The notes: generated by a model from the sequence alone, not told the origin. Positions 1-64,000 are shown, numbered from the stretch's first letter. The stretch: 64,000 bases of DNA from Mesorhizobium koreense (GCF_031656215.1 NZ_CP134228.1:558001-622000), one strand, 5' to 3'. Numbers and translations: made by a program.

Positions 1-434
1 TTGTCGGAGGAAACGATGGTCGTGTCCGCACCCGCCTCGCAAGCAAGCCTGGAATAGGTAGCGATCAGATCGTCGGCCTCGAAGCCTTCCATTTCGATGC
101 AGGGCAGGCCGAAGGCACGGGTGGCGTGCCGGATCAGCCCGAATTGCGGGATCAAATCCTCCGGCGGCTCCGAGCGGTTTGCCTTGTATTCAGGGAAAAG
201 CTCGTTGCGGAATGTCTTCGAGGAATAGTCGAAGATGACGGCGAAATGGGTCGGCGTCACGCCGACGGAAGTGTCGCGCGCATCGCGCAAGAGCTTCCAC
301 AGCATGTTGCAGAAGCCGGCCACCGCGCCCACCGGCAGCCCGTCGGATTTGCGGGTGAGCGGCGGCAACGCATGATAAGCGCGGAAGATGTAGCCGGACC
401 CGTCGACAAGGAAGAGGTGATCGCCTTTCTTCAT
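1..434 (-). CDS. polA: DNA polymerase I, N-terminal part (runs off the window)
   Basis: The reverse strand from position 434 reads an open frame beginning MKKGDHLFLVDGSGYIFRA and leaving the window at position 1, so only about 144 residues are visible. It matches the 5'-3' exonuclease (FEN) domain that opens DNA polymerase I. The LVDGSG acidic motif, the FDYSSKTFRNELFPEYKANR stretch of metal and DNA ligands, and the EADDLIAT motif are all present. The polymerase repairs DNA and removes Okazaki primers. It is transcribed leftward with no gene directly upstream, and a candidate small RNA on the other strand lies behind its start. The product is certain; the C-terminal two thirds cannot be assessed. 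Confidence 0.93.
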   Translation of the reverse strand, partial: MKKGDHLFLVDGSGYIFRAYHALPPLTRKSDGLPVGAVAGFCNMLWKLLRDARDTSVGVTPTHFAVIFDYSSKTFRNELFPEYKANRSEPPEDLIPQFGLIRHATRAFGLPCIEMEGFEADDLIATYSRLACEAGADTTIVSSD

Positions 435-591
435 GGACTACCGGTAACCCGTGCCACCAGACCTGTCCATGGCAAAGGCGCCTGGTGCGGGCGAGGCTTA
501 TTTCTCCTGACAAGGCGCCATCACGAGCATGTTACAAACTTGTAATTTTCGTGCCCTTGAATCGCCATCATCCGGAGACCAGATAGAACGC

Positions 592-733
592 ATCGGCAAT
601 TAACGCCGAGTTCGGTCAAGGCTCGTCCCCCGCCTAACCGGACATTGCGGCAGCCTCATCCCCCTCTCCGGGCTGCCGCATCGTTTCGAGTAAGGCCGCC
701 GTGGTTCCCCCTCCACCACGGCGGCACTTTTTT
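592..733 (+). ncRNA. candidate small RNA with three C-rich hairpin loops
   Basis: Three hairpins follow one another on the plus strand. The first pairs 611-616 with 637-642 around a loop containing TCCCCC. The second pairs 647-655 with 671-679 around a loop with TCCCCCTCTCC. The third pairs 695-704 with 716-725 around a loop with TTCCCCCTCC and ends in six Ts (728-733). No plus-strand gene precedes this terminator. Short RNAs of about 140 nt with repeated CCCC/CCTCC loops that pair with Shine-Dalgarno sequences are known in Rhizobiales (the alpha-r families). A weak promoter (TTGAAT at 557-562, AGATAG at 581-586) would start it near 592. The 5' end is a guess. Confidence 0.5.
695..733 (+). 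terminator. Rho-independent terminator
   Basis: A perfect 10-bp GC stem (695-704 with 716-725) with an 11-base loop is followed by AC and six Ts. The T-run lies on the plus strand only, so it does not serve the leftward quiC gene. It is the 3' end of the candidate small RNA. Confidence 0.7.
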
Positions 734-780
734 GTCCAAGACCTCCTGCGCATTGTCCCCAAAGACCGGCCTCACGCTGC

Positions 781-2676
781 TTACAGCGTCTTCGGCATGC
801 CCTTCGGCAGCATTGCGCGTTTCTGGGCGGCGATGCGGAAGGGGGCGTTGGGGCCGCCATAGCCGGCATAGTTGTCGCGGCGCTCGATGATTTCGAAGAA
901 GAAGCCTTCGCCGAAATTGCGGCTGTAGAACTGGAAGAACTCGCCGCCCTCGTCACGGTCGTAGAGGATGTTCGCCTTGCGCAGCCTGTCGACCAGTTCC
1001 GGCGCGATATCGAAGCGGGCCTCGAGATCGTCATAGTAGTTGGGCGATATCTCCAGCGACCGGAAACCAAGCTGGGCAAGTCGCGCGGCGGTTTCGAGAA
1101 TATCGTCGGTGGCAAAGGCGATGTGCTGGACGCTGGAGCCGAAGCTCTCGGCGACGAAATGTCCGGCAAGCGTCTTGCGGCTCTCCGCGCCGTTGAGCGT
1201 CAGCCGCAGCCGCCCGTCGGGGCTCTCGACCACCTGGCTGCGCACCAATCCGGCCGGATCGACGACATCGACCATCGGCTGCTTCGACGTCTCGAAGATC
1301 GCGGTATAGAAGAGCAGCCAGGTCAGCATCTCCTCATAGTTCATCGTCTGGGCGACATGGTCGATCCCGACCAGCCTCGCCTCGTGTGAGCCGACCTGTT
1401 CCACGGGCTCGAACTCGACATTCCAGACATCGGCAAGTGCGTCGTCGATGAAGTAGATCACGCCTCCGCCGACGCCCCTGATCGCGGGGATGGAAAGCTC
1501 GCCCGCGCCGCGCTGCTCGGCAAAAGTCTCGGCGCCGAGCGCCCTTGCGCGCGCCACCGTCGCGGCCGCATCCGCCACATGCAGGCCGAGCGCATAGGCG
1601 TTGGTGCCATGGACGAGATAGGAGGAATGGGCAAAACCCTCCTGGCTTGTGTTGACGACGATGTTGATGCCGCCCGCCTTGCCCTGGCGCCAGACCGCGA
1701 CATCGCGGTTACGATGCTCGGCGGCCAACGAGAAGCCCATGGTGGAGAGCAGCGCGCCGAGTTCCTCCGCCTCCGTCTCGTTCGCTGCGAACTCGACAAA
1801 CTCGACGCCTTCGACAGCAATGCGGTCCGGCATATCGGGAACCTCGATCCGGATGCCTGGCTCCTCGCGCCTGACCCGATCCATCAACGCGACCAGCGAG
1901 CGGCGGCCGTCGACCGCGATCGAGCGCGGTGAACCGCCACGGAACTGGTCGTTGAAGATCTCCAGCGACAGCGGCCCGCGATAACCGGTCGCCGCCACCG
2001 CGCGCATGAAGTCGACGACCGGCAAATCGCCTTCGCCCGGCATGTTGCGGAAATGGCGGCTCCAGTAGAGCAGATCCATGGCGATCAGCGGCGCGTCGGC
2101 AAGCTGCACGATGAAGATACGGTCGCCGGGAATGGCGCGGATCGTCTCGACATCGATCTTCCGCGCCAGCGTATGGAAACTGTCGAGGATCAGCCCGACC
2201 GAGGGATGATCGGCACGCCGCACGATCTCCCAGGCATCGCGGTGGTCGTTGATGTGGCGACCCCAGGCCAGCGCCTCGTAGCCGACGCGAAGACCGCGCC
2301 TCGCGGCCCGCTCGCCGAGCTCGGCGAAGTCCGCCGCCGCCCGGTCGATGCCGCCGAGCGCCAGCGGCGAGACGTTGGAGCAGATAAGCATCAGGTCGGT
2401 GCCGAGCTCGCCCATCACGTCGAACTTGCGCTCGGCGCGGTCGAACGCCTTCGCCCGCTGCGGTTCCGGCATACCCTCGAAATCGCGGAAAGGCTGGAAC
2501 AGCGTGATCTCCAGCCCATGGTCCCGGACCATGCGGCCAACTTCGGCCGGCGGCCCGTCGAAGGCGAGGAAGTCCGTCTCGAAGATCTCCACCCCGTCAA
2601 AGCCGGCACCTGCGATCGCCGCGAGCTTCTCGCGGAAGTCGCCGCTGATCGACACCGTCGCTATCGAGGTCTTCAC
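781..2676 (-). CDS. quiC: 3-dehydroshikimate dehydratase with C-terminal HPPD-like domain
   Basis: This 631-residue protein converts 3-dehydroshikimate to protocatechuate, the exit step of quinate and shikimate catabolism. Residues 1-270 form a sugar-phosphate-isomerase-like TIM barrel. The four metal ligands known from Pseudomonas QuiC1 sit at the same numbers: E134 (GYEALAW), D165 (LDSFH), Q191 and E239 (SLEIFND). Residues 285-625 are a vicinal-oxygen-chelate region like hydroxyphenylpyruvate dioxygenase, ending GFFFEIIERRDNYAGYGGPN. Length and two-domain layout fit the bacterial QuiC type. The start is GTG at 2676, preceded by GAGAGGA. The gene is divergent from the shikimate dehydrogenase locus, and a 15-bp motif at 2705-2719 is shared with the TetR promoter. 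Confidence 0.9.
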   Translation of the reverse strand: MKTSIATVSISGDFREKLAAIAGAGFDGVEIFETDFLAFDGPPAEVGRMVRDHGLEITLFQPFRDFEGMPEPQRAKAFDRAERKFDVMGELGTDLMLICSNVSPLALGGIDRAAADFAELGERAARRGLRVGYEALAWGRHINDHRDAWEIVRRADHPSVGLILDSFHTLARKIDVETIRAIPGDRIFIVQLADAPLIAMDLLYWSRHFRNMPGEGDLPVVDFMRAVAATGYRGPLSLEIFNDQFRGGSPRSIAVDGRRSLVALMDRVRREEPGIRIEVPDMPDRIAVEGVEFVEFAANETEAEELGALLSTMGFSLAAEHRNRDVAVWRQGKAGGINIVVNTSQEGFAHSSYLVHGTNAYALGLHVADAAATVARARALGAETFAEQRGAGELSIPAIRGVGGGVIYFIDDALADVWNVEFEPVEQVGSHEARLVGIDHVAQTMNYEEMLTWLLFYTAIFETSKQPMVDVVDPAGLVRSQVVESPDGRLRLTLNGAESRKTLAGHFVAESFGSSVQHIAFATDDILETAARLAQLGFRSLEISPNYYDDLEARFDIAPELVDRLRKANILYDRDEGGEFFQFYSRNFGEGFFFEIIERRDNYAGYGGPNAPFRIAAQKRAMLPKGMPKTL

Positions 2677-2704
2677 GCCGCTTGTCCTCTCAACGACATA
2701 AACG

Positions 2705-2719
2705 AACCAGTTCGTACAT
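2705..2719. promoter_or_regulatory. putative TetR operator, copy 1 (quiC promoter)
   Basis: The 15-mer AACCAGTTCGTACAT lies 29 bases upstream of the quiC start codon and recurs exactly at 3551-3565 upstream of the tetR start. Its core CGAACCAGTTCG is nearly palindromic. A perfect 15-base repeat confined to the two promoters beside a TetR gene suggests its operator; this is inference. Confidence 0.55.
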
Positions 2720-2826
2720 TATTACTAAGAGAAGGGAGAGGCAATGGCTGCCAACCGAGACAGCGAACAGGGGCGGCGAAGCGGGTTCGAACTACGGAAA
2801 GTCGCCCGGTCGAACGGAGCGGACGT

Positions 2827-3510
2827 TCAGCCGAGTTTCTCGTTGCGTGTCACGAAACGCAGCACCATGTCGACGACATTGCCGCGCAGCGTTTCCAGAT
2901 TACCCTCGGCGGCGAGGTCGCGCCCGAAAATCTTGGAGAAGGTCGCCCGGTTGGAGACGTTGAAGAAGCAGAGCGCGCTGACCTGCCAATGAAGCTCCAG
3001 CGGGTCCAGGCCTTCGCGGAAGACCCCTTCGGCCACGCCGCGAGAATAGATCTCGGCGATATGGTCGATGGCACGGGCATTCAGTTCGCGGATCACGCCG
3101 GACCGGTCGAGATATTCCCCATGATGGATGTTCTCGATCATCACCATGCGGATGAATTCCTCATGGCTCTGGTGATGGTCGAAGGTGAATTCGACAAGCC
3201 GGCGCAGCGCCTCGATGGGGGGCAGGCCCTTGGTGTCCAGCTTCGCTTCGCCCTCGCGCACCAGCCGATAGGCATTCTCCAGCGCGGCGACGTAGAGGCT
3301 CTCCTTGTCGTCGAAATAATAGTAGATCATCCGCTTGCTGGCGCGGGTGCGCGCGGCGATCTCATCGATGCGGGCGCCTGAAAGGCCGTTCAGCGCGAAC
3401 TCCTCGGAGGCTATCTCGAGTATGTTCCGCCGCGTTCCCTCGCGATCGTAGCTGCGTGTCGCGCCGCTTCCCGAACCGCTTCCGCCCTTGGGCCTGGCCT
3501 TCTCGTTCAT
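2827..3510 (-). CDS. TetR-family transcriptional regulator
   Basis: A 227-residue protein with a typical TetR helix-turn-helix near residues 25-72 (EEFALNGLSGARIDEIA, then RMIYYYFDDKESLY) and a helical C-terminal ligand domain, which is not conserved enough to name a ligand. The first 24 residues are a basic, Gly/Ser-rich tail. It lies between quiC and the shikimate dehydrogenase/TRAP operon, so it probably senses a hydroaromatic acid or a downstream metabolite and represses quiC and its own gene through the shared 15-mer. The ATG at 3510 is the natural start. The family is clear; the regulated genes are inferred from position and the repeated site. Confidence 0.87.
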   Translation of the reverse strand: MNEKARPKGGSGSGSGATRSYDREGTRRNILEIASEEFALNGLSGARIDEIAARTRASKRMIYYYFDDKESLYVAALENAYRLVREGEAKLDTKGLPPIEALRRLVEFTFDHHQSHEEFIRMVMIENIHHGEYLDRSGVIRELNARAIDHIAEIYSRGVAEGVFREGLDPLELHWQVSALCFFNVSNRATFSKIFGRDLAAEGNLETLRGNVVDMVLRFVTRNEKLG

Positions 3511-3550
3511 AGGCTTAACTCTTCGCTGTGGCGGTTCGATTGACAGAACT

Positions 3551-3565
3551 AACCAGTTCGTACAT
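3551..3565. promoter_or_regulatory. putative TetR operator, copy 2 (tetR/aroE intergenic)
   Basis: This is a second exact copy of AACCAGTTCGTACAT, in the 138-base gap between the divergent tetR and shikimate dehydrogenase genes. From here a repressor could control both directions. Confidence 0.55.
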
Positions 3566-3648
3566 CATGTTTCGGCTTCGCGGATCATATACCGGTCTCG
3601 GTCCGCCGAAGACAAGTACGGCACAAAACGCCGATCGGGGAGGGTCCG

Positions 3649-4560
3649 GTGGACGAGTTCAGGGAGATGGCGATCGAGCGTCTGCGCACGCTTGCCCGAC
3701 AAGGCGCGCCGGTCGCTGTCGGCGGCAACGCCGTCCTCGTCGGGCTCGCCGGTCGCGGCATACAGGCTTCCCGGTCGCCGATCATGCACGAGCGCGAGGG
3801 TGCGCGGCTCGGAATCCCCTTCCGATATGTGCTGATCGATTTCGACACGCTCGGCCTGAAGGATTCCGGCATCGCCGCGGTGGTTCGCGCTGCGGCGGAA
3901 TTGGGTTTCGCCGGTCTGAACATAACACATCCCTTCAAGCAGACCGTGATCCCGGCGCTGAACGAACTCTCGCCGGAGGCCGAATCGATCGGTGCGGTGA
4001 ATACTGTGGTGATACGGGACGGGCGATGCGTCGGCCACAATACCGATAGCTGGGGTTTCGCGGAGAGCCTGCGGCAGGCCCGGCCAGCGCTTCCCATCGA
4101 GCGCGTCGTGCAGTTCGGCGCCGGCGGGGCAGGTGCCGCGGTCGCGCACGCACTCGACGGTCTCGGCGTCGGCGAACTCGCCATCGTCGACCAGTCGCCG
4201 GAACGCGCCGAGGCGCTGGCCACCCGGCTCGGGCAACGCTCGAGCCGTATCTTCAAGGCGTCGCAAGCCGTCGAAGAAAAGATCGGATGGGCACAGGGCA
4301 TCGTCAACGCGACGCCGGTAGGGATGGCGAACTATCCGGGCACGCCCTTTTCGACCGGCCTTCTGTCCGCCCGGCACTGGGTAGCTGACATCGTCTACTT
4401 CCCGGAAGACACGGAATTGTTGCGCGCCGCGCGGGAGGTCGGCTGCCGGAGCGTGCCCGGTTCGGGGATGGCGGTCTATCAGGCGGTCCGGGCTTTCGAG
4501 CTGTTCACCGGCGCGCGGCCGGACGTTGCCGCAATGACGGAGCATTTCCGCGCGGCCTGA
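3649..4560 (+). CDS. aroE: shikimate/quinate dehydrogenase (AroE family)
   Basis: A 303-residue NAD(P)-dependent dehydrogenase interconverting shikimate and dehydroshikimate (or quinate and dehydroquinate). The substrate domain carries SRSPIMHE, catalytic K97 in NITHPFKQT and D133 in GHNTDSWGF. The nucleotide domain has GAGGAG at 157-162, then VNATPVGM. The start is GTG at 3649 behind CGGGGAGGG; about 25 residues precede the usual AroE start, and an internal ATG at 3667 is possible. It heads a rightward run with a TRAP importer and a dehydroquinase, so a catabolic role (QuiB-like) is more likely than the biosynthetic AroE. Cofactor preference cannot be read with confidence. Confidence 0.88.
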   Translation: MDEFREMAIERLRTLARQGAPVAVGGNAVLVGLAGRGIQASRSPIMHEREGARLGIPFRYVLIDFDTLGLKDSGIAAVVRAAAELGFAGLNITHPFKQTVIPALNELSPEAESIGAVNTVVIRDGRCVGHNTDSWGFAESLRQARPALPIERVVQFGAGGAGAAVAHALDGLGVGELAIVDQSPERAEALATRLGQRSSRIFKASQAVEEKIGWAQGIVNATPVGMANYPGTPFSTGLLSARHWVADIVYFPEDTELLRAAREVGCRSVPGSGMAVYQAVRAFELFTGARPDVAAMTEHFRAA

Positions 4561-4622
4561 GACATCAACGCGCCTCGGCGCATTCACCGGAGCATTGCTC
4601 CAAGCATGGGAGGAAAAAGACA

Positions 4623-5609
4623 ATGAAACTCAACCTGACACGCAGGCAGACGCTCGTAGCAGGCGGCCTTCTGGCAGCTTCGACCGCGCTTCCGGCGCTC
4701 GCGGCGGACAAGCCGAAACTGCGCTTCTCGGCCGTCTTCTCCGACCAGGACATCAGGGCGGAGATGATGAAAAAATTCTCCGACGCCATAAAGGACGATT
4801 TCGACTACGAAGGCTATTATGGCGGCACGCTGTTCAAGCAGGGCACCGAACTGGTCGCGCTGCAGCGCGGCAATCTGGAGATGAGCAATATCGCGCCCCA
4901 GGACTTCTCCAAGCAGATGCCCGAATGGTCGATCGTCACCGCCGCCTATGTCTTCCGCGACACTGATCATCTGAAGAAATTCTTCGCCAGCGAAATGGGC
5001 CAGGACCTCAAGAAGAAGACTGAGGAACAATTGCATGTGCGCGTGCTCGGACCGACCTATTTCGGCGTCCGCCAGGTTGGACTGAAGCCCGACAAGAAGA
5101 TCGATAAGCCCGCCGACATGGCCGGTATCAAGCTTCGCATGCCGGGCGGGGAAGCCTGGCAGTTCCTCGGCAAATCGCTCGGCGCGAACCCTGTCGCGAT
5201 GGCCTATGCGGAGGTCTATACCGGCCTGCAGACGGGTGCGATCGACGGGCAGGACAACCCGCTCCCCAACGTCCAGAACATGAAGTTCTATGAAGTGATG
5301 TCGCAGATCGTGCTGACCTCGCATCTGGTCGGCTTCGACCTTCTGACTGTTTCCAGCAAGACCTGGAACGCCATGTCGCCCGAACTGCAGAAGAAATTCC
5401 AGAAGGCCGCAGACGACGCCATCGACTGGAGCACCGGTCAGCATCTCGCGCGCGAGAAGGAACTGGCTTCCTCCTTCGAGAAAAAGGGCCTGAAGATCTA
5501 CAAGCCGGACGTGGACGCCTTCCGCGAATATGCGCAGAAGATGTATCTCGCCTCGGATCTCGCCAAATCCTGGCCGGCGGGCATGCTCGACAAGATCAAC
5601 GCGCTCTAG
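4623..5609 (+). CDS. dctP: TRAP transporter substrate-binding protein (DctP)
   Basis: A 328-residue periplasmic receptor of a tripartite ATP-independent importer. The N-terminus has a twin-arginine-like signal (NLTRRQTLVAGG) with likely cleavage after ALA near residue 27. The family core follows, including GIKLRMPGGEAW around residue 175, whose Arg normally salt-bridges a substrate carboxylate, and AYAEVYTGLQTGAIDGQDNP. The ribosome site GGGAGG lies just upstream. With DctQ and DctM downstream and dehydrogenase and dehydroquinase genes on both sides, it is inferred to bind quinate, shikimate or a related hydroxy acid. The receptor fold is certain, the ligand is not. Confidence 0.92.
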   Translation: MKLNLTRRQTLVAGGLLAASTALPALAADKPKLRFSAVFSDQDIRAEMMKKFSDAIKDDFDYEGYYGGTLFKQGTELVALQRGNLEMSNIAPQDFSKQMPEWSIVTAAYVFRDTDHLKKFFASEMGQDLKKKTEEQLHVRVLGPTYFGVRQVGLKPDKKIDKPADMAGIKLRMPGGEAWQFLGKSLGANPVAMAYAEVYTGLQTGAIDGQDNPLPNVQNMKFYEVMSQIVLTSHLVGFDLLTVSSKTWNAMSPELQKKFQKAADDAIDWSTGQHLAREKELASSFEKKGLKIYKPDVDAFREYAQKMYLASDLAKSWPAGMLDKINAL

Positions 5610-5725
5610 GGCGATCAGGCCGGAGGGATTAACCTTTAGGGAATCATCCTTTCCGGCCCCCTTCTTCCGGGCCGGCGCTCATTGCCAGTCCGCGCATACC
5701 CTTAATCCGATCGCGGAGAACGACG

Positions 5726-6244
5726 ATGAACCCCCGAGCGCGCCGGTTCGGCTCCCGGCTCTACAAATATGGTGAATTCATCCTCACCGCCATGCTGGCA
5801 GTGATGTTCTTCGCTTTCCTGTTCCAGATTGCCGCTCGCTACCTCTTCGACTGGCCGACGGGATGGACCAACGAACTCTCCGCCATCCTGTGGATCTGGC
5901 TGGTTCTGTGGGGCGCGTCCTTCGTGGTGACCGAGCAGGAGGAAATGCGCTTCGATCTGATCTATGCCGCCGTCGGCCCGAAGGTGCGTCGCGTCATGTT
6001 CCTCGTTTCCGCCGCCGCGCTCCTCGTGCTCTACGGGATGTCCTTTCCGGCGATCGTCAGCTACGTCACTTTCATGAAGGTTGAAAGCAGCGCTTATATG
6101 GGCATCCGCTTCGACTGGCTCTATTCCATCTATATCGTCTTCGTCATCGCCATCATCGTGCGCTATCTGTGGCTCGGCTGGCAGGCCCTCCGGGGCAAGG
6201 CGCCGGAGGAGTTCGATCCCACGCAGGCGGGGTCGGGCCTATGA
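5726..6244 (+). CDS. dctQ: TRAP transporter small permease (DctQ)
   Basis: A 172-residue membrane protein with four predicted helices (roughly residues 15-38, 47-70, 88-110 and 128-152). It carries the DctQ signature FLFQIAARYLF followed by WTNELSAILWIWLVLWGAS. It pairs with the large DctM permease in sodium-coupled import. The start ATG follows CGGAGAACGACG. The last bases overlap the dctM start as ATGA, so the two subunits are translationally coupled. The preceding 116 bases hold no further gene. Confidence 0.92.
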   Translation: MNPRARRFGSRLYKYGEFILTAMLAVMFFAFLFQIAARYLFDWPTGWTNELSAILWIWLVLWGASFVVTEQEEMRFDLIYAAVGPKVRRVMFLVSAAALLVLYGMSFPAIVSYVTFMKVESSAYMGIRFDWLYSIYIVFVIAIIVRYLWLGWQALRGKAPEEFDPTQAGSGL

Positions 6245-7545
6245 GCTTCGCCGACCCCTTCCTCATCACGATCTTCGCGGTCACGGCGCTGGCGCTTCTC
6301 GGCCTGCCGATCGGGCACGCCATGATCGCCGCCTCCATCCTCTATCTGTGGATGTCGGGGCTCGACATGGGCACCGCCGCCGAACAAATCCTCAACGGGA
6401 TGTATTCCAACTACATCATCCTGGCCGTGCCGCTTTTCATCCTCGCCGCCGAACTCATGAATATCGGCTCGATGACCGACCGACTCATGGTGTTCTGCAA
6501 CGCGTTCGTCGGCCGTTTCCGCGGCGGGCTGGCTCAGGTCAATGTGCTGCAGTCGATCATCTTCGCCGGCATGTCCGGATCGGCCATTGCCGACGCGGCC
6601 GGGTCCGGCAAGATCATGCAGAGGCTGATGACGGCGGACGGCAAATATCCGGCAAGCTACGCGGCGGCGCTGACGGCCGCCACAGCCGTCATCGGACCGA
6701 TCATCCCGCCTTCCATCCCGATGATCGTCTATGCGCTCGTCTCCGATGCGTCGATCGGCTATCTGTTCCTAGGTGGCGTCGTGCCCGGCCTGTTGATGGC
6801 AGGCATGCAAATGGTCCTCGTCGCCATCGACGCGCGTCGCAAGGGTTTTCCCGTCGAGCCGCCGACGCCGATCAGGGAACTGCCCGGCATCACCTTGCGT
6901 GCCTTGCCCGCGCTGATGATGCCGGTCGTGCTGCTCGGCGGCATCTATACCGGCGTGACGACGCCGACCGAGGCCGCCGCCGTCGCCGCGGCCTACGCGC
7001 TCGTCATTTCAGTCGTCCTCTACCGCAGCGTCAGCTTCGCCGACTTCTACGAATCGGTCCGGTCGAGCGCGCACACCACCGCCTCTATCGGCATGCTGAT
7101 CGCCGGCGCGCTGGTCTTCAACTATGTCGTGACCGTCGAGAACATCCCGCAGCATCTCAGTGTCCTGCTTGCGAGCTGGCATCTCTCACCGACCACGTTC
7201 CTGATTCTTGTCAACGTGATCCTGCTCTTTCTCGGCTGCCTGCTTGAAGGCACCACGATCATCCTCGTCATCCTGCCCGTCTTCATCCCGACCGCGCACG
7301 CGCTCGGCATCGACCTCGTGCATTTCGGCGTGATGTGCGTGGTCAACATCATGCTCGGTCTCGTGACGCCGCCCTACGGCCTGCTTCTCTTCATCATGGT
7401 GCGCATAGCGGAAGTGCCGATGCGCGACCTAGTGCGCGACGTGCTGCCGTTCATCGGAGTAATGCTGCTGTCGCTCATCATCATCACCTTCTTCCCCGAG
7501 ACGGTGCTGTGGCTGCCGCATCTCTTCGGCTACCAGGGTAGCTGA
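6241..7545 (+). CDS. dctM: TRAP transporter large permease (DctM)
   Basis: A 434-residue, roughly 12-helix membrane subunit that carries the transport pathway of the TRAP system. Family motifs include AAELMNIGSMTDRL, the GMSGSAIADAAGSG hairpin, GPIIPPSIPMIVYA and, late in the protein, LGLVTPPYGLLLF. An ATG earlier in the frame (6169) would bury the start inside dctQ, so the ATG at 6241, overlapping the dctQ stop by four bases, is chosen. It acts with DctP and DctQ, probably for hydroaromatic acids. Confidence 0.93.
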   Translation: MSFADPFLITIFAVTALALLGLPIGHAMIAASILYLWMSGLDMGTAAEQILNGMYSNYIILAVPLFILAAELMNIGSMTDRLMVFCNAFVGRFRGGLAQVNVLQSIIFAGMSGSAIADAAGSGKIMQRLMTADGKYPASYAAALTAATAVIGPIIPPSIPMIVYALVSDASIGYLFLGGVVPGLLMAGMQMVLVAIDARRKGFPVEPPTPIRELPGITLRALPALMMPVVLLGGIYTGVTTPTEAAAVAAAYALVISVVLYRSVSFADFYESVRSSAHTTASIGMLIAGALVFNYVVTVENIPQHLSVLLASWHLSPTTFLILVNVILLFLGCLLEGTTIILVILPVFIPTAHALGIDLVHFGVMCVVNIMLGLVTPPYGLLLFIMVRIAEVPMRDLVRDVLPFIGVMLLSLIIITFFPETVLWLPHLFGYQGS

Positions 7546-7574
7546 GGCGGGGAAGCAACCGGAGTTCCGTGAAA

Positions 7575-8012
7575 ATGGCCAAGCCCATCTTTGTCCTCAA
7601 CGGACCGAACCTGAACCGCCTCGGCACGCGCGAGCCGGAAATATACGGGAAGACCACGCTGGCGGAGATCGAGACGATGTGCCGGGAAGCGGCCGGCGAG
7701 CGGCCGCTCCGGTTCCATCAGTCGAACGCCGAGCACCAGCTTGTCGACTGGGTGCATGAAGCGATCGACGAGGGCGCCGGCATCCTGATCAATCCGGCCG
7801 GCCTGAGCTTCCGCTCGATCCCGCTCCTCGATGCGCTGAAGATGTTCCCCGGCCCGATCATCGAATTCCACATATCGAATATCCACCGGCGCGAAGAAAT
7901 CTATCACCGCTCGCTGGTATCGAGCGTCGCGACCGCCGTGCTCGCGGGGCTGGGGCCGCGCGGTTATCCGATGGCCGTAAAGGCGCTGATCGGGATGGTC
8001 GAGGCCAAATAG
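7575..8012 (+). CDS. aroQ: type II 3-dehydroquinate dehydratase, divergent
   Basis: A 145-residue AroQ homologue that would interconvert dehydroquinate and dehydroshikimate, linking quinate to QuiC. The lid NGPNLNRLGTREPEIYG keeps the catalytic Arg19 and Tyr24. Asn73, Asp86 and the general-acid His99 (EFHISNIH) are also present. Two substrate-site positions differ from well-studied enzymes: the His of the usual THTS motif is Phe79 (SFRS) and the Arg after the AREEF stretch is Tyr110 (REEIY). The SNHEG motif reads SNAEH. It is probably a catabolic or substrate-shifted paralogue. GTG at 7569 is an alternative start; ATG at 7575 gives the family length. Confidence 0.85.
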   Translation: MAKPIFVLNGPNLNRLGTREPEIYGKTTLAEIETMCREAAGERPLRFHQSNAEHQLVDWVHEAIDEGAGILINPAGLSFRSIPLLDALKMFPGPIIEFHISNIHRREEIYHRSLVSSVATAVLAGLGPRGYPMAVKALIGMVEAK

Positions 8013-8138
8013 GGCCACTTAACGCACTCAGAAACAGTTTGAGAAATCGACACACCAAAGCGAAAACGTGTTCGGTAAACATCGGAGCACGGACGAAAGC
8101 CGTCTGCAGCCCGGTCTCACGGATTCTCGAACGGATCG

Positions 8139-10784
<2,646 letters not shown>

Positions 10785-10798
10785 CTAATTCTCACCGT

Positions 10799-10850
10799 GA
10801 TGGGGATGGAGTGCCCCCGATAACCGCCGAAAAGGCTGATGACTCCTGCC
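10799..10850 (+). promoter_or_regulatory. fluoride riboswitch (crcB motif)
   Basis: The sequence fits the compact fluoride aptamer: GGGGATGGAGTGCCCC (10802-10817) makes the first stem and loop, AACCGCC (10821-10827) pairs with GGC of AAAAGGCTGATGACTCC (10831-10847), and the GGAGT/ACTCC segments can form the second helix and pseudoknot. The conserved GATG and CTGATG bases are in place. It lies 80 bases upstream of crcB, the gene most often controlled by this motif; fluoride binding turns expression on. Confidence 0.88.
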
Positions 10851-10929
10851 ATGGCGCGCTGCGTCGGCGGGAGCATTGCCAACCCTCTCCGCAGCCACAA
10901 CCGATGTCGTACGGAGAGGAGAAGTGCGG

Positions 10930-11304
10930 ATGAATTTCCTGATCGTCTTTATGGGCGCCGGCGTGGGTGGCGCGCTGCGCCACGGCGTCAACTCGCTCGG
11001 CATGCGGCTTCTGGGCACCGGCTTTCCGTACGCGACGCTGACGGTCAATATCGTCGGCTCGCTGGCCATGGGCCTGCTCGCCGGCTGGTTCGCGCAGAAA
11101 GGCGCCGCGAGCCAGCATTTCCGGCTGTTCCTAACGACCGGCATCCTTGGCGGCTTCACCACCTTCTCAACCTTCTCACTCGATATCGCAGCCCTTTGGG
11201 AGCGCGGCGCGCTGGCGCTCTGCGCGCTCTATGCGGCGCTTTCCCTCGTCGTGGCGGTCGGCGCACTGTTCTTCGGCCTGTGGGTGATGCGTCAATATTC
11301 CTGA
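10930..11304 (+). CDS. crcB: fluoride exporter CrcB/Fluc
   Basis: A 124-residue, four-helix membrane protein of the Fluc family, a dual-topology dimeric channel that lets fluoride leave the cytoplasm. Signature motifs are GGALRHGVN near the start, VNIVGSLAMG and GGFTTFSTFSLD. An upstream ATG in the same frame (10876) adds 18 unrelated residues. The ATG at 10930, directly after GGAGAGGAGAAG, gives the family length and start. The fluoride riboswitch upstream supports the function. It is followed at 74 bases by a P450 gene on the same strand. Confidence 0.95.
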   Translation: MNFLIVFMGAGVGGALRHGVNSLGMRLLGTGFPYATLTVNIVGSLAMGLLAGWFAQKGAASQHFRLFLTTGILGGFTTFSTFSLDIAALWERGALALCALYAALSLVVAVGALFFGLWVMRQYS

Positions 11305-11378
11305 CGGCATCGCCCGTTTCCGGCCATGGACGCGCCCGGCCGGCGCACCTACATTCGGTGGGAATACGGGAACCCGAC

Positions 11379-12746
11379 ATGGATGCTCACCCCGCTCCCT
11401 TCGTGCCGCCGGCGCCGAAGCCACGCGCGAGCCCGCCCTCGACCCTGCAGATGATCCGTATCGTCTACAGGAATCCGCTCGAATTGTGGGGCGAGCCTTC
11501 CTACAATGAAAAATGGATCTCCGTCTCGTCGATCGGCGGACCGCTTTTGATCGCCAACGATCCGGGCCTCATCCGCCGCGTGCTCGTCGACAATGCGAAA
11601 AACTACAAGATGGCGCGGGTGCGCCAGAAGATTCTGCGGCCGATCCTGCGCGACGGGCTCCTGACGGCGGAGGGCGAAGTCTGGCGTCGCTCGCGCAAGG
11701 CGATGGCGCCCGTCTTCACGCCGCGTCACATCCACGGCTTCGCCCCGCCGATGCTGAAATGCGCCGAGGAATTCGCGAAACGTTACGAAGCGGGTGGCAC
11801 GACCGATCTCGCGCGCGACATGACGATGCTGACCTACGATATCCTCGCCGAGACACTGTTTTCAGGAGAGATCGCGGGAGAATCCGGCAGTTTCGCCAAA
11901 CAGGTCGACCGGCTGTTCGAGACGATGGGACGGGTCGACCCGCTCGACCTTCTCGGCGCGCCCGACTGGCTGCCGCGCATCACGCGCCTGCTCGGGCGCA
12001 ACTCGCTTGCCTTCTTCCGCCGCATCGTCGCCGAGACGATGGAAATGCGCCGGCAAAGGATTGCGCGCTATCCGGACGGAACGCCCGAGGATTTCCTTAC
12101 CTTGCTCTTGCGGGCGGAAGGCCCCGACGGGCTGACGCGCGCCGAGATCGAGGACAACATCATCACCTTCATCGGCGCCGGCCACGAGACCACGGCGCGC
12201 GCGCTCGGCTGGATGCTTTATTGCCTCGCCGAGAGCCCGTGGGAGCGCGAGCCGATCGAGAAAGAAGTGGATGCCGTGATGGCAAGCGGAACAGGTCCGG
12301 CCGAGTGGATTGAGAAGATGCCGCTGACGCGCGCCGCCTTCGAGGAGGCGCTGAGGCTTTATCCGCCAGCGCCCTCGATCAATCGCGAGGCGGTGGAGGA
12401 CGATACCTATCAGGACCTCGTCATCCCGAAGGGTACGCAGGTCCTGGTCATGCCATGGACGATCCATCGCCACAGGGCGCTATGGAGCGACCCCGAGGCC
12501 TTCATCCCTGCGCGTTTCGCGCCCGGCGCGCGCGAGAAGATCGACCGCTTCCAGTACCTGCCCTTCGGCGCAGGTCCGCGCGTCTGCATCGGCGCGAGCT
12601 TCGCCATGCAGGAGGCGATGATCGCGCTCGTCGTGCTGATGTCACGCTACCGCTTCGATACGGTGGCGGAAACGAAACCATGGCCGGTGCAGAAGCTGAC
12701 GACACAGCCGCAGGGCGGCCTGCCGATGCGGGTCACGCGGCGGTAG
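11379..12746 (+). CDS. cytochrome P450
   Basis: A 455-residue soluble P450 monooxygenase. The I-helix carries FIGAGHETTARALGW (oxygen activation), the K-helix EALRLYPP (ExxR), and the haem loop FGAGPRVCIGASFAMQE with the Cys thiolate. There is no N-terminal membrane anchor and no fused reductase, so separate electron donors are needed. The ATG at 11379 (MDAHPAPF) gives normal P450 length; the same frame is open back to 10839 but only across crcB. Substrate unknown. It converges with the lactonase gene of the sugar operon and may be cotranscribed with crcB, though nothing links them functionally. Confidence 0.93.
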   Translation: MDAHPAPFVPPAPKPRASPPSTLQMIRIVYRNPLELWGEPSYNEKWISVSSIGGPLLIANDPGLIRRVLVDNAKNYKMARVRQKILRPILRDGLLTAEGEVWRRSRKAMAPVFTPRHIHGFAPPMLKCAEEFAKRYEAGGTTDLARDMTMLTYDILAETLFSGEIAGESGSFAKQVDRLFETMGRVDPLDLLGAPDWLPRITRLLGRNSLAFFRRIVAETMEMRRQRIARYPDGTPEDFLTLLLRAEGPDGLTRAEIEDNIITFIGAGHETTARALGWMLYCLAESPWEREPIEKEVDAVMASGTGPAEWIEKMPLTRAAFEEALRLYPPAPSINREAVEDDTYQDLVIPKGTQVLVMPWTIHRHRALWSDPEAFIPARFAPGAREKIDRFQYLPFGAGPRVCIGASFAMQEAMIALVVLMSRYRFDTVAETKPWPVQKLTTQPQGGLPMRVTRR

Positions 12747-12765
12747 GCCTGTCCTTCACTGCCTC

Positions 12766-13680
12766 TCAGAAGGTCTTCGCCCCGTTGATCGGCAGCCGCA
12801 CGCCGTAAAGCGAGGTGGTGCCGCAAATGTAGAGATAGTTGCGCTTGTCGCCGCCGAAGCAGACATTCGCCACCACTTCCGGCACATGGATCTTGCCGAT
12901 CAGCGTGCCGTCCGGATGATAGCAATGGACACCGTCGAAGGCGCTGGTCCAGATACGGCCCTCCGTGTCGAGGCGGAAGCCGTCGAACAGGCCGTTCGTG
13001 CATTCGGCGAAGACCTCGCCGCCCGACAGCTTGCCGTTCGCACCGACCTTGAAACGGCGGATATGAGCCGGCCCGTTCTCGACATGGGTGCGGCCGGTAT
13101 CGACGACGTAGAGCAGCTTTTCGTCCGGCGAGAAGGCCAGCCCGTTCGGCTTGACGAAATCGTCCGTCATTTTCGCGACTTCACCGCTGTTCGGATCGAC
13201 GCGATAGACGTGGCTGCCGCCCTGTTCGGATTCGGATTTGTGGCCTTCGTAATCCGAATCGATGCCGTAGGTCGGATCGGAGAACCAGATGCTGCCGTCG
13301 GATTTCACAATAACGTCGTTCGGGCTGTTCAGTCGCTTGCCATTATAGCGGTCGGCGACCGTCGTCACCGTGCCGTCGAACTCGGTGCGCGAGACCCGGC
13401 GCGCGCCGTGCTCGCACGACACCAGCCGGCCCATGCGGTCGACCGTGTTGCCGTTTGAATAGTTGGACGGATGCCTGAAGACGCTGACCGAGCCGTCGCA
13501 TTCGTCATAGCGCAGCATGCGGTTGTTCGGGTTGTCTGACCAGACTAGGTAACGTCCGGCAGGGAAATAGGCGGGGCCTTCCGCCCAGCGGCAGCCGGTG
13601 AAGAGCTTGTCGAGATGCGCGGTCGGGATGAACAGCCCGTTGAAGCGCTTGTCGAGGATTTCAAAAGGATTTTCCGGCAA
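12766..13680 (-). CDS. SMP-30/gluconolactonase family lactonase
   Basis: A 304-residue six-bladed beta-propeller of the SMP-30/LRE family, metal-dependent lactonases that open sugar lactones. Visible motifs are CRWAEGPAYFP (metal Glu), NRLSP-like RLNSPNDVIVKSDGSIWFSD (metal Asn), FVKPNGLAFSPDE and NGLFDGFRLDTEGRIW (metal Asp region). No ATG fits: the best start is TTG at 13680, seven bases after GGGAGGA. The frame is open far upstream but that is the shadow of the permease gene. As the last gene of a sugar ABC operon it probably hydrolyses the lactone formed from the imported sugar. Confidence 0.88.
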   Translation of the reverse strand: MPENPFEILDKRFNGLFIPTAHLDKLFTGCRWAEGPAYFPAGRYLVWSDNPNNRMLRYDECDGSVSVFRHPSNYSNGNTVDRMGRLVSCEHGARRVSRTEFDGTVTTVADRYNGKRLNSPNDVIVKSDGSIWFSDPTYGIDSDYEGHKSESEQGGSHVYRVDPNSGEVAKMTDDFVKPNGLAFSPDEKLLYVVDTGRTHVENGPAHIRRFKVGANGKLSGGEVFAECTNGLFDGFRLDTEGRIWTSAFDGVHCYHPDGTLIGKIHVPEVVANVCFGGDKRNYLYICGTTSLYGVRLPINGAKTF

Positions 13681-13709
13681 TTCTTCCTCCCGGGAGTATC
13701 GAGTGTTTC

Positions 13710-14684
13710 TCAGCGGCTCGCCGGTGCCCGTCCGTAGAGCAGCAGCATGATGACGATGACGATGCCATAGATGACCTGGCGGCCGGCTTCGGGAATTTGC
13801 ATCACCGAGAGGATGGACTGCAAGAGCGTGATGAGGATCGCGCCGGCGACCGTACCGAGATAGGAGCCACGCCCGCCGAGAATGGAGGTGCCCCCGAGCA
13901 CTACGGCGGCGATCGCCGGCAGCAGGTAGACGTCGCCCATCGATTGGGCCGCCTTGGAGGAATAACCGGCTAGGAGCACGCCGCCGAATGCCGCCAGCCC
14001 TCCGGCAATGGCGAAGGCGATGACGAGGATGCGGCGCGTGTCGACGCCGGAGAGGTAGGCGGCGCGCTCGCTGTTGCCGATGCCGTAGACGGCACGGCCG
14101 AAGGTCGTACGCGTCAGGAGGAACACCGCGCCGGCGCCGACTACCACCCAGACGAGCACGGCGTTGGGTACGCCGGGAACGAGAAAGCCGGTGGCGATAT
14201 AGCGCATCGCTTCCGTCGCCTCGTCCTGCGGCGAGAAGCCGCCCGTATAGACCACCATCAGCCCTTGCGCGACGGCGTTGGTGGCAAGCGTGATGATCAT
14301 CGCGGGAATGCGCAGATAGGCAACGCCGATACCGTTCACGATGCCGATCGCCACCCCGCAGAGAATGCCGAAAGGTATGGCAAGCGCGACGCCGGCCGGT
14401 CCGTAGGCGGCCGCTGCGCAGGACATCATCGCGCCGGTAGTGATCGTCCACGGAGCCGAAAGGTCGATCTGGCCGAGCAGGATGACCAGCATGGCGCCTG
14501 TCGCGATCACGCCGAGGAAGGAGGCGACCTTCAACTGCAGGAGAAGATAATCGAGATGCAGGAAGTTCGACGAATAGATGCTTCCCACCAGAAGCAGGAG
14601 CACAATGCAGCCGAACGCCGTGGCCACGGCGGGATCGATGCGCCGCCACAACCCCTGCCTGCCCGTTGAGGAGATTTCGCTCAT
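13710..14684 (-). CDS. sugar ABC transporter permease (RbsC/YtfT type), second copy
   Basis: A 324-residue inner-membrane permease of the CUT2 (ribose/galactofuranose) class with about nine to ten helices. The family signature is AAVVLGGTSILGGRGSYLGTVAG near residue 265; GQIDLSAPW sits where RbsC proteins have GGIDLSVG. The ATG at 14684 overlaps the stop of the first permease as ATGA, so it is chosen over a start 32 codons upstream. Together the two permeases make a heterodimeric channel, as in YtfT/YjfF. Confidence 0.9.
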   Translation of the reverse strand: MSEISSTGRQGLWRRIDPAVATAFGCIVLLLLVGSIYSSNFLHLDYLLLQLKVASFLGVIATGAMLVILLGQIDLSAPWTITTGAMMSCAAAAYGPAGVALAIPFGILCGVAIGIVNGIGVAYLRIPAMIITLATNAVAQGLMVVYTGGFSPQDEATEAMRYIATGFLVPGVPNAVLVWVVVGAGAVFLLTRTTFGRAVYGIGNSERAAYLSGVDTRRILVIAFAIAGGLAAFGGVLLAGYSSKAAQSMGDVYLLPAIAAVVLGGTSILGGRGSYLGTVAGAILITLLQSILSVMQIPEAGRQVIYGIVIVIMLLLYGRAPASR

Positions 14685-15657
14685 GTGAACCAGTCCAGCT
14701 TGTTGCGGACGCGAAGCAGCGCAAACGCGCCGAGGCTGACGGCGATCAGGAGGACGACCCCCTGGAACAGCGGCTGCCACAGCGGATCGAGGTCGAAGAC
14801 GAAGAGAAGATCGCCGATCGCGCGGAAGGCGAGTGCGCCGAACACCGCGCCGATGGCGCTGCCGGTGCCGCCATAGAGCGAGATGCCGCCGAGCACGACC
14901 GCGGCAATGGAAAAGAGCGTATAGGCGTTGCCGCTCGCTAGCGCCGCCTCGCCCGTATAGGTGAAGAAAGTCAGGAACAGTCCGCCGATACCGGCAAGCA
15001 GGCCGGCCAGCGTATAGGTCAGGAACTTGGCGCGGCGGATCGGCATCGCCGACATGTAGGCCGCGGCTTCCGACGAGCCTGTGGCGTAGGCGGCACGGCC
15101 CATCACCGAGCGGCTGAACGGCACCCAGACGAGGAGGACGACCACCACAAGCACCACAAGGCTCACCGGGACCACGCCCCAGATCTTACCGGTGAGGAAA
15201 TCGGCGAGATCCTCGTTGACGCTTCCGCCGGGAAAGGGCCGCAACAGGAGAGCGATGCCGTAATAGACGGCGCCGGTGGCGATGGTCGTCACGATCGGCT
15301 GCAGCCGTCCGTAGATGACGATCAGGCCGTTGACCGCGCCGCACGCCAGCCCCGCGAGCAGGACGCCGACGATGCCGAGCGTCGTCTCGAGCGGCGTGCC
15401 GACCACGATCCACGAGGCGAGGCAATTGGTCAGGATGAAGATCATGCCGACGGAAAGGTCGATGCCGGCGGTGATGACCACAAGCGCCTGCGCCATGGCG
15501 ACGAAGGCGAGCAGCACGCCTTTGTTCGCAGCCGTCTGCACGACATTGGCCGTGAAGCCGGCCGGATGGTTGGAAACATAGATCGTGAACATCACCACGA
15601 AGGTGGCGAAGGCGAAAAGCGTGCCGCGCTGCTCGGCGACCCAGTATTTCCAGTCCT

Positions 15658-15661
<4 letters not shown>
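14681..15661 (-). CDS. sugar ABC transporter permease (RbsC type), first copy
   Basis: A 326-residue CUT2-class permease. The family segments VVITAGIDLSVGM (near residue 65), TIATGAVYYGIA and AAVVLGGISLYGGTGS are clear, and about ten hydrophobic segments can be counted. Its ATG overlaps the ATPase stop by four bases (ATGA) and its own stop overlaps the next permease in the same way, so three genes are tightly coupled. It differs enough from the second permease to indicate an old duplication, not a recent one. Confidence 0.92.
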
Positions 15662-17205
<1,544 letters not shown>

Positions 17206-17272
17206 TCATTCCTCCCGGCGCACGACGGCGCCGTGGAAAGCATACCACGGCGCCGCAACGACTGACGTCAGT

Positions 17273-18394
17273 TTACTGGTTTTCCTTCGTCTGGCCCATG
17301 ATTTCCTGGGCCGAGAAGTTGATCTTGCAGCTCGGGAAGGAGTTGCCGACGAAGAAATTGTCGGACTGGTCAGGGAAGAAGTCCTGTCCCTCCTTCATGT
17401 CCGGATAGGAGGCGACCGCGAGCGGAAGCTTGATCTCCTGCGGGATCACCTGGCCTTCCAGCGCCGCGATCGCCGTCTTGATCGCGACAGCCACCTGGGC
17501 GGGACCGGAGCCGGCGGACGTGCATTTCAAGCCCTGATCAGCGTATTTGTTGCAGAACTTGCGGAAGCCGTTCTCCGTCTCGCCGCCGAAGGGTACCATC
17601 GGATGCTTGGCGTCGAGCATGGCCTGGACGATGCCGGTGTCGCCGCCCTGGCCGGTGATGCCGTCGAACGGGCCGTTGGTGGCGATCGCGTCGGCCGACA
17701 CCTTCTGGGCGACGCCGTCGTCCCACTTGCCCATCACTTCGGTCACATTCCACTTCTTGCCGGAGGCGTCGAGGACCTTGTGGATGCCGGCATGGCGGTC
17801 GGTATCGACCGAAGTGCCGGCGACGCCGCGCACTTCGAGGACCTTGCCGCCGTTCGGCACCTTGTCGACCAGCCACTTGCCCCACAATTCGCCGAGGCCT
17901 TCCTGATCGACATTGACGTTGATGGCGTCTTTCGTGTCGAGGATGTTGTCGAATGCGACAAGGACGACGCCGGCTTCCTTGGCGCGCTTGATGACGCGGC
18001 CGAAGGCGGTCGGGTTCTGGGCGTCGGTGACGATGGCGTCATAGCCGGAATCGATGAAGTTGTTGATCGCGGAAATCTGCGCGGGAACATCCTCGCCGGT
18101 GGAGACGACCTTGAATTCCTTCAGTTTGGCCGCGACATCGGGCTGCTTGGCATAGGCCTTCGCGGTCTGGATCATCTGGATGCGCCAGGTGTTGGCGATG
18201 TAGCCGTTGGCGAGTGCGATCCGGTACGGGCCCTTCTTGGCCTCGTACTGGAAGAATTTCGTGTCGGTGGACCATGGCGCGAAGCAGTCGGCCTCCGCTG
18301 CCGGGCCGGATACAATTTTCGGCTCGGCGAATGCCGACGAACTCATCAACACCACTGCGGCGGCGGCAAGAAAGCCGCCTAGAAGTCTCTTCAT
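17273..18394 (-). CDS. periplasmic sugar-binding protein (RbsB/YtfQ type)
   Basis: A 373-residue type I periplasmic binding protein. The Sec signal MKRLLGGFLAAAAVVLMSSS ends at AFA before residue 24. The core has the RbsB-like elements GYDAIVTDAQNPTAF, VVLVAFDNILD, VLEVRGVAGTSVDTDRHAG and FDGITGQGGDTG. It is about 50 residues longer than RbsB, with extra length after the signal and at the C-terminus (KFCNKYADQGLKC holds a likely disulfide pair). First gene of the importer operon, preceded by a palindromic LacI-type operator at 18566-18577. The ligand is probably a pentose, hexose or sugar alcohol. Confidence 0.92.
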   Translation of the reverse strand: MKRLLGGFLAAAAVVLMSSSAFAEPKIVSGPAAEADCFAPWSTDTKFFQYEAKKGPYRIALANGYIANTWRIQMIQTAKAYAKQPDVAAKLKEFKVVSTGEDVPAQISAINNFIDSGYDAIVTDAQNPTAFGRVIKRAKEAGVVLVAFDNILDTKDAINVNVDQEGLGELWGKWLVDKVPNGGKVLEVRGVAGTSVDTDRHAGIHKVLDASGKKWNVTEVMGKWDDGVAQKVSADAIATNGPFDGITGQGGDTGIVQAMLDAKHPMVPFGGETENGFRKFCNKYADQGLKCTSAGSGPAQVAVAIKTAIAALEGQVIPQEIKLPLAVASYPDMKEGQDFFPDQSDNFFVGNSFPSCKINFSAQEIMGQTKENQ

Positions 18395-18565
18395 GATTTG
18401 ATTCCTCCCAGTTCGATCGAATAATCAGATGATTTCATGCACGTCACAACCCGCCCGGCGGCCCTGTCATCGGGCGCCGTCGGACGGGCGACGGGCAGCC
18501 GAGGCCGCGCCGATCGTCCGGTCACGGCGGGATCGATATCTCTTCTCGGCCTGACGCAGGGGAAC

Positions 18566-18577
18566 GGTAGCGCTACC
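18566..18577. promoter_or_regulatory. LacI-family operator in the sugar operon promoter
   Basis: GGTAGCGCTACC is a perfect 12-bp palindrome with the central CG step typical of LacI/GalR operators. On the minus strand it lies over a plausible promoter (TTTACA, 17 bases, TACCGT) in front of the binding-protein gene and right after the LacI gene. Repression by that regulator is inferred. Confidence 0.72.
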
Positions 18578-18626
18578 AAGAAATCTTGTAAAGGCGCATC
18601 GAGAGCCGATTTGACCGGCAGGCGCA

Positions 18627-19667
18627 TCAGCGTCTGGTACTTTCGCGGACGATAAGCTCGAAGCCGAGGTCGACGACCGGGGCGGCGGGGCGGCGGCCTG
18701 CGATTGCTTCCAGCGCCATGGCGATCGCACGGCGCCCCATGTCGTAACGATAGGTGCGCAGGCTGGTGACGGAAGGATAGGCGACCTGCATCATTTCGAG
18801 GTCGTTGAAGCCGGCGATGCCGATTTCCGAAGGCACCGCCCGACCCTGACGATGGCACTCGAAAAGCGCTCCGAGCGCCATGTCGTCATTGTTGCAGAAG
18901 GCGGCATCGAGCGCCGGCGCTTTCGCCAGCGCCTCTCGGAACAGTTCGCTGCCGATCGTCACGCTCGACGGCCGCGCGGTGGTCGTCACGAGGCGCTTGT
19001 CGAACAGTCCCGCCTCCTCCATCGCGGCGCGGTAGCCCGCCAGCCGGCGCTGCGAGCGCGGGTCCATGCGCGCGCCGATGAAGGCGACCTTTCGGTAGCC
19101 GGCTTCAACCAGATGCCGGGTAGCCACCTTTCCCCCTTCATAGTGCGAGAAGCCGATCATCATGTCGACCGGTTCAGGGCCGATCTCCATGATCTGGACG
19201 ACCGGGCAATCGGCCCTTTCAAGGAGTACCGTGGCGGCGGGGCTCTGGTCGATACCCGAAACAATCAGCGCCGACGGCCTCTGGCTCAGGAACGTCTGAA
19301 GCAGGTCCTCTTCCGCTTCCTGCGAATAATGGGTGTTGCCGATCTGCACCTGTAGATGGCCTCGGCCGAGCCCGTCGTAAATGCCGCGCACCACTTCGGC
19401 GAAGACGTTGTTGGTGAGCGAAGGGACGAGCACGCCGATCACGTCGGCGCGGGCCGAGGCCAGCGCGCGGGCATTGCGGTCGGGCACATAGCCGAGTTCG
19501 TCGACGACGGCCATGATCTGCCGTCGGAGTTCCAGCGAGACACGCTCGGGCTCGCGCAGAGCGCGCGAGACCGTTATCGCCCCGACGCCGGCTTTCGACG
19601 CCACGTCGGCGATGGTCGGGCGGCCGCCGCCTCGCCGCGAGCGCGCCTTCACGCCCACGGGCGGCAT
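18627..19667 (-). CDS. LacI-family transcriptional regulator
   Basis: A 346-residue repressor with the LacI N-terminal helix-turn-helix and hinge (PTIADVASKAGVGAITVSRA, then GYVPDRNARALASARA) and a periplasmic-binding-like effector domain (VIGVLVPSLTNNVF, AGFNDLEMMQVAYPSVTS). It precedes the sugar ABC operon on the same strand and most likely represses it through the palindrome at 18566-18577. Start choice is uncertain: ATG at 19667 gives family length but has no good ribosome site, while a TTG at 19766 overlapping the upstream stop adds 33 charged residues. Confidence 0.9.
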   Translation of the reverse strand: MPPVGVKARSRRGGGRPTIADVASKAGVGAITVSRALREPERVSLELRRQIMAVVDELGYVPDRNARALASARADVIGVLVPSLTNNVFAEVVRGIYDGLGRGHLQVQIGNTHYSQEAEEDLLQTFLSQRPSALIVSGIDQSPAATVLLERADCPVVQIMEIGPEPVDMMIGFSHYEGGKVATRHLVEAGYRKVAFIGARMDPRSQRRLAGYRAAMEEAGLFDKRLVTTTARPSSVTIGSELFREALAKAPALDAAFCNNDDMALGALFECHRQGRAVPSEIGIAGFNDLEMMQVAYPSVTSLRTYRYDMGRRAIAMALEAIAGRRPAAPVVDLGFELIVRESTRR

Positions 19668-19762
19668 GGCTCTGTCGGCGCCGAGATATGGCGCGCGCTT
19701 CCGTCTCTTTTCCGCTCCATCCCTCCTCTCCTCTCTCGCCTCATCGTCACGAATCGGCGCCC

Positions 19763-20725
19763 TCAATAAGTCGTGCGCCTCTCCTCGCTGGGCGGCCGGC
19801 CGAACTGAAGCCGGTAGCTCTGCGCGAAATAGGAATGCGACGTGAAGCCGGTAGCGATCGCGACATCGAGGATCGGCAGATTGGTCTGGCGCAGCAATTC
19901 GCGCGCACGCTCTAGACGCAGACGCATGTAGTAGCGCCCCGGCGTCATGTTGAGGTGACGGAGGAAAAGCCGCTCGACCTGTCGCACCGACAGGCCAGCC
20001 GCCTTGGCGAGTTGCACGGCCGAGAAGGGCTCGTCGAGATTGTCGGCCATGAGTTCGACGATCTTCCTGAGCTTCTCCGACTTGCCGGTCAGGTCGCGCT
20101 CCGGTCCGACGCGCTGGCGGTCGCCGGCCGAGCGGATGCGCTCGTGCTGGAACTGGTTGGCGACCTCATTGGCGAGGCTGGTGCCGAAATCGACGCGCAC
20201 GATCTCCAGCATCAGGTCGATGGAGGTGGTGCCGCCGGCACAGGTGTAGCGCTTGCGGTCGATCTCGAAGACGTTGCCGGTGCATTCGATCTCGGGAAAA
20301 CGCTCCTTGAAGCCGGCGCGGTTCTCCCAGTGAATAGTGCAGCGGTGTCCCTCGAGTTGCCCCGCCTCGGCGAGCAGGTAGGAGCCGACCGACAGCGCGC
20401 CGAGCGCCGCACCCCGCCGGCCGAGGCTTCTGAGCGCGCCCAGCACCTTCGACTTTCCAGGAAACTCGGTCGTCAGCCCGACGCAGACGAAAAGAATATC
20501 CGCAGGCGGGACGTCGCCGATCGAGTAGTCGATCTTGATCGGCAGTCCGTTCGACGCCATCACCGCCTCGCCATCGGCGGAGACCGTCGTCCAGCCGTAG
20601 TAATCGCGGCCGAGCAGGCGGTTCGCCGAGCGCACCGTGTCGATCGCAGCGGCAAGCGAGAACATCGAGAATTTGTCGACGAGCAGGAAAGCGAAGTGAC
20701 GGCTGGTCTGGCTCTGATCGGGCAT
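19763..20725 (-). CDS. GlxA-type AraC-family regulator (DJ-1/PfpI + HTH)
   Basis: About 320 residues. The N-terminal half is a DJ-1/PfpI-like amidotransferase domain (FAFLLVDKFSMFSLAAAID; GALSVGSYLLAEAGQLEGHRCTIHW, with Ser at the nucleophile-elbow position where active relatives have Cys). The C-terminal half has two AraC helix-turn-helices (FSAVQLAKAAGLSVRQVERLF and LPILDVAIATGFTSHSYFAQSYR). This is the layout of GlxA/GbdR/CdhR regulators, which often control quaternary-amine or amino-acid catabolism. Start at ATG 20725; GTG at 20734 is an alternative. Target unknown: it stands between folD and the sugar LacI gene. Confidence 0.9.
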   Translation of the reverse strand: MPDQSQTSRHFAFLLVDKFSMFSLAAAIDTVRSANRLLGRDYYGWTTVSADGEAVMASNGLPIKIDYSIGDVPPADILFVCVGLTTEFPGKSKVLGALRSLGRRGAALGALSVGSYLLAEAGQLEGHRCTIHWENRAGFKERFPEIECTGNVFEIDRKRYTCAGGTTSIDLMLEIVRVDFGTSLANEVANQFQHERIRSAGDRQRVGPERDLTGKSEKLRKIVELMADNLDEPFSAVQLAKAAGLSVRQVERLFLRHLNMTPGRYYMRLRLERARELLRQTNLPILDVAIATGFTSHSYFAQSYRLQFGRPPSEERRTTY

Positions 20726-20781
20726 GGATATCACTTACAGGAAGGAGGCGGGCGCGAGAAGACGGGCCGCCCCGCACGCGG

Positions 20782-21681
20782 TCAGAACGATGGCGGCTCC
20801 ATCCCTGCCGAGCGGTAGGCGGAGGTGAGCGTGTTCACCATGAGCATGGCGATGGTCATCGGGCCGACGCCGCCGGGAACCGGCGTGATGGCGCCGGCGA
20901 CCTTCTCCGCGGCGGCGTGCTCGACATCGCCGACCAGCCGCGTCTTGCCTTCGCCGCGCTCCGGCGCGGGGATGCGGTTGATGCCGACATCGATGACGGT
21001 GGCGCCCGGCTTGATCCATTCGCCCTTGATCATCTCCGGGCGACCGACGGCGGCGACGAGGATGTCGGCGCGGCCGATCACTGAAGCGAGGTCTCGCGTG
21101 CGGCTGTGGGCGATCGTCACGGTGCAATCCGCGGCGAGCAGCAGATTGGCCATCGGCTTACCGACGATATTGGAGCGGCCGACGACCACGGCGTCGAGAC
21201 CGGCAAGGTCCCTGCCGCGGACCCGCTCGATCAGAAGCATGCATCCCGCCGGCGTGCAGGGCAGGAAAGCCGTATCGAGTTCGCCTGTCCTGAGCTTGCC
21301 TATATTGACGAAGCTGAACCCGTCGACATCCTTTTCGGGCGCGACGAGCTGGATGATGCGCTTGGCGTCGATATGGCCCGGCAGCGGCAATTGCACGAGG
21401 ATGCCGTGGATCTTCGGATCGGCATCCAGTTCCTCGATCAAGCGGACGAGCTCGGCTTCGCCGGTCGCGGCGGGCAGTTCGCGTTTCACGGAAAGGAAGC
21501 CGCATTCGTTCGCCATGCGCGATTTGGAGGCGACATAGACCTCGCTCGCCGGATCCTCGCCCACGATGATCACCGCGAGGCCCGGCCGGATGCCCTTCTC
21601 GTCGAGCAGGCGCGCCGTCCCTTCCTTCACCGACGCGATGACCTCGGCGGCGATCGCCTTGCCGTCGATGCGTTCAGCCAT
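20782..21681 (-). CDS. folD: methylenetetrahydrofolate dehydrogenase/cyclohydrolase
   Basis: A 299-residue bifunctional enzyme that oxidises 5,10-methylene-THF to methenyl-THF and hydrolyses it to 10-formyl-THF. Motifs: [22 protein letters not shown] (catalytic Tyr and Lys), [57 protein letters not shown] and the C-terminal [15 protein letters not shown]. The start is ATG at 21681 behind GGGGAGGAACGG; the frame runs 40 codons further upstream but without homology. It stands alone after the bd oxidase genes. Confidence 0.96.
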
Positions 21682-21760
21682 ACCGTTCCTCCCCTTGCTT
21701 CGTCCGCGTCCTATCCTCCATGAACGCGGCTTGGCAATCCATCTTCTGAAAGACGCCCCC

Positions 21761-21880
21761 TCAAACCAGCCACAGCCGCAGCCCGTAGGCGACCAGCGCA
21801 ACCGCCAGCACGCCCGCCAGCCACAGGCCGATAAACCAGGCGAGCCGCTTCGAGAGCGATCCGGGGGCGCCGTCCGGCAT
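21761..21880 (-). CDS. DUF2474 small subunit of bd-type oxidase
   Basis: A 39-residue reading frame, [16 protein letters not shown] followed by a single hydrophobic helix and a short basic end. Its ATG overlaps the cydB stop in a TGATG junction, so translation is coupled. DUF2474 proteins of this size and composition follow cyanide-insensitive quinol oxidase genes in many proteobacteria and are thought to play the role of CydX: one helix packing against the oxidase. A larger overlapping frame starting at 22054 is only the out-of-frame extension into cydB. Confidence 0.8.
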
Positions 21881-22884
21881 CAATGGTAGCCGACCTCCGG
21901 GTCGACCTTCCCGCGGAAGACCCAGTAGGCATAACCGGTATAGGCAAGGATCATCGGGACCAGGATGGCAACGCCGAAGAGCATGAATTTCTGGCTCGAG
22001 GCGGGGGCGGCCGCCTGCCAGATGGTGACGGCGCCGGGAACGATATGCGGCCACATGCTGACGCCGAGCCCGACGAAGCAGAGGAAGAACAAAATGAGCG
22101 TCAGGAAGAAGGGCTGATAGTCCTTCTCCCTCTCAATGGCCCGGAACAGGAAGAAGGCGACGATGGCGACCGCGACCGGCACCGGCGCGGTGATCAAAAT
22201 GCCCGGCCAGGCGAACCAGCGCTGCCAATAGGCTTCCTCCAGGAACGGCGTCGCCAGACTGACGGCGACGATGAAGAGAAGGGCGGCGATCACCGCAAGC
22301 CGCGCCAGCCGATAGGCGCGGGCGCGCAGATCGCCTTCCGTCTTCATCACCAGCCAGCATGCGCCGAGCAGCGCATAGCCGACGACGACGGCGACGCCGG
22401 TCAGAAGCGTGAAGGGTGTCAGCCAGTCCCACCAGCCGCCGCCATAGGCGCGGCCGGAAACCTTTACGCCCTGCAGGATGGCGCCGAGCGCGATGCCCTG
22501 GCAGAGCGCGGCTATGAACGAGCCGCCGAAGAAGGCGATGTCCCAGAGGAATTTGCCGCGCTCGGTGTGCCAGCGGAACTCGAAGGCGACGCCACGGAAG
22601 ACGAGCCCGAGCAGCATGCCGATGACCGGCGTGAAGATCGCCGGAATCAGGATCGAATAGGCAAGCGGGAAGGCGGCGAACAGACCGCCGCCGCCGAGCA
22701 CCAGCCATGTCTCGTTGCCGTCCCATACGGGCGCGACCGAGTTCATCATGACATCGCGGTCATGGCGCTTCTTGAACAGGGGAAAGAGCAGCGCGACGCC
22801 GAGGTCGAACCCGTCGAGCACGACATAGGCGAAGACGGCAAAAGCGATGATGAAGGCCCACAGCGTGGTAAGATCGACGGACAT
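21880..22884 (-). CDS. cydB: cytochrome bd-type quinol oxidase subunit II
   Basis: A 334-residue, roughly eight- to nine-helix membrane protein. Motifs include FAYVVLDGFDLGVALLFP near the start, VAPVWDGNETWLVLGGGGLFAAFP and FRGVAFEFRW. With CydA it forms the high-affinity terminal quinol oxidase that reduces oxygen to water without pumping protons. It starts four bases after cydA ends, behind GGAGGC. The pair resembles the cyanide-insensitive CioAB branch, in line with the DUF2474 gene. Confidence 0.95.
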   Translation of the reverse strand: MSVDLTTLWAFIIAFAVFAYVVLDGFDLGVALLFPLFKKRHDRDVMMNSVAPVWDGNETWLVLGGGGLFAAFPLAYSILIPAIFTPVIGMLLGLVFRGVAFEFRWHTERGKFLWDIAFFGGSFIAALCQGIALGAILQGVKVSGRAYGGGWWDWLTPFTLLTGVAVVVGYALLGACWLVMKTEGDLRARAYRLARLAVIAALLFIVAVSLATPFLEEAYWQRWFAWPGILITAPVPVAVAIVAFFLFRAIEREKDYQPFFLTLILFFLCFVGLGVSMWPHIVPGAVTIWQAAAPASSQKFMLFGVAILVPMILAYTGYAYWVFRGKVDPEVGYH

Positions 22885-22888
22885 GGGC

Positions 22889-24307
22889 TCAAGCCTCCCC
22901 CGCCAGCGTGCGGCCGGGATGCATAGCGGTTGCCGGCGTGACGCCGGCGGCGCGCACGGGCTCGCCCTCGCGCGGGCCTTCCTCGCCCGGATGCGGCGGA
23001 TTGTTCATCAGCCGCAGGATATAGAAGGCGCCGGCGGCGAAAATGATGAAATAGACGATGACGAAGGCGACCAGCGCCGAACCGACCGCCGGAGCGGCGA
23101 GCGGCGAGGCCGAATCGGCCGTGCGCAACAGGCCGTAGACGGTATAGGGCTGGCGGCCGACCTCGGTCGTCACCCATCCAGCGATGACGGCGACGAAGCC
23201 CGCCGGTCCCATGAGAAGCGCATAATAATGGAACCAGCGGGCATCGTTGAGCCGGCCGCGCCAGCGCAGGAAAAGGCTGGTGACGCCGAGCAGCGCCATC
23301 AGCAACCCGAGCCCGACCATGATGCGGAAGGACCAGAACACGATTCCCACGTTCGGCCAGTCGGCGCGCTCGACCGTGTCGAGGCCGGCGAGAGGCGCGT
23401 CGAGCGAGTGTTTCAGGATGAGCGAGGAGAGCTTAGGTATCTCGACCGCATATTTCACGGTCGCGTCCTTCTGGTCGGGAAGGCCGAAGAGCAGGAGCGG
23501 GGCGCCGTCCGGATGGCTCTGGAAATGGCCTTCCATGGCCATCACCTTGGCCGGCTGGTGTTCGAGCGTGTTCAGCCCGTGCTGGTCGCCGGCGAGGATC
23601 TGGATCGGCGCGACGATGGTCGCCATCCACATCGCCATCGAGAACATGATGCGGCTTCCCTGCCCCGCCTTTCGGCGCAAGAGATGCCAGGCCGCGACAC
23701 CGCCGACGACGAGCGCCGTCGTCAGGTAGGCGGCGATGACCATGTGGACGAGACGGTAGGGGAAGGACGGGTTGAAGATGATCGCCCACCAGTCGAGCGG
23801 CACGAACTGGCCGGCCTCATTGGTGCCGTAGCCCTGCGGCGTCTGCATCCAGGAATTGGCCGACAGGATCCAGAAGGCGGAGAGAAGCGTGCCGAGAGCG
23901 ACCAGCAGAGTCGCCATGTAATGCAGCCCCTTGCCGACCCGGCCCATGCCGAAAAGCATCACGCCGAGGAAGCCGGCTTCGAGGAAGAAGGCCGACAGCA
24001 CCTCATAGGCCATCAGCGGCCCCAATATCGGGCCGGTCTTGTCGGAGAAGGCCGACCAGTTGGTGCCGAACTGGTAGGACATGACGATGCCGGAAACGAC
24101 GCCCATGCCGAAGGCGACGGCGAAGATCTTCAGCCAGTAGCGGAAGAGGTTGAGATAGGCGTCACGGCCCGTCCACAGCCACAGCCCCTCCAGTACGGCC
24201 AGATAGCTCGCCAGCCCGATCGAGAGCGCCGGGAAAATGATGTGGAAGGACATGGTGAACGCGAACTGCGCCCGCGCCAGCGTGATGGCGTCGATCCCTT
24301 CAAACAT
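22889..24307 (-). CDS. cydA: cytochrome bd-type quinol oxidase subunit I
   Basis: The 472-residue haem-bearing subunit. It opens with ARAQFAFTMSFHIIFPALSIG, where His22 is the haem b595/d ligand. Later it has GTNWSAFSDKTGPILGPL, the SANSWMQTPQGYG motif and the C-terminal GWVTTEVGRQPYTVYGLLRT. The quinol loop is of the short kind, which fits a CioA-type, cyanide-insensitive enzyme. The ATG at 24307 follows GAAAGGAGAGG. The frame continues 58 codons upstream, but that stretch is Arg/Ser-rich and not CydA-like. First gene of the cydAB-DUF2474 operon. Confidence 0.96.
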   Translation of the reverse strand: MFEGIDAITLARAQFAFTMSFHIIFPALSIGLASYLAVLEGLWLWTGRDAYLNLFRYWLKIFAVAFGMGVVSGIVMSYQFGTNWSAFSDKTGPILGPLMAYEVLSAFFLEAGFLGVMLFGMGRVGKGLHYMATLLVALGTLLSAFWILSANSWMQTPQGYGTNEAGQFVPLDWWAIIFNPSFPYRLVHMVIAAYLTTALVVGGVAAWHLLRRKAGQGSRIMFSMAMWMATIVAPIQILAGDQHGLNTLEHQPAKVMAMEGHFQSHPDGAPLLLFGLPDQKDATVKYAVEIPKLSSLILKHSLDAPLAGLDTVERADWPNVGIVFWSFRIMVGLGLLMALLGVTSLFLRWRGRLNDARWFHYYALLMGPAGFVAVIAGWVTTEVGRQPYTVYGLLRTADSASPLAAPAVGSALVAFVIVYFIIFAAGAFYILRLMNNPPHPGEEGPREGEPVRAAGVTPATAMHPGRTLAGEA

Positions 24308-25066
24308 CCGCCCTCTCCTTTCCCTTCGGCAGCTCGCCGACACGGTTGAGGCGGAGCGAAGCTTATCCGATTTTCGTTCCCGATGCTCGCGGCAAGCGGA
24401 CGCGCGGCATTTTCGCGGGAGTCTCCTTTCGCTCACGCCCGTACCGCCGCTGCGCGGCTGGGCTCCGCGAGGGCGCGCCAACGGGCGCGATGCACAAATA
24501 GGCTTATTGGGCGGGCTTTGTTTGGGGCATGCCTACTCCTCGTGGGCATGTTTCATCCTCGCCACGCCCCGTTTTCCGGTCTGGCCATTGATCCTTCGAC
24601 AAGCTCAGGATGAGGATCGGGAAGCGGGGCGCGCGGCCGTGCCTTCCGAATTGAAATAAGTGGCGCGATACACGCGCCCCGCCGGCGATTTCTGTTCCCG
24701 CCTGTTCCGCTGCTCCCGAAGCGCTCTTCTGCTTCGGGTCTGTGTGCCTTCATCCGGCACGCAGGGGTCATAGTGCCCCCAGGGGAACCTCCAGGCGGGA
24801 CCTCCCCGGCCGTAATGCCACGTCGGCATCACGGCGGAGGCGCCGGCTCCTCCCCACGCAATCACCGTCATGATCGGTGTTCCCGATGGGAGGAACTGAC
24901 GGGGATTATGGATGAAGCGCGGGGGACGTGGAGAAAGACAGGCGAAGAAAATACGGAAAGGCAGCGGGATCAGCAGGTTGCCGGGGCCGCCCGTATGAGC
25001 CTGTCCACGTTTTCGCCGACCTCCCCGCTTCGGTAGCTGCCGTGACGGAATGAGGAAGCCGTCTCG
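24308..25066. other. long intergenic region without a supported gene
   Basis: These 759 bases between cydA and the aldolase gene, both leftward, hold several short open frames (for example 24605-24871 minus) with no recognisable domain, poor ribosome sites and low-complexity composition. The only structured item is a short palindromic repeat at 24590-24618. The cydA promoter should lie in the first 150 bases; no clear FNR or CtrA box was seen. Confidence 0.6.
24590..24618. repeat. short intergenic palindromic repeat
   Basis: GATCCTTCGACAAGCTCAGG followed by ATGAGGATC. The ends (GATCCT and AGGATC with an inserted TGAGG) are roughly inverted. This sequence is a very common dispersed intergenic element in alphaproteobacterial genomes (recognised from memory; the copy number here cannot be counted). 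Confidence 0.6.
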
Positions 25067-25837
25067 TCAGTCCCGGTATGTCGAGCCTTCCTCGTCGAGG
25101 ATGAGCTTCAGTTCGCCGAGATGCCTCGCCGCCTGCGGCACGGGATAATTGTCCATCTCGACACCGACTCTCTCGGCCACCGCGTCGGGCAGCACGCGCA
25201 GCTTCCTTCCCGTCCACAGCGCCTTTATGTAGGTCTCGCAGGCGCGCTCGAAATAATAGAGCCGGTCGAACGTATCGGCGACGGTATCGCCGATGACGAG
25301 CACGCCGTGATTGCCCATGACCATCACCTTGACCTTCGGGTCGGCCAGAAGCGTGGCGCAGCGTTCGCCCTCCTCCTCGAAGGCGAGCCCGCCATAATGC
25401 GCATCCACCACATGGCGCTTGAAGAACATGGCCGAGTTCTGGTCGATCGGCGGCAGGGTGGAATCGGCCAGTGAAGCCAGCACCGTCGCGTGGATGGAGT
25501 GCACATGCATGACGCAGCGTGCATGGCCGCAGCGGCGGTGGATCGCGCCGTGCAGGCCCCAGGCCGTCGGGTCGGGCGCGTCCGGCCGCTCCATCGTCTT
25601 CGGGTCGTCGGCGTCGATCAGGAGGAGGTCGCTCGCGCGGATACGCGAAAAATGCATCTGGTTGGGATTGATCAGGAACTTCGTCCCGCCTTCATCGACG
25701 GCGAGCGAGAAATGGTTGGCCACCGCCTCGTGCATGTTGAGCCGCGCCGTCCAGCGAAACGCTGCCGCCAAATCCACCCGCTCCTCGTAATTGGGCAGGT
25801 TGGAGCGGCGCTCGGCGGCAAGGTGGGTGATGCTCAT
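25067..25837 (-). CDS. class II aldolase/adducin family protein
   Basis: A 256-residue protein of the L-fuculose-1-phosphate aldolase/adducin family. The zinc-site pattern CVMHVHSIHATVLASL lies near residue 120, followed by the late conserved GNHGVLVIGDTVADTFDRLYYFERACETY. The start is ATG at 25837 (MSITHLAAER) behind CGGAGGATCG; an upstream frame is spurious. Members act on phosphorylated or free keto/aldose sugars, or as decarboxylases, and no neighbour narrows the substrate. It stands alone between two gaps. Confidence 0.88.
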   Translation of the reverse strand: MSITHLAAERRSNLPNYEERVDLAAAFRWTARLNMHEAVANHFSLAVDEGGTKFLINPNQMHFSRIRASDLLLIDADDPKTMERPDAPDPTAWGLHGAIHRRCGHARCVMHVHSIHATVLASLADSTLPPIDQNSAMFFKRHVVDAHYGGLAFEEEGERCATLLADPKVKVMVMGNHGVLVIGDTVADTFDRLYYFERACETYIKALWTGRKLRVLPDAVAERVGVEMDNYPVPQAARHLGELKLILDEEGSTYRD

Positions 25838-25894
25838 GGCGATCCTCCGATTGTCTCGCCACAGCATGCCCCGACGCCCGGAAACCTTCAACCG

Positions 25895-25936
25895 TCAAAA
25901 CACCGGCATCAAAACACCGGCATCAAAACGCTGGCG
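25895..25936. repeat. 14-bp tandem repeat, three units
   Basis: TCAAAACACCGGCA occurs at 25895-25908 and 25909-25922, followed by a degenerate third unit TCAAAACGCTGGCG (25923-25936). It lies between two leftward genes, upstream of the aldolase ribosome site. It may be replication slippage or a binding-site array. Confidence 0.65.
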
Positions 25937-25942
25937 ACCGGC

Positions 25943-26536
25943 TCAGCTCAGCGTATCGAAGAGCCGCAATATGAAAGAAACCTGGTAGATGATGGTGCCG
26001 ATGACGAGCATGGCATGGACGGTCCGGTTCCTAGTGGCTATGGCGGCAAGGCATAGCGCGACGAACACCGGCAGGCGCACGAGATATTCCGTGCCGAAGG
26101 ATTCCAGGTGCTGCCGCCCCTTGATGAGCGTATCGGCATAGTCGAACAGATAGGTCGAAGCGAGAATGCCGAAGAACCAGATGCGCTTGGACAGGAAATA
26201 GTCCTCGTAGCCGCTGTAGTCGGTCATGCTTTCGGGGAACAGGAAGGCGCAGAGCAGGAAGAGGACGATCGAATAGGAGATCAGGAAGAGATAGATGCCG
26301 AACGTCCATTCGCCGATGTGGTAGAGGCCGAACTCCCACCACCAGAAATGCACAAGCATCAGGAGGACGGATAGCGTCCAGCCGAGATGCACCGCATAGA
26401 CCGGCGTACGGCTCGGATGCTGGACGATGCGCGCGACGCCGGAGAGCAGTCGCGTCACGCCGAGACCGATCACCATGCCCATGACGATGCGGACATGCGG
26501 GAAGATTTCGGCGGCGGAGGGTGCTTCGATCGCCAC
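25943..26536 (-). CDS. hypothetical polytopic membrane protein
   Basis: A 197-residue protein with about six hydrophobic helices (roughly residues 15-35, 48-68, 78-100, 118-137, 148-166 and 170-190). Notable features are HLGWTLSVLLMLVHFWWWEF and a loop FPESMTDYSGYEDYFLSKR rich in aromatic and acidic residues. No known transporter or enzyme motif was recognised. The start is GTG at 26536 with a weak ribosome site. It lies 31 bases downstream of the mliC stop on the same strand; a common transcript is possible. Coding is supported by the strong membrane pattern. Confidence 0.72.
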   Translation of the reverse strand: MAIEAPSAAEIFPHVRIVMGMVIGLGVTRLLSGVARIVQHPSRTPVYAVHLGWTLSVLLMLVHFWWWEFGLYHIGEWTFGIYLFLISYSIVLFLLCAFLFPESMTDYSGYEDYFLSKRIWFFGILASTYLFDYADTLIKGRQHLESFGTEYLVRLPVFVALCLAAIATRNRTVHAMLVIGTIIYQVSFILRLFDTLS

Positions 26537-26567
26537 GGCTATCTGCTCATCTTTATCGGGACCGGGA

Positions 26568-26939
26568 TCACTCCGTGCATGTGAGGATCGGCCGAGTGTC
26601 GGCGCCCTTCATCTCATCGTAGAGCGAAGCCTCCTTGCCCTTCGACCACCAGATATATTGGCCGGACGCGTAGCGCGCGCCTGAGCCCGACATCACCAGC
26701 ACGAAGATGCGCTTCCTGCCGTCAACGGGGACGATGGCGAGGTGATCGGGCTCGACATTGACATATTCGACGTCGACCGCGTTGCCGGCGCAATCGTAAT
26801 GCGCGGGGGTGCGCATGTTCGGGCTACCGTTCTCGACTGTGAGCGCGATATGGGGAGCATCGGCAGCGAAGGCGGTCGGCCCCATCAGCGTCACAAGAAA
26901 AGCGAGTGTGCCGTAAAGGCAGGTGAGAGGAACGTTCAT
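26568..26939 (-). CDS. mliC: MliC-type C-type lysozyme inhibitor
   Basis: A 123-residue secreted protein. The signal MNVPLTCLYGTLAFLVTLMG ends near AFA at residue 25. The mature part matches the MliC domain: HYDCAGNAVDVEYVN, then SGSGARYASGQYIWWSKGKEASLYDE. These conserved Ser and Lys loops insert into the lysozyme active site, and two Cys residues (YDC and LTC) probably form the fold's disulfide. There is no lipobox at the cleavage site, so it may be periplasmic (PliC-like) and not a lipoprotein. The ATG at 26939 is chosen over a start 35 codons upstream because it opens the signal peptide. Confidence 0.87.
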   Translation of the reverse strand: MNVPLTCLYGTLAFLVTLMGPTAFAADAPHIALTVENGSPNMRTPAHYDCAGNAVDVEYVNVEPDHLAIVPVDGRKRIFVLVMSGSGARYASGQYIWWSKGKEASLYDEMKGADTRPILTCTE

Positions 26940-27153
26940 CAAATTGGCCTTCCTTCGCCCATGGTCTGCACGAAAAGGCAGGCACGTCCAGTAATGTGCT
27001 GTTACGATTGGTGAAAATACTGCCATTTTGCGCATTTCGGCCATCGTATGACCATCGAATGACCCGAAGCTGGCCGGTTTCCCATCACATTGAACGGTTG
27101 AACTGGTTGTCCCGCCTCAAAACGATTCTGGCCAATGATGGAAAGGCAGAACC

Positions 27154-27528
27154 ATGTTGAAGACCGTTTTTCTCGCATCCGCGATGACGCTGGCGCTCTC
27201 GGCCGCCGCTGGCGCGCAACAGCAACCGGCCTCGCCCAGCCCGGCTCCCGCCCAGACGCAGCAGGCGCCGAACACAGGCGCTCCGACGATCACCGTCGTC
27301 AACATCGTCGATGTCGAGCAACTGCCGCCCGAGACGAAGACGCAGGTGGACCAATATGTCGCCAAGCAGGGCAATGACGGACTGCAGAAGCTGCGCCAGT
27401 CGATCGATTCCACGCCCGAGGCGAAGTCGGCGCTTCAGCAGAAGGGCATGACCTCCGAAGAGGTCGTTGCAGCGAGCCTCGACAATAACGGCACGCTCAC
27501 CCTGATCACGAAGAAGAAGCCAAGCTGA
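27154..27528 (+). CDS. hypothetical secreted protein
   Basis: A 124-residue protein with a clear Sec signal (MLKTVFLASAMTLALSAAAG, likely cut after AGA), a Pro/Gln/Ala-rich linker at residues 22-45 (QQQPASPSPAPAQTQQAP), and a compact domain after it (VDQYVAKQGNDGLQKLRQSI, then KGMTSEEVVAASLDNNGTLT). No domain name is recognised. It ends in Lys-rich KKKPS. The ATG follows AAAGGCAGAACC. It is divergent from mliC and converges with the TerC gene. Probably a small periplasmic protein of unknown role. Confidence 0.75.
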   Translation: MLKTVFLASAMTLALSAAAGAQQQPASPSPAPAQTQQAPNTGAPTITVVNIVDVEQLPPETKTQVDQYVAKQGNDGLQKLRQSIDSTPEAKSALQQKGMTSEEVVAASLDNNGTLTLITKKKPS

Positions 27529-27547
27529 GCCGGAAGGGCGGGATCGC

Positions 27548-28213
27548 TCAATTCATGAGAGTCTGCGCGGCGCTGTTGGCGACCGGCCAGACTTCCAGCG
27601 CACCACGCACGATCATGTCGAGCGACACATAGAGAATCACCGCAAGCCCGAGATAGGCGATCCAGCGGTGGCGGTGGAGCAGCCTCGCGATGAACGAGGC
27701 GGCAAGGCCCATCAGCGCGATGGAAAGCGCGAGACCGGCCACGAGCACCGCGGGATGCTCGCGCGCCGCGCCGGCCACGGCCAGGACATTGTCGAGCGAC
27801 ATGGACACGTCGGCCACCACGATCTGCCAAACGGCCTGGCCGAACGTCTTGCGTTTCACGCCACCGGCGGCGGCCTCGGCCTCATCGTGCGGCAGGGCCT
27901 CGTCCGGATCGCCCGGCGCTTCCCTAAGGTCCCGCCACAGCTTCCAGCACACCCACAGGAGCAGAATGCCGCCGGCGAGCAACAGGCCGAGAATCTTCAG
28001 GAATTCGGTTGCCAGAAGCGCAAAGACGATGCGCAGCACGGTCGCGGCGAGAATGCCGATCAGGATGACCTTGGCGCGGTTGGCCTTGGGCAGGCCGGCG
28101 GCCGCGAGACCGATGACAACGGCGTTGTCGCCCGCCAACACCAGATCGATCGCGATGACTTGAAAGAAGGCTGTGATCGCTTCCGGCGTGAGGAGGTGCA
28201 TTCCGCTGTTCAT
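27548..28213 (-). CDS. TerC/YjbE-family membrane protein
   Basis: A 221-residue integral membrane protein of the TerC family, whose studied members move Mn2+ or help load metal onto exported enzymes. Both halves carry the diagnostic acidic motif: AIDLVLAGDNAVVIGLA near residue 25 and ADVSMSLDNVLAVAGAA near residue 135. Seven helices fit. A charged cytoplasmic loop (REAPGDPDEALPHDEAEA) separates the halves. The start is ATG at 28213 (MNSGMHLL); the frame stays open 84 codons upstream, but with soluble, unrelated sequence. No canonical Mn2+ (yybP-ykoY) riboswitch could be recognised in the leader. Confidence 0.88.
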   Translation of the reverse strand: MNSGMHLLTPEAITAFFQVIAIDLVLAGDNAVVIGLAAAGLPKANRAKVILIGILAATVLRIVFALLATEFLKILGLLLAGGILLLWVCWKLWRDLREAPGDPDEALPHDEAEAAAGGVKRKTFGQAVWQIVVADVSMSLDNVLAVAGAAREHPAVLVAGLALSIALMGLAASFIARLLHRHRWIAYLGLAVILYVSLDMIVRGALEVWPVANSAAQTLMN

Positions 28214-28610
28214 CTCCGGGCGGCCCCCGGACCCTCTTCTTCGTTTCAACAGGCCGGATTGCAGCGGACGCTGCATCGGAAATCGCGATCCGGCGACCGC
28301 ACTGCGATGAACAATCACGGAACGGCGCCCCGCCGATTGGAAGCCAATCGAACGGCAGACCGCCCGGCGCTGGAAGTCCCCTCTTCGTGCCGCCTTTGCG
28401 ATCCTGCCATCGCATTTAAGAAGCCAGCCGCCTGCGCACAAGGAAAATAACGGCGGTTCCGTCAATTTGCCGCGCCGCCGCGAAGACTCGGCGGCAAGCG
28501 GGTCAAGGAAGCGGTGGCGCTCTCGGCCCGGATCGCTTTATCCGTCGACAGGGGGCTTTTCGTTTCGGACGCTCCGGCATAGTTTGCCCTCGCATTTCGA
28601 AAGGGTAGCC

Positions 28611-30029
28611 ATGTCCGCCAGCACCGATCGCGTTCTCTCCACGCTCGACAAGAATCTCGACGCCAGCCTGAAACGGCTGTTCGAACTCGTCTCCATCCCG
28701 TCGATCTCGACCGACCCGGCCTTCGCCAAGGATTGCCGCAAGGCGGCCGAGTGGCTGGTGAAGGATCTCGAAACGATCGGCTTCACGGCGAGCGTGCGCG
28801 ACACCAAGGGGCACCCGATGGTGGTGGCGCACCATCCCGGCCCGGACGGCAATGCCCCGCACGCGCTCTTCTACGGCCATTACGACGTGCAGCCGGTCGA
28901 TCCGCTCGATCTATGGGAAAACGATCCCTTCCAGCCCGCCGTGCGCGATGCCGGCGGCGGCCGCAAGATCATCACCGGCCGCGGCTCGGCTGACGACAAG
29001 GGACAGTTGATGACCTTCGTCGAGGCCTGCCGCGCCTACAAGCAGGTGAACGGCAGCCTGCCCTGCGAGATCACCATCCTGTTCGAGGGCGAGGAGGAAT
29101 CGGGTTCGCCTTCGCTCAAACCGTTCCTCGAGGCCAACGCCGAGGAACTGAAGGCGGATTTCGCGTTGGTCTGCGACACCGGCATGTGGGACGCCGAGAC
29201 GCCGGCGATCTCGACCGGCCTGCGCGGGCTGGTCGGCGAGGAGATCACCGTCAAGGCCGCCGACCGCGACCTGCATTCCGGGCTTTACGGCGGCGCGGCC
29301 GCCAATCCGATCCATATCCTGACCAGGGTGCTCGCCGACATGCACGACGCAGACGGCCGGGTGACTATTCCCGGCTTCTACGATGGTGTGGACGAGACGC
29401 CGCCGGACATCCTCAAGATGTGGGAAGGGCTTTCCGGCCGGCCGGAAAGTTTCCTTGCCGATATCGGGCTCTCGATCCCGTCGGGCGAGAAGGGCCGCTC
29501 GGTGTTGGAACTCACCTGGGCGCGGCCGACAGCCGAGATCAACGGCATCAATGGCGGCTATACGGGCAAGGGTTTCAAGACGGTGATCCCGGCGGAGGCC
29601 TCGGCAAAAGTCTCCTTTCGCCTCGTCCATCGGCAGGATCCGAAGAAGATCCGCGAGGCCTTCCGCGCCTTCGTCAGGGAACGCATCCCCGCCGACTGCT
29701 CGGTCTCCTTCCAGGAGCACGGCTCCTCGCCGGCGATCCAGCTTTCCTACGATTCGCCCGTCCTGAAGACGGCGAAGGCCGCGCTCGACGCGGAATGGCC
29801 GAACAAGGCGGTGATGATCGCCATGGGCGGCTCGATCCCGATCGTCGGCGATTTCCAGAGCTTCCTCGGCATGGAATCGCTCCTCGTCGGCTTCGGCTTG
29901 CCGGACGACCGGGTGCATTCGCCGAACGAGAAATACGAGCTTTCCTCCTTCCACAAGGGCCAGCGCTCCTGGGCGCGCATCCTCGCCGCCCTCGCCGAAG
30001 CGCGCGCCGCTGGCAGGCTGCCGGGCTGA
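28611..30029 (+). CDS. M20-family dipeptidase
   Basis: A 472-residue zinc-dependent peptidase of the M20 (ArgE/DapE/CPG2) family, dipeptidase branch. All metal and catalytic residues are visible: FYGHYDVQPVDP (His and catalytic Asp), GRGSADDKGQ (bridging Asp), LFEGEEESGSPS (catalytic and metal Glu), LVCDTGMWD (metal Asp) and the late DRVHSPNEKYE (metal His). The dimerisation domain insert spans about residues 205-350. The ATG at 28611 follows AAGGG; an earlier in-frame start (28467) is unlikely. It is 31 bases ahead of the RNase D gene, probably cotranscribed. Cytoplasmic. Confidence 0.93.
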   Translation: MSASTDRVLSTLDKNLDASLKRLFELVSIPSISTDPAFAKDCRKAAEWLVKDLETIGFTASVRDTKGHPMVVAHHPGPDGNAPHALFYGHYDVQPVDPLDLWENDPFQPAVRDAGGGRKIITGRGSADDKGQLMTFVEACRAYKQVNGSLPCEITILFEGEEESGSPSLKPFLEANAEELKADFALVCDTGMWDAETPAISTGLRGLVGEEITVKAADRDLHSGLYGGAAANPIHILTRVLADMHDADGRVTIPGFYDGVDETPPDILKMWEGLSGRPESFLADIGLSIPSGEKGRSVLELTWARPTAEINGINGGYTGKGFKTVIPAEASAKVSFRLVHRQDPKKIREAFRAFVRERIPADCSVSFQEHGSSPAIQLSYDSPVLKTAKAALDAEWPNKAVMIAMGGSIPIVGDFQSFLGMESLLVGFGLPDDRVHSPNEKYELSSFHKGQRSWARILAALAEARAAGRLPG

Positions 30030-30060
30030 GCCTTCCGACCTTTTCAAGACTGGAGTTTCG

Positions 30061-30678
30061 ATGACGATCCGCTTCCACAAGAACGACCTGCCGGACCTTT
30101 CGAACTACGCTGTCGAGGCGGTGGCGATCGACACCGAGACGCTCGGCCTGAACCCGCATCGCGACCGGCTCTGCGTGGTGCAGATATCGCCGGGCGACGG
30201 GTCGGCCGACGTGATCCAAATTGCGCAGGGCCAGAGGAAGGCGCCGAACCTCGCCAGCCTCCTGCGCAACCGCCGGATCACGAAACTCTTCCATTACGGC
30301 CGCTTCGATATCGCCGTTCTCTACCATGCCTTCGGCGTCATGGCCGAGCCGGTCTTCTGCACCAAGATCGCCTCGCGCCTGACGCGCACCTACACCGACC
30401 GGCACGGGTTGAAGGACCTTTGCTCGGAACTGATCGGCGTCAGCCTGTCGAAGGTGCAGCAATCCTCCGACTGGGCGGCGGAGACGCTGTCGCCCGAGCA
30501 ACTGGAATATGCGGCCTCCGACGTGCTCTACCTGCACCAGCTACGCGACAAGCTCGCCCAGCGCCTCGCCCGCGAAAACCGCGTCAAGGAAGCGGAAGCC
30601 TGTTTCCGCTTCCTGCCGACGCGGGCGAAGCTCGATCTCATGGGCTGGGCGGAGGCGGATATCTTCGCGCATTCGTAA
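30061..30678 (+). CDS. short RNase D-like 3'-5' exonuclease
   Basis: A 205-residue DEDDy exonuclease. Exo I is AIDTETLGLN (D24, E26), Exo II HYGRFDIAVLYHAFG (D83), and Exo III YAASDVLYLHQL (Y150, D154), so the four acidic residues and the Tyr are all present. The protein stops after the nuclease domain and lacks the HRDC domains of E. coli RNase D (about 370 residues). This compact form is common in Rhizobiales, where it trims structured RNAs. It starts behind CTGGAG. Confidence 0.92.
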   Translation: MTIRFHKNDLPDLSNYAVEAVAIDTETLGLNPHRDRLCVVQISPGDGSADVIQIAQGQRKAPNLASLLRNRRITKLFHYGRFDIAVLYHAFGVMAEPVFCTKIASRLTRTYTDRHGLKDLCSELIGVSLSKVQQSSDWAAETLSPEQLEYAASDVLYLHQLRDKLAQRLARENRVKEAEACFRFLPTRAKLDLMGWAEADIFAHS

Positions 30679-30734
30679 GAGCGGTCTTTGAGGCTGGGGC
30701 GATTGCATATCGCATAAGGAAGCTGCGCGGCCGC

Positions 30735-30879
30735 GCACCCTCACCCCTGTCCCTTCCCCGCAAGGGGGTGGGAGACGCTGGCATCGCTTCTCGAGATAGA
30801 GACGGTGAAGTTTGCGCTCCACGCACTGGAACAAAGTTCCCCTCCCCCTTATGGGGAGGGGCTAGGGGTGGGGGTAAGG
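30735..30879. repeat. pair of G/C-rich palindromic elements
   Basis: CCCTCACCCCTG and TCCCTTCCCCGCAAGGGGGT (about 30738-30775) and CCCCTCCCCCTTATGGGGAG followed by GGGCTAGGGGTGGGGG (30838-30875) form two hairpins in opposite orientation. They sit between the ends of two convergent genes (RNase D and livF) and could act as a bidirectional transcription barrier. The type matches dispersed palindromic repeats of Rhizobiales. Confidence 0.65.
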
Positions 30880-30910
30880 GCCGTCCCGGGTTGCCGAGCG
30901 GACGCTCGTT

Positions 30911-31618
30911 TCACCCGACCCCGACATAGTGGCGCACCATGGCCGGGTCTTCGCGCAGTTCGGCGACACCGACCGTCTTCACGCTGCGGCCGTTTTCGAT
31001 GAAGGCAACGCGGTCGGCGACCGGCAGGACGGCGTCGACGCGCTGCTCGACCAGGAGCGTGGAAACGCCGCGCTCCCTCAGGGCCGCCACCGTCTCGCGG
31101 ATCCTGGCGATCGCGGAGGGCATCAGACCCTCGGTCGGCTCGTCGAGCAGCAGCACCTTTGGCTCGATCGCCAGCGCGCGGGCCATGGCCAGCATCTGCT
31201 GCTCGCCGCCGGAGAGCGTGCCGGAACGCTGGTTGAGCCGCTCGCGCAAAACAGGGAAGAGATCGAGTACGGCGTCGCGGGTTTCCCTGCCCTTGCCTCG
31301 CGTCATCAAGCCGATCTCGATGTTTTCCGCCACCGAAAGCTCGGCGAAGAGCCGGCGTCCCTGCGGCACGTAGGCGACGCCGTGACGGGGCACCTCATGC
31401 GCCAGCAGCTTCGTCAGTTCCGTGCCTTCGAGTGTGACGGAGCCGGACGTCGCGCGCACCAGACCCATGATGGTCTTCAGGAGCGTCGTCTTGCCAGCGC
31501 CGTTGCGGCCGAGCAGGCAGAGCACCTCGCTTTCCCCGAATTCGAGCGAGATGTCGCGCAGCACCTCGACGCCACCATATGAGGCGTGCAGCTTTTCGAT
31601 CTTCAGCAGCTCAGGCAT
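30911..31618 (-). CDS. livF: branched-chain amino acid-type ABC transporter ATPase (LivF)
   Basis: A 235-residue ATPase. Walker A is LGRNGAGKTT, the signature is LSGGEQQMLAMARAL and Walker B is VLLLDEPTEGL. The start is ATG at 31618, overlapping the livG stop by eight bases. It is the last gene of a leftward livH-livM-livG-livF set, with the binding protein encoded 257 bases upstream. The system imports a branched-chain amino acid, amide or urea-like compound; these ATPases do not reveal which. Confidence 0.93.
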   Translation of the reverse strand: MPELLKIEKLHASYGGVEVLRDISLEFGESEVLCLLGRNGAGKTTLLKTIMGLVRATSGSVTLEGTELTKLLAHEVPRHGVAYVPQGRRLFAELSVAENIEIGLMTRGKGRETRDAVLDLFPVLRERLNQRSGTLSGGEQQMLAMARALAIEPKVLLLDEPTEGLMPSAIARIRETVAALRERGVSTLLVEQRVDAVLPVADRVAFIENGRSVKTVGVAELREDPAMVRHYVGVG

Positions 31619-32345
31619 CGGCCGCCACTCCGAGATAGGCGTCCTGCACGGCGCGATTGTCGCGTATCTCGACCGGCGTGCCTTCGGCGAGGATGCGGCC
31701 GCGGTCGAAAACCGTGATCCGATGCGCAAGCTCCATGACGAGCGGCATGTTGTGTTCGATCAGGAGTACGGTGGCGTCCTCGGCGATCCGGCGCACCAGC
31801 GTGACGAAGCCTTCGATCTCGCCGTCGGAGAGGCCCTGGGTCGGCTCGTCGAGGATGAGGAGGCGCGGCTTCAGCGCCAGCCCCATCGCGACTTCGAGCA
31901 GACGCTGATGGCCGTAGGCGAGGTTGCCGGCGGTTTCGTGCGCGCGGCCGGCGAGGCCGGTGCGCTCCAGCGCCTCCATGACGCCGCGCCGCAATGCGGC
32001 CATGCCGAGCCCGCCCCCGCTCAAGAGCGCCCGCTGGACCGAGAGCGCGACATTGTCGAAGACTGTCAGCTTTCCGAAGATAGAGGTGATCTGGAACGTA
32101 TAAGCGATGCCCTTGCGGACGCGCCTGTGCGCCGGCAGCGCGGTGATATCCTCGCCGTCGAAGATGACGCTTCCCGCGCCCGGCGCAAAGCGGCCGCAGA
32201 CGAGGCTGACGAAAGTGGTCTTACCGGCGCCGTTCGGGCCGATGATGGCGCGGATCTCGCCTGGCTGGAGCGTGAAGTCCACATGGTCCACCGCCTTCAG
32301 GCCGCCGAAGGAGCGGCTGAGGCCGCGCGTCTCGAGAAGCGGCAT
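31611..32345 (-). CDS. livG: branched-chain amino acid-type ABC transporter ATPase (LivG)
   Basis: A 244-residue ATPase with Walker A GPNGAGKTTF, a LivG-type signature region in which the usual LSGG reads LAYGHQRLLEVAMGLA, and Walker B LLILDEPTQGLS. The LAYG form is common in urea/amide-type and aromatic-acid LivG proteins. The ATG at 32345 overlaps the livM stop in a TGATG junction; two ATGs 12 and 21 bases earlier are alternatives. Confidence 0.92.
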   Translation of the reverse strand: MPLLETRGLSRSFGGLKAVDHVDFTLQPGEIRAIIGPNGAGKTTFVSLVCGRFAPGAGSVIFDGEDITALPAHRRVRKGIAYTFQITSIFGKLTVFDNVALSVQRALLSGGGLGMAALRRGVMEALERTGLAGRAHETAGNLAYGHQRLLEVAMGLALKPRLLILDEPTQGLSDGEIEGFVTLVRRIAEDATVLLIEHNMPLVMELAHRITVFDRGRILAEGTPVEIRDNRAVQDAYLGVAADA

Positions 32346-33310
32346 CACGGCAGCCATGGCAGCCATCTTTCCCGCACCGTTCCGAGTATGCCCTTCGGGA
32401 AATAGAGGACGAGCAGGATCAGCGCGACGCCGACGAAGAGCAGGTAGGCGGTGGTGTAGTTCGAGGTGATGTCGACGACGTAGTACATGAAGAGCGTGCC
32501 GATCAGCGGCCCGAGCACCGTCGCCGCGCCGCCGAGCAGTACCCATAACAATGGCAGGATCGAATACTGGATGGTGGCGAAAGTGGCGCCGACATAGCCG
32601 AAGAGAATGGCATAGGTCGCGCCGGCAGCGGCGCAGAGCACGCCGGAGAGCACCACCGCCGCGAGCTTTGCTGCGAAGACGTCGTAGCCGAGCATGCGGA
32701 CACGGTCCTCGTTCTCGCGGATGGCGACGAGCACGCGGCCGCGCGGCGAGCGCACGATCATGTGCGTCACCGCAAGCGCGACCGCGAAGAGAATGAGCGC
32801 CGCGAAATAGCGAATCGTCGGGTCGGTCAGGTCGAGCGTCCCGAGCTGGCGCGCGGCGGGGCGAAGCGAAAAGCCCTGGTCGCCCCCGGTATATTCGTTG
32901 AAATAGAGGATCACCAGATAAAGCACCTGCGCGAACATGAGCGTGACGATCATGAAGGCGACGCCGGTGGTGCGAAGCGCCAGAAGGCCGATGACGAGCG
33001 CCAGAACCGCGCCGCAGACGAGGCCCGCCGCTAGCGCCGCGGCGGCGTTCCAGCCGAGCATCGACATGGTCATTCCGGCTCCGTAAAGACCCGCGCAGAA
33101 GAACATGGCGTGGCCGAGGCTGAGGAGGCCAGTATAGCCGAAGGCGAGATTGTAGCCCATGGCGAAGACGGCCAGCACCAGGACGCGCGAGAAGACGGCG
33201 CGGTGATAGTCCGGCAGGATATATTGCAGCGCCACAAGCACGAGGACAATGACGACATGAAGCAGGATGGCCGCCATCGGCCTATCATTGCGAATGGCCG
33301 GGAGACTCAT
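32345..33310 (-). CDS. livM: branched-chain amino acid-type ABC permease (LivM)
   Basis: A 321-residue permease with about nine helices. Conserved segments are MGYNLAFGYTGLLSLGHAMF (LivM signature), RTTGVAFMIVTLMFAQ, NEDRVRMLGYDV and LLWVLLGGAATVLGPLIGT. Its ATG overlaps the livH stop as ATGA. It pairs with LivH as the membrane channel. Confidence 0.94.
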   Translation of the reverse strand: MSLPAIRNDRPMAAILLHVVIVLVLVALQYILPDYHRAVFSRVLVLAVFAMGYNLAFGYTGLLSLGHAMFFCAGLYGAGMTMSMLGWNAAAALAAGLVCGAVLALVIGLLALRTTGVAFMIVTLMFAQVLYLVILYFNEYTGGDQGFSLRPAARQLGTLDLTDPTIRYFAALILFAVALAVTHMIVRSPRGRVLVAIRENEDRVRMLGYDVFAAKLAAVVLSGVLCAAAGATYAILFGYVGATFATIQYSILPLLWVLLGGAATVLGPLIGTLFMYYVVDITSNYTTAYLLFVGVALILLVLYFPKGILGTVRERWLPWLP

Positions 33311-34188
33311 CGCGCAGTTGTCCCGAACAGGCCCTGCGGGCGGAAGACCAGCACCAGCGCGACGAAGAGGGTCGCCAGCATCTTGGCGAGCGTCGGCGAG
33401 AAGAAGACCGCGACGATACCTTCGGTCAGGCCGATCAGCACGGCCGCCACGACCGTGCCGCGGAGCGAGCCGAGCCCGCCGATGATGACGACGATGAAGG
33501 ACAAGAGCAGCGGATCGGTGCCCATCAGGTAATCCGCCTGCTGGATGGGCACGATCAGCACGGCGGCGATGGCCGCGAGCATGGCGCCGAGCGCGAAGAC
33601 GCCGGCATAGACCCTGTCCACTGGAATGCCGAAGGCCTGTGCCGTCTCGCGGTCATATTGCGTGGCGCGCATGACCAGCCCGATCTTGGTGCGGGTCAGG
33701 ACGAACCATGTGGCCAGCATGACGAGGATCGAGGCGGCGACGATGGCAAGCTTGTAGGCGGAATAGCCGAACCAGGGCAGCGTGATGCGGAAATCGAAAG
33801 GGGCGGGAACGGCGCGCGCCTCCGGCCCGTAGAACATCAGCGCAAGCTGTTCGAAGATGTAGAGCATGCCGATGGTGGCGACGATGGTCGCTTCCGGGTC
33901 GTAGTTCAGCCGGCGCAATACCAGCCGCTCGGCAACGAGCGCGATCGCACCCACCACGAGCGGTGCCAGCACCAGCGCCAGAAGGAAGCCGAGCGCCGGG
34001 TCGCCGGCGACCATGGTGGAGAACCACCAGGCGAACACGGCGCCGAGCATGAAGAACTCGCCATGGGCGACGTTGACGATGCGCATCACGCCGAAGACAA
34101 GCGACAGCCCGAGCGCCGTCAGCGCCAGCACGGCGGAACTGACGAGGCCTTCAAGAACGGCGAGCAGGAGATGGGGTCCGAAGGCCAT
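33307..34188 (-). CDS. livH: branched-chain amino acid-type ABC permease (LivH)
   Basis: A 293-residue permease with about eight helices. Typical motifs are GLSLVFGVMRIVNVAHGEFFMLGA near residue 28, RRLNYDPEATIVATIGMLYI and, late, VVIIGGLGSLRGTVVAAVLIGLTE. First gene of the membrane and ATPase part of the operon. It is separated from the binding-protein gene by 257 bases that contain a palindromic element, which may dampen expression relative to the receptor. Confidence 0.94.
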   Translation of the reverse strand: MAFGPHLLLAVLEGLVSSAVLALTALGLSLVFGVMRIVNVAHGEFFMLGAVFAWWFSTMVAGDPALGFLLALVLAPLVVGAIALVAERLVLRRLNYDPEATIVATIGMLYIFEQLALMFYGPEARAVPAPFDFRITLPWFGYSAYKLAIVAASILVMLATWFVLTRTKIGLVMRATQYDRETAQAFGIPVDRVYAGVFALGAMLAAIAAVLIVPIQQADYLMGTDPLLLSFIVVIIGGLGSLRGTVVAAVLIGLTEGIVAVFFSPTLAKMLATLFVALVLVFRPQGLFGTTAR

Positions 34189-34243
34189 TTAGGGGGTGCT
34201 CGCACTCTCCAGGGGAAGAACAGAGCAATTGGATATGGCCGGG

Positions 34244-34388
34244 TAACCCCCACTCCGTCCCGCTTCGCGGGCCACCTCTCCCCCACATTCGTGGGGTAGA
34301 GGAAGGGAGCCATGCCTTGCGGCCGGCGCTTCCTCTCCCCCGTCGATCGGGGGAGAGGTGGTCAGCGAAGCTGATCGGAGTGGGGGTC
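34244..34388. repeat. inverted pair of Rhizobiales-type palindromic repeats
   Basis: CCCCCACTCCG near 34247 is mirrored by CGGAGTGGGGG at 34375-34385. Between them lie two further hairpins (CCTCTCCCCCACATTCGTGGGG and CCTCTCCCCCGTCGATCGGG continuing GGAGAGG). The two halves are head-to-head copies of one dispersed element. It stands between the binding-protein gene and livH of one operon. Confidence 0.7.
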
Positions 34389-34445
34389 GATCTTCATGCG
34401 CAATTGCCCTGCCGCAAACGGGAGGGTAGCAGCCCTGCATCGGCC

Positions 34446-35762
34446 TCACAGCTTCTCGGTCGTGTAGTCGCCTTCCGGTTCGTACATACCGTCCTCGATC
34501 GAGGTGCGGTGCACGACGGTCAGCTTCTTGTCCTTGAACTGCGAGATGTTCTGGTGGCCGAAGCACTGATGGATCTTGCCGTTGAAGGTCTTGTCGCCCT
34601 GCGGATGCTCCTTGCTTTCGGCGAAGGCGGTCATCGCCTCGGTTGCCTCGATCAGCTTCTTCTTGTCGTCCGGCCCCTGGTAGCGGGAATCTTCCATCGC
34701 TTTCTTGATGACGTAGAGCGTCTCCCAGCAGCCGAACATATGGCCGGCGGTCGAGACATCCTTGGGATCGCCCTTGGCGGCGCCATTGTCGTCGATGCCG
34801 ACATGGTCGCGGTAGAATTTCTGCGCCTCGCCATCGTTCGCCTGCAGATAGCGCGGCGAGCCTTCCCAGAAATGACTACCGTTCAGGAATTCGAGGCCGG
34901 GCGTCGCCATGTCGACCGCTTCCAGCGAATCGATGAAGCCGAAAAGCTGCGGTCCCTTCGAGCCGTAGAACTCGCCCATCTCCTTGACGAAGGTGAGAAC
35001 GGCCGGGCCAACCATGACATGGTAGATCACGTCCGTGTCGGTCGGAATCTGCGGGAAATAGCGGGTGAAGGATTTTTCGGTCGGCGGAATGGCGATCTGC
35101 GCCACGACCTTGCCGCCAGCCTTCTCTATTGCCGGCGGCAGGTTGTCGCGGTGGTCGTAGCCGAAGGCGTAGTCGGGGAAGATCTGCGTCACCTTCTTGC
35201 CGAGGCTGCCGACGATGAAGGGCGCAACCGACATGACCTGCGACTTCACGTCGGTGATGCCGGGCTGGAAGACGTAGCGGTTCATCTTGCCCGATGCGAC
35301 CTGATGGCCTTCGCTCACCACGTAATAGGGCATCTTGAGTTCGCCGGCCGTCGGCCCGTTGGCGATGACGACGTTGGAGAACAGCGTGCCGAAGACGACG
35401 TCGACCTTATGCTCGGAGGCGAATTTCTCCATCACCTCGGTGCCGCGCTTGGCGTCGGTGCCGTCATCCTCGACGATCAGCTGGATCGGCCTTCCGTTGA
35501 TGCCGCCGGCGTCGTTGATCAGCTTCACGGCGGCGTTCGTCGTGCGCTCGTACCAGCGGCCATAGGCGGCGCCGATACCGGTACGATGGCATTCGAAGCC
35601 GATCTTGATCGGCGCGGAGGAGGCGGCCTGCGCGTAGCGCACGAAGCCCGGCGCGGTGCCGAGCGCGGCGGCCGCGCCCAGACCCCCGGCCAATCCTTTC
35701 AGCGCCGTGCGTCGCGTCAGCGGCTTCGTCAGAATGAGGCTGGATTTGTGCTTGTCGGTCAT
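34446..35762 (-). CDS. branched-chain amino acid-type ABC substrate-binding protein
   Basis: A 438-residue periplasmic receptor. The signal is of twin-arginine type (LTRRTALKGLAGG) with cleavage near AQA at residue 46. The mature part opens APIKIGFECHRTGIGAAYG, followed by GGINGRPIQLIVEDDGTD, characteristic of LivJ/AmiC/FmdD-like receptors. The long C-terminal end (HQCFGHQNISQFKDKKLT) is typical of receptors for short amides or urea, which are longer than LivJ. It supplies the downstream livHMGF channel. The ligand is not settled; an amide is a reasonable guess. Confidence 0.9.
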   Translation of the reverse strand: MTDKHKSSLILTKPLTRRTALKGLAGGLGAAAALGTAPGFVRYAQAASSAPIKIGFECHRTGIGAAYGRWYERTTNAAVKLINDAGGINGRPIQLIVEDDGTDAKRGTEVMEKFASEHKVDVVFGTLFSNVVIANGPTAGELKMPYYVVSEGHQVASGKMNRYVFQPGITDVKSQVMSVAPFIVGSLGKKVTQIFPDYAFGYDHRDNLPPAIEKAGGKVVAQIAIPPTEKSFTRYFPQIPTDTDVIYHVMVGPAVLTFVKEMGEFYGSKGPQLFGFIDSLEAVDMATPGLEFLNGSHFWEGSPRYLQANDGEAQKFYRDHVGIDDNGAAKGDPKDVSTAGHMFGCWETLYVIKKAMEDSRYQGPDDKKKLIEATEAMTAFAESKEHPQGDKTFNGKIHQCFGHQNISQFKDKKLTVVHRTSIEDGMYEPEGDYTTEKL

Positions 35763-35919
35763 GCCGGTTCCCCTTTTTGTTCGATCCCGACCGCATTTTC
35801 ATGCCTTCCGCCCGCTGTTCCGGACAGGTGGAAAATTGCATGTGTACAAACTAAATCATCAAACATTCCGGCTGGCAATAGAGCGCCGCGAAGCCCCATG
35901 TTTCAATCACTTGGCGCGT

Positions 35920-37365
35920 TCAGGCGCCGGTCGGCGATGCGAGCAGCCACAGTCCGAACACCGTATAGAAGACCATCAGGAGCGCAAGCGGGATCTGGCT
36001 CAGTACCGCTTTCCTGGCGGTGCCGTACAGGCGCCAGGCGATGACATGCGCGACGAGCACCGCCAGCACATGGCCGGCGATGATGACCGCGGCCTGCGTA
36101 TTCCAGATCGCCCATGCCGAATCGTAACCGGCGGTGATGCCGGCATGGACATACATGCCGGCCGTGCCGAACAGGTCCCATCCCTTCGCCAGCGGATCGG
36201 AGACGGCGGCCAGCGCATATTGGGCGTTGACGAGAATTTCGGTGAGGTTGTGGGCGATGTGGTAGGCGAGCGAGATCGGGATGATCGACCATGCGAGCGT
36301 TCCCGCCGCGCGCCTGAACGACACGGCGCTGCCGGAAAGAAGCTGGCCGAGCCACACGGCGAGGAGAAAGGCGCCGCAAAGCGCGCCGGCCATGCCGACC
36401 AGCCCCGCCGTGTTGACACCGACGACCGCCGAGCGGCCGGGAAAGTCGAGCGGATTGATGCCGACGAGGCCGAGCCAGGCGAATGTGCGCGACAGTCCGT
36501 CGAAGGAAACCGAACTCAATGCAAGCAGGAGAAAGACGATGCCGCTCGGCGGAAGCGCCTCGGCGGAGGCCAGGCGGGCGCCGGGTAAGGCGACGTCGAT
36601 CGGGCGATCGCGCGCGCCATCTTGTTTGCGGCCCGAAAGCACGGCGAGCCGCGAGATCATGAGGAAGAAGGCCGAAAGGCATTCGCCCTGCCGCATCCAG
36701 GCGGAATAGCCGAAGGCGAGCGCGGCGACGAGGTTGGCGAGATAGTAGGCGAGCAGGACGGCAGCCAACCGGTCCGGGTCCTCCGGCGCCGGGTAGACCA
36801 GTTCCAGCCAGGCGAAGGCGAGGAAAAGAACCGCCGCCGGCCAATAGGCGAGACCGCCGGGTAGCGGCCGGTCGCGGTCCTCCGCGCCGAAACGTCCGAG
36901 CGCCGCGGCGAGCAGCCGATATGGACCGTACCAAGGGTTGATCCAGAACCAGAAATCGCCGACCAGCCCCTCCACGATCGCGAGCGCGCCCCAGAGGATG
37001 GTCCAGAAGACCAGAGGCAGAGGGTTGGAGAGCGGGTCGCGGCTACCCCACCAGCCGGCGAGGAGGAGCGCCACGAAGCCGGCAAAGGAAAGCCAGGAAA
37101 GGACAAGCCGCCATTCGATGGGCACGGAAAAGAACTTGCCGCGCCATTCCGCCAACCGGGCAAGGGGGCCGGGCGGCACCGCGGCCAGAATGGCAAAGCT
37201 CAGCGCCACCGCCAGTGCCCCGCCGGCAAGGTAGTAGCCCGTCGGCAAGAGAAGAACGAAGCCGGCGTCACCGGCATGGGCGAAGGCCGGTCCAGCGGAA
37301 GCGAGCGCGAGGCCGACGCTCGAGGCAGCGACTTCGCCGAAAAGCCATATCCTGCCTTGCCGCAT
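35920..37365 (-). CDS. polytopic membrane protein, fenitrothion-hydrolase-like
   Basis: A 481-residue protein with a possible N-terminal signal or first helix and about 12 hydrophobic segments across its length. Motifs include WFWINPWYGPYRLLAAALGR, FGYSAWMRQGECLSAFFLMI, LSSVSFDGLSRTFAWLG and, late, ISLAYHIAHNLTEILVNAQY followed by TAGYDSAWAIWNTQA. Homologues are often labelled fenitrothion hydrolase (FedA) in databases, from memory; the fold is that of an integral membrane protein with conserved His and Asn residues, and the native role is unknown. The start is ATG at 37365; a TTG four codons earlier is less likely. Confidence 0.78.
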   Translation of the reverse strand: MRQGRIWLFGEVAASSVGLALASAGPAFAHAGDAGFVLLLPTGYYLAGGALAVALSFAILAAVPPGPLARLAEWRGKFFSVPIEWRLVLSWLSFAGFVALLLAGWWGSRDPLSNPLPLVFWTILWGALAIVEGLVGDFWFWINPWYGPYRLLAAALGRFGAEDRDRPLPGGLAYWPAAVLFLAFAWLELVYPAPEDPDRLAAVLLAYYLANLVAALAFGYSAWMRQGECLSAFFLMISRLAVLSGRKQDGARDRPIDVALPGARLASAEALPPSGIVFLLLALSSVSFDGLSRTFAWLGLVGINPLDFPGRSAVVGVNTAGLVGMAGALCGAFLLAVWLGQLLSGSAVSFRRAAGTLAWSIIPISLAYHIAHNLTEILVNAQYALAAVSDPLAKGWDLFGTAGMYVHAGITAGYDSAWAIWNTQAAVIIAGHVLAVLVAHVIAWRLYGTARKAVLSQIPLALLMVFYTVFGLWLLASPTGA

Positions 37366-37511
37366 CAATCGCCCCAATCCGCTACACCCGCATTACGCCG
37401 GGCAAAGGCGATCGACGTCAATCTCGAGAGCCGTGAAAGTCCCGATCTGACCCCGAGGGGTCATGGCGTTTTCGGATCGTGCGGCGGCTTCCCGCCAGGG
37501 GTCATTCCGGG

Positions 37512-39542
37512 TCAGAATCTGACCTGGAGCCTGGCGTTGAAGCCGTTCTCGGTCGCGCCGTCGCCGAACTGGCCCTGATAGGCGATGCCGAGGGTAGCGG
37601 CTTCGGTGAGGTTCAGGTCGAGCCCGGCCTCGACGAGCGCGGCGTCCTTCGCGATCGGCACGCCGGCGATGTCGAATGGGTCGCCGCCGGCAAAGGCCTG
37701 GGTGGAGAGCGGCGTTATGTCACCGAAGGCGTGGCGCCAGCCGAGCGTCCCGCGCGCCTTCGCCTTCATGCCGCCGAGGTCGAAGGCGGAGGCGAGATGG
37801 ATGCCAAGCGTGGTGAAGGTCGTTTCGGTGGTCTCGCCGCGGACATGGAGCGCTGCCGCTCCGCCCTTCTCGGTGAAGCCGTCCGTATGCAGGTTGACAT
37901 AAGCGAGATTGGCAAAGGGTTCGAAGGAGGCGGCGCCTATACCGATCTTGTAGCCGGCCTCGCCGAAGGCCTGGAAGGTACCGGCGCTATAGTCCCCCGT
38001 CAGGCTGTCGCTGAAACCGGGAAAGGCGACCGAACGGCCCGTCTCGATATCGTGCCAGGTATAGGCAAGGCCGCCCGTCAGGCGCAGCGCATTCCACCTG
38101 GCGCCGGCGTAGAGGCCGAGATGGTAATTGTCGCTCGAGCCGGAGGAAGAGCGACCATCGACGTCGAAGGTGGAATGACTGTATCCAGTGAGGAAGCCGA
38201 GGCGGATATCCGAAGCGATCCCGCCATCGATGCCGGCGAGGAAGCCGCCCGTGGAAGTATCCATGGCCGCCGCATTGCCGTCACCGTCGAAGGAACCCCA
38301 TGAGCCGAAGGCATGGCCCCAGGCGACCGGGCCAGGGCTATCAGGCGGGGAGAGGCGTGGGCCGCCCTCGCCATAGGCCATGACCGGCATGGGAGGCGCC
38401 GACCGGTCGCCGAAGGCGGAACGGATGCGGTCGTTCACCGCATCGCGCACGAAATGGCTGTCCTCGATCAGCGCCGACTTCGTCGAGGCATATATCTCGC
38501 CCGAGAGCGCGTCGAAGGCGGCGCGGGCACTCTCCTTGTCCGGCAGGGCTGCAACGGTGTCATAGAGGGAATTGCCGGTGCCGACGCTTTCGAGGCCGTC
38601 ACCCGTCGAACACTGGTTGAAGGTCATCGCCACGTCGCAGAACGCCACTGCGTTACGCGTGGCGTCGATGTAGACATGGGTGGCATCATAGGCGAGCGCC
38701 AGATCGACGAACGGCATGTTCTGATCGAGCGTGTCGAACGCTCCTGTCACTCCGCCGTCGGCGCCGACAATGGTCCAGCGGCTGCCGGGTGTGTAGACGC
38801 CGGCGACTTTTGCCGCATAGACCGTGCCGCCATTGATCGTGGCCATGCCGCTGGCGTCGATCAAATCGCTGTCGAGCGCCGGGTTGATCTCGGCCAGATA
38901 GGTCGAGCCGGCCTCGAAGGTGATGTCGCCCTTGACGGTGAGCGTGCCGATCGAATTGCCCGGCGCGATCGTGCCGCCCGATGCGACTGTCGTCGACCCC
39001 ACCGTACCGATGCCGCCCAGCGTACCACCGCTGTTGACGAAGACCTCGCCGGCAAGGCTTGCCGTCGCATGGCCGTCGTCGCCGACGACGAGCTTTCCGT
39101 CGTCGATGGTCGTCAGGCCCGTGTAGGTGTTCACTCCGTTCAGCGTCAGCGTGCCCGTACCCATCTTGACGAGCGAACCGCCAGTGCCGTCCGTTCCGTC
39201 GGCGATGGCGCCGCCGATGGTGTCGTCCTTGCCGAGCCCGCCCAGCGTCAGGGCTTTCGAGCCGAGAACGACCTCGCCGTCGCTCGACAGCGAGCCGATG
39301 CCGATGCCGCTGGAGGTCAGGTCGGAAATGTCGATCAACCCGCCGGCTTTGCCCACGACGGTGGCGTCATCCGCCGTAGTGTCACCGTGGAACCGGATCA
39401 AGCCATCGGCCATGCTGGTGAGCGTTGCGGTGCCGGCCGTGGCAATGTCGTAGAAGTCGATCGTTCCGTTATTCTTGGCCGTAATGTCGGCATTGCCTGC
39501 GGACGAGTTGGCATTGAACGAGGTTCCGCCGAAATCGTTCAC
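37512..39542 (-). CDS. autotransporter, C-terminal part with beta-barrel (frameshifted)
   Basis: The 3' part of a giant autotransporter. Its first half continues the Gly/Ala/Thr-rich passenger repeats ([51 protein letters not shown], a PATR-like motif). The last 290 residues are the translocator domain, from [18 protein letters not shown] to the C-terminal RLQVRF, whose terminal Phe is the barrel-assembly signal. The coding frame actually enters from near 39690, where the reading frame of the upstream part is lost; the GTG start at 39542 is only formal. Without the upstream signal peptide this part could not be exported, so it is either one gene with a sequencing error or a decayed gene. Confidence 0.85.
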
Positions 39543-42500
39543 GATCGTCGCGCTTCCGGCGGCGGCGGTATCGTAGAAATTGATGTAGCCTTGCGTATTA
39601 GCGATCGTTGCCGTTCCCGCCGAAGAAGCATCGTTGAAGCGTATGGTCGAGTGATCGCCCAGCGTGATGGCGAGGTCCCGGCGCTGGTGTTGTCGTTGAT
39701 GAAGGCGAGCGCGGCGCTATCCTTCACGTCCACGGCGCCGGTGCTGAGCGCGCCGGTGGCGGCTGCCGTGAGTTGTCCCTGCGAGATCGTGGTGCCTCCG
39801 TCATAGCTGCTGGCGTTCGACAGCGTCAGTACACCAGCTCCAGCCTTGGTCAGGCTGCCTGCGCCGGAGATCATACCGTTCAGCGCCAGGTCGGCATCGG
39901 CCTGGAACGTGCCGCCGCCCGCGTCCAACGTGATGTTACGTGCCGTCGTCAGGTCCGCTGTGTTCCGCAGCGTACCGCCATCGAAGGTCAGGTCGCCGGA
40001 CGCATCGCCAAGATTGGCGTCGGAGGAAACCGACACTGTTCCGCCGAAAAGCTGCGTGCCGCCGGTATAGGTGTTGCTCCCTTTCAGAACGAGCGTGCCG
40101 CCGCCGACTTTCTTCAGGCTGTTCCCTGTTCCGTCGGCGATGGTGGAGGCGATGGTCGTGGAGACACCATTGTCGATATTGAGCGTGCCTGTGGTTCCCG
40201 TCGCGGGTGACAACGCGAGCGTACCGCCAGTGAGCTCATAGTCATCGGTCTTGAACTGAAGCGTGTCAAAGCTTTGCGTGCCGTCGACCGTCACCGTGCC
40301 GGCGCTGCCCGCGAACACGCCGACTGTACCACCCCAGCTGCCATTGGCGCCGCCGGCGCTGTCGGTCCAGTTGTCGCCGGCCGAGTTCCAGGTGCCGTCA
40401 CCGCCGTCGACCGTGCCGTTGGCGGTGGTATTCGTGCCATCCCAGAACAGCATTGTCTGCCCGGCTGCGAGCACCGACAGATTGACCTGATGGGGCGTGT
40501 CGTAGCGGATGTCGGGACTGTTGGGGAAAAGCGGCGTGAAGCCGCCGGTGCCGGTGAGCGTGCCGCTATCGAACGTGCCCGTCAGCGTGCCGTCATAATT
40601 GAACAGCCGGTAATAGCCAGCCGCCGCGACGCGCGCGTCGAGCGCGCCGCCGAGCGTCAGGTTGTTGTGGACGTTGACGAGGTCGTTGCCGACGCCGCCG
40701 ACCACGCCCGGCGTGTTGAGTTCGAATATGGACGTCGAACCACTATTCAGCGCCAAATCGCCGTCGATCGTCAGCGTACCCGGCGAATTGCCTGCCGACA
40801 GCGTGCCATCAACTGTTACATTGCCTCCGATCGTGCCGCTGCCGCCCAGCGTGCCACCGGATTCGACATCGACCATCCCGCCCAGCGTCCCGTTCACCTT
40901 GAGAGTGCCGCCATGGACGATCGTGTCGCCGGAAAAACCGGAACTGTCACCGGTCAGGCTGGTAACGCCGGCATAATGAAGGACGAAGCCGTCGCCCGCA
41001 TTCATACTAACAAGCGGCGTGTCGAACACATAGGCGTCGCCCGTGTGGTTGAAATTGAGGCTGGCGCTGTCGTTGTAAAAGTCCATTTCCGGGGCATGGA
41101 GCGTACCGGGCGCTACGGCGTCGGCCGGGTTTGTCGAGGCGGCGCCGATATTGAGATCGGCGGAGCCGGTGGTGTTATTTAGGCTCATCCGGATCGTGTC
41201 ATGGGCATTTAGCACGCCACCGTCCGACACTGTGACCGCGCCTGTGGAGCCATCCCCGTATCCGGCTATGGTAAGAGTACCAATCTCCGCGCTCGACCCC
41301 GCGCCGTCGATCGAAAAAAGACCATTGCCCAATTGGCCCCAATTGCCTCCGCCGACGTTCAGGAAACTAAGAGAGGAAACGTGCCCGCCTTCGGTAACGG
41401 ACAAAGTCCCGTCACCGCCAAACCCTACACTTAAACCAGCGAAGCCACCTGCTATGTCCAGGCGCGATTGGTCGCCTTCGACGATGACGCTGCCCTTCGA
41501 TCCTGCCGAATTTCCTATAAGAAAGCTGTTGGCCGTGGATACCTTCCCACCATTGGTGATGAGGAGCGCGGCATCGTCGCCGGTGCTCTCGCCGACATAG
41601 TTCTCGCGCCCCGATACGTAATCCGGCTGGTCGAACGTGCCGCCGTCGACCGCCAGCGTACCGTCACGCACGGTGAAAATACCGATCTCATTGTCACTTG
41701 TCAGGGTCAGCGTGCCGGAGCCGCGTTTGGAAAACCGCCCGCTGCCGGAGATCGCGCCGGCATAGGTGAGCTCGCCGGTACGATCGAAGGTCAACGCGCC
41801 ATTGACGACGGCGTCGCTCGCCAGGCTACCTGTGTTGCCGCCATTGCCGATCTGAAGCGTGGCGCCGGCAATGACATTGGTCGTGCCGGTGTAGGTGTTC
41901 TCGCCGGTGAATATGGTGGGTCCGAGGAGCACGTTCACGGTTCCGGCGCCGCTGATACTCGGCGTAAACACGTAGCTGGAGGCTGTGTGCTTGAAATTGA
42001 TCGTCCCGTCGCCTTCGCCCAGGATGATCAAGGGCGTATCGATGGTCCCCGGCGCGGCCGCCGGATCACCGGCCGCGGCGCCGATATTGAGCGTACCGAC
42101 GCTGCCGGCCTGGCCGGCAATCGTTATCTGCGTTGCGGAAACCGTGCCGCCATCCGCCGCAGTCAGCGCCGCGTCGCCGGCGGCGCCTATCGTCAGCCTG
42201 TTCGCTAGCAGCAGGGTGCTGTTGCTGCCGTCAACGGCGACACGCCCCTGGCTACCCGGCGCGCTGGCGATCTGCATTGCTGGCGCGACCACCGATCCGC
42301 CATCGGTGATCTTAAGCTCGGCTTCGCCATTGTTGCCGACAACAAACGGGCCATTCACGTTCCAAACCGAGTCCGCACCGGTCACGTTGACCGTACCGTC
42401 GCCAGATCCTCCAACGCCGATATACGATCTACCGGAAGTGACTGCGCCGCCGTCAGTGATGGTGAGGCTACCGATGCCGTCGGTGCCGACGAGGAAATCA

Positions 42501-42895
42501 CCGGGAATGCTCCAGGCCGAGCCGGGTCCGGAAACTGTGGCGCTGCCCTGACTGCCCAAATCGTTGCCAATTCGCGCTTGCGTGCTGGATAGCGTGCCGC
42601 CATTGACGATCCTCAACTCGGCGATCCCGAATTGGGACACCAGCAACCACCCGGTGGCAGCATCGCCGCCATTGATCACAGGAGAATTGGGCGTGGCGGT
42701 ATCTATATTGACGTTATCAGACGCGTCCGGCACTAAGTTTGACCAGTTGCCCGCCTCGAACCAGTCTTCTGACACAGCGCCGGTCCAGCTTGTTTGGGAC
42801 CAGGCTGGACCGGCTAACACGCCTGCAAGCGCGGTGGAGCACAAAAGCGCGAGCATGCGCGCCGCCGAACGATGGTTAGCTGAAACGACCGCCAT
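39539..42895 (-). CDS. autotransporter, N-terminal part with signal and passenger (frameshifted)
   Basis: An outer-membrane autotransporter passenger of more than 1000 residues. A Sec signal ([20 protein letters not shown]) follows 13 extra residues. Then come repeated beta-helix strands of about 50 residues: [40 protein letters not shown] and [20 protein letters not shown], then PATR-type motifs ending in [12 protein letters not shown] or NTYTGGTQL. After [10 protein letters not shown] the frame turns into Arg/Ser-rich nonsense and ends at 39539, while the correct continuation ([16 protein letters not shown]) is one base away in the neighbouring frame. Full length would be about 1,780 residues. 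Likely an adhesin or matrix protein. Confidence 0.87.
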
Positions 42896-43243
42896 GTTTC
42901 CCCCGCACGAATATGGCCGGGACCATCACAATGGCCGGCGGCTGCTTCATACGGCGGGTGAACGTTGCACGATCACGGGGCAACGCCTCCTCATGGCGTC
43001 GGCCCGCTCAATCCTTTCAGCTTTCGCGCCGCGGCCGAAACGCTCGACCGCGGCGGAAAGGTTCGCCGCATCAAATCCCACCATAAGGTCAATGTGTCCG
43101 CGAGTTCCACCGATCAATTCCAATGAATTCTGACCAATTCTTGCAATTGCCGGTCGCGCTTGCGCGTCCGTTCAACACCTGCAAAGTTCCGGCTTCGAAT
43201 CTGGACGAGGTTGCGGCAGGGGGCCCGGTGTGAAAGCGCAGGG
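42896..43243. other. divergent intergenic region, autotransporter/histidine kinase
   Basis: Promoters for both directions should lie in these 348 bases. An AT-richer patch with AATTC repeats (CAATTCCAATGAATTCTGAC, then CAATTCTTGCAATTGCC at about 43115-43153) stands out against the local GC level and might bind a regulator. No gene or terminator was recognised. Confidence 0.5.
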
Positions 43244-44692
43244 ATGCTTGATCTCAAGACGGTTCTGGTCGTCACGCTGGCGACGGCAAGCCTGCAGGCC
43301 GTCGCCTGGATATTCGTCTGGCGGGCATGGCGTCGTCTCTACGAACTGAAATTCCTGGCCGCAGGCTTCATCGCCATCGCGGCGGGTGTGTTGCTCATGC
43401 TCGTGCGCGCCGAACAGCCGCCTGCATGGGCGATCGTGCTCACCAACACAATCATCAAGCTCGGCCTCGTGCTTCTCGCCGAGGGGCTTGCCCGTTTCCT
43501 CGGGCAGCCGCGCTATAGCTGGGTCGGCGTCTCGCTACTGGCTTTCCATGTCGTGTGCTGGAGCGTAGCCGTCGCGCTCGATCCGGACAATCTGGCGATC
43601 CGCATCCACACGTCCACCCTGTTCACCGTGGCCCTGATGTCGGTGATGTGCCTTGGGCTTGTGCGCGACCGGACGCAACCGCCGTTGCTGCGCTGGATCA
43701 CGATCGCTTTGCTCGTTGAGTACATGGCGGCCTCCATCGTCCAGAGCGTCATCGAATACCGCCTGCCAGCCGATTTCCAGAGCGGCCCCGTGCTGGCCGA
43801 CCGCAATGCCTGGTATCTGCTGCAGGGCACGCTCTTCCTGATCGCGTTTTTCGCCTGCCTGCTCTTCATGGTCAGCTCGCGGCTGTCCGCCGACTTGCGT
43901 GAGAAAAACGCCGCCTTGTCGCGGGAGGTGCAGGAACGGCGGCGGCTGGAACGCCAATTGAATGCAAGCCTGGAGACCGAGCGCGCGCTGCGCGACGAGC
44001 AGACGGATTTCATGCGGGTCGTCAGCCACGAATTCCGCACGCCGCTCGCCGTCATCCGCAACGCCGTCGACATGATCGGCCTTGTCGGTAACAGGCCGCC
44101 TGGAGCGACGAAGGAGCGGATTGCTGGCATCGGCGAGGCGCTCGATCGCCTGTTCTCGCTGATCGACCGCTTTATGGCCAACGACCGCGACAGCGGCTTC
44201 CAGCCGGAGCCGATACGGGCCGGTTCCCTCATCGCCGACGTGCGTCTGCATTTCGGCATGACCGGACGCGGCGAGCGCCTGGTTTTCAGGGCGGATGACG
44301 ACGCGGTTTCTCTCTTCGCCGATCCCGAAATGCTGGCGACCGTCCTTATCGACCTCATCGACAATGCGCTCAAATATTCACCGGAAGACCAGCCGGTCGA
44401 CATCGATGCCCGGAAGGAGGGTCGATGCGTCGTCATCCGGATTCGCGATCGCGGCATCGGCATTCCGCAAGCCGAGCTTCACAAGATCGGCCGGCGCTTC
44501 TTCCGGGCCTCCAATACGGTGGCGGGGACAGGGACCGGGCTCGGCCTCTACACGTCGCGCAAGCTGCTCGCCTATCACGACGGCACATTGCAGCTACTCG
44601 CCAACGACGACCGGGGCATAACAGCCGTCGTGAGGCTGCCCCTGTCAGAAGCAGCGGCGGATCGGCTCATGCCGGAGGAACTGACGGCATGA
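43244..44692 (+). CDS. membrane sensor histidine kinase
   Basis: A 482-residue kinase. Residues 1-212 hold seven hydrophobic helices with short loops, a MASE-like integral membrane sensor without a large periplasmic domain. A coiled linker (220-255, EKNAALSREVQERRRLERQL) leads to HisKA with phospho-acceptor H262 (VSHEFRTPLAVIRNAVDM). The ATPase domain has DNALKYSP, RDRGIGIPQAEL and GTGTGLGLYTSRKL. The ATG at 43244 is preceded by GCGCAGGG. The gene overlaps the response regulator by ATGA. Being divergent from the autotransporter, it may control that gene; this is inference. Confidence 0.92.
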   Translation: MLDLKTVLVVTLATASLQAVAWIFVWRAWRRLYELKFLAAGFIAIAAGVLLMLVRAEQPPAWAIVLTNTIIKLGLVLLAEGLARFLGQPRYSWVGVSLLAFHVVCWSVAVALDPDNLAIRIHTSTLFTVALMSVMCLGLVRDRTQPPLLRWITIALLVEYMAASIVQSVIEYRLPADFQSGPVLADRNAWYLLQGTLFLIAFFACLLFMVSSRLSADLREKNAALSREVQERRRLERQLNASLETERALRDEQTDFMRVVSHEFRTPLAVIRNAVDMIGLVGNRPPGATKERIAGIGEALDRLFSLIDRFMANDRDSGFQPEPIRAGSLIADVRLHFGMTGRGERLVFRADDDAVSLFADPEMLATVLIDLIDNALKYSPEDQPVDIDARKEGRCVVIRIRDRGIGIPQAELHKIGRRFFRASNTVAGTGTGLGLYTSRKLLAYHDGTLQLLANDDRGITAVVRLPLSEAAADRLMPEELTA

Positions 44693-45384
44693 CATATATC
44701 CTGATCGTCGAGGACGAGCCGCGGCTGCGCAAGGACCTTACCGACTTCCTGGAACTGACGGGCTTCACGGCAGAAGGCGTCGGAACCGCGCGGGAACTGC
44801 GCCAGGCGCTCACGGACGGCAGCTCTCCCGCCGTCATTGTCCTCGACGTCGGACTGCCCGACGGGAACGGATTCGAACTGGCCGCAGAAATCCGCAAGTC
44901 GCATGCCTGCGGCATCGTCATGCTGACTGCGCTCGGCGGCAGCGACGATCGTATCCGTGGGTTCGAAAGCGGCGCAGACATCTATCTCGTCAAGGACAGC
45001 ACGTTGCGGGAGATCGAAGCCGCGATCCGCAGCTTGTTGCGACGGACGGGCAACCTGCCCGAGGTCGCGCCCGACGTTGACGACCGGTGGGTGCTGGACG
45101 GCAAAAACTGGATGCTGATCGCGCCCAACCGTTGTTCGCTCAGGCTTACCGCGACCGAATTCGCCTTCATGAACGTTCTATGCAGCCGCTCCGGCGAGAT
45201 CTGCGAGCGTGCGGAGCTGATGGGAATCGTCGCTCGCCCGAAATCCAACTTCGATAGTCGGCATCTCGACGCCGTCGTCAGCCGCCTGCGCCGCAAGCTG
45301 GAGGAACGCACCGAGCTTCCGGCGCCCATCAAAGCCGTCTACGGCGTCGGCTACACCTTCACCGCCACGGCCGTCGTGCAATGA
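44689..45384 (+). CDS. OmpR-family response regulator
   Basis: A 231-residue regulator. The receiver has VEDEPRLRKD, phospho-acceptor D53 (VIVLDVGLPDGNGFEL), MLTALG and K102 (YLVKD). The C-terminal winged helix is OmpR-like (LTATEFAFMNVLCSRSGEIC, SRHLDAVVSRLRRKLE, VYGVGYTF). The ATG at 44689 is contained in the kinase stop (ATGA), so kinase and regulator are coupled and form one signalling pair. Confidence 0.93.
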   Translation: MTYILIVEDEPRLRKDLTDFLELTGFTAEGVGTARELRQALTDGSSPAVIVLDVGLPDGNGFELAAEIRKSHACGIVMLTALGGSDDRIRGFESGADIYLVKDSTLREIEAAIRSLLRRTGNLPEVAPDVDDRWVLDGKNWMLIAPNRCSLRLTATEFAFMNVLCSRSGEICERAELMGIVARPKSNFDSRHLDAVVSRLRRKLEERTELPAPIKAVYGVGYTFTATAVVQ

Positions 45385-45412
45385 CCGCCGGCTTCCGGCG
45401 CGTTTCGAGGCC

Positions 45413-45440
45413 TTGACACGCACTGACATCCGTCTAACAT
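45413..45440 (+). promoter_or_regulatory. sigma-70-like promoter of the DapA-like/GntR operon
   Basis: TTGACA (45413-45418), 16 bases, TAACAT (45435-45440). It lies 29 bases after the response regulator stop and 26 bases before the next start codon. The -10 box overlaps the repeated AACAT motif that may be the GntR operator. Confidence 0.6.
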
Positions 45441-45467
45441 GTTAGTTGCAACATAGTTGGGCAACAT
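45435..45467. promoter_or_regulatory. putative GntR/FCD operator with phased AACAT repeats
   Basis: AACAT recurs at 45436, 45450 and 45463, and the stretch contains two palindromes, TAACATGTTA (45435-45444) and GTTGCAAC (45445-45452), then GTTGGGCAAC. It overlaps the -10 box and reaches the start codon of the DapA-like gene, so binding would block transcription. The GntR/FCD regulator encoded downstream is the likely ligand-responsive protein. Confidence 0.5.
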
Positions 45468-46350
45468 GAAATCCGATCGAATATTCGGTCTATCCGCAGC
45501 GCTGGTAACGCCCTTTGCCGCTGACGGAAGTGTCGACGCGGCGCGCCTGGTGTCGCACGCCGGAAAGGTTCTCGCGGAAGGCTGCGACAGCTTCACATTG
45601 TTCGGGACCACCGGCGAGGGGTATGGCCTCAGCATGAAGGAGCGCGAGGCAATCCTGGCGGCCGTTGCCGGAACCGATCTCGACATGGGCGACAAGATCT
45701 ATGCAGGGGTCTCCGCCGTCTCCATCGACGACGCGGTGTCCCAGTCGAAGCTTGCGCTCGACGCGGACGTGCGGGGCCTGCTTTTCGCGCCACCCTTCTA
45801 TCTGAAAGGCGTGGAGGACGAGGGGCTCTACGCCTGGTTCTCGCGCGCCATCGAACGTATCGGACGGATGGCGCGGGGCATCATCCTCTATCACATCCCA
45901 GGCCAGACCTCGGTTCCGATTTCCGTCGAACTGGTGTCGCGGCTGAAAAAGAGCTTCCCTGGCGTCATCATCGGCGTCAAGGATTCGTCCGGACGCTGGG
46001 AGGACGCGCAAGCCTTCCTGCGCGAGCACGGCGAATTGGCGATCCTTATCGGCGATGAACGCCTCCTGGCGCGTGCCGTCCGCGCCGGCGCACAGGGCTC
46101 CATCTGCGGGCTCGCCAACGTCGCGCCCGGCCTGCTCAGGCCCGTCATCCACGAAGGCAAGGACAGCGACAAGGTCGTCAGGCTTGTCGACATGATCTGC
46201 CGCCTGCCTGTATTGCCGACCGTGAAGGCGCTGACCGCCCATGTCCGCAAGGATGGCGGCTATGGGAGGATGCGGCCGCCCGCCACCGATCTCGATCCGG
46301 CGCTCGCGCGAAAGGCGGCGGCCGAATTCGACACGATCCTGGCAACGTGA
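45466..46350 (+). CDS. dihydrodipicolinate synthase-family aldolase
   Basis: A 294-residue class I lyase of the DapA/NanA/KDG-aldolase superfamily. The Schiff-base Lys is K172 (GVKDSSGRW) and the partner Tyr is Y142 (LYHIPGQT). The substrate loop FGTTGEGYGLS matches the GTTGE motif. It has SGR after the Lys and a Thr/Ser pattern unlike true DapA, so a sugar-acid or 2-keto-3-deoxy aldolase or dehydratase is more likely than lysine synthesis. It lies in one cluster with a GntR/FCD regulator and a sugar importer. ATG at 45466 is preferred to a TTG three codons earlier. Confidence 0.88.
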   Translation: MKSDRIFGLSAALVTPFAADGSVDAARLVSHAGKVLAEGCDSFTLFGTTGEGYGLSMKEREAILAAVAGTDLDMGDKIYAGVSAVSIDDAVSQSKLALDADVRGLLFAPPFYLKGVEDEGLYAWFSRAIERIGRMARGIILYHIPGQTSVPISVELVSRLKKSFPGVIIGVKDSSGRWEDAQAFLREHGELAILIGDERLLARAVRAGAQGSICGLANVAPGLLRPVIHEGKDSDKVVRLVDMICRLPVLPTVKALTAHVRKDGGYGRMRPPATDLDPALARKAAAEFDTILAT

Positions 46351-46365
46351 CCAACGAGAGGCGGG

Positions 46366-47040
46366 ATGAGCAATCCAATGCAGACCCGCGCCAGTGAAGG
46401 CCAGAATCTCCGCGACCAGGCCTATCGCGGCTACACGAAGAGCCTGCTCGAACAGCAAATCAGGCCCGGCCAGTTCATCACCCAGCGCGAACTTGTGCAG
46501 ATCACCGGCTTTCCGCTCGGATCAATCCGCGAACTTGTACCGAGGCTCGAAGCGGAGGGGCTGATCCGCACCGTCCCGCAGCGCGGTATGCAGGTTCCGC
46601 AGGTGGATCTGGCATTGGTGCGCAATGCCTTCCAGTTCCGCGCCTTCCTGGAGGAGCCGGCGGCGCGGCTGTTCGCCCGTGATGCCTCCGCCGACGCGAT
46701 CGCCGCCTTGCGCGAAAGCCACGAGCGCATCCTCTCACGGCACGAGGCCGGCGACGACGCCAACCTGATGGAAGACGCCGAGGCGGTGGACCTCAGCCTG
46801 CACGAGGCGATCATCGACCTGCAGAAAAACGAGATCCTGAGCAACGCGTATCGGGTGAACTGGATCAAGATCAAATTGATCCGGCTGGCCGAAACACGTT
46901 TATATGTGCCCATGATCCCTGCGGTGATGGGAGAGCACCTGAGGATAATCGAAACGTTCGAACGGCGCGATGAGGATGAAGCGTCACGGGCCATTGCAAG
47001 TCATATCGAGACCGCGCGGCGCAGGGCGGTGGAATTTTAA
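46366..47040 (+). CDS. GntR-family regulator, FCD subfamily
   Basis: A 224-residue regulator. The winged helix (residues 18-75) includes QFITQRELVQITGFPLGSIR, and the all-helical FCD domain carries the metal-binding pattern with Asp and His (DLSLHEAIIDLQKNEIL, then a late His in SHIETARRR). FCD regulators bind organic acids such as sugar acids. It stands 16 bases after the aldolase and before the sugar importer, so it probably controls the whole cluster. Start ATG at 46366 behind GAGAGGCGGG. Confidence 0.9.
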   Translation: MSNPMQTRASEGQNLRDQAYRGYTKSLLEQQIRPGQFITQRELVQITGFPLGSIRELVPRLEAEGLIRTVPQRGMQVPQVDLALVRNAFQFRAFLEEPAARLFARDASADAIAALRESHERILSRHEAGDDANLMEDAEAVDLSLHEAIIDLQKNEILSNAYRVNWIKIKLIRLAETRLYVPMIPAVMGEHLRIIETFERRDEDEASRAIASHIETARRRAVEF

Positions 47041-47128
47041 CTCCGGAGGCAGTCGGCCGCGTCGGGTGCTCGCAGCCCGGCAAGGCGAACGAAACAACGC
47101 GAGAATACGAAAACAGATGGAGGAGACG

Positions 47129-48463
47129 ATGACCAAGAATGTGTTCAGGGCGACCAGGCGAGAATTCCTTGCCGGCGCCGCGGGCCTGGGGGCCGCTGCG
47201 ATGTTCGGCGGCCGGCCTGCCTTTTCCGCCGATGTGGACTGGAAGAAGTTTTCCGGCCAGACGCTCGACGTCAACCTCGTGAAGAGCCCGCGAAGCGAGA
47301 CGCTCCTCAAATACATGTCCGAATTCGAGGAAATGACGGGCATGAAGGTCAATGCCGAGGCGACGCCGGAACAGCAGCAGCGCCAGAAGACCGTGATCGA
47401 ATTGAGTTCCGGCAAGCCGAGTTTCGACGTGGTGCATCTCAGCTATCACGTCCAGAAGCGGCAGTTCGAGAAGGCCGGCTGGCTGGCCGACATCGGCGGC
47501 TACCTCAAGGATCCGTCGCTTACCGACGCGGGGCTGACCGAAGCCGATTTCGCCCAGGCGGGTCTCGATTTCGCCAAGGACAGCGACGGCACGCTCCGCT
47601 CGCTGCCGTTCTCGGTCGATTACTGGATCATCTACTGGAACAAGGAACTATTCGAGGCCAAGGGCATAAATTATCCCGCGTCCTTCGACGACATGATGAA
47701 GGCGGCCGAAGCGATCACCGACAGGGACAAGAACGTCTTCGGTTTCGTGGCGCGCGGCCTGAAGAACGCCAACGTGCCTGTCTGGACATCGCTGATGCTC
47801 GGCTTCGACAAATACTCGGTCGAGAAAGGCCAATTGCAGACCGAAACGCCGGAAGCGATCGAAGCCGCGAAGATATTCCAGCGGCTGATGACGAAGTCGG
47901 CGCCTCCCGGCGTGGCCGGCTTCAACTGGGCGGAGTCGCAATCGGCCTTCCTGCAAGGCAGGATCGGCATGTGGTTCGACGGCGTCGGATTCGCACCGCC
48001 GCTGGAGGATCCCAACAAGTCGCGCGTGGTCGGAAAGGTCGGCTACGGCATCATGCCGAAAGGACCGAAGGCGCATGCTTCGGGCACATTCGGCGACGGG
48101 ATCGGCGTTACCGCGGCCAGCCAGAAGAAAGAGGCGGCCTATCTGTTCTGCCAATGGGCGGTGTCGCCGATCATGGGCGCACGGCTCCTGCAGGCTGGGG
48201 CAGGCGTGCCGTTCCGCAAGTCGATCCTCAACGACCCGAAGGTCCGCGAGGGCGTCACGATGCCCAGCGACTGGGTGGACGCCGTCGTCGGCTCGGGCGA
48301 GATCAGCCGGCTGGCGCTGCCGGTCATCATTCCGGTGACCGAGTTCCGCGACGTCTTCGGCGTCGCGCTTACCAACATGATTTCGGGCAGCGATCCGGCC
48401 GATGAACTGAAGAAGGCGACCGAAGCGTTCAAGCCAGTGCTCGAAAAGAGCGAAAAGGCCTGA
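47129..48463 (+). CDS. sugar ABC transporter substrate-binding protein (CUT1)
   Basis: A 444-residue family 1 extracellular solute-binding protein. The N-terminus has a twin-arginine signal (ATRREFLAGAAGLG) ending near AFSAD. The core has FDVVHLSYHVQKRQFEKAGW, LPFSVDYWIIYWNKELFEAKG and AGFNWAESQSAFLQGRIGMW, as in glycerol-phosphate, oligosaccharide or sugar-acid receptors. The start at 47129 is directed by GGAGGAG; a start four codons earlier would bury that site. TGATG coupling to the first permease. With a DapA-like lyase upstream the ligand may be a sugar acid or oligosaccharide. Confidence 0.92.
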   Translation: MTKNVFRATRREFLAGAAGLGAAAMFGGRPAFSADVDWKKFSGQTLDVNLVKSPRSETLLKYMSEFEEMTGMKVNAEATPEQQQRQKTVIELSSGKPSFDVVHLSYHVQKRQFEKAGWLADIGGYLKDPSLTDAGLTEADFAQAGLDFAKDSDGTLRSLPFSVDYWIIYWNKELFEAKGINYPASFDDMMKAAEAITDRDKNVFGFVARGLKNANVPVWTSLMLGFDKYSVEKGQLQTETPEAIEAAKIFQRLMTKSAPPGVAGFNWAESQSAFLQGRIGMWFDGVGFAPPLEDPNKSRVVGKVGYGIMPKGPKAHASGTFGDGIGVTAASQKKEAAYLFCQWAVSPIMGARLLQAGAGVPFRKSILNDPKVREGVTMPSDWVDAVVGSGEISRLALPVIIPVTEFRDVFGVALTNMISGSDPADELKKATEAFKPVLEKSEKA

Positions 48464-49389
48464 TGGCCGATTTGGCGCAGGCATCGGGCAGCGAGGAATT
48501 GGTGGGCCGGCGTTTCAGGCTGGCCCCCAACTACTGGCCGTTCGTGCTGCCGGCGCTGATCGTGGTGCTGGCAGTCATCATCTTTCCCTGGGCATTCACG
48601 ATCTGGATGAGCGCCAACGAGTGGACCCTCGGCCAGGGCCGCAGTTTCGTGGGTCTGGCGAACTACGCGCATCTCTGGAGCGATGAGCGGTTCTGGGAAT
48701 CGCTCGTGCACACGCTTTACTACACGGTGATGTCGGTGGTCGCGCCGGTGGTCCTCGGCACGTTCTCGGCTCTCGTCTTCAATGCACGCTTTCCGCTGCG
48801 CGGTTTTCTGCGCAGCATTTTCGTCATGCCGATGATGGCGACTCCGGTGGCCATCTCGCTGGTATGGACCATGATGTTCCATCCGCAGCTCGGCGTGCTC
48901 AACTATCTGCTGTCGCTCGTGGGCATTCCGGCCCAGGAGTGGATCTTCAATCCGAGGACCGTCATTCCCTCCCTCGTCGCGGTGGAGACATGGCAGTGGA
49001 CGCCGCTGATCATGCTGATCGTGCTCGGCGGGCTGGCTTCGGTGCCGCGGGAACCTTACGAGAGCGCCGAGATCGACGGCGCCAACGCATGGCAGCAGTT
49101 CCGTTACCTGACGCTGCCGATGATCGCGCCCTTCATCATGGTCGCGACGATCATTCGCACCATCGATGCGTTGAAGAGCTTCGACATCATCTACGCGATG
49201 ACGCAAGGCGGCCCGGGCACGGCCTCGGAGACAATCAACATCTACCTCTTCAACACCGCCTTCGCCTACTACAACATCGGCTACTCGTCGGCGATGGTGA
49301 TCGTCTTTTTCGTGCTTATCATCGTGCTCTCGATGGTGCTGCTCATGATCAGGTCGCGCATGCAGTGGTCGGAGGCAAAAACCAGATGA
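48463..49389 (+). CDS. sugar ABC transporter permease 1 (CUT1, MalF/UgpA type)
   Basis: A 308-residue permease with six helices after a short N-terminal tail. The EAA motif, which docks the ATPase, is EPYESAEIDGANAWQQFRYLTLP near residue 197. Other marks are YTVMSVVAPVVLGTFSALVF and IYAMTQGGPGTASETINIYL. Its stop overlaps the second permease start as ATGA. Confidence 0.93.
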   Translation: MADLAQASGSEELVGRRFRLAPNYWPFVLPALIVVLAVIIFPWAFTIWMSANEWTLGQGRSFVGLANYAHLWSDERFWESLVHTLYYTVMSVVAPVVLGTFSALVFNARFPLRGFLRSIFVMPMMATPVAISLVWTMMFHPQLGVLNYLLSLVGIPAQEWIFNPRTVIPSLVAVETWQWTPLIMLIVLGGLASVPREPYESAEIDGANAWQQFRYLTLPMIAPFIMVATIIRTIDALKSFDIIYAMTQGGPGTASETINIYLFNTAFAYYNIGYSSAMVIVFFVLIIVLSMVLLMIRSRMQWSEAKTR

Positions 49390-50207
49390 CTTCGCGCCTG
49401 CTGGACCGGATAGCGCTCTTCTTCGTAGCGCTGGTGATCGTTTCACCGGTGGTGCTTTTCTTCATCTGGATGCTGTCCCTGTCGCTGAAATTCGAGATCG
49501 ACAACGGCGCCTATCCGCCGATCCTCATACCGGACCGCTTTGCCTGGCAGAACTATGTCCAGGTGTTCCGCGAGAACGATTTCTTCCTGTATTTCCTGAA
49601 CTCCATCCTGGTGACGGGCTCCGCGACCATCCTGGCGCTGCTCGTCGGGGTGCCGGCCGGCTACGGCATCGCGCGGCTGAAGGCAGACAAGGCGGCCATC
49701 GTCGTCATGATCGCACGCATGACGCCGGGGCTCTCCTATCTGATCCCGCTTTTCCTGCTCTTCCAGTGGATCGGGCTGGTTGGAACGATCTGGCCCCAGG
49801 TCATCATCCACCTCGTCGTCACCGTGCCGATCGTAGTGTGGGTGATGATCGGTTACTTCGAGGCGACGCCCATCGAACTGGAGGAGGCAGCCAGCATCGA
49901 CGGGGCAAACTCCTGGCAGATTTTCCGGCTGGTCGCCCTGCCGATCGCCAAGCCCGGGATCGTCGTGGCGCTGATCCTGGCCGTGATCTTTTCCTGGAAC
50001 AATTTCGTCTTCGGCATCGTTCTCGCCAACCATGAGACACGCACGCTGCCGGTTGCCGTCTACAACATGCTTTCCTACGAACAGGTGAGCTGGGGGCCGC
50101 TATCGGCAGCCGCGCTGGTGGTGACGGCGCCCGTACTGATCCTCACCCTTTTTGCACAGAGGCAGATCGTGGAAGGCCTTACCGCCGGAGCGGTCAAGGG
50201 CGGATGA
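49386..50207 (+). CDS. sugar ABC transporter permease 2 (CUT1, MalG/UgpE type)
   Basis: A 273-residue permease with six helices. The EAA loop reads PIELEEAASIDGANSWQIFR (about residue 160), followed by LPIAKPGIVVALILAVIFSWNNF. It begins inside the stop of permease 1. The operon then ends: no ATP-binding subunit follows, and the next 400 bases hold the metE promoter and riboswitch. The ATPase must be encoded elsewhere or shared. Confidence 0.93.
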   Translation: MTSRLLDRIALFFVALVIVSPVVLFFIWMLSLSLKFEIDNGAYPPILIPDRFAWQNYVQVFRENDFFLYFLNSILVTGSATILALLVGVPAGYGIARLKADKAAIVVMIARMTPGLSYLIPLFLLFQWIGLVGTIWPQVIIHLVVTVPIVVWVMIGYFEATPIELEEAASIDGANSWQIFRLVALPIAKPGIVVALILAVIFSWNNFVFGIVLANHETRTLPVAVYNMLSYEQVSWGPLSAAALVVTAPVLILTLFAQRQIVEGLTAGAVKGG

Positions 50208-50264
50208 GGACGAGATCCGGCCGGTGCCGCTTTCCTTGAAGACACCAGATAGCGAAGACGTAAC

Positions 50265-50286
50265 GATATAAACATCTCTTTATATC
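50265..50286. promoter_or_regulatory. AT-rich palindrome upstream of the metE promoter
   Basis: GATATAAA (50265-50272) and TTTATATC (50279-50286) are perfect inverted repeats around CATCTC, just upstream of the metE -35 box and far AT-richer than the surroundings. Such ATATAAA/TTTATAT sites resemble those of ArsR-type methionine-cycle regulators (SahR-like) in alphaproteobacteria; the match is from memory and the binding protein is unknown. Confidence 0.5.
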
Positions 50287-50289
50287 CTC

Positions 50290-50317
50290 TTGACTCGGCC
50301 GGCGGCGCAAATATGAT
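50290..50317 (+). promoter_or_regulatory. metE promoter
   Basis: TTGACT (50290-50295), 16 bases, TATGAT (50312-50317). This would start RNA near 50324, right at the beginning of the cobalamin aptamer. Confidence 0.65.
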
Positions 50318-50510
50318 GGGCGTGCCAAGGTTCCTCCGGGTCAATCATCGTCCGGAGGCTAAGAGGGAAGCCGGTAACCCGCACGGAAGGCCGGCGCTGC
50401 CCCCGCAACTGTAGGCGGCGAGCCCAGCCCATTCATGTCACTGAGGCCGAACGGCTTCGGGAAGACGGGCCGAGGCGATGACCCGCGAGCCAGGAGACCT
50501 GCCGTGGCGC
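50318..50510 (+). promoter_or_regulatory. cobalamin riboswitch of metE
   Basis: The leader has the ordered elements of the B12 aptamer: TCCTCCGGG paired with TCCGGAGG (about 50331-50358), GGGAAGCCGGT, the core GCCGGCGCTGCCCCCGCAAC followed by TGTA (from 50390), and the B12 box AGCCAGGAGACCTGCC (50488-50503). It precedes metE by about 105 bases. In metE leaders, cobalamin binding represses this B12-independent enzyme so that MetH is used when the vitamin is available. Confidence 0.95.
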
Positions 50511-50615
50511 AAACAACGTCCACGGGCGGGGTGTCCGATGGCTGCGGTGTCTGTGGCCTCAGGGCCTGGTTCGCCGACATTCATCGCCACGCCGCCCCAG
50601 TTATCGGGGTATGGC

Positions 50616-52991
50616 ATGTCTATCGATCTGAAAGTTCCTGTCGCAACGCTTGGCTTTCCGCGGATTGGCCGCAGGCGTGAGCTCAAATTCGCATTGGAAT
50701 CCTACTGGTCCGACAAATCCTCTGCCGATGGCCTCCTCGCAATGGCGAAGAAGCTCCGTGCCGAAAACTGGATCGAGCAACGCGACCGGGGCGTGACGAA
50801 GATCCCGTCCAACGATTTCTCGCTTTACGACCACGTCCTCGACACGGCGGTCATGGTCGGCACGGTGCCGTCACGCTTCGGCTGGAAGGAAGGCCCGGTA
50901 TCGCTCGACACCTACTTTGCCATGGCGCGCGGCAGTGAAGGCGAAGCCGGAGGATGCGGCCATCCTGGCCACTTACATGGCGCTACCGCGCTGGAAATGA
51001 CAAAATGGTTCGACACCAATTACCACTATATGGTGCCGGAACTCTCCGACGATCAGGCGTTCGCGCTTTCTTCGACAAAGCCCGTGGACGAATTCCTCGA
51101 GGCGAAGGCGCTCGGTGTCCATACACGACCCGTCATCATCGGCCCCGTCACCTTCCTCAAACTGGCGAAATCGACGGCGGAAGGCTTCAATCCACTGGCC
51201 CTGCTGCCGAAGTTGATTCCCGTCTATGCGCAACTCCTCAGGAGGCTGGCCAGGGCCGGCGCCGATTGGGTGCAGATAGACGAGCCGGCGCTGGTGCTCG
51301 ACCTGATCCCGAACGAACAGGAAGCCTTCCGATTCGCCTATGGCAGGCTGGCCAAGGCCGCACCGGAACTGAAGATCATGCTTGCCACCTATTTCGGTGC
51401 CCTTGGAGACAATCTCGATACGGCGCTTTCGCTGCCCGTGGCGGGGCTGCACGTCGATCTCGTGCGCGCGGCCGAACAGTTGGAAGCGGTCGGCCGGCTC
51501 GCACGCAAGGAGATGGTGCTGTCGCTGGGTTTGATCGACGGCCGTAATGTGTGGCGTGCGAACCTGCCAGCGATGCTTGAGAAGATTCGGCCGATTGTCG
51601 CCGGCTGGCCGCCGGAGCGCATCGAGATCGCCCCGTCCTGCTCGCTCCTGCATGTGCCAATCGACCTCGAGCTGGAGACGGCGCTGGACGCGGACGTCAA
51701 ATCCTGGCTCGCTTTCGCCGTCCAGAAGGCCGACGAGCTGGTTGTCCTGTCGCGTGCACTCGCCGACGGGAAAAATGTCGTCGCGTCGCAACTGGGCGCC
51801 TCGGCCAGGGCCGCCGCCGCAAGGGCGGCATCTCTCAAGGTGCATGATCCGCTGGTCGAGGGCCGTATCGCGGCAATCACGGGGGACATGAGGCGCAGGC
51901 AAAGCGCATTCGTTGAACGTGCCGGAAAGCAGGACAAGCGACTGGGCCTTCCCCACTTCCCCACCACCACGATCGGTTCCTTTCCGCAGACACCGGGGGT
52001 TCGCAAGGCGCGTGCAGCGCATGCCAGGGGCGAACTGAGTTTCGTCGACTACGAATCCTTCCTGAAGAAAGAGACAGCCGCGGCGATCCGCTGGCAGGAG
52101 GGCCTCGGCCTGGACGTACTCGTCCATGGCGAATTCGAGCGCAACGACATGGTGCAATATTTCGGCGAGCAACTGTCCGGCTTCGCCTTCACCAGGCACG
52201 CCTGGGTGCAGAGCTACGGCTCCCGTTATGTGCGTCCGCCGATCATCTTCGGTGACGTCTCGCGCCCGAATCCCATGACGGTGCGTTGGTGGCGGCATGC
52301 CCAGTCGCTGACGGCGAAACCGGTGAAGGGAATGCTGACCGGTCCAGTGACGATCCTGAATTGGTCTTTCGTCCGTGACGACATCGCCCGTAGCGCCGTA
52401 TGCGAACAGATCGCTCTGGCCATCCGCGACGAGGTTTCCGATCTTGAAAAGGCGGGTGCCCGCATCATCCAGATCGATGAGGCCGCCTTGCGTGAGGGGT
52501 TGCCCCTGCGCAAGTCCGATTGGGCATCCTATCTCGAATGGGCGGTCGGATGCTTTCGCCTGGCGTCCACAGGTGTGGACGACGCAACGCAGATCCACAC
52601 CCATATGTGCTACTCCGAGTTCAACGATATTATCGATGCGATCGCGGCCATGGATGCCGACGTCATCTCCATCGAGACATCGCGGTCGCGCATGGAACTA
52701 CTCGATGCGTTCCGGAACTATCGCTATCCGAACGAGATCGGCCCGGGCGTCTATGATATCCACTCGCCCCGCGTTCCGCCGGTCGAGGAAATGCTCGACC
52801 TGCTGATCCTTGCCCGCCATCGGCTTTCCGACAGACAGCTCTGGGTCAACCCTGACTGCGGGTTGAAGACGCGCAAATGGGAAGAAGTGCGCCCGGCACT
52901 TCTCAATATGGTGGAAGCAGCAAGACAATTGAGAACACAAGCCAAATCGCCGACCGATGCACAGCGGGGAGAACGGAAGATCCATGCCTGA
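50616..52991 (+). CDS. metE: cobalamin-independent methionine synthase
   Basis: A 791-residue enzyme that moves the methyl group of 5-methyl-tetrahydropteroyltri-glutamate to homocysteine. The N-terminal barrel opens TLGFPRIGRRRELKFALESY; the C-terminal catalytic barrel opens LPHFPTTTIGSFPQTP. The zinc ligands are visible: H663 and C665 in HTHMCYSEFNDI, Glu in ISIETSRSR (about 687) and Cys in WVNPDCGLKTRKW (about 748). A Gly/His/Cys-rich stretch (SEGEAGGCGHPGHLHGA, residues about 106-122) replaces the short loop before ALEMTKWFDTNYHY. The start is ATG at 50616, since an ATG five bases earlier is out of frame. The stop overlaps the next start by eight bases. Confidence 0.96.
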   Translation: MSIDLKVPVATLGFPRIGRRRELKFALESYWSDKSSADGLLAMAKKLRAENWIEQRDRGVTKIPSNDFSLYDHVLDTAVMVGTVPSRFGWKEGPVSLDTYFAMARGSEGEAGGCGHPGHLHGATALEMTKWFDTNYHYMVPELSDDQAFALSSTKPVDEFLEAKALGVHTRPVIIGPVTFLKLAKSTAEGFNPLALLPKLIPVYAQLLRRLARAGADWVQIDEPALVLDLIPNEQEAFRFAYGRLAKAAPELKIMLATYFGALGDNLDTALSLPVAGLHVDLVRAAEQLEAVGRLARKEMVLSLGLIDGRNVWRANLPAMLEKIRPIVAGWPPERIEIAPSCSLLHVPIDLELETALDADVKSWLAFAVQKADELVVLSRALADGKNVVASQLGASARAAAARAASLKVHDPLVEGRIAAITGDMRRRQSAFVERAGKQDKRLGLPHFPTTTIGSFPQTPGVRKARAAHARGELSFVDYESFLKKETAAAIRWQEGLGLDVLVHGEFERNDMVQYFGEQLSGFAFTRHAWVQSYGSRYVRPPIIFGDVSRPNPMTVRWWRHAQSLTAKPVKGMLTGPVTILNWSFVRDDIARSAVCEQIALAIRDEVSDLEKAGARIIQIDEAALREGLPLRKSDWASYLEWAVGCFRLASTGVDDATQIHTHMCYSEFNDIIDAIAAMDADVISIETSRSRMELLDAFRNYRYPNEIGPGVYDIHSPRVPPVEEMLDLLILARHRLSDRQLWVNPDCGLKTRKWEEVRPALLNMVEAARQLRTQAKSPTDAQRGERKIHA

Positions 52992-53139
52992 AGCACCTCC
53001 CTTCCGGGCCGATAATGTCGGCTCGCTTCTTCGCCCGGCCGCCGTCAAGGCGGCCCGCAAGCGCTTCACCTCGACCGGGGAAGGCAATCTGATCCGCGAG
53101 GGCGACCAGAGGCGCCTGCAAGCCAGCCTCAGTACATGA
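52984..53139 (+). pseudogene. remnant of a second MetE-like (C-terminal domain) gene
   Basis: Starting inside the metE stop (ATGCCTGA), the frame reads MPEAPPFRADNVGSLLRP, then AAVKAARKRF, which is the typical opening of the roughly 370-residue MetE C-terminal-domain paralogues (methionine synthase II family). After about 30 residues the likeness fades and a stop comes at 53137, leaving 51 residues, without zinc ligands. The following 280 bases are occupied by an oppositely oriented small gene, so the rest was deleted. Originally the two genes were probably a translationally coupled, B12-riboswitch-controlled pair. Confidence 0.7.
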
Positions 53140-53145
53140 CGCTCC

Positions 53146-53418
53146 TCAGAGATTCCTCGAAGATCGTTGCCAGGCACCTTCGCCCGCGACAGCCACAAGC
53201 AGCATACGCAGGCAGTGAACGTCCGGATGGAAATTCACGCGCCGATCGATCAGTTCGATTTGCTGCCTGGCCGCAGCTTCGATGTCCACGTCAGGCGGCA
53301 ATGACAGCAGCCAGTCGGCGAACACCTCCTCGGGCGGCGGCAGCGGCGATATCCGGGCCATGGTTGCCCGGTCGATCCAGTGGCCGCGCGTAACGAGTTC
53401 TTCGCGACGGCGCCTCAT
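53146..53418 (-). CDS. small protein of unknown function in the Rieske operon
   Basis: A 90-residue protein of no recognised family. It is basic at the start (MRRRREELVTRGHW), has an amphipathic middle (PPPEEVFADWLLSLPPDVDI) and ends EGAWQRSSRNL. Its ATG overlaps the reductase stop as ATGA, so it is translated with the oxygenase operon, which speaks for a real gene. No Cys cluster or membrane helix is present. It may be an accessory or assembly protein, or one involved in substrate use; the sequence alone does not decide. It ends six bases from the converging MetE remnant. Confidence 0.68.
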   Translation of the reverse strand: MRRRREELVTRGHWIDRATMARISPLPPPEEVFADWLLSLPPDVDIEAAARQQIELIDRRVNFHPDVHCLRMLLVAVAGEGAWQRSSRNL

Positions 53419-54527
53419 GCTTCGATCTCGATCGGCGTAAGAGGCCTGGAACAGCAGCAGAGAATATAGCCCTCGGCGATCTCCTCATCGAGAATGCCGC
53501 CATTGTGGCTCATCTCGACCTCGCCGGAGAGCTTCCTCGTCTTGCAGGTGCCGCACAGGCCGAACTCGCAGGCGGCGGAAATGCGCACGCCGGCGCCGCG
53601 TGCGGCCTGAAGCACGGTCTGCCCGGGAAGGCACTGCGCCTCGACGTCGGAGGCGGCGAAACGGATTGCCACTGCCTCCCGGGTCGGAGCTTCCTGCGCA
53701 TCGGCCGACGGTTCGTCCGAAAACGGCGGCGATACCGCCATCGCCGCTGGCCTGCCGAAACTCTCCTCATGATAATGGGCCATATCGAAGCCCGCGGTTT
53801 CCAGCATGTCGCGCACGGAACGCATGAAGGGCTCCGGCCCGCAACAGAAGATCTCCCGGTCCGGAAAATCGGCGACCAGCAGCGGCAGCAGTCTGTCGTC
53901 GATGCGGCCGCGGTGACCGAAGGACTTTTCGTTTCCCGAACGCTCCTCGACCAGGAAGTCGAGTGACAGGCCCGGCATGCGGTTGCCGAGCAGTTCGAGT
54001 TCCCTGCGGAAGATCACATCTTGCGGCCGTCTTGTGCAATTGACGAAGGCGACGTCCGTCCACGGCGCACAGTCGGAGAACCATCGCAGCATCGACATCA
54101 TCGGTGTGATGCCGGAGCCGGCCGAGAGAAAGAGATATTTCGCCGCCGGATGATCATGATGCGAGAAGTCGCCGGCCGGACCATAGGCCTTGACATGATC
54201 GCCGACCCTCAGGTTCTCGAACATCCAGCGCGTGCCGACACTGTCCGGCTGCGCCTTCACCGTCACGGCGACCGAGAAGGGTCGCGACGGAGAGGACGAC
54301 AGCGTGTAGCTGCGCATCAGCGGCTCTTCTCCAAGAGGCAGTTCCAGCGTCACGAACTGGCCGGGCTTGTAGCGGAACCAGGTTTGCGCATCCGAACGGA
54401 AGGCGAAAGTCTTCACTTCCGGCGCCTCGTCGGCGATGCCGATCACCTCCAGCACCTGAAGCCGATCGTCCCACGGCGTCATCTCGTCTAGATGGCGATA
54501 AAGGGAAAGCTCTGTCATGGCGTTCAT
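53415..54527 (-). CDS. flavin/2Fe-2S oxidoreductase partner of a Rieske oxygenase (GbcB-like)
   Basis: A 370-residue electron-transfer protein. The FAD domain has RSYTLSSSPS (about residue 90) and the NAD domain GSGITPMMSMLRW (about 140), then CCGPEPFMR (about 250). A linker of about 45 residues leads to a C-terminal plant-type ferredoxin with CEFGLCGTCKTRKLSG, then CCCSRP. This order (reductase then ferredoxin) is the class IA-like partner of Rieske oxygenases, as in GbcB of glycine betaine demethylation. The start is ATG at 54527 behind GAGGAGG, 10 bases after the oxygenase stop. It shares the B12-controlled transcript. Confidence 0.92.
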   Translation of the reverse strand: MNAMTELSLYRHLDEMTPWDDRLQVLEVIGIADEAPEVKTFAFRSDAQTWFRYKPGQFVTLELPLGEEPLMRSYTLSSSPSRPFSVAVTVKAQPDSVGTRWMFENLRVGDHVKAYGPAGDFSHHDHPAAKYLFLSAGSGITPMMSMLRWFSDCAPWTDVAFVNCTRRPQDVIFRRELELLGNRMPGLSLDFLVEERSGNEKSFGHRGRIDDRLLPLLVADFPDREIFCCGPEPFMRSVRDMLETAGFDMAHYHEESFGRPAAMAVSPPFSDEPSADAQEAPTREAVAIRFAASDVEAQCLPGQTVLQAARGAGVRISAACEFGLCGTCKTRKLSGEVEMSHNGGILDEEIAEGYILCCCSRPLTPIEIEA

Positions 54528-54537
54528 GTCCGCCTCC

Positions 54538-55785
54538 TCAAGCGACGGAACGAAGTGCCGGCTCCGCGCCCTCGGCCAGCCGCCGCTCCATGAAGCCCGC
54601 ATACCAGTCGACGAACTGGATCACGCCGCCCTCATGCAGTTCCGAATAGGGTCCCGGCTCATAGGCCGGCGACTTGATGCCGAAGGCGTTCTCCTCCACG
54701 ATGCGCCGGTCCTCGTCATTGGTCATCGCCCAGACATGGGTGAGTTCGTCGACGGTGTAATCGACACCCTCGACCGCATCCTTGTGGACCAGCCATTTGG
54801 TCGTCACCGCCGTTTCCGTGGCGCTGATCGGCAGGACACGAAAGGTGGTCGCATGATCGACCAGGACGTGGTTCCACGTCGTCGGATAGTGGTAGAGCAT
54901 GAGCGTGCCGATGCGGTCGGCCGAAACGGCATCGGACAGGTTCCTATGCACGGCCGGCTTGCCGCTCATCGTGTAGGAGACCGCGTTCCTTAGAAGCGGC
55001 GCACGCACGGCCCGATACTGGCCGGCCTCGTCGATGCGGAAGCGTGACGGCAGGCCTGCCCTCTCGCAGTGCGCCCAGTGCTCCAGCATTTCCGGATCGC
55101 TGTCGACGCTCGGCACGCCGGTGATGGTCGGCGCTTCCGGGAAAGTCTTGCAGAGTTCCGGGTGGTTCGCGGCGCAGTGATAGCACTCGCGGTTGTTTTC
55201 CCAGACCAGCTTCCAGTTGCCCTTCTCGATGATCGTCGTCTCGTGCGCGACCTTGGCCTCGGCAAGGTCATGCGGCGCGAAATAGGGCTCCATCAGCGTG
55301 CGGAACGGCGCGAAATCGGCAGGCTCGTCCGCAAGACAGATGAAGATGTAGCCGGCGACGCTCTCGCAGGCGATCGGCTTCATGCCGAAATCCGCCTTGC
55401 AGAAGCCGTCCGCCATCTGGCGCGCGAAAATCAGCGATCCGTCGAGGTCGTAGGTCCACTGATGATAGGGGCAGACCAGCCGTGCTGAACTCCCACGCTC
55501 CGCCGTGCATACCCGGCTGCCGCGATGGCGACAGGTGTTGTGCAGGGCGCGGATGGCGCCGTCGCGCCCGCGCACCACGACAATCGGATAGTCGCCTACC
55601 TGTAAGGTGAAGTAGCTGCCCGGCCTGGCGATCTCGCAATCATGGCCGACGAACAGCCAGTCGCGATACCAGATCAGTTCCATGTCCAGCCGAAAGAATT
55701 CCGGGTCGATGTAGAAGGGTTGTTGAAGGGAAAACCCTTGCCGGCGGCTGCCAAGCAGCCTCGGCATTTCGTTGCGCGCGTCCAT
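54538..55785 (-). CDS. Rieske non-haem iron oxygenase (GbcA/quaternary-amine type)
   Basis: A 415-residue alpha subunit. The Rieske cluster ligands are C85 and H87 (CRHRGSRVC) and C105 and H108 (CPYHQW). The catalytic domain has NWKLVWENNRECYHCAANH with iron His203 and His208. Residue 200 is Glu where classical dioxygenases have the bridging Asp; quaternary-ammonium oxygenases such as CntA use Glu. The LCKTFPEAPT stretch also resembles glycine betaine and stachydrine demethylases. It would release formaldehyde from an N-methyl group, using the reductase downstream. ATG at 55785 behind GCGAGGACGG. A cobalamin riboswitch precedes it. Substrate inferred. Confidence 0.9.
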   Translation of the reverse strand: MDARNEMPRLLGSRRQGFSLQQPFYIDPEFFRLDMELIWYRDWLFVGHDCEIARPGSYFTLQVGDYPIVVVRGRDGAIRALHNTCRHRGSRVCTAERGSSARLVCPYHQWTYDLDGSLIFARQMADGFCKADFGMKPIACESVAGYIFICLADEPADFAPFRTLMEPYFAPHDLAEAKVAHETTIIEKGNWKLVWENNRECYHCAANHPELCKTFPEAPTITGVPSVDSDPEMLEHWAHCERAGLPSRFRIDEAGQYRAVRAPLLRNAVSYTMSGKPAVHRNLSDAVSADRIGTLMLYHYPTTWNHVLVDHATTFRVLPISATETAVTTKWLVHKDAVEGVDYTVDELTHVWAMTNDEDRRIVEENAFGIKSPAYEPGPYSELHEGGVIQFVDWYAGFMERRLAEGAEPALRSVA

Positions 55786-55904
55786 GTCCGTCCTCGCAAT
55801 TGGCACAAGGACTGAACTTGGTGGTGATGGAGGGGTGGATGGCCACGGGCACGACCGCCCGGAACGCTCCGCCTCTTGACCGCCCACCGCGATCAGTCGG
55901 TTTC

Positions 55905-56095
55905 AACATGTTCCAGGCTGGTTTCCGGACTCCGGAGCTGGCCTTGTCAGGCCTTCCCGACGCCTTCCCGGATCATTCGGATCCAGTGGCATTCGTCGGG
56001 GTTTTTCGCTCCGCTACCGTTGCGGGGGCAGCGCCGGCATCAACCGGCTTCCCAATTCTCCCTCCGGCCACAAGCCGGAGAGCACCTCGAACAAA
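55905..56095 (-). promoter_or_regulatory. cobalamin riboswitch of the Rieske oxygenase operon
   Basis: Read on the minus strand, the region has TCTCCGGCTTGTGGCCGGAG (from 56080), GGGAAGCCGGTTGATGCCGG continuing CGCTGCCCCCGCAACGGTAG (about 56050-56013), a variable arm, and the B12 box AGTCCGGAAACCAGCC (55931-55916). These are the same ordered elements as in the metE leader. It ends about 120 bases before the oxygenase start. The box differs at a few positions from the common form (CCGGAAACCAGCC in place of CAGGAGACCTGCC) but pairing positions are kept. Cobalamin is expected to switch the operon off. Confidence 0.9.
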
Positions 56096-56373
56096 TCCAT
56101 CACATCATGGAACGGCCTGGTGCAAGGTCGTGAAAGCGACACGCGCCGGGTGCGAAGGCGACAATCATATTCTCAGTCACGGGCGAGAGCACCGAGATCG
56201 CCATGATCTTGTTTCGTCCTCCTCGTTTCCCGGAGTGCAAGTTAATTCCCGGCCATTGGAATCGAGGCTGCTTTCTATCGCTCGGAAACGGATCGACCAG
56301 GCGCAGTCTCGCTCGACCCTCGGGCAAGAAGCCAATACGCTATATCGACCGTCCTGGCGGAAGGGGTCGGAGA
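56096..56373. other. intergenic region upstream of the Rieske riboswitch
   Basis: These 278 bases separate the oxygenase leader from the 3' end of the GGDEF-EAL gene, both leftward. The operon promoter should lie just upstream of 56100. A 34-codon minus-strand frame (ATG at 56204, MAISVLSPVTENMIVAFAPG, stop at 56100) ends exactly where the aptamer begins and has GAGGAGG 13 bases before its ATG; its coding status is doubtful. Nothing else was seen. Confidence 0.45.
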
Positions 56374-58404
56374 CTAATTTACCCCTGCTCGCGCTTTCGG
56401 CACCGACCTGCTGGCGAATGGCCCTTCCATCATTTGGCCAACCTCCTCGATCGGGACAGGGCGTCCTTTGAGGAAACCCTGAATCCAATGAATGTCCATC
56501 TGCTTCAGGACCATCATTTGCTGTTCAGTCTCCACACCCTCGATGAGCACGGCGTAGCCGAGATTGCGAAGAAGTCTTACCATGTCTTGCAGCAAGCCGG
56601 CTCCTCGCGGCGTGTCGGAGTCGTGCAGGAAGCTGCGATCGATCTTGACAACGTCGAACTTGAAACGGCGCAGCCAGGCGAGGCCTGCAAATCCCGTTCC
56701 AAAATCGTCCAGCCAGATTTGGACACCCAGACTTCTCAGGTGCTCGATATTCCTTGCGGCCCGCGCCTCGAGGAAAATGTCGCTGCCCTCTGTCACTTCG
56801 AGCGCGAGTTTCTGCGGCGAGAGTCCATGTCGGCCAAGAATATCGGTGATCTGCAGGGGAAAACCGGGCGTCCTGAGCTGAACGACCGACACGTTCGCCG
56901 TCACGAGCGAGCCCAACTCGTGCTCGACCATGTCCTTGCATGCCTGGTCGATCAGCCATGTGCCCAGTTCGACGATCGAGCCGTTCTGCTCCGCGGCGGG
57001 TATGAAAACCTCCGGACTGATGTCGCTGCCGTCCTGGTCGCGCAGACGCATGAGGGCTTCATGGCCAAGCACTTGCTCGGATACGATATCGTAGATCGGC
57101 TGATAGGCCACCGAAACGAGCCCCCGGTCGACGGCGACCTTCAGCAGGCGGGATAGATTTTCGTCGGATCTTTCCTGGTCGGTGGCCGCCGGGTCGTAGA
57201 TCGACAACGTCGCACGGCCTGCGAACTTCGAGGCGTAGAGAGCTCGGTCCGCCTCTTGCAAAAGCACACGAAGCTCCATGCTTTTGTCTGCGCGTGTCAG
57301 CGTGGCGCCGACGCTAATCGTGACAATGTCATGGCCGTCGCTGCGATTGGGATGGGAGATCCGCAGGTTTTCGACGGCGCGACAAAATTCTTCCGCGACC
57401 ACGCGGAGTTTCGATTCCCCTTCGATCCGGCATAAAACGACGAATTCTTCGCCGCCGTAGCGACCGGCAATAGCTTTGTGCCTGGATGCCGTCTCGGCAA
57501 AGGCATCCGCGAGCATCATTAGGCAATCGTCGCCGGCCTGATGTCCGAGCCGGTCGTTGAACGCCTTGAAATGGTCGACGTCTATGAGCAACACGCCGAT
57601 TGCGTCGTCGCCGATGTCGCGACCACCCGCAGCCCACTGCTTGCTCAATTCCGAGAATTCGCGCGCGATCGCCCGCCGGTTCCTTAACCCGGTCAACGGA
57701 TCCGTATTAGCGATTTCGCCCAGCTTTTCGCCCTTTTCCAGAGCAGCCCGCTCCTGAACCTGAGCGCGAAGAGTATGCAAGAATTCCTGATATCGCTCCA
57801 GACTGAGCCGCCATGAAAGGTAGAGCGACAAGATAAAGCAATTCGCAAAGTAGACGGACACTATCGCCCGGCCCACAATGTCGGCATTAAGCGAGAACAG
57901 CGCAGCCGCGATGAAGGCTACGGTCACCACGACCGAGGAGGCGATTGAAAGCCAAAGGCGAAAATTGAAGAAGAGATTCGCCCCGAGGATAAAGACCGTC
58001 CCGAACACCATGAAATAGGACAGCTCCGATTGATGGCTCGTGCCGATAGCAAAAGCGAGCCATCCGACGGCGCCGGCCACGATCGCCGACGCGGCGATGA
58101 GATGCAGGGTAGCGAGTTCTGCCCCCCGGCGAGCGCACACCTCGATAAGGGTAAGGAACCCCAGGCCAAGCGTCAGGCGAGTGAGGATGAGGCGCCCGGC
58201 GATATCCGGAAACAACAACCAGTCGAAGAGGCCATAGCCGATATAGCTGAGGACGGCCGCGGCCATCCCCCAGCGGAGAATCGTCCGGTTCCGATCCGCA
58301 TATTTCCGCATGAGCAATGCCCAAAGCGTTGGATCGGCAGGCTTCCAGCGCGAACGCGCGGTAGCCTTGAAGACTTTTCGAGCGATGTCCTTCGACAGAT
58401 GCAT
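56374..58404 (-). CDS. membrane GGDEF-EAL cyclic di-GMP enzyme
   Basis: A 676-residue protein. Residues 40-205 hold six to seven hydrophobic helices, a small membrane sensor. A short coil precedes GGDEF (about 230-405), with active-site GGEEF at 317-321 and the upstream DVDHFKAFND. No RxxD inhibitory site is present (RHKA instead). The EAL domain (about 415-660) has EAL at 449-451, an Asn in TANVSVVQL, LEVTEG, DDFGTGFAGL, KIDRSF and EGVETEQQ, so phosphodiesterase residues look complete. Both synthesis and breakdown of cyclic di-GMP are possible. It is divergent from the methyltransferase gene. Confidence 0.93.
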   Translation of the reverse strand: MHLSKDIARKVFKATARSRWKPADPTLWALLMRKYADRNRTILRWGMAAAVLSYIGYGLFDWLLFPDIAGRLILTRLTLGLGFLTLIEVCARRGAELATLHLIAASAIVAGAVGWLAFAIGTSHQSELSYFMVFGTVFILGANLFFNFRLWLSIASSVVVTVAFIAAALFSLNADIVGRAIVSVYFANCFILSLYLSWRLSLERYQEFLHTLRAQVQERAALEKGEKLGEIANTDPLTGLRNRRAIAREFSELSKQWAAGGRDIGDDAIGVLLIDVDHFKAFNDRLGHQAGDDCLMMLADAFAETASRHKAIAGRYGGEEFVVLCRIEGESKLRVVAEEFCRAVENLRISHPNRSDGHDIVTISVGATLTRADKSMELRVLLQEADRALYASKFAGRATLSIYDPAATDQERSDENLSRLLKVAVDRGLVSVAYQPIYDIVSEQVLGHEALMRLRDQDGSDISPEVFIPAAEQNGSIVELGTWLIDQACKDMVEHELGSLVTANVSVVQLRTPGFPLQITDILGRHGLSPQKLALEVTEGSDIFLEARAARNIEHLRSLGVQIWLDDFGTGFAGLAWLRRFKFDVVKIDRSFLHDSDTPRGAGLLQDMVRLLRNLGYAVLIEGVETEQQMMVLKQMDIHWIQGFLKGRPVPIEEVGQMMEGPFASRSVPKARAGVN

Positions 58405-58647
58405 TGAAGCGTTCCTCGGCGGCTACCCCTTACGGTCGAAGTAACAAAGAACTGGTTATGCATCGCGATCGAATGGATCGCCCCGCACAAGAAAACCCGA
58501 ATGTCGCTAACCGACCGTTAACCCCGTTCTCGACAACACGCGGCAAGCCTCGCCCCAATTTCGCGCATTATGTAAAATTTTACGAAAAAGCGTCGCACCT
58601 ATGAGGTCGCGTGCCTATGCTTGTTCATTCGGCTACGGGGACATTCG

Positions 58648-59691
58648 ATGGCGAAGGCAAAACTGAGATTAGACAAATCCAGTCTTATAACGTCCGACCT
58701 GATCCGGAAGCACGATCCAGTATCCGGACTCGCCCCAGATCCCGGCGAATTGCGCGAGCGGACCGCCCAACTGGCGCTTATCCTCGATCTTGCCTATCAG
58801 GGCTTCGCCGGCCAGCAGCCTGCTGCTCCCATCGTCGATCGTCTTGCGGGCAGGCTTCACGAGCTTCGCCGTGAAGCGAGTCCTGGCGTTTGGCGACAGC
58901 TCATTCCGCTCGCCCAAGAGCATCGTGTCGCAAAATATCTTTTGCAGGATCCATTCACGCGCTGGTCCTTTGAGAAGCCGCGTGGCTATTCGGGCGATGC
59001 GAGCTTGTTGGACATCTATTACAAGCACCCAAGCGCGGCCGGGATCGTGGCGTCGTCATCCGCGCTTGGACAGGAGATTTATGCCTATACCAGCGATGCT
59101 CCGAGTTCGGTGGCCGGGCGCGAACGACGGGATATATTGGCGAAGAGCGTCGACGAGACCGCCAACCGCATCGACCAGGCCGAGATTCTGGCGATTGCGT
59201 GCGGCCATTTGCGCGAAACAGAGCTTTCCGAGGCTCTTGCCCGGGGAAAATTGAAACGCTGGGTCGGCCTGGATCAGGATCCCGTCAGCGTGGCCGTGGT
59301 GAACCGTGATCGGGCCGGGAACGTGGTCGAGGCGAGGGACGGTTCCGTTCGCGGTATTCTTAGGCGCGCGTACAGCCTCGGTACGTTCGATCTCGTCTAC
59401 GCCTCTGGTCTGTATGACTATCTTCCGCGCGCTGTCGGCGTTCGCCTGCTGCAAAGGTCAATGGAACTGGTCAAACCCGGCGGCAGGTTTCTGTTCGCCA
59501 ATTTCAGCGACGAGATCACCACGGACGGTTACATGGAGACATTCATGGACTGGCCGCTCCTTCTCCGCTCCGCCGACGACATGTGGGACATCATCAACGC
59601 CGCGGTCGATAGGAATGTGGTGGAGGCAGAAGTCTATTACGGATCGAACCGGAACATAGTCTACGGCACGGTGCGCAAGCGCGAAGCGTGA
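58648..59691 (+). CDS. class I SAM-dependent methyltransferase, EF/3-OH-PAME synthase-like
   Basis: A 347-residue protein. After a roughly 130-residue helical N-terminal part (FTRWSFEKPRGYSGDASLLD is a family mark), a Rossmann methyltransferase domain follows with EILAIACGHLRETELSEAL in the motif I place, GLDQDPVSVAVV, then FDLVYASGLYDYLP, VKPGGRFLFANFSDE and YMETFMDWPLLLRSADDM. This pattern is found in proteins labelled as extracellular-factor (3-hydroxypalmitate methyl ester) biosynthesis enzymes; the label is from memory. The motif I glycines are partly replaced (ACGHLRE). Start at ATG 58648 after GGGGA. Next to a cyclic di-GMP gene, it may make a signal molecule. Confidence 0.85.
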   Translation: MAKAKLRLDKSSLITSDLIRKHDPVSGLAPDPGELRERTAQLALILDLAYQGFAGQQPAAPIVDRLAGRLHELRREASPGVWRQLIPLAQEHRVAKYLLQDPFTRWSFEKPRGYSGDASLLDIYYKHPSAAGIVASSSALGQEIYAYTSDAPSSVAGRERRDILAKSVDETANRIDQAEILAIACGHLRETELSEALARGKLKRWVGLDQDPVSVAVVNRDRAGNVVEARDGSVRGILRRAYSLGTFDLVYASGLYDYLPRAVGVRLLQRSMELVKPGGRFLFANFSDEITTDGYMETFMDWPLLLRSADDMWDIINAAVDRNVVEAEVYYGSNRNIVYGTVRKREA

Positions 59692-59705
59692 GGAGGTGCG
59701 GCACC

Positions 59706-60578
59706 CTACGTCCTGCTGCTGATCTTCGGCATGTTTCTCGTCTGGCTGCAGCCCGGACTTGCTCTTTGGCTACCCGAAGCAGCCGGATTTGGACGCTGGA
59801 TATCCTGGCAATCGATCGACAGGGTGCCCAGCCAGTCGATCTGAAGACGACAATCCCCCCGAACCGGCAGGACTCCGCATAGACTTCCCGTCGTGACGAA
59901 TTGTCCTCCCCGGAGCCCGTCCAGACGATCGTTCTGTGCGTTGGCGTAGGCGACCAAGGGCGCCAGCGGGTCACCATTTGCATGGGCGGGACAAACGGCT
60001 TGTTTCTCGGTGCCGTTGATCTGGATTTTCATTAATGGCCGTGAGGCGGCTGACGCCAGCATGTCAAGCACGGCAGGATCCAGTTCGGGTCCAACCACAT
60101 AACCACCATTGCCGAGTCGATCGGCCAGGAAAAGAAGGAAAGGCGCCTTGTCTCCTTCGTGGAGCCGCGGTGCAATCAGTTCGATGCCCAAGTGAACAGA
60201 ACCGATGTGCGCGAGCACGTCCTCTCGCCCGTAGACTCTGTCCGGTGCAAGATCGGATTTGAGGCAAAAGGCAATCTCGACCTCGACTGCCGTCAGGTTC
60301 GGACAGTTGCAGGTTGCATGCCTGCTACTATCGGCTTTCACTAGATTCAGCAGCGGCGCCGCGACCGGAAGCCCGCCGGGACCGATAGCGACTTTCCATC
60401 CCGCAACAGGATGCCCTTCCACGGAAGCAGCCTGCACACGCATCACGTCCTCGACGCTCTCCGGCAGAAGCCCACGTGCTTCGATCTCGGGGAGGCCAAT
60501 GAGATCGCCTGATTGGGCGAGCCCGGCAAGCAGACTGCCGAGTTGGTCCCGGATTGAAGAGGGGTAGGATTCACCCAA
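59706..60578 (-). CDS. 2-keto-4-pentenoate hydratase-like enzyme
   Basis: About 290 residues of the MhpD/fumarylacetoacetase-like superfamily. Typical elements are VEDVMRVQAASVEGHPVAGWKVAI near the start, LTAVEVEIAFCLKSDL (metal-binding Glu pair), VHLGIELIAPRL, and GDPLAPLVAYANAQNDRLDG before VTTGSLCGVLPV. The C-terminal 45 residues are Ser/Arg-rich and unusual. Such enzymes hydrate 2-hydroxy-dienoates from ring cleavage or decarboxylate oxo acids. No ATG exists: TTG at 60578, after GAAGG and overlapping the upstream stop, is preferred to TTG at 60602. Last gene of the leftward catabolic operon. Confidence 0.82.
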   Translation of the reverse strand: MGESYPSSIRDQLGSLLAGLAQSGDLIGLPEIEARGLLPESVEDVMRVQAASVEGHPVAGWKVAIGPGGLPVAAPLLNLVKADSSRHATCNCPNLTAVEVEIAFCLKSDLAPDRVYGREDVLAHIGSVHLGIELIAPRLHEGDKAPFLLFLADRLGNGGYVVGPELDPAVLDMLASAASRPLMKIQINGTEKQAVCPAHANGDPLAPLVAYANAQNDRLDGLRGGQFVTTGSLCGVLPVRGDCRLQIDWLGTLSIDCQDIQRPNPAASGSQRASPGCSQTRNMPKISSRT

Positions 60579-61257
60579 TGCCGGGACCTTCAAACTCGGC
60601 AAGGGAATATTCCAGCCGATACAGCCCGCGCTGAGACGCCCCCTTCATCCCGTTGGCGACAAGATCCCCTTCGATAAGCTCGGACGCAGCGGTTTCGACC
60701 ATGGACGCCGACGAGCCTTCGATCATCACGATCCAGTTTGGCACGCTCACCTGACGGCCTTTTCGTTCTGCCGTCTCGATACCGCTTGCGGCGGTATCCG
60801 CAATGCACAGATGCGCCCCGCTGATCCACGGAAGACGTTCGATGGCGCCGAGCCGCTCCACCAGATGCTTCTGAAGCGTTGTTCTTTCTCCTGCTTCGGC
60901 ATCAAAACGAGCAGTCAGCATGTAACCGCCGTCGCCTGAGCCGATGGAATGAACGATGCCGCACACGCCCCGTTCGGTGTTGCGGAAGGCGCTGGTCGCT
61001 TCCCGCGTCCAGTCGGTCGGATTGTTGAGCCTCTGCAGATACCCAGGGCCGGAAAGAACCGTTTCATCCACCGCTTCGTAGAGCGTGAAATATTCGGGAG
61101 CGCCATGTTCGGCTATGTAGCGTCGGCCGCGATGGAACCCCGGTATGCCGACCCGCTCTGGAATATGCTGCCGGTTGTGCCACTCGATGAAGTTCGACCG
61201 CCCTTCGGGCGTGATGTCGTTCCAGATGGCAACGACTGCTTTTCCAAGGAGCGCCAT
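60571..61257 (-). CDS. EthD/DUF4286-like dimeric alpha-beta barrel protein
   Basis: A 228-residue protein with a repeated ferredoxin-like pattern. The first half has AIWNDITPEGRSNFIEWHN, then RQHIPERVGIPGFHRGRRYI and PEYFTLYEAVDETVL; the second half has DGGYMLTARFDAEAG and LPWISGAHLCIAD. The motif of a Trp-His-Asn-x-x-His-x-x-Glu-Arg segment followed by PGF is typical of DUF4286/EthD-like proteins, many of which act on small organic substrates or have unknown roles. The ATG at 61257 follows GCGAGGTAG. It is in an operon between an SDR dehydrogenase (11-base gap) and a hydratase, so a role in the same degradation path is likely. Confidence 0.75.
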   Translation of the reverse strand: MALLGKAVVAIWNDITPEGRSNFIEWHNRQHIPERVGIPGFHRGRRYIAEHGAPEYFTLYEAVDETVLSGPGYLQRLNNPTDWTREATSAFRNTERGVCGIVHSIGSGDGGYMLTARFDAEAGERTTLQKHLVERLGAIERLPWISGAHLCIADTAASGIETAERKGRQVSVPNWIVMIEGSSASMVETAASELIEGDLVANGMKGASQRGLYRLEYSLAEFEGPGIG

Positions 61258-61268
61258 TCTACCTCGCT

Positions 61269-62003
61269 TCAATAGGTGGCCCGGCCGCCTGAAAGGTCGA
61301 AAACGGCGCCGGTGCTGAAACTGCATTCTTCGGATGAGAGCCACGCAACCATCGCCGCCACTTCGTCCGGTTCAAGAAAGCGTCCCATCGGGATACGCGA
61401 CAGGATGTCGTCAAGCCGTTCCTTCGGTGCGTCCCGGCTCATCGCCGTCAGGGAAGCCGACGGGGTGATCGCGTTGACGAGAATTCCGCTGGGCGCCAGT
61501 TCCTTGCCAAGGCTCTTGGTCAACGCAACGAGGCCCGCCTTGGCGGCACTGTAGGCAGCCGCCATGTGCATGCCCTCCTTCGCCTGGATGGAGGCCATGT
61601 TGACAATGCGCCCAAACCCGCTCCGAGCCGCGCTTTCGATCATCAACGGAACGAGCGAGCGACAGACGAGGAAAGAACCGAAGAGATTCACATCCAGGAT
61701 GCGCCGGAACTCCTCGACCGGAATTTCCCAAGTCGGGTGGACGTCGCCGACGATGCCGGCATTGTTGACGAGGATGTCGAGCCGGCCATGCTGCTCTCGA
61801 AGAACGGCAGCGGCCCGCTCGACGCTCATCTGGTCGGTTACGTCGACTTCGACACCGTCACCGCGATCATCCTGCCTCAGGTCCCAGCGGACAATCGTTG
61901 CGCCACACGCTTCGAGCCGCCGGCAAATTGCCGTACCGAATCCGCCATTGGCTCCCGTCACCACGGCGATCCTTCCGGACAGATCGTATGTTGCCGCATC
62001 CAT
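61269..62003 (-). CDS. SDR-family oxidoreductase
   Basis: A 244-residue classical short-chain dehydrogenase. Cofactor motif VTGANGGFGTAICRRLE (TGxxxGxG); an acidic residue after the second strand (RWDLRQD) suggests NAD. Next come LVNNAGIVGD (NNAG), catalytic Ser in VNMASIQAKEG, YSAAKAGL (YxxxK), and the C-terminal LSSEECSFSTGAVFDLSGG. The start is ATG at 62003; an open stretch of 53 codons upstream lies in the binding-protein gap and is not homologous. In this operon it probably oxidises a hydroxyl group of the imported compound. Confidence 0.93.
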   Translation of the reverse strand: MDAATYDLSGRIAVVTGANGGFGTAICRRLEACGATIVRWDLRQDDRGDGVEVDVTDQMSVERAAAVLREQHGRLDILVNNAGIVGDVHPTWEIPVEEFRRILDVNLFGSFLVCRSLVPLMIESAARSGFGRIVNMASIQAKEGMHMAAAYSAAKAGLVALTKSLGKELAPSGILVNAITPSASLTAMSRDAPKERLDDILSRIPMGRFLEPDEVAAMVAWLSSEECSFSTGAVFDLSGGRATY

Positions 62004-62065
62004 CACCGCGCACCTGCCTGCAAGGATACGTCGCGGGCGCACCATGACGCCCGCGACAACGCCGG

Positions 62066-63052
62066 CTATTTGCCGATGAACTCGTTGGTGAAGAAACTGT
62101 CCGCGGCCTTGTCCGTCTCGATATCCTGATACTGCTTCATCAGGTCGAGCGTCCGCTGCCAATCCGCCAGTTCCATCTGGCCGAGCGGCGCGTCCGGCTT
62201 CGACGGGGACGGTATCAATGTCAGCGAGACCTTCAACTGCGCCTTCAGCAGTTCGGGGTCGGCCTGGGGCTTGGCCTTTGCGGCGGCCGCCACCGCGGCG
62301 TCCGGGTCAGCCTTCGCGGCCTCCATCGATTTGAGGGTCGCCGCAACGAAGCGCTTTACGAGATCCGGATTGGACTTGGTCTCCTCGTCGTTCGCGATGA
62401 TGGTGAGGCCCTGCGTGTTGACGCCGAGTTCGGCGAAAGAGAAGACCTTCTGGTCGAGACCTTTCTGGTTGAGGATGACAACCTGGCCCTCGAGGCCCGC
62501 AAGAATACCGTCCGCCTGCTTCTGAAGGATCGCGACGATCTTGCCTGGACCGTCGACATTCAGGATCTTTACCTTGCTCGCATCGACATCGTTCTGCTTC
62601 CAGATCGCCGGCAGCAGCGGCAGGGAAGCTTCCCCGGCGGTGGCGGCAATTGTTTTTCCTTCGACGTCCTTGATCGTTTTCACGCCGGAATCGGCACGGA
62701 ACGACATGCCGTAAGGAGAGGTGTTCATGATCCCGAGCACCGATTTCACCGGCGCGCCACGGCTTGCTCCCGCGATCACGCTGCCGCCGTCCACAAGACC
62801 GAACGTATCGCCTCCAGTCGCAATCACCTGGACCGTGCGCGCCGATCCCTGACCCTCGCCGATGGTCAAATCGATGCCGGCATCCTTGTAGAAACCTTTC
62901 TCCACACCGAGGTAGAAAATCGAGTGGACACCGCTGAGCAGCCAGTTGAGGCGAAGGCTCACCTTGTCTGCCGCCAATGTCGGTGCCGCGGAAGCGACAC
63001 CAAACGCCAGCGCAAGCGCCCCGGCGGCAATAGTCTTTCCAATCAGTCTCAT
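62066..63052 (-). CDS. ABC transporter substrate-binding protein (SsuA/NMT1 type)
   Basis: A 328-residue periplasmic receptor of the nitrate/sulfonate/taurine/thiamine-precursor group. The Sec signal ends TLAAD near residue 28. The mature part starts VSLRLNWLLSGVHSIFYLGV and has EKGFYKDAGIDLTIGEGQGSA, characteristic of THI5/NMT1-like receptors, followed by FGLVDGGSVIAGASRGAPVK. The ligand is a small organic compound; the group also covers riboflavin, pyrimidine and aromatic sulfonate receptors. ATG at 63052 behind GGGAGGATCC. The permease gene lies 50 bases upstream. The ATPase was not found in the window. Confidence 0.92.
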   Translation of the reverse strand: MRLIGKTIAAGALALAFGVASAAPTLAADKVSLRLNWLLSGVHSIFYLGVEKGFYKDAGIDLTIGEGQGSARTVQVIATGGDTFGLVDGGSVIAGASRGAPVKSVLGIMNTSPYGMSFRADSGVKTIKDVEGKTIAATAGEASLPLLPAIWKQNDVDASKVKILNVDGPGKIVAILQKQADGILAGLEGQVVILNQKGLDQKVFSFAELGVNTQGLTIIANDEETKSNPDLVKRFVAATLKSMEAAKADPDAAVAAAAKAKPQADPELLKAQLKVSLTLIPSPSKPDAPLGQMELADWQRTLDLMKQYQDIETDKAADSFFTNEFIGK

Positions 63053-63102
63053 GTCTAGGATCCTCCCGGTTAAGTCAGTTGCATGTGGGTCGACAGGCGC
63101 GG

Positions 63103-63939
63103 TCAGGCAGGGCTCTGGCCGACGGTGAAGTCGTCGCGCCGTTGCGAAACGTGCCATGGGATTGCCCAGCGCTCGATCAGTTCGACCACGCCATAAAGAA
63201 GAAGGCCGAGCACGCTGAGGACGACGATCACGGCAAACGACATGCTCGTATTCATATTGCCGTTATAGCCAAGGAGCAGGTAGCCGAGCCCGTTGTCCGA
63301 AGCGACGAATTCGGCAACGACCGCCGCGGTCGCCGAAAGCGCGGCGGCGACCTTGAAGCCGGCGAAAAGTGACGGCAGCGCCCCCGGCAACTCGACCTTC
63401 CAGAATATCTTCAGCCGGTTCGCGCGATAGCTCCTCGCGAGATCATAGAGTTCCGCCTCCACCGATTTGAACGCGACGATCGAATTGACGACGACCGGAA
63501 AGAAAGAAAGCAGGAACACGAGCAGGATCTTCGAGGGAAGCCCAAAACCCACCCATATGATGAACAGCGGCGCTATCGCGATCTTCGGGATGATCTGCAG
63601 CACCACCAGGAGCGGATAGAGGACCGCTTCGAACACGTGCGAATAGACGACGACAAGCGACACCGCGACGCCAAGGACAACAGCCATGAGGAAGCCCAGG
63701 ATCATCGGCTCCAGCGTAAAATAGGCCGCCGGAAGAACGACGTGGAGGTTCTTCACGAGATCGGAAAAGACCCGGCTTGGTGCCGGCAAGATATATTCCG
63801 GAACCGCGAAAAGCCGGACTGCCAGTTCCCACGCCACGGCGGCGCCGACAAGGCTGATGATGGTGGAGGTCTGCCGCCGGATCGCCATTCCCATAGCTTT
63901 CGTCACGAGGCCGTAGCCAATATTGGAACGATGTTCCAT
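63103..63939 (-). CDS. ABC transporter permease (SsuC/TauC type)
   Basis: A 278-residue permease with six helices. The EAA-type loop is ELYDLARSYRANRLKIFWKVELPGALPSLFAGFKVA (in parts), followed by VAEFVASDNGLGYLLL. It pairs with the SsuA-like receptor downstream. The first ATG, 63939, lies inside a nested inverted repeat that looks like an operator, so the true start may be ATG 63894 or 63888 (MAIRRQTSTIIS). The ATP-binding gene is expected upstream, beyond the window edge, or elsewhere. First visible gene of the catabolic operon. Confidence 0.92.
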   Translation of the reverse strand: MEHRSNIGYGLVTKAMGMAIRRQTSTIISLVGAAVAWELAVRLFAVPEYILPAPSRVFSDLVKNLHVVLPAAYFTLEPMILGFLMAVVLGVAVSLVVVYSHVFEAVLYPLLVVLQIIPKIAIAPLFIIWVGFGLPSKILLVFLLSFFPVVVNSIVAFKSVEAELYDLARSYRANRLKIFWKVELPGALPSLFAGFKVAAALSATAAVVAEFVASDNGLGYLLLGYNGNMNTSMSFAVIVVLSVLGLLLYGVVELIERWAIPWHVSQRRDDFTVGQSPA

Positions 63940-63954
63940 ATGGACTATCGTTCC
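63924..63954. promoter_or_regulatory. nested inverted repeat at the start of the SsuC-type operon
   Basis: TGGAACGATGTTCCA (63924-63938) is a perfect 15-base palindrome, and GGAACGAT (63925-63932) is also mirrored by ATCGTTCC (63947-63954). The design, two overlapping half-site pairs with GGAAC/GTTCC, resembles IclR-type operators. It covers the annotated start codon at 63939 and the area downstream of TTGAC (63959-63955, minus). Confidence 0.6.
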
Positions 63955-64000
63955 GTCAAGTGGTAGCCGATCAAAAGTGCGGGCGCAGGGTAAAGTCTTT

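Follow-up and report, generated by a model that had tools for sequence, protein, structure and literature searches.

A cobalamin riboswitch in front of a GbcAB-like Rieske oxygenase operon of Mesorhizobium koreense: a probable B12-free stand-in for corrinoid-dependent betaine demethylation

The products of nrdAB and metE are B12-independent isozymes, and in the nrdAB/nrdJ and metE/metH pairs the B12-independent enzyme is encoded behind a B12 riboswitch, with its B12-dependent counterpart in the same genome. Among Rieske oxygenases, the closest described systems are the two-component GbcAB of Pseudomonas and Chromohalobacter, and the stachydrine demethylase Stc2 of Sinorhizobium meliloti (PDB 3vca). 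A further relative, the structure PDB 3n0q ('putative aromatic-ring hydroxylating dioxygenase'), we take to be a protein of Ruegeria sp. TM1040, consistent with the alignment. The pairing of a cobalamin riboswitch with an oxygenase and a reductase was reportedly listed, without a function and under the name ardX-frdX, in the B12-element surveys of 2003. For glycine betaine, a corrinoid route has been described in Ruegeria pomeroyi, where MtgB (pfam06253), MtgC and MtgD demethylate the compound and, together with MtgE, also make methionine, and the same mtg genes are present in S. meliloti (PMC12478193). As to enzyme class, a Cys-x-x-Cys motif by the iron site and a bridging Glu point to Group V, the Rieske enzymes whose substrates are quaternary amines (PMC10952381).

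The window, a stretch of 64,000 nucleotides from M. koreense, carries an oxygenase-reductase pair of this sort on the minus strand, behind one cobalamin riboswitch and convergent with a metE gene that lies behind another:

50311..50520, plus strand: second cobalamin riboswitch, 5' of metE (RF00174, 128.9 bits)
50616..52991, plus strand: metE, cobalamin-independent methionine synthase (TIGR01371, 1109.9 bits, cut-off 929.95)
53146..53418, minus strand: 90-aa protein of a new small family with a predicted three-helix core, overlapping gbcB by 4 nt
53415..54527, minus strand: GbcB-like flavin/2Fe-2S reductase, 370 aa (FAD_binding_6, NAD_binding_1 and Fer2 domains; NF058606, 378.1 bits)
54538..55785, minus strand: GbcA-like Rieske oxygenase, 415 aa (Ring_hydroxyl_A and Rieske domains; NF058607, 500.7 bits)
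55786..55898, minus strand: expression platform, with a conserved GCGGTGGGC motif right after the B12 box, a CAGTCCT block and a GAGGAC Shine-Dalgarno sequence
55899..56104, minus strand: cobalamin riboswitch aptamer, full length (RF00174, 110.0 bits, E 1.2e-26, model 1-189/189)

An earlier note on this DNA had read a B12-box leader at 55905-56095 of the minus strand and had proposed a search with RF00174. The aptamer at 55899-56104 matched that model from its first to its last position, far above the gathering score (110.0 vs 31.5 bits), in agreement with the reading. The metE riboswitch at 50311-50520 (+) was absent from the note. On the 3' side of the B12 box, 117 of the 129 riboswitch-bearing linkers carried the motif GCGGYGGGY, spaced 26 +/- 5.5 nt from the box; among the 58 leaders without a riboswitch it occurred in 1. 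The L13 loop of class I cobalamin riboswitches docks on L5, and the motif fits such a loop. In most close relatives a CAGTCCT block stands opposite the GAGGAC ribosome site. Since the anti-Shine-Dalgarno pairing of single leaders was in most cases not significant against shuffles, and covariation between the two segments was weak (swap test, p 0.019), repression by cobalamin may only tentatively be placed at the level of translation.

The genes behind the leader were described in the earlier note as a Rieske oxygenase with a Glu bridging residue and its flavin/2Fe-2S reductase, and the domain matches listed above agree. The bridging Glu is E200, within the sequence ECYHC that aligns with the ECYHC of CntA; E200, C201 and C204 were invariant among the 15 orthologues compared, and the C201/C204 pair (C-x-x-C) corresponds to Cys202/205 of Stc2 and Cys206/209 of CntA. 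The window oxygenase therefore carries both Group V signs, the C-x-x-C pair and a Glu bridge as in CntA. As in GbcAB, the system has two components, and the best NCBIfam matches of the two subunits are GbcA (NF058607) and GbcB (NF058606). Unlike GbcAB, the window pair stays under the equivalog cut-offs (500.7 vs 670 bits for the oxygenase and 378.1 vs 500 bits for the reductase), is preceded by a controlling cobalamin riboswitch and is not located among betaine genes. Orthologues in betaine-type loci were also under the GbcA cut-off, at 515.6 and 535.3 bits, and the reductase copy of Paracoccus versutus scored 366.9 bits on the GbcB model. Stc2 reached 496 bits on the GbcA model, virtually the score of the window oxygenase, and the model was rejected as a test of substrate. 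With this near-equal score and both cut-offs missed, the substrate is not fixed by sequence. The clade of the window oxygenase is related to both GbcA and Stc2; it aligns with Stc2 over the whole length, the Sinorhizobium copies being about 57% identical.

The gene company of two orthologues without a riboswitch is of the glycine betaine catabolism type. On plasmid pTAV3 of P. versutus, the orthologue (L257, 72% identical) has as neighbours a GlxA-family regulator, fdhA (glutathione-independent formaldehyde dehydrogenase), a BCCT transporter, folD, electron-transfer flavoprotein genes and an FAD oxidoreductase, while in Sphingomonas paucimobilis (L209, 73% identical) the neighbours, named by sequence reading, resemble folD, a dimethylglycine-dehydrogenase-like protein and folB. 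At these two loci the neighbour functions come from annotation or sequence reading. ORFs in the high-GC DNA were called by codon-usage scoring. Judged from the neighbourhoods of the two orthologues, betaine N-demethylation is the probable reaction, and the best candidate for the substrate is glycine betaine. No stachydrine or proline genes were seen near the selected clade members that were examined.

If the operon is an oxygen-dependent stand-in for a corrinoid enzyme of the MttB/MtgB type, as the earlier note had suggested, its riboswitch is expected only where an MttB-family (PF06253) enzyme is encoded. In a first set of 61 relatives, 13 orthologues were found, seven with both riboswitch and PF06253 and six with neither. 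A wider set of 395 genomes of the same family gave 119 loci, of which 80 had both, 29 neither, 4 PF06253 only and 6 the riboswitch only, the riboswitch calls of this set being made by regular expression and corrected with Infernal; a set of named genomes gave 26, 22 and 1 for both, neither and PF06253 only. Among 160 non-redundant orthologues, both traits were present in 102 and absent in 48, with PF06253 alone in 4 and the riboswitch alone in 6, so that 150 of the 160 were concordant (Fisher p 3e-29, ancestry ignored). The suggestion held also after phylogenetic correction: Pagel's dependent model was preferred over the independent one (LR 52.3, p ~1e-10; our own implementation, on a quick oxygenase tree rather than a species tree), the oxygenase tree carried 12-14 trait changes, and of 7 supported independent contrasts a mean of 6.2 were concordant and 0 opposed (sign test, median p 0.031). 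Within-genus contrasts were concordant in g30 and g71.

The riboswitch was missing from 48 of the 54 PF06253-negative orthologues; the remaining six belong to one genus and score weakly (36-62 bits). Such weak scores would be expected if the leaders decay once the partner is lost, and they may alternatively reflect functional divergence. Four family members have PF06253 without the riboswitch. The orthologue-bearing PF06253-negative genomes keep 1-5 cobalamin riboswitches elsewhere, indicating that the absence is specific to the oxygenase leader. Carriers of the riboswitch are Mesorhizobium, Aminobacter, Shinella, S. fredii USDA 205, Labrys and Pannonibacter, and neither riboswitch nor PF06253 is present in Agrobacterium and the R. 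phaseoli group. Because the riboswitch occurs almost only together with the B12-dependent enzyme family, the oxygenase pair looks like a spare for B12 shortage.

Beyond the order, the TM1040 homologue (L259), whose protein would be 3n0q (56% identical to the window oxygenase, of a separate Rhodobacterales subfamily), has RF00174 upstream (109.7 bits). So does a 56% identical homologue of Phaeobacter gallaeciensis (119.3 bits), which lies near a gene for a glycine betaine ABC binding protein. Among eight additional genomes, drawn from other families of the class, four had riboswitch and PF06253, two had neither and two had PF06253 only; outside the order, the riboswitch was thus missing in 2 of 6 PF06253-bearing genomes.

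The B12-dependent counterpart that the isozyme pairs have in the same genome is also found here, as homologues of MtgB, MtgC, MtgD and MtgE. PF06253 is represented by five genes, and these paralogues allow several possible substrates. One of them (L165) adjoins an MtgC-like corrinoid protein of 232 aa (B12-binding and B12-binding_2 domains) and a DUF1638 protein. An MtgD homologue at 3780220 is 90% identical to the MtgD of a relative's full mtg cluster, and an MtgE homologue at 3118677 belongs to the betaine-homocysteine S-methyltransferase family (PRK07534, 545 bits). The mtg genes are dispersed in this genome. MtgBCDE, the proposed counterpart, uses corrinoid chemistry and no oxygen, unlike the window oxygenase. 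No full-length MetH was detected in the genome by searches with PF02607 and PF02574, although the same searches found MetH in most relatives examined alongside; in the absence of a full-length MetH, MtgC is probably shared between methionine synthesis and betaine demethylation.

Three cobalamin riboswitches only were found in the genome. Besides the two in the window, the third, at 2750115-2750319, suits by strand and position a TonB-receptor-like ORF of 637 aa (L166) and ABC transporter genes. In three relatives (L031, of the same genus, L179 and L204), riboswitch-nrdAB, riboswitch-gbcAB and a convergent riboswitch-metE are consecutive, and nrdB lies near the oxygenase in six more loci. Since the products of nrdAB and metE are standard examples of B12-independent isozymes, the oxygenase is located among functional kin, and this adjacency points the same way as the stand-in reading. 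The physical adjacency of B12-independent members in three relatives is a further likeness to metE/metH and nrdAB/nrdJ. Unlike those pairs, an O2-dependent oxygenase is here set against a multi-component catabolic corrinoid methyltransferase, and the products differ, formaldehyde on one side and methyl-H4F or methionine on the other.

In our judgement the operon is quite probably an O2-dependent, B12-free stand-in for betaine demethylation of the MtgBCD type, repressed by cobalamin, of which we infer the substrate and the repression. The oxygenase and the reductase would use O2 and NADH to take an N-methyl group off glycine betaine or a closely related betaine, with formaldehyde as the released product. 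The operon would be the cobalamin-independent isozyme that stands beside the betaine:cobalamin methyltransferase system, which comprises MtgC, MtgD and an enzyme of the MtgB/MttB family. With plentiful cobalamin, the leader would bind it, the downstream hairpin would dock on the aptamer and the ribosome site would be masked, so that the operon would be off and betaine demethylation left to MtgBCD; when cobalamin is scarce, the operon would be on. The two outputs of MtgC would then each have a B12-free spare, betaine demethylation in gbcAB and methionine in metE, the two spares being adjacent and under twin riboswitches.

The same B12-sparing logic could apply to another substrate, one that belongs to a different MttB paralogue: stachydrine (proline betaine), carnitine or some other quaternary amine. 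The Stc2-type Rieske proteins to which the window oxygenase is about 57% identical are plasmid-borne in Sinorhizobium, the GbcA model cannot tell Stc2 from the window oxygenase, and some of the five PF06253 genes lie beside FAD/FMN oxidoreductases and peptide-type ABC transporters, all in favour of such a substrate. We nevertheless regard it as unlikely, given that the closest informative orthologues (72-73%) lie near fdhA, folD, a BCCT transporter and dimethylglycine-dehydrogenase-like genes, with no proline genes, and that in genome G017 (locus L170) the sole PF06253 gene is inside the mtg cluster and the riboswitch is still there.

Two other readings were weighed. In Alphaproteobacteria glycine is the source of 5-aminolevulinate, and many SAM methyl groups go into corrin synthesis; the riboswitch might accordingly serve the supply of B12 synthesis, betaine demethylation providing glycine and one-carbon units for corrin when B12 is low. 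This reading does not predict the riboswitch-PF06253 pattern and was set aside for that reason; moreover, PF06253-negative genomes have cobalamin riboswitches elsewhere but, the six weak cases apart, none at the oxygenase operon, and the neighbours of the operon are nrdAB and metE rather than cob genes, so that we consider it very improbable. The association might also arise from descent or from general B12 use, lineages with a large B12 regulon keeping more riboswitches and more corrinoid enzymes. Both traits are indeed common to related genomes and the sample is mostly from one family, but the concordant contrasts within g30 and g71, the repeated changes on the tree, the Pagel LR of 52 and the persistence of other cobalamin riboswitches in PF06253-negative genomes leave this explanation with hardly any weight.

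The earlier note had described the last gene of the operon as a translationally coupled 90-residue ORF, and it does share 4 nt (ATGA) with the end of the reductase gene. A homologue lies directly 3' in 35 of 172 gbcB-bearing loci, all of them with a riboswitch (35/134, vs 0/38 without; p 6e-5, ancestry ignored). The family has the consensus PEExFxxWLLxLPxxxDxxxAARxxIxxIDR and a three-helix core predicted with a pLDDT of about 90 or higher; no family was found in Pfam or NCBIfam, and no match of the fold in the PDB at E < 1. Our guess is that the protein assists the oxygenase.

In the literature searched, no paper was found that connects gbcAB with a cobalamin riboswitch, although one may exist. 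The individual pieces are already known, and the apparent novelty lies in the assignment of the partner and in the genome-by-genome test. We lean towards the wider view that corrinoid betaine demethylase and Rieske betaine monooxygenase form a third general pair of B12-dependent and -independent isozymes in Alphaproteobacteria, beside MetH/MetE and NrdJ/NrdAB, that several lineages carry a riboswitch-controlled 'B12-shortage island' of nrdAB, gbcAB and metE, and that the 90-aa protein serves that mode as an accessory factor.

The proposal offers a likely function and partner for an oxygenase/reductase pair that had been placed behind B12 riboswitches with neither assigned. It also suggests a role for the structure 3n0q and would account for the presence of two routes of betaine demethylation in some genomes. 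Glycine betaine is an abundant osmolyte of soil, roots and sea, and the enzyme that removes its first methyl group sets both the exit of the carbon, as formaldehyde or as methyl-H4F, and the need of growth for cobalt and B12. Rhizobia and some roseobacters are predicted to shift their betaine chemistry with the supply of B12.

The metE gene of the window stands behind a second cobalamin riboswitch, convergent with the oxygenase operon, and elsewhere nrdAB, gbcAB-like and metE operons, each under riboswitch control, lie side by side, forming an island of B12-independent isozymes.

Window 50311-52991, plus strand: second cobalamin riboswitch and metE
L031 4453-14771: nrdAB, gbcAB-like and metE operons (likewise at loci L179 and L204)

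Cobalamin riboswitches were also detected at oxygenase homologues of other genomes, including those of two roseobacters, which belong to a different subfamily from the window oxygenase.

L259 5643-5845: riboswitch, Ruegeria TM1040
L260 5662-5864: riboswitch, Phaeobacter gallaeciensis
L199 4296-4896: two divergent riboswitches separating a TonB-receptor-like gene from the oxygenase operon, Labrys

Low-scoring riboswitches (36-62 bits) at the operon in L098, L136, L137, L144, L146 and L147, all of a single genus without PF06253, are perhaps decaying. At Rhizobium phaseoli-group loci (e.g. L221, L224 and L245), no GbcB-like reductase was found beside the oxygenase; the electron donor must be encoded elsewhere.

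Other RNA elements of the window are as follows.

Window 591-730, plus strand: alphaproteobacterial sRNA ar7 (RF02342, 115.8 bits)
Window 10793-10855, plus strand: fluoride riboswitch (RF01734, 56 bits)

In the whole M. koreense genome, no full-length MetH was found by the PF02607/PF02574 search. Its MtgC, MtgD and MtgE homologues are split over separate sites, resembling the arrangement in roseobacters. In several genomes a DUF1638 protein, perhaps a corrinoid-methyltransferase accessory, adjoins MtgC/MtgB.

L165 11216-11827: DUF1638 protein
L170 3885-4496: DUF1638 protein
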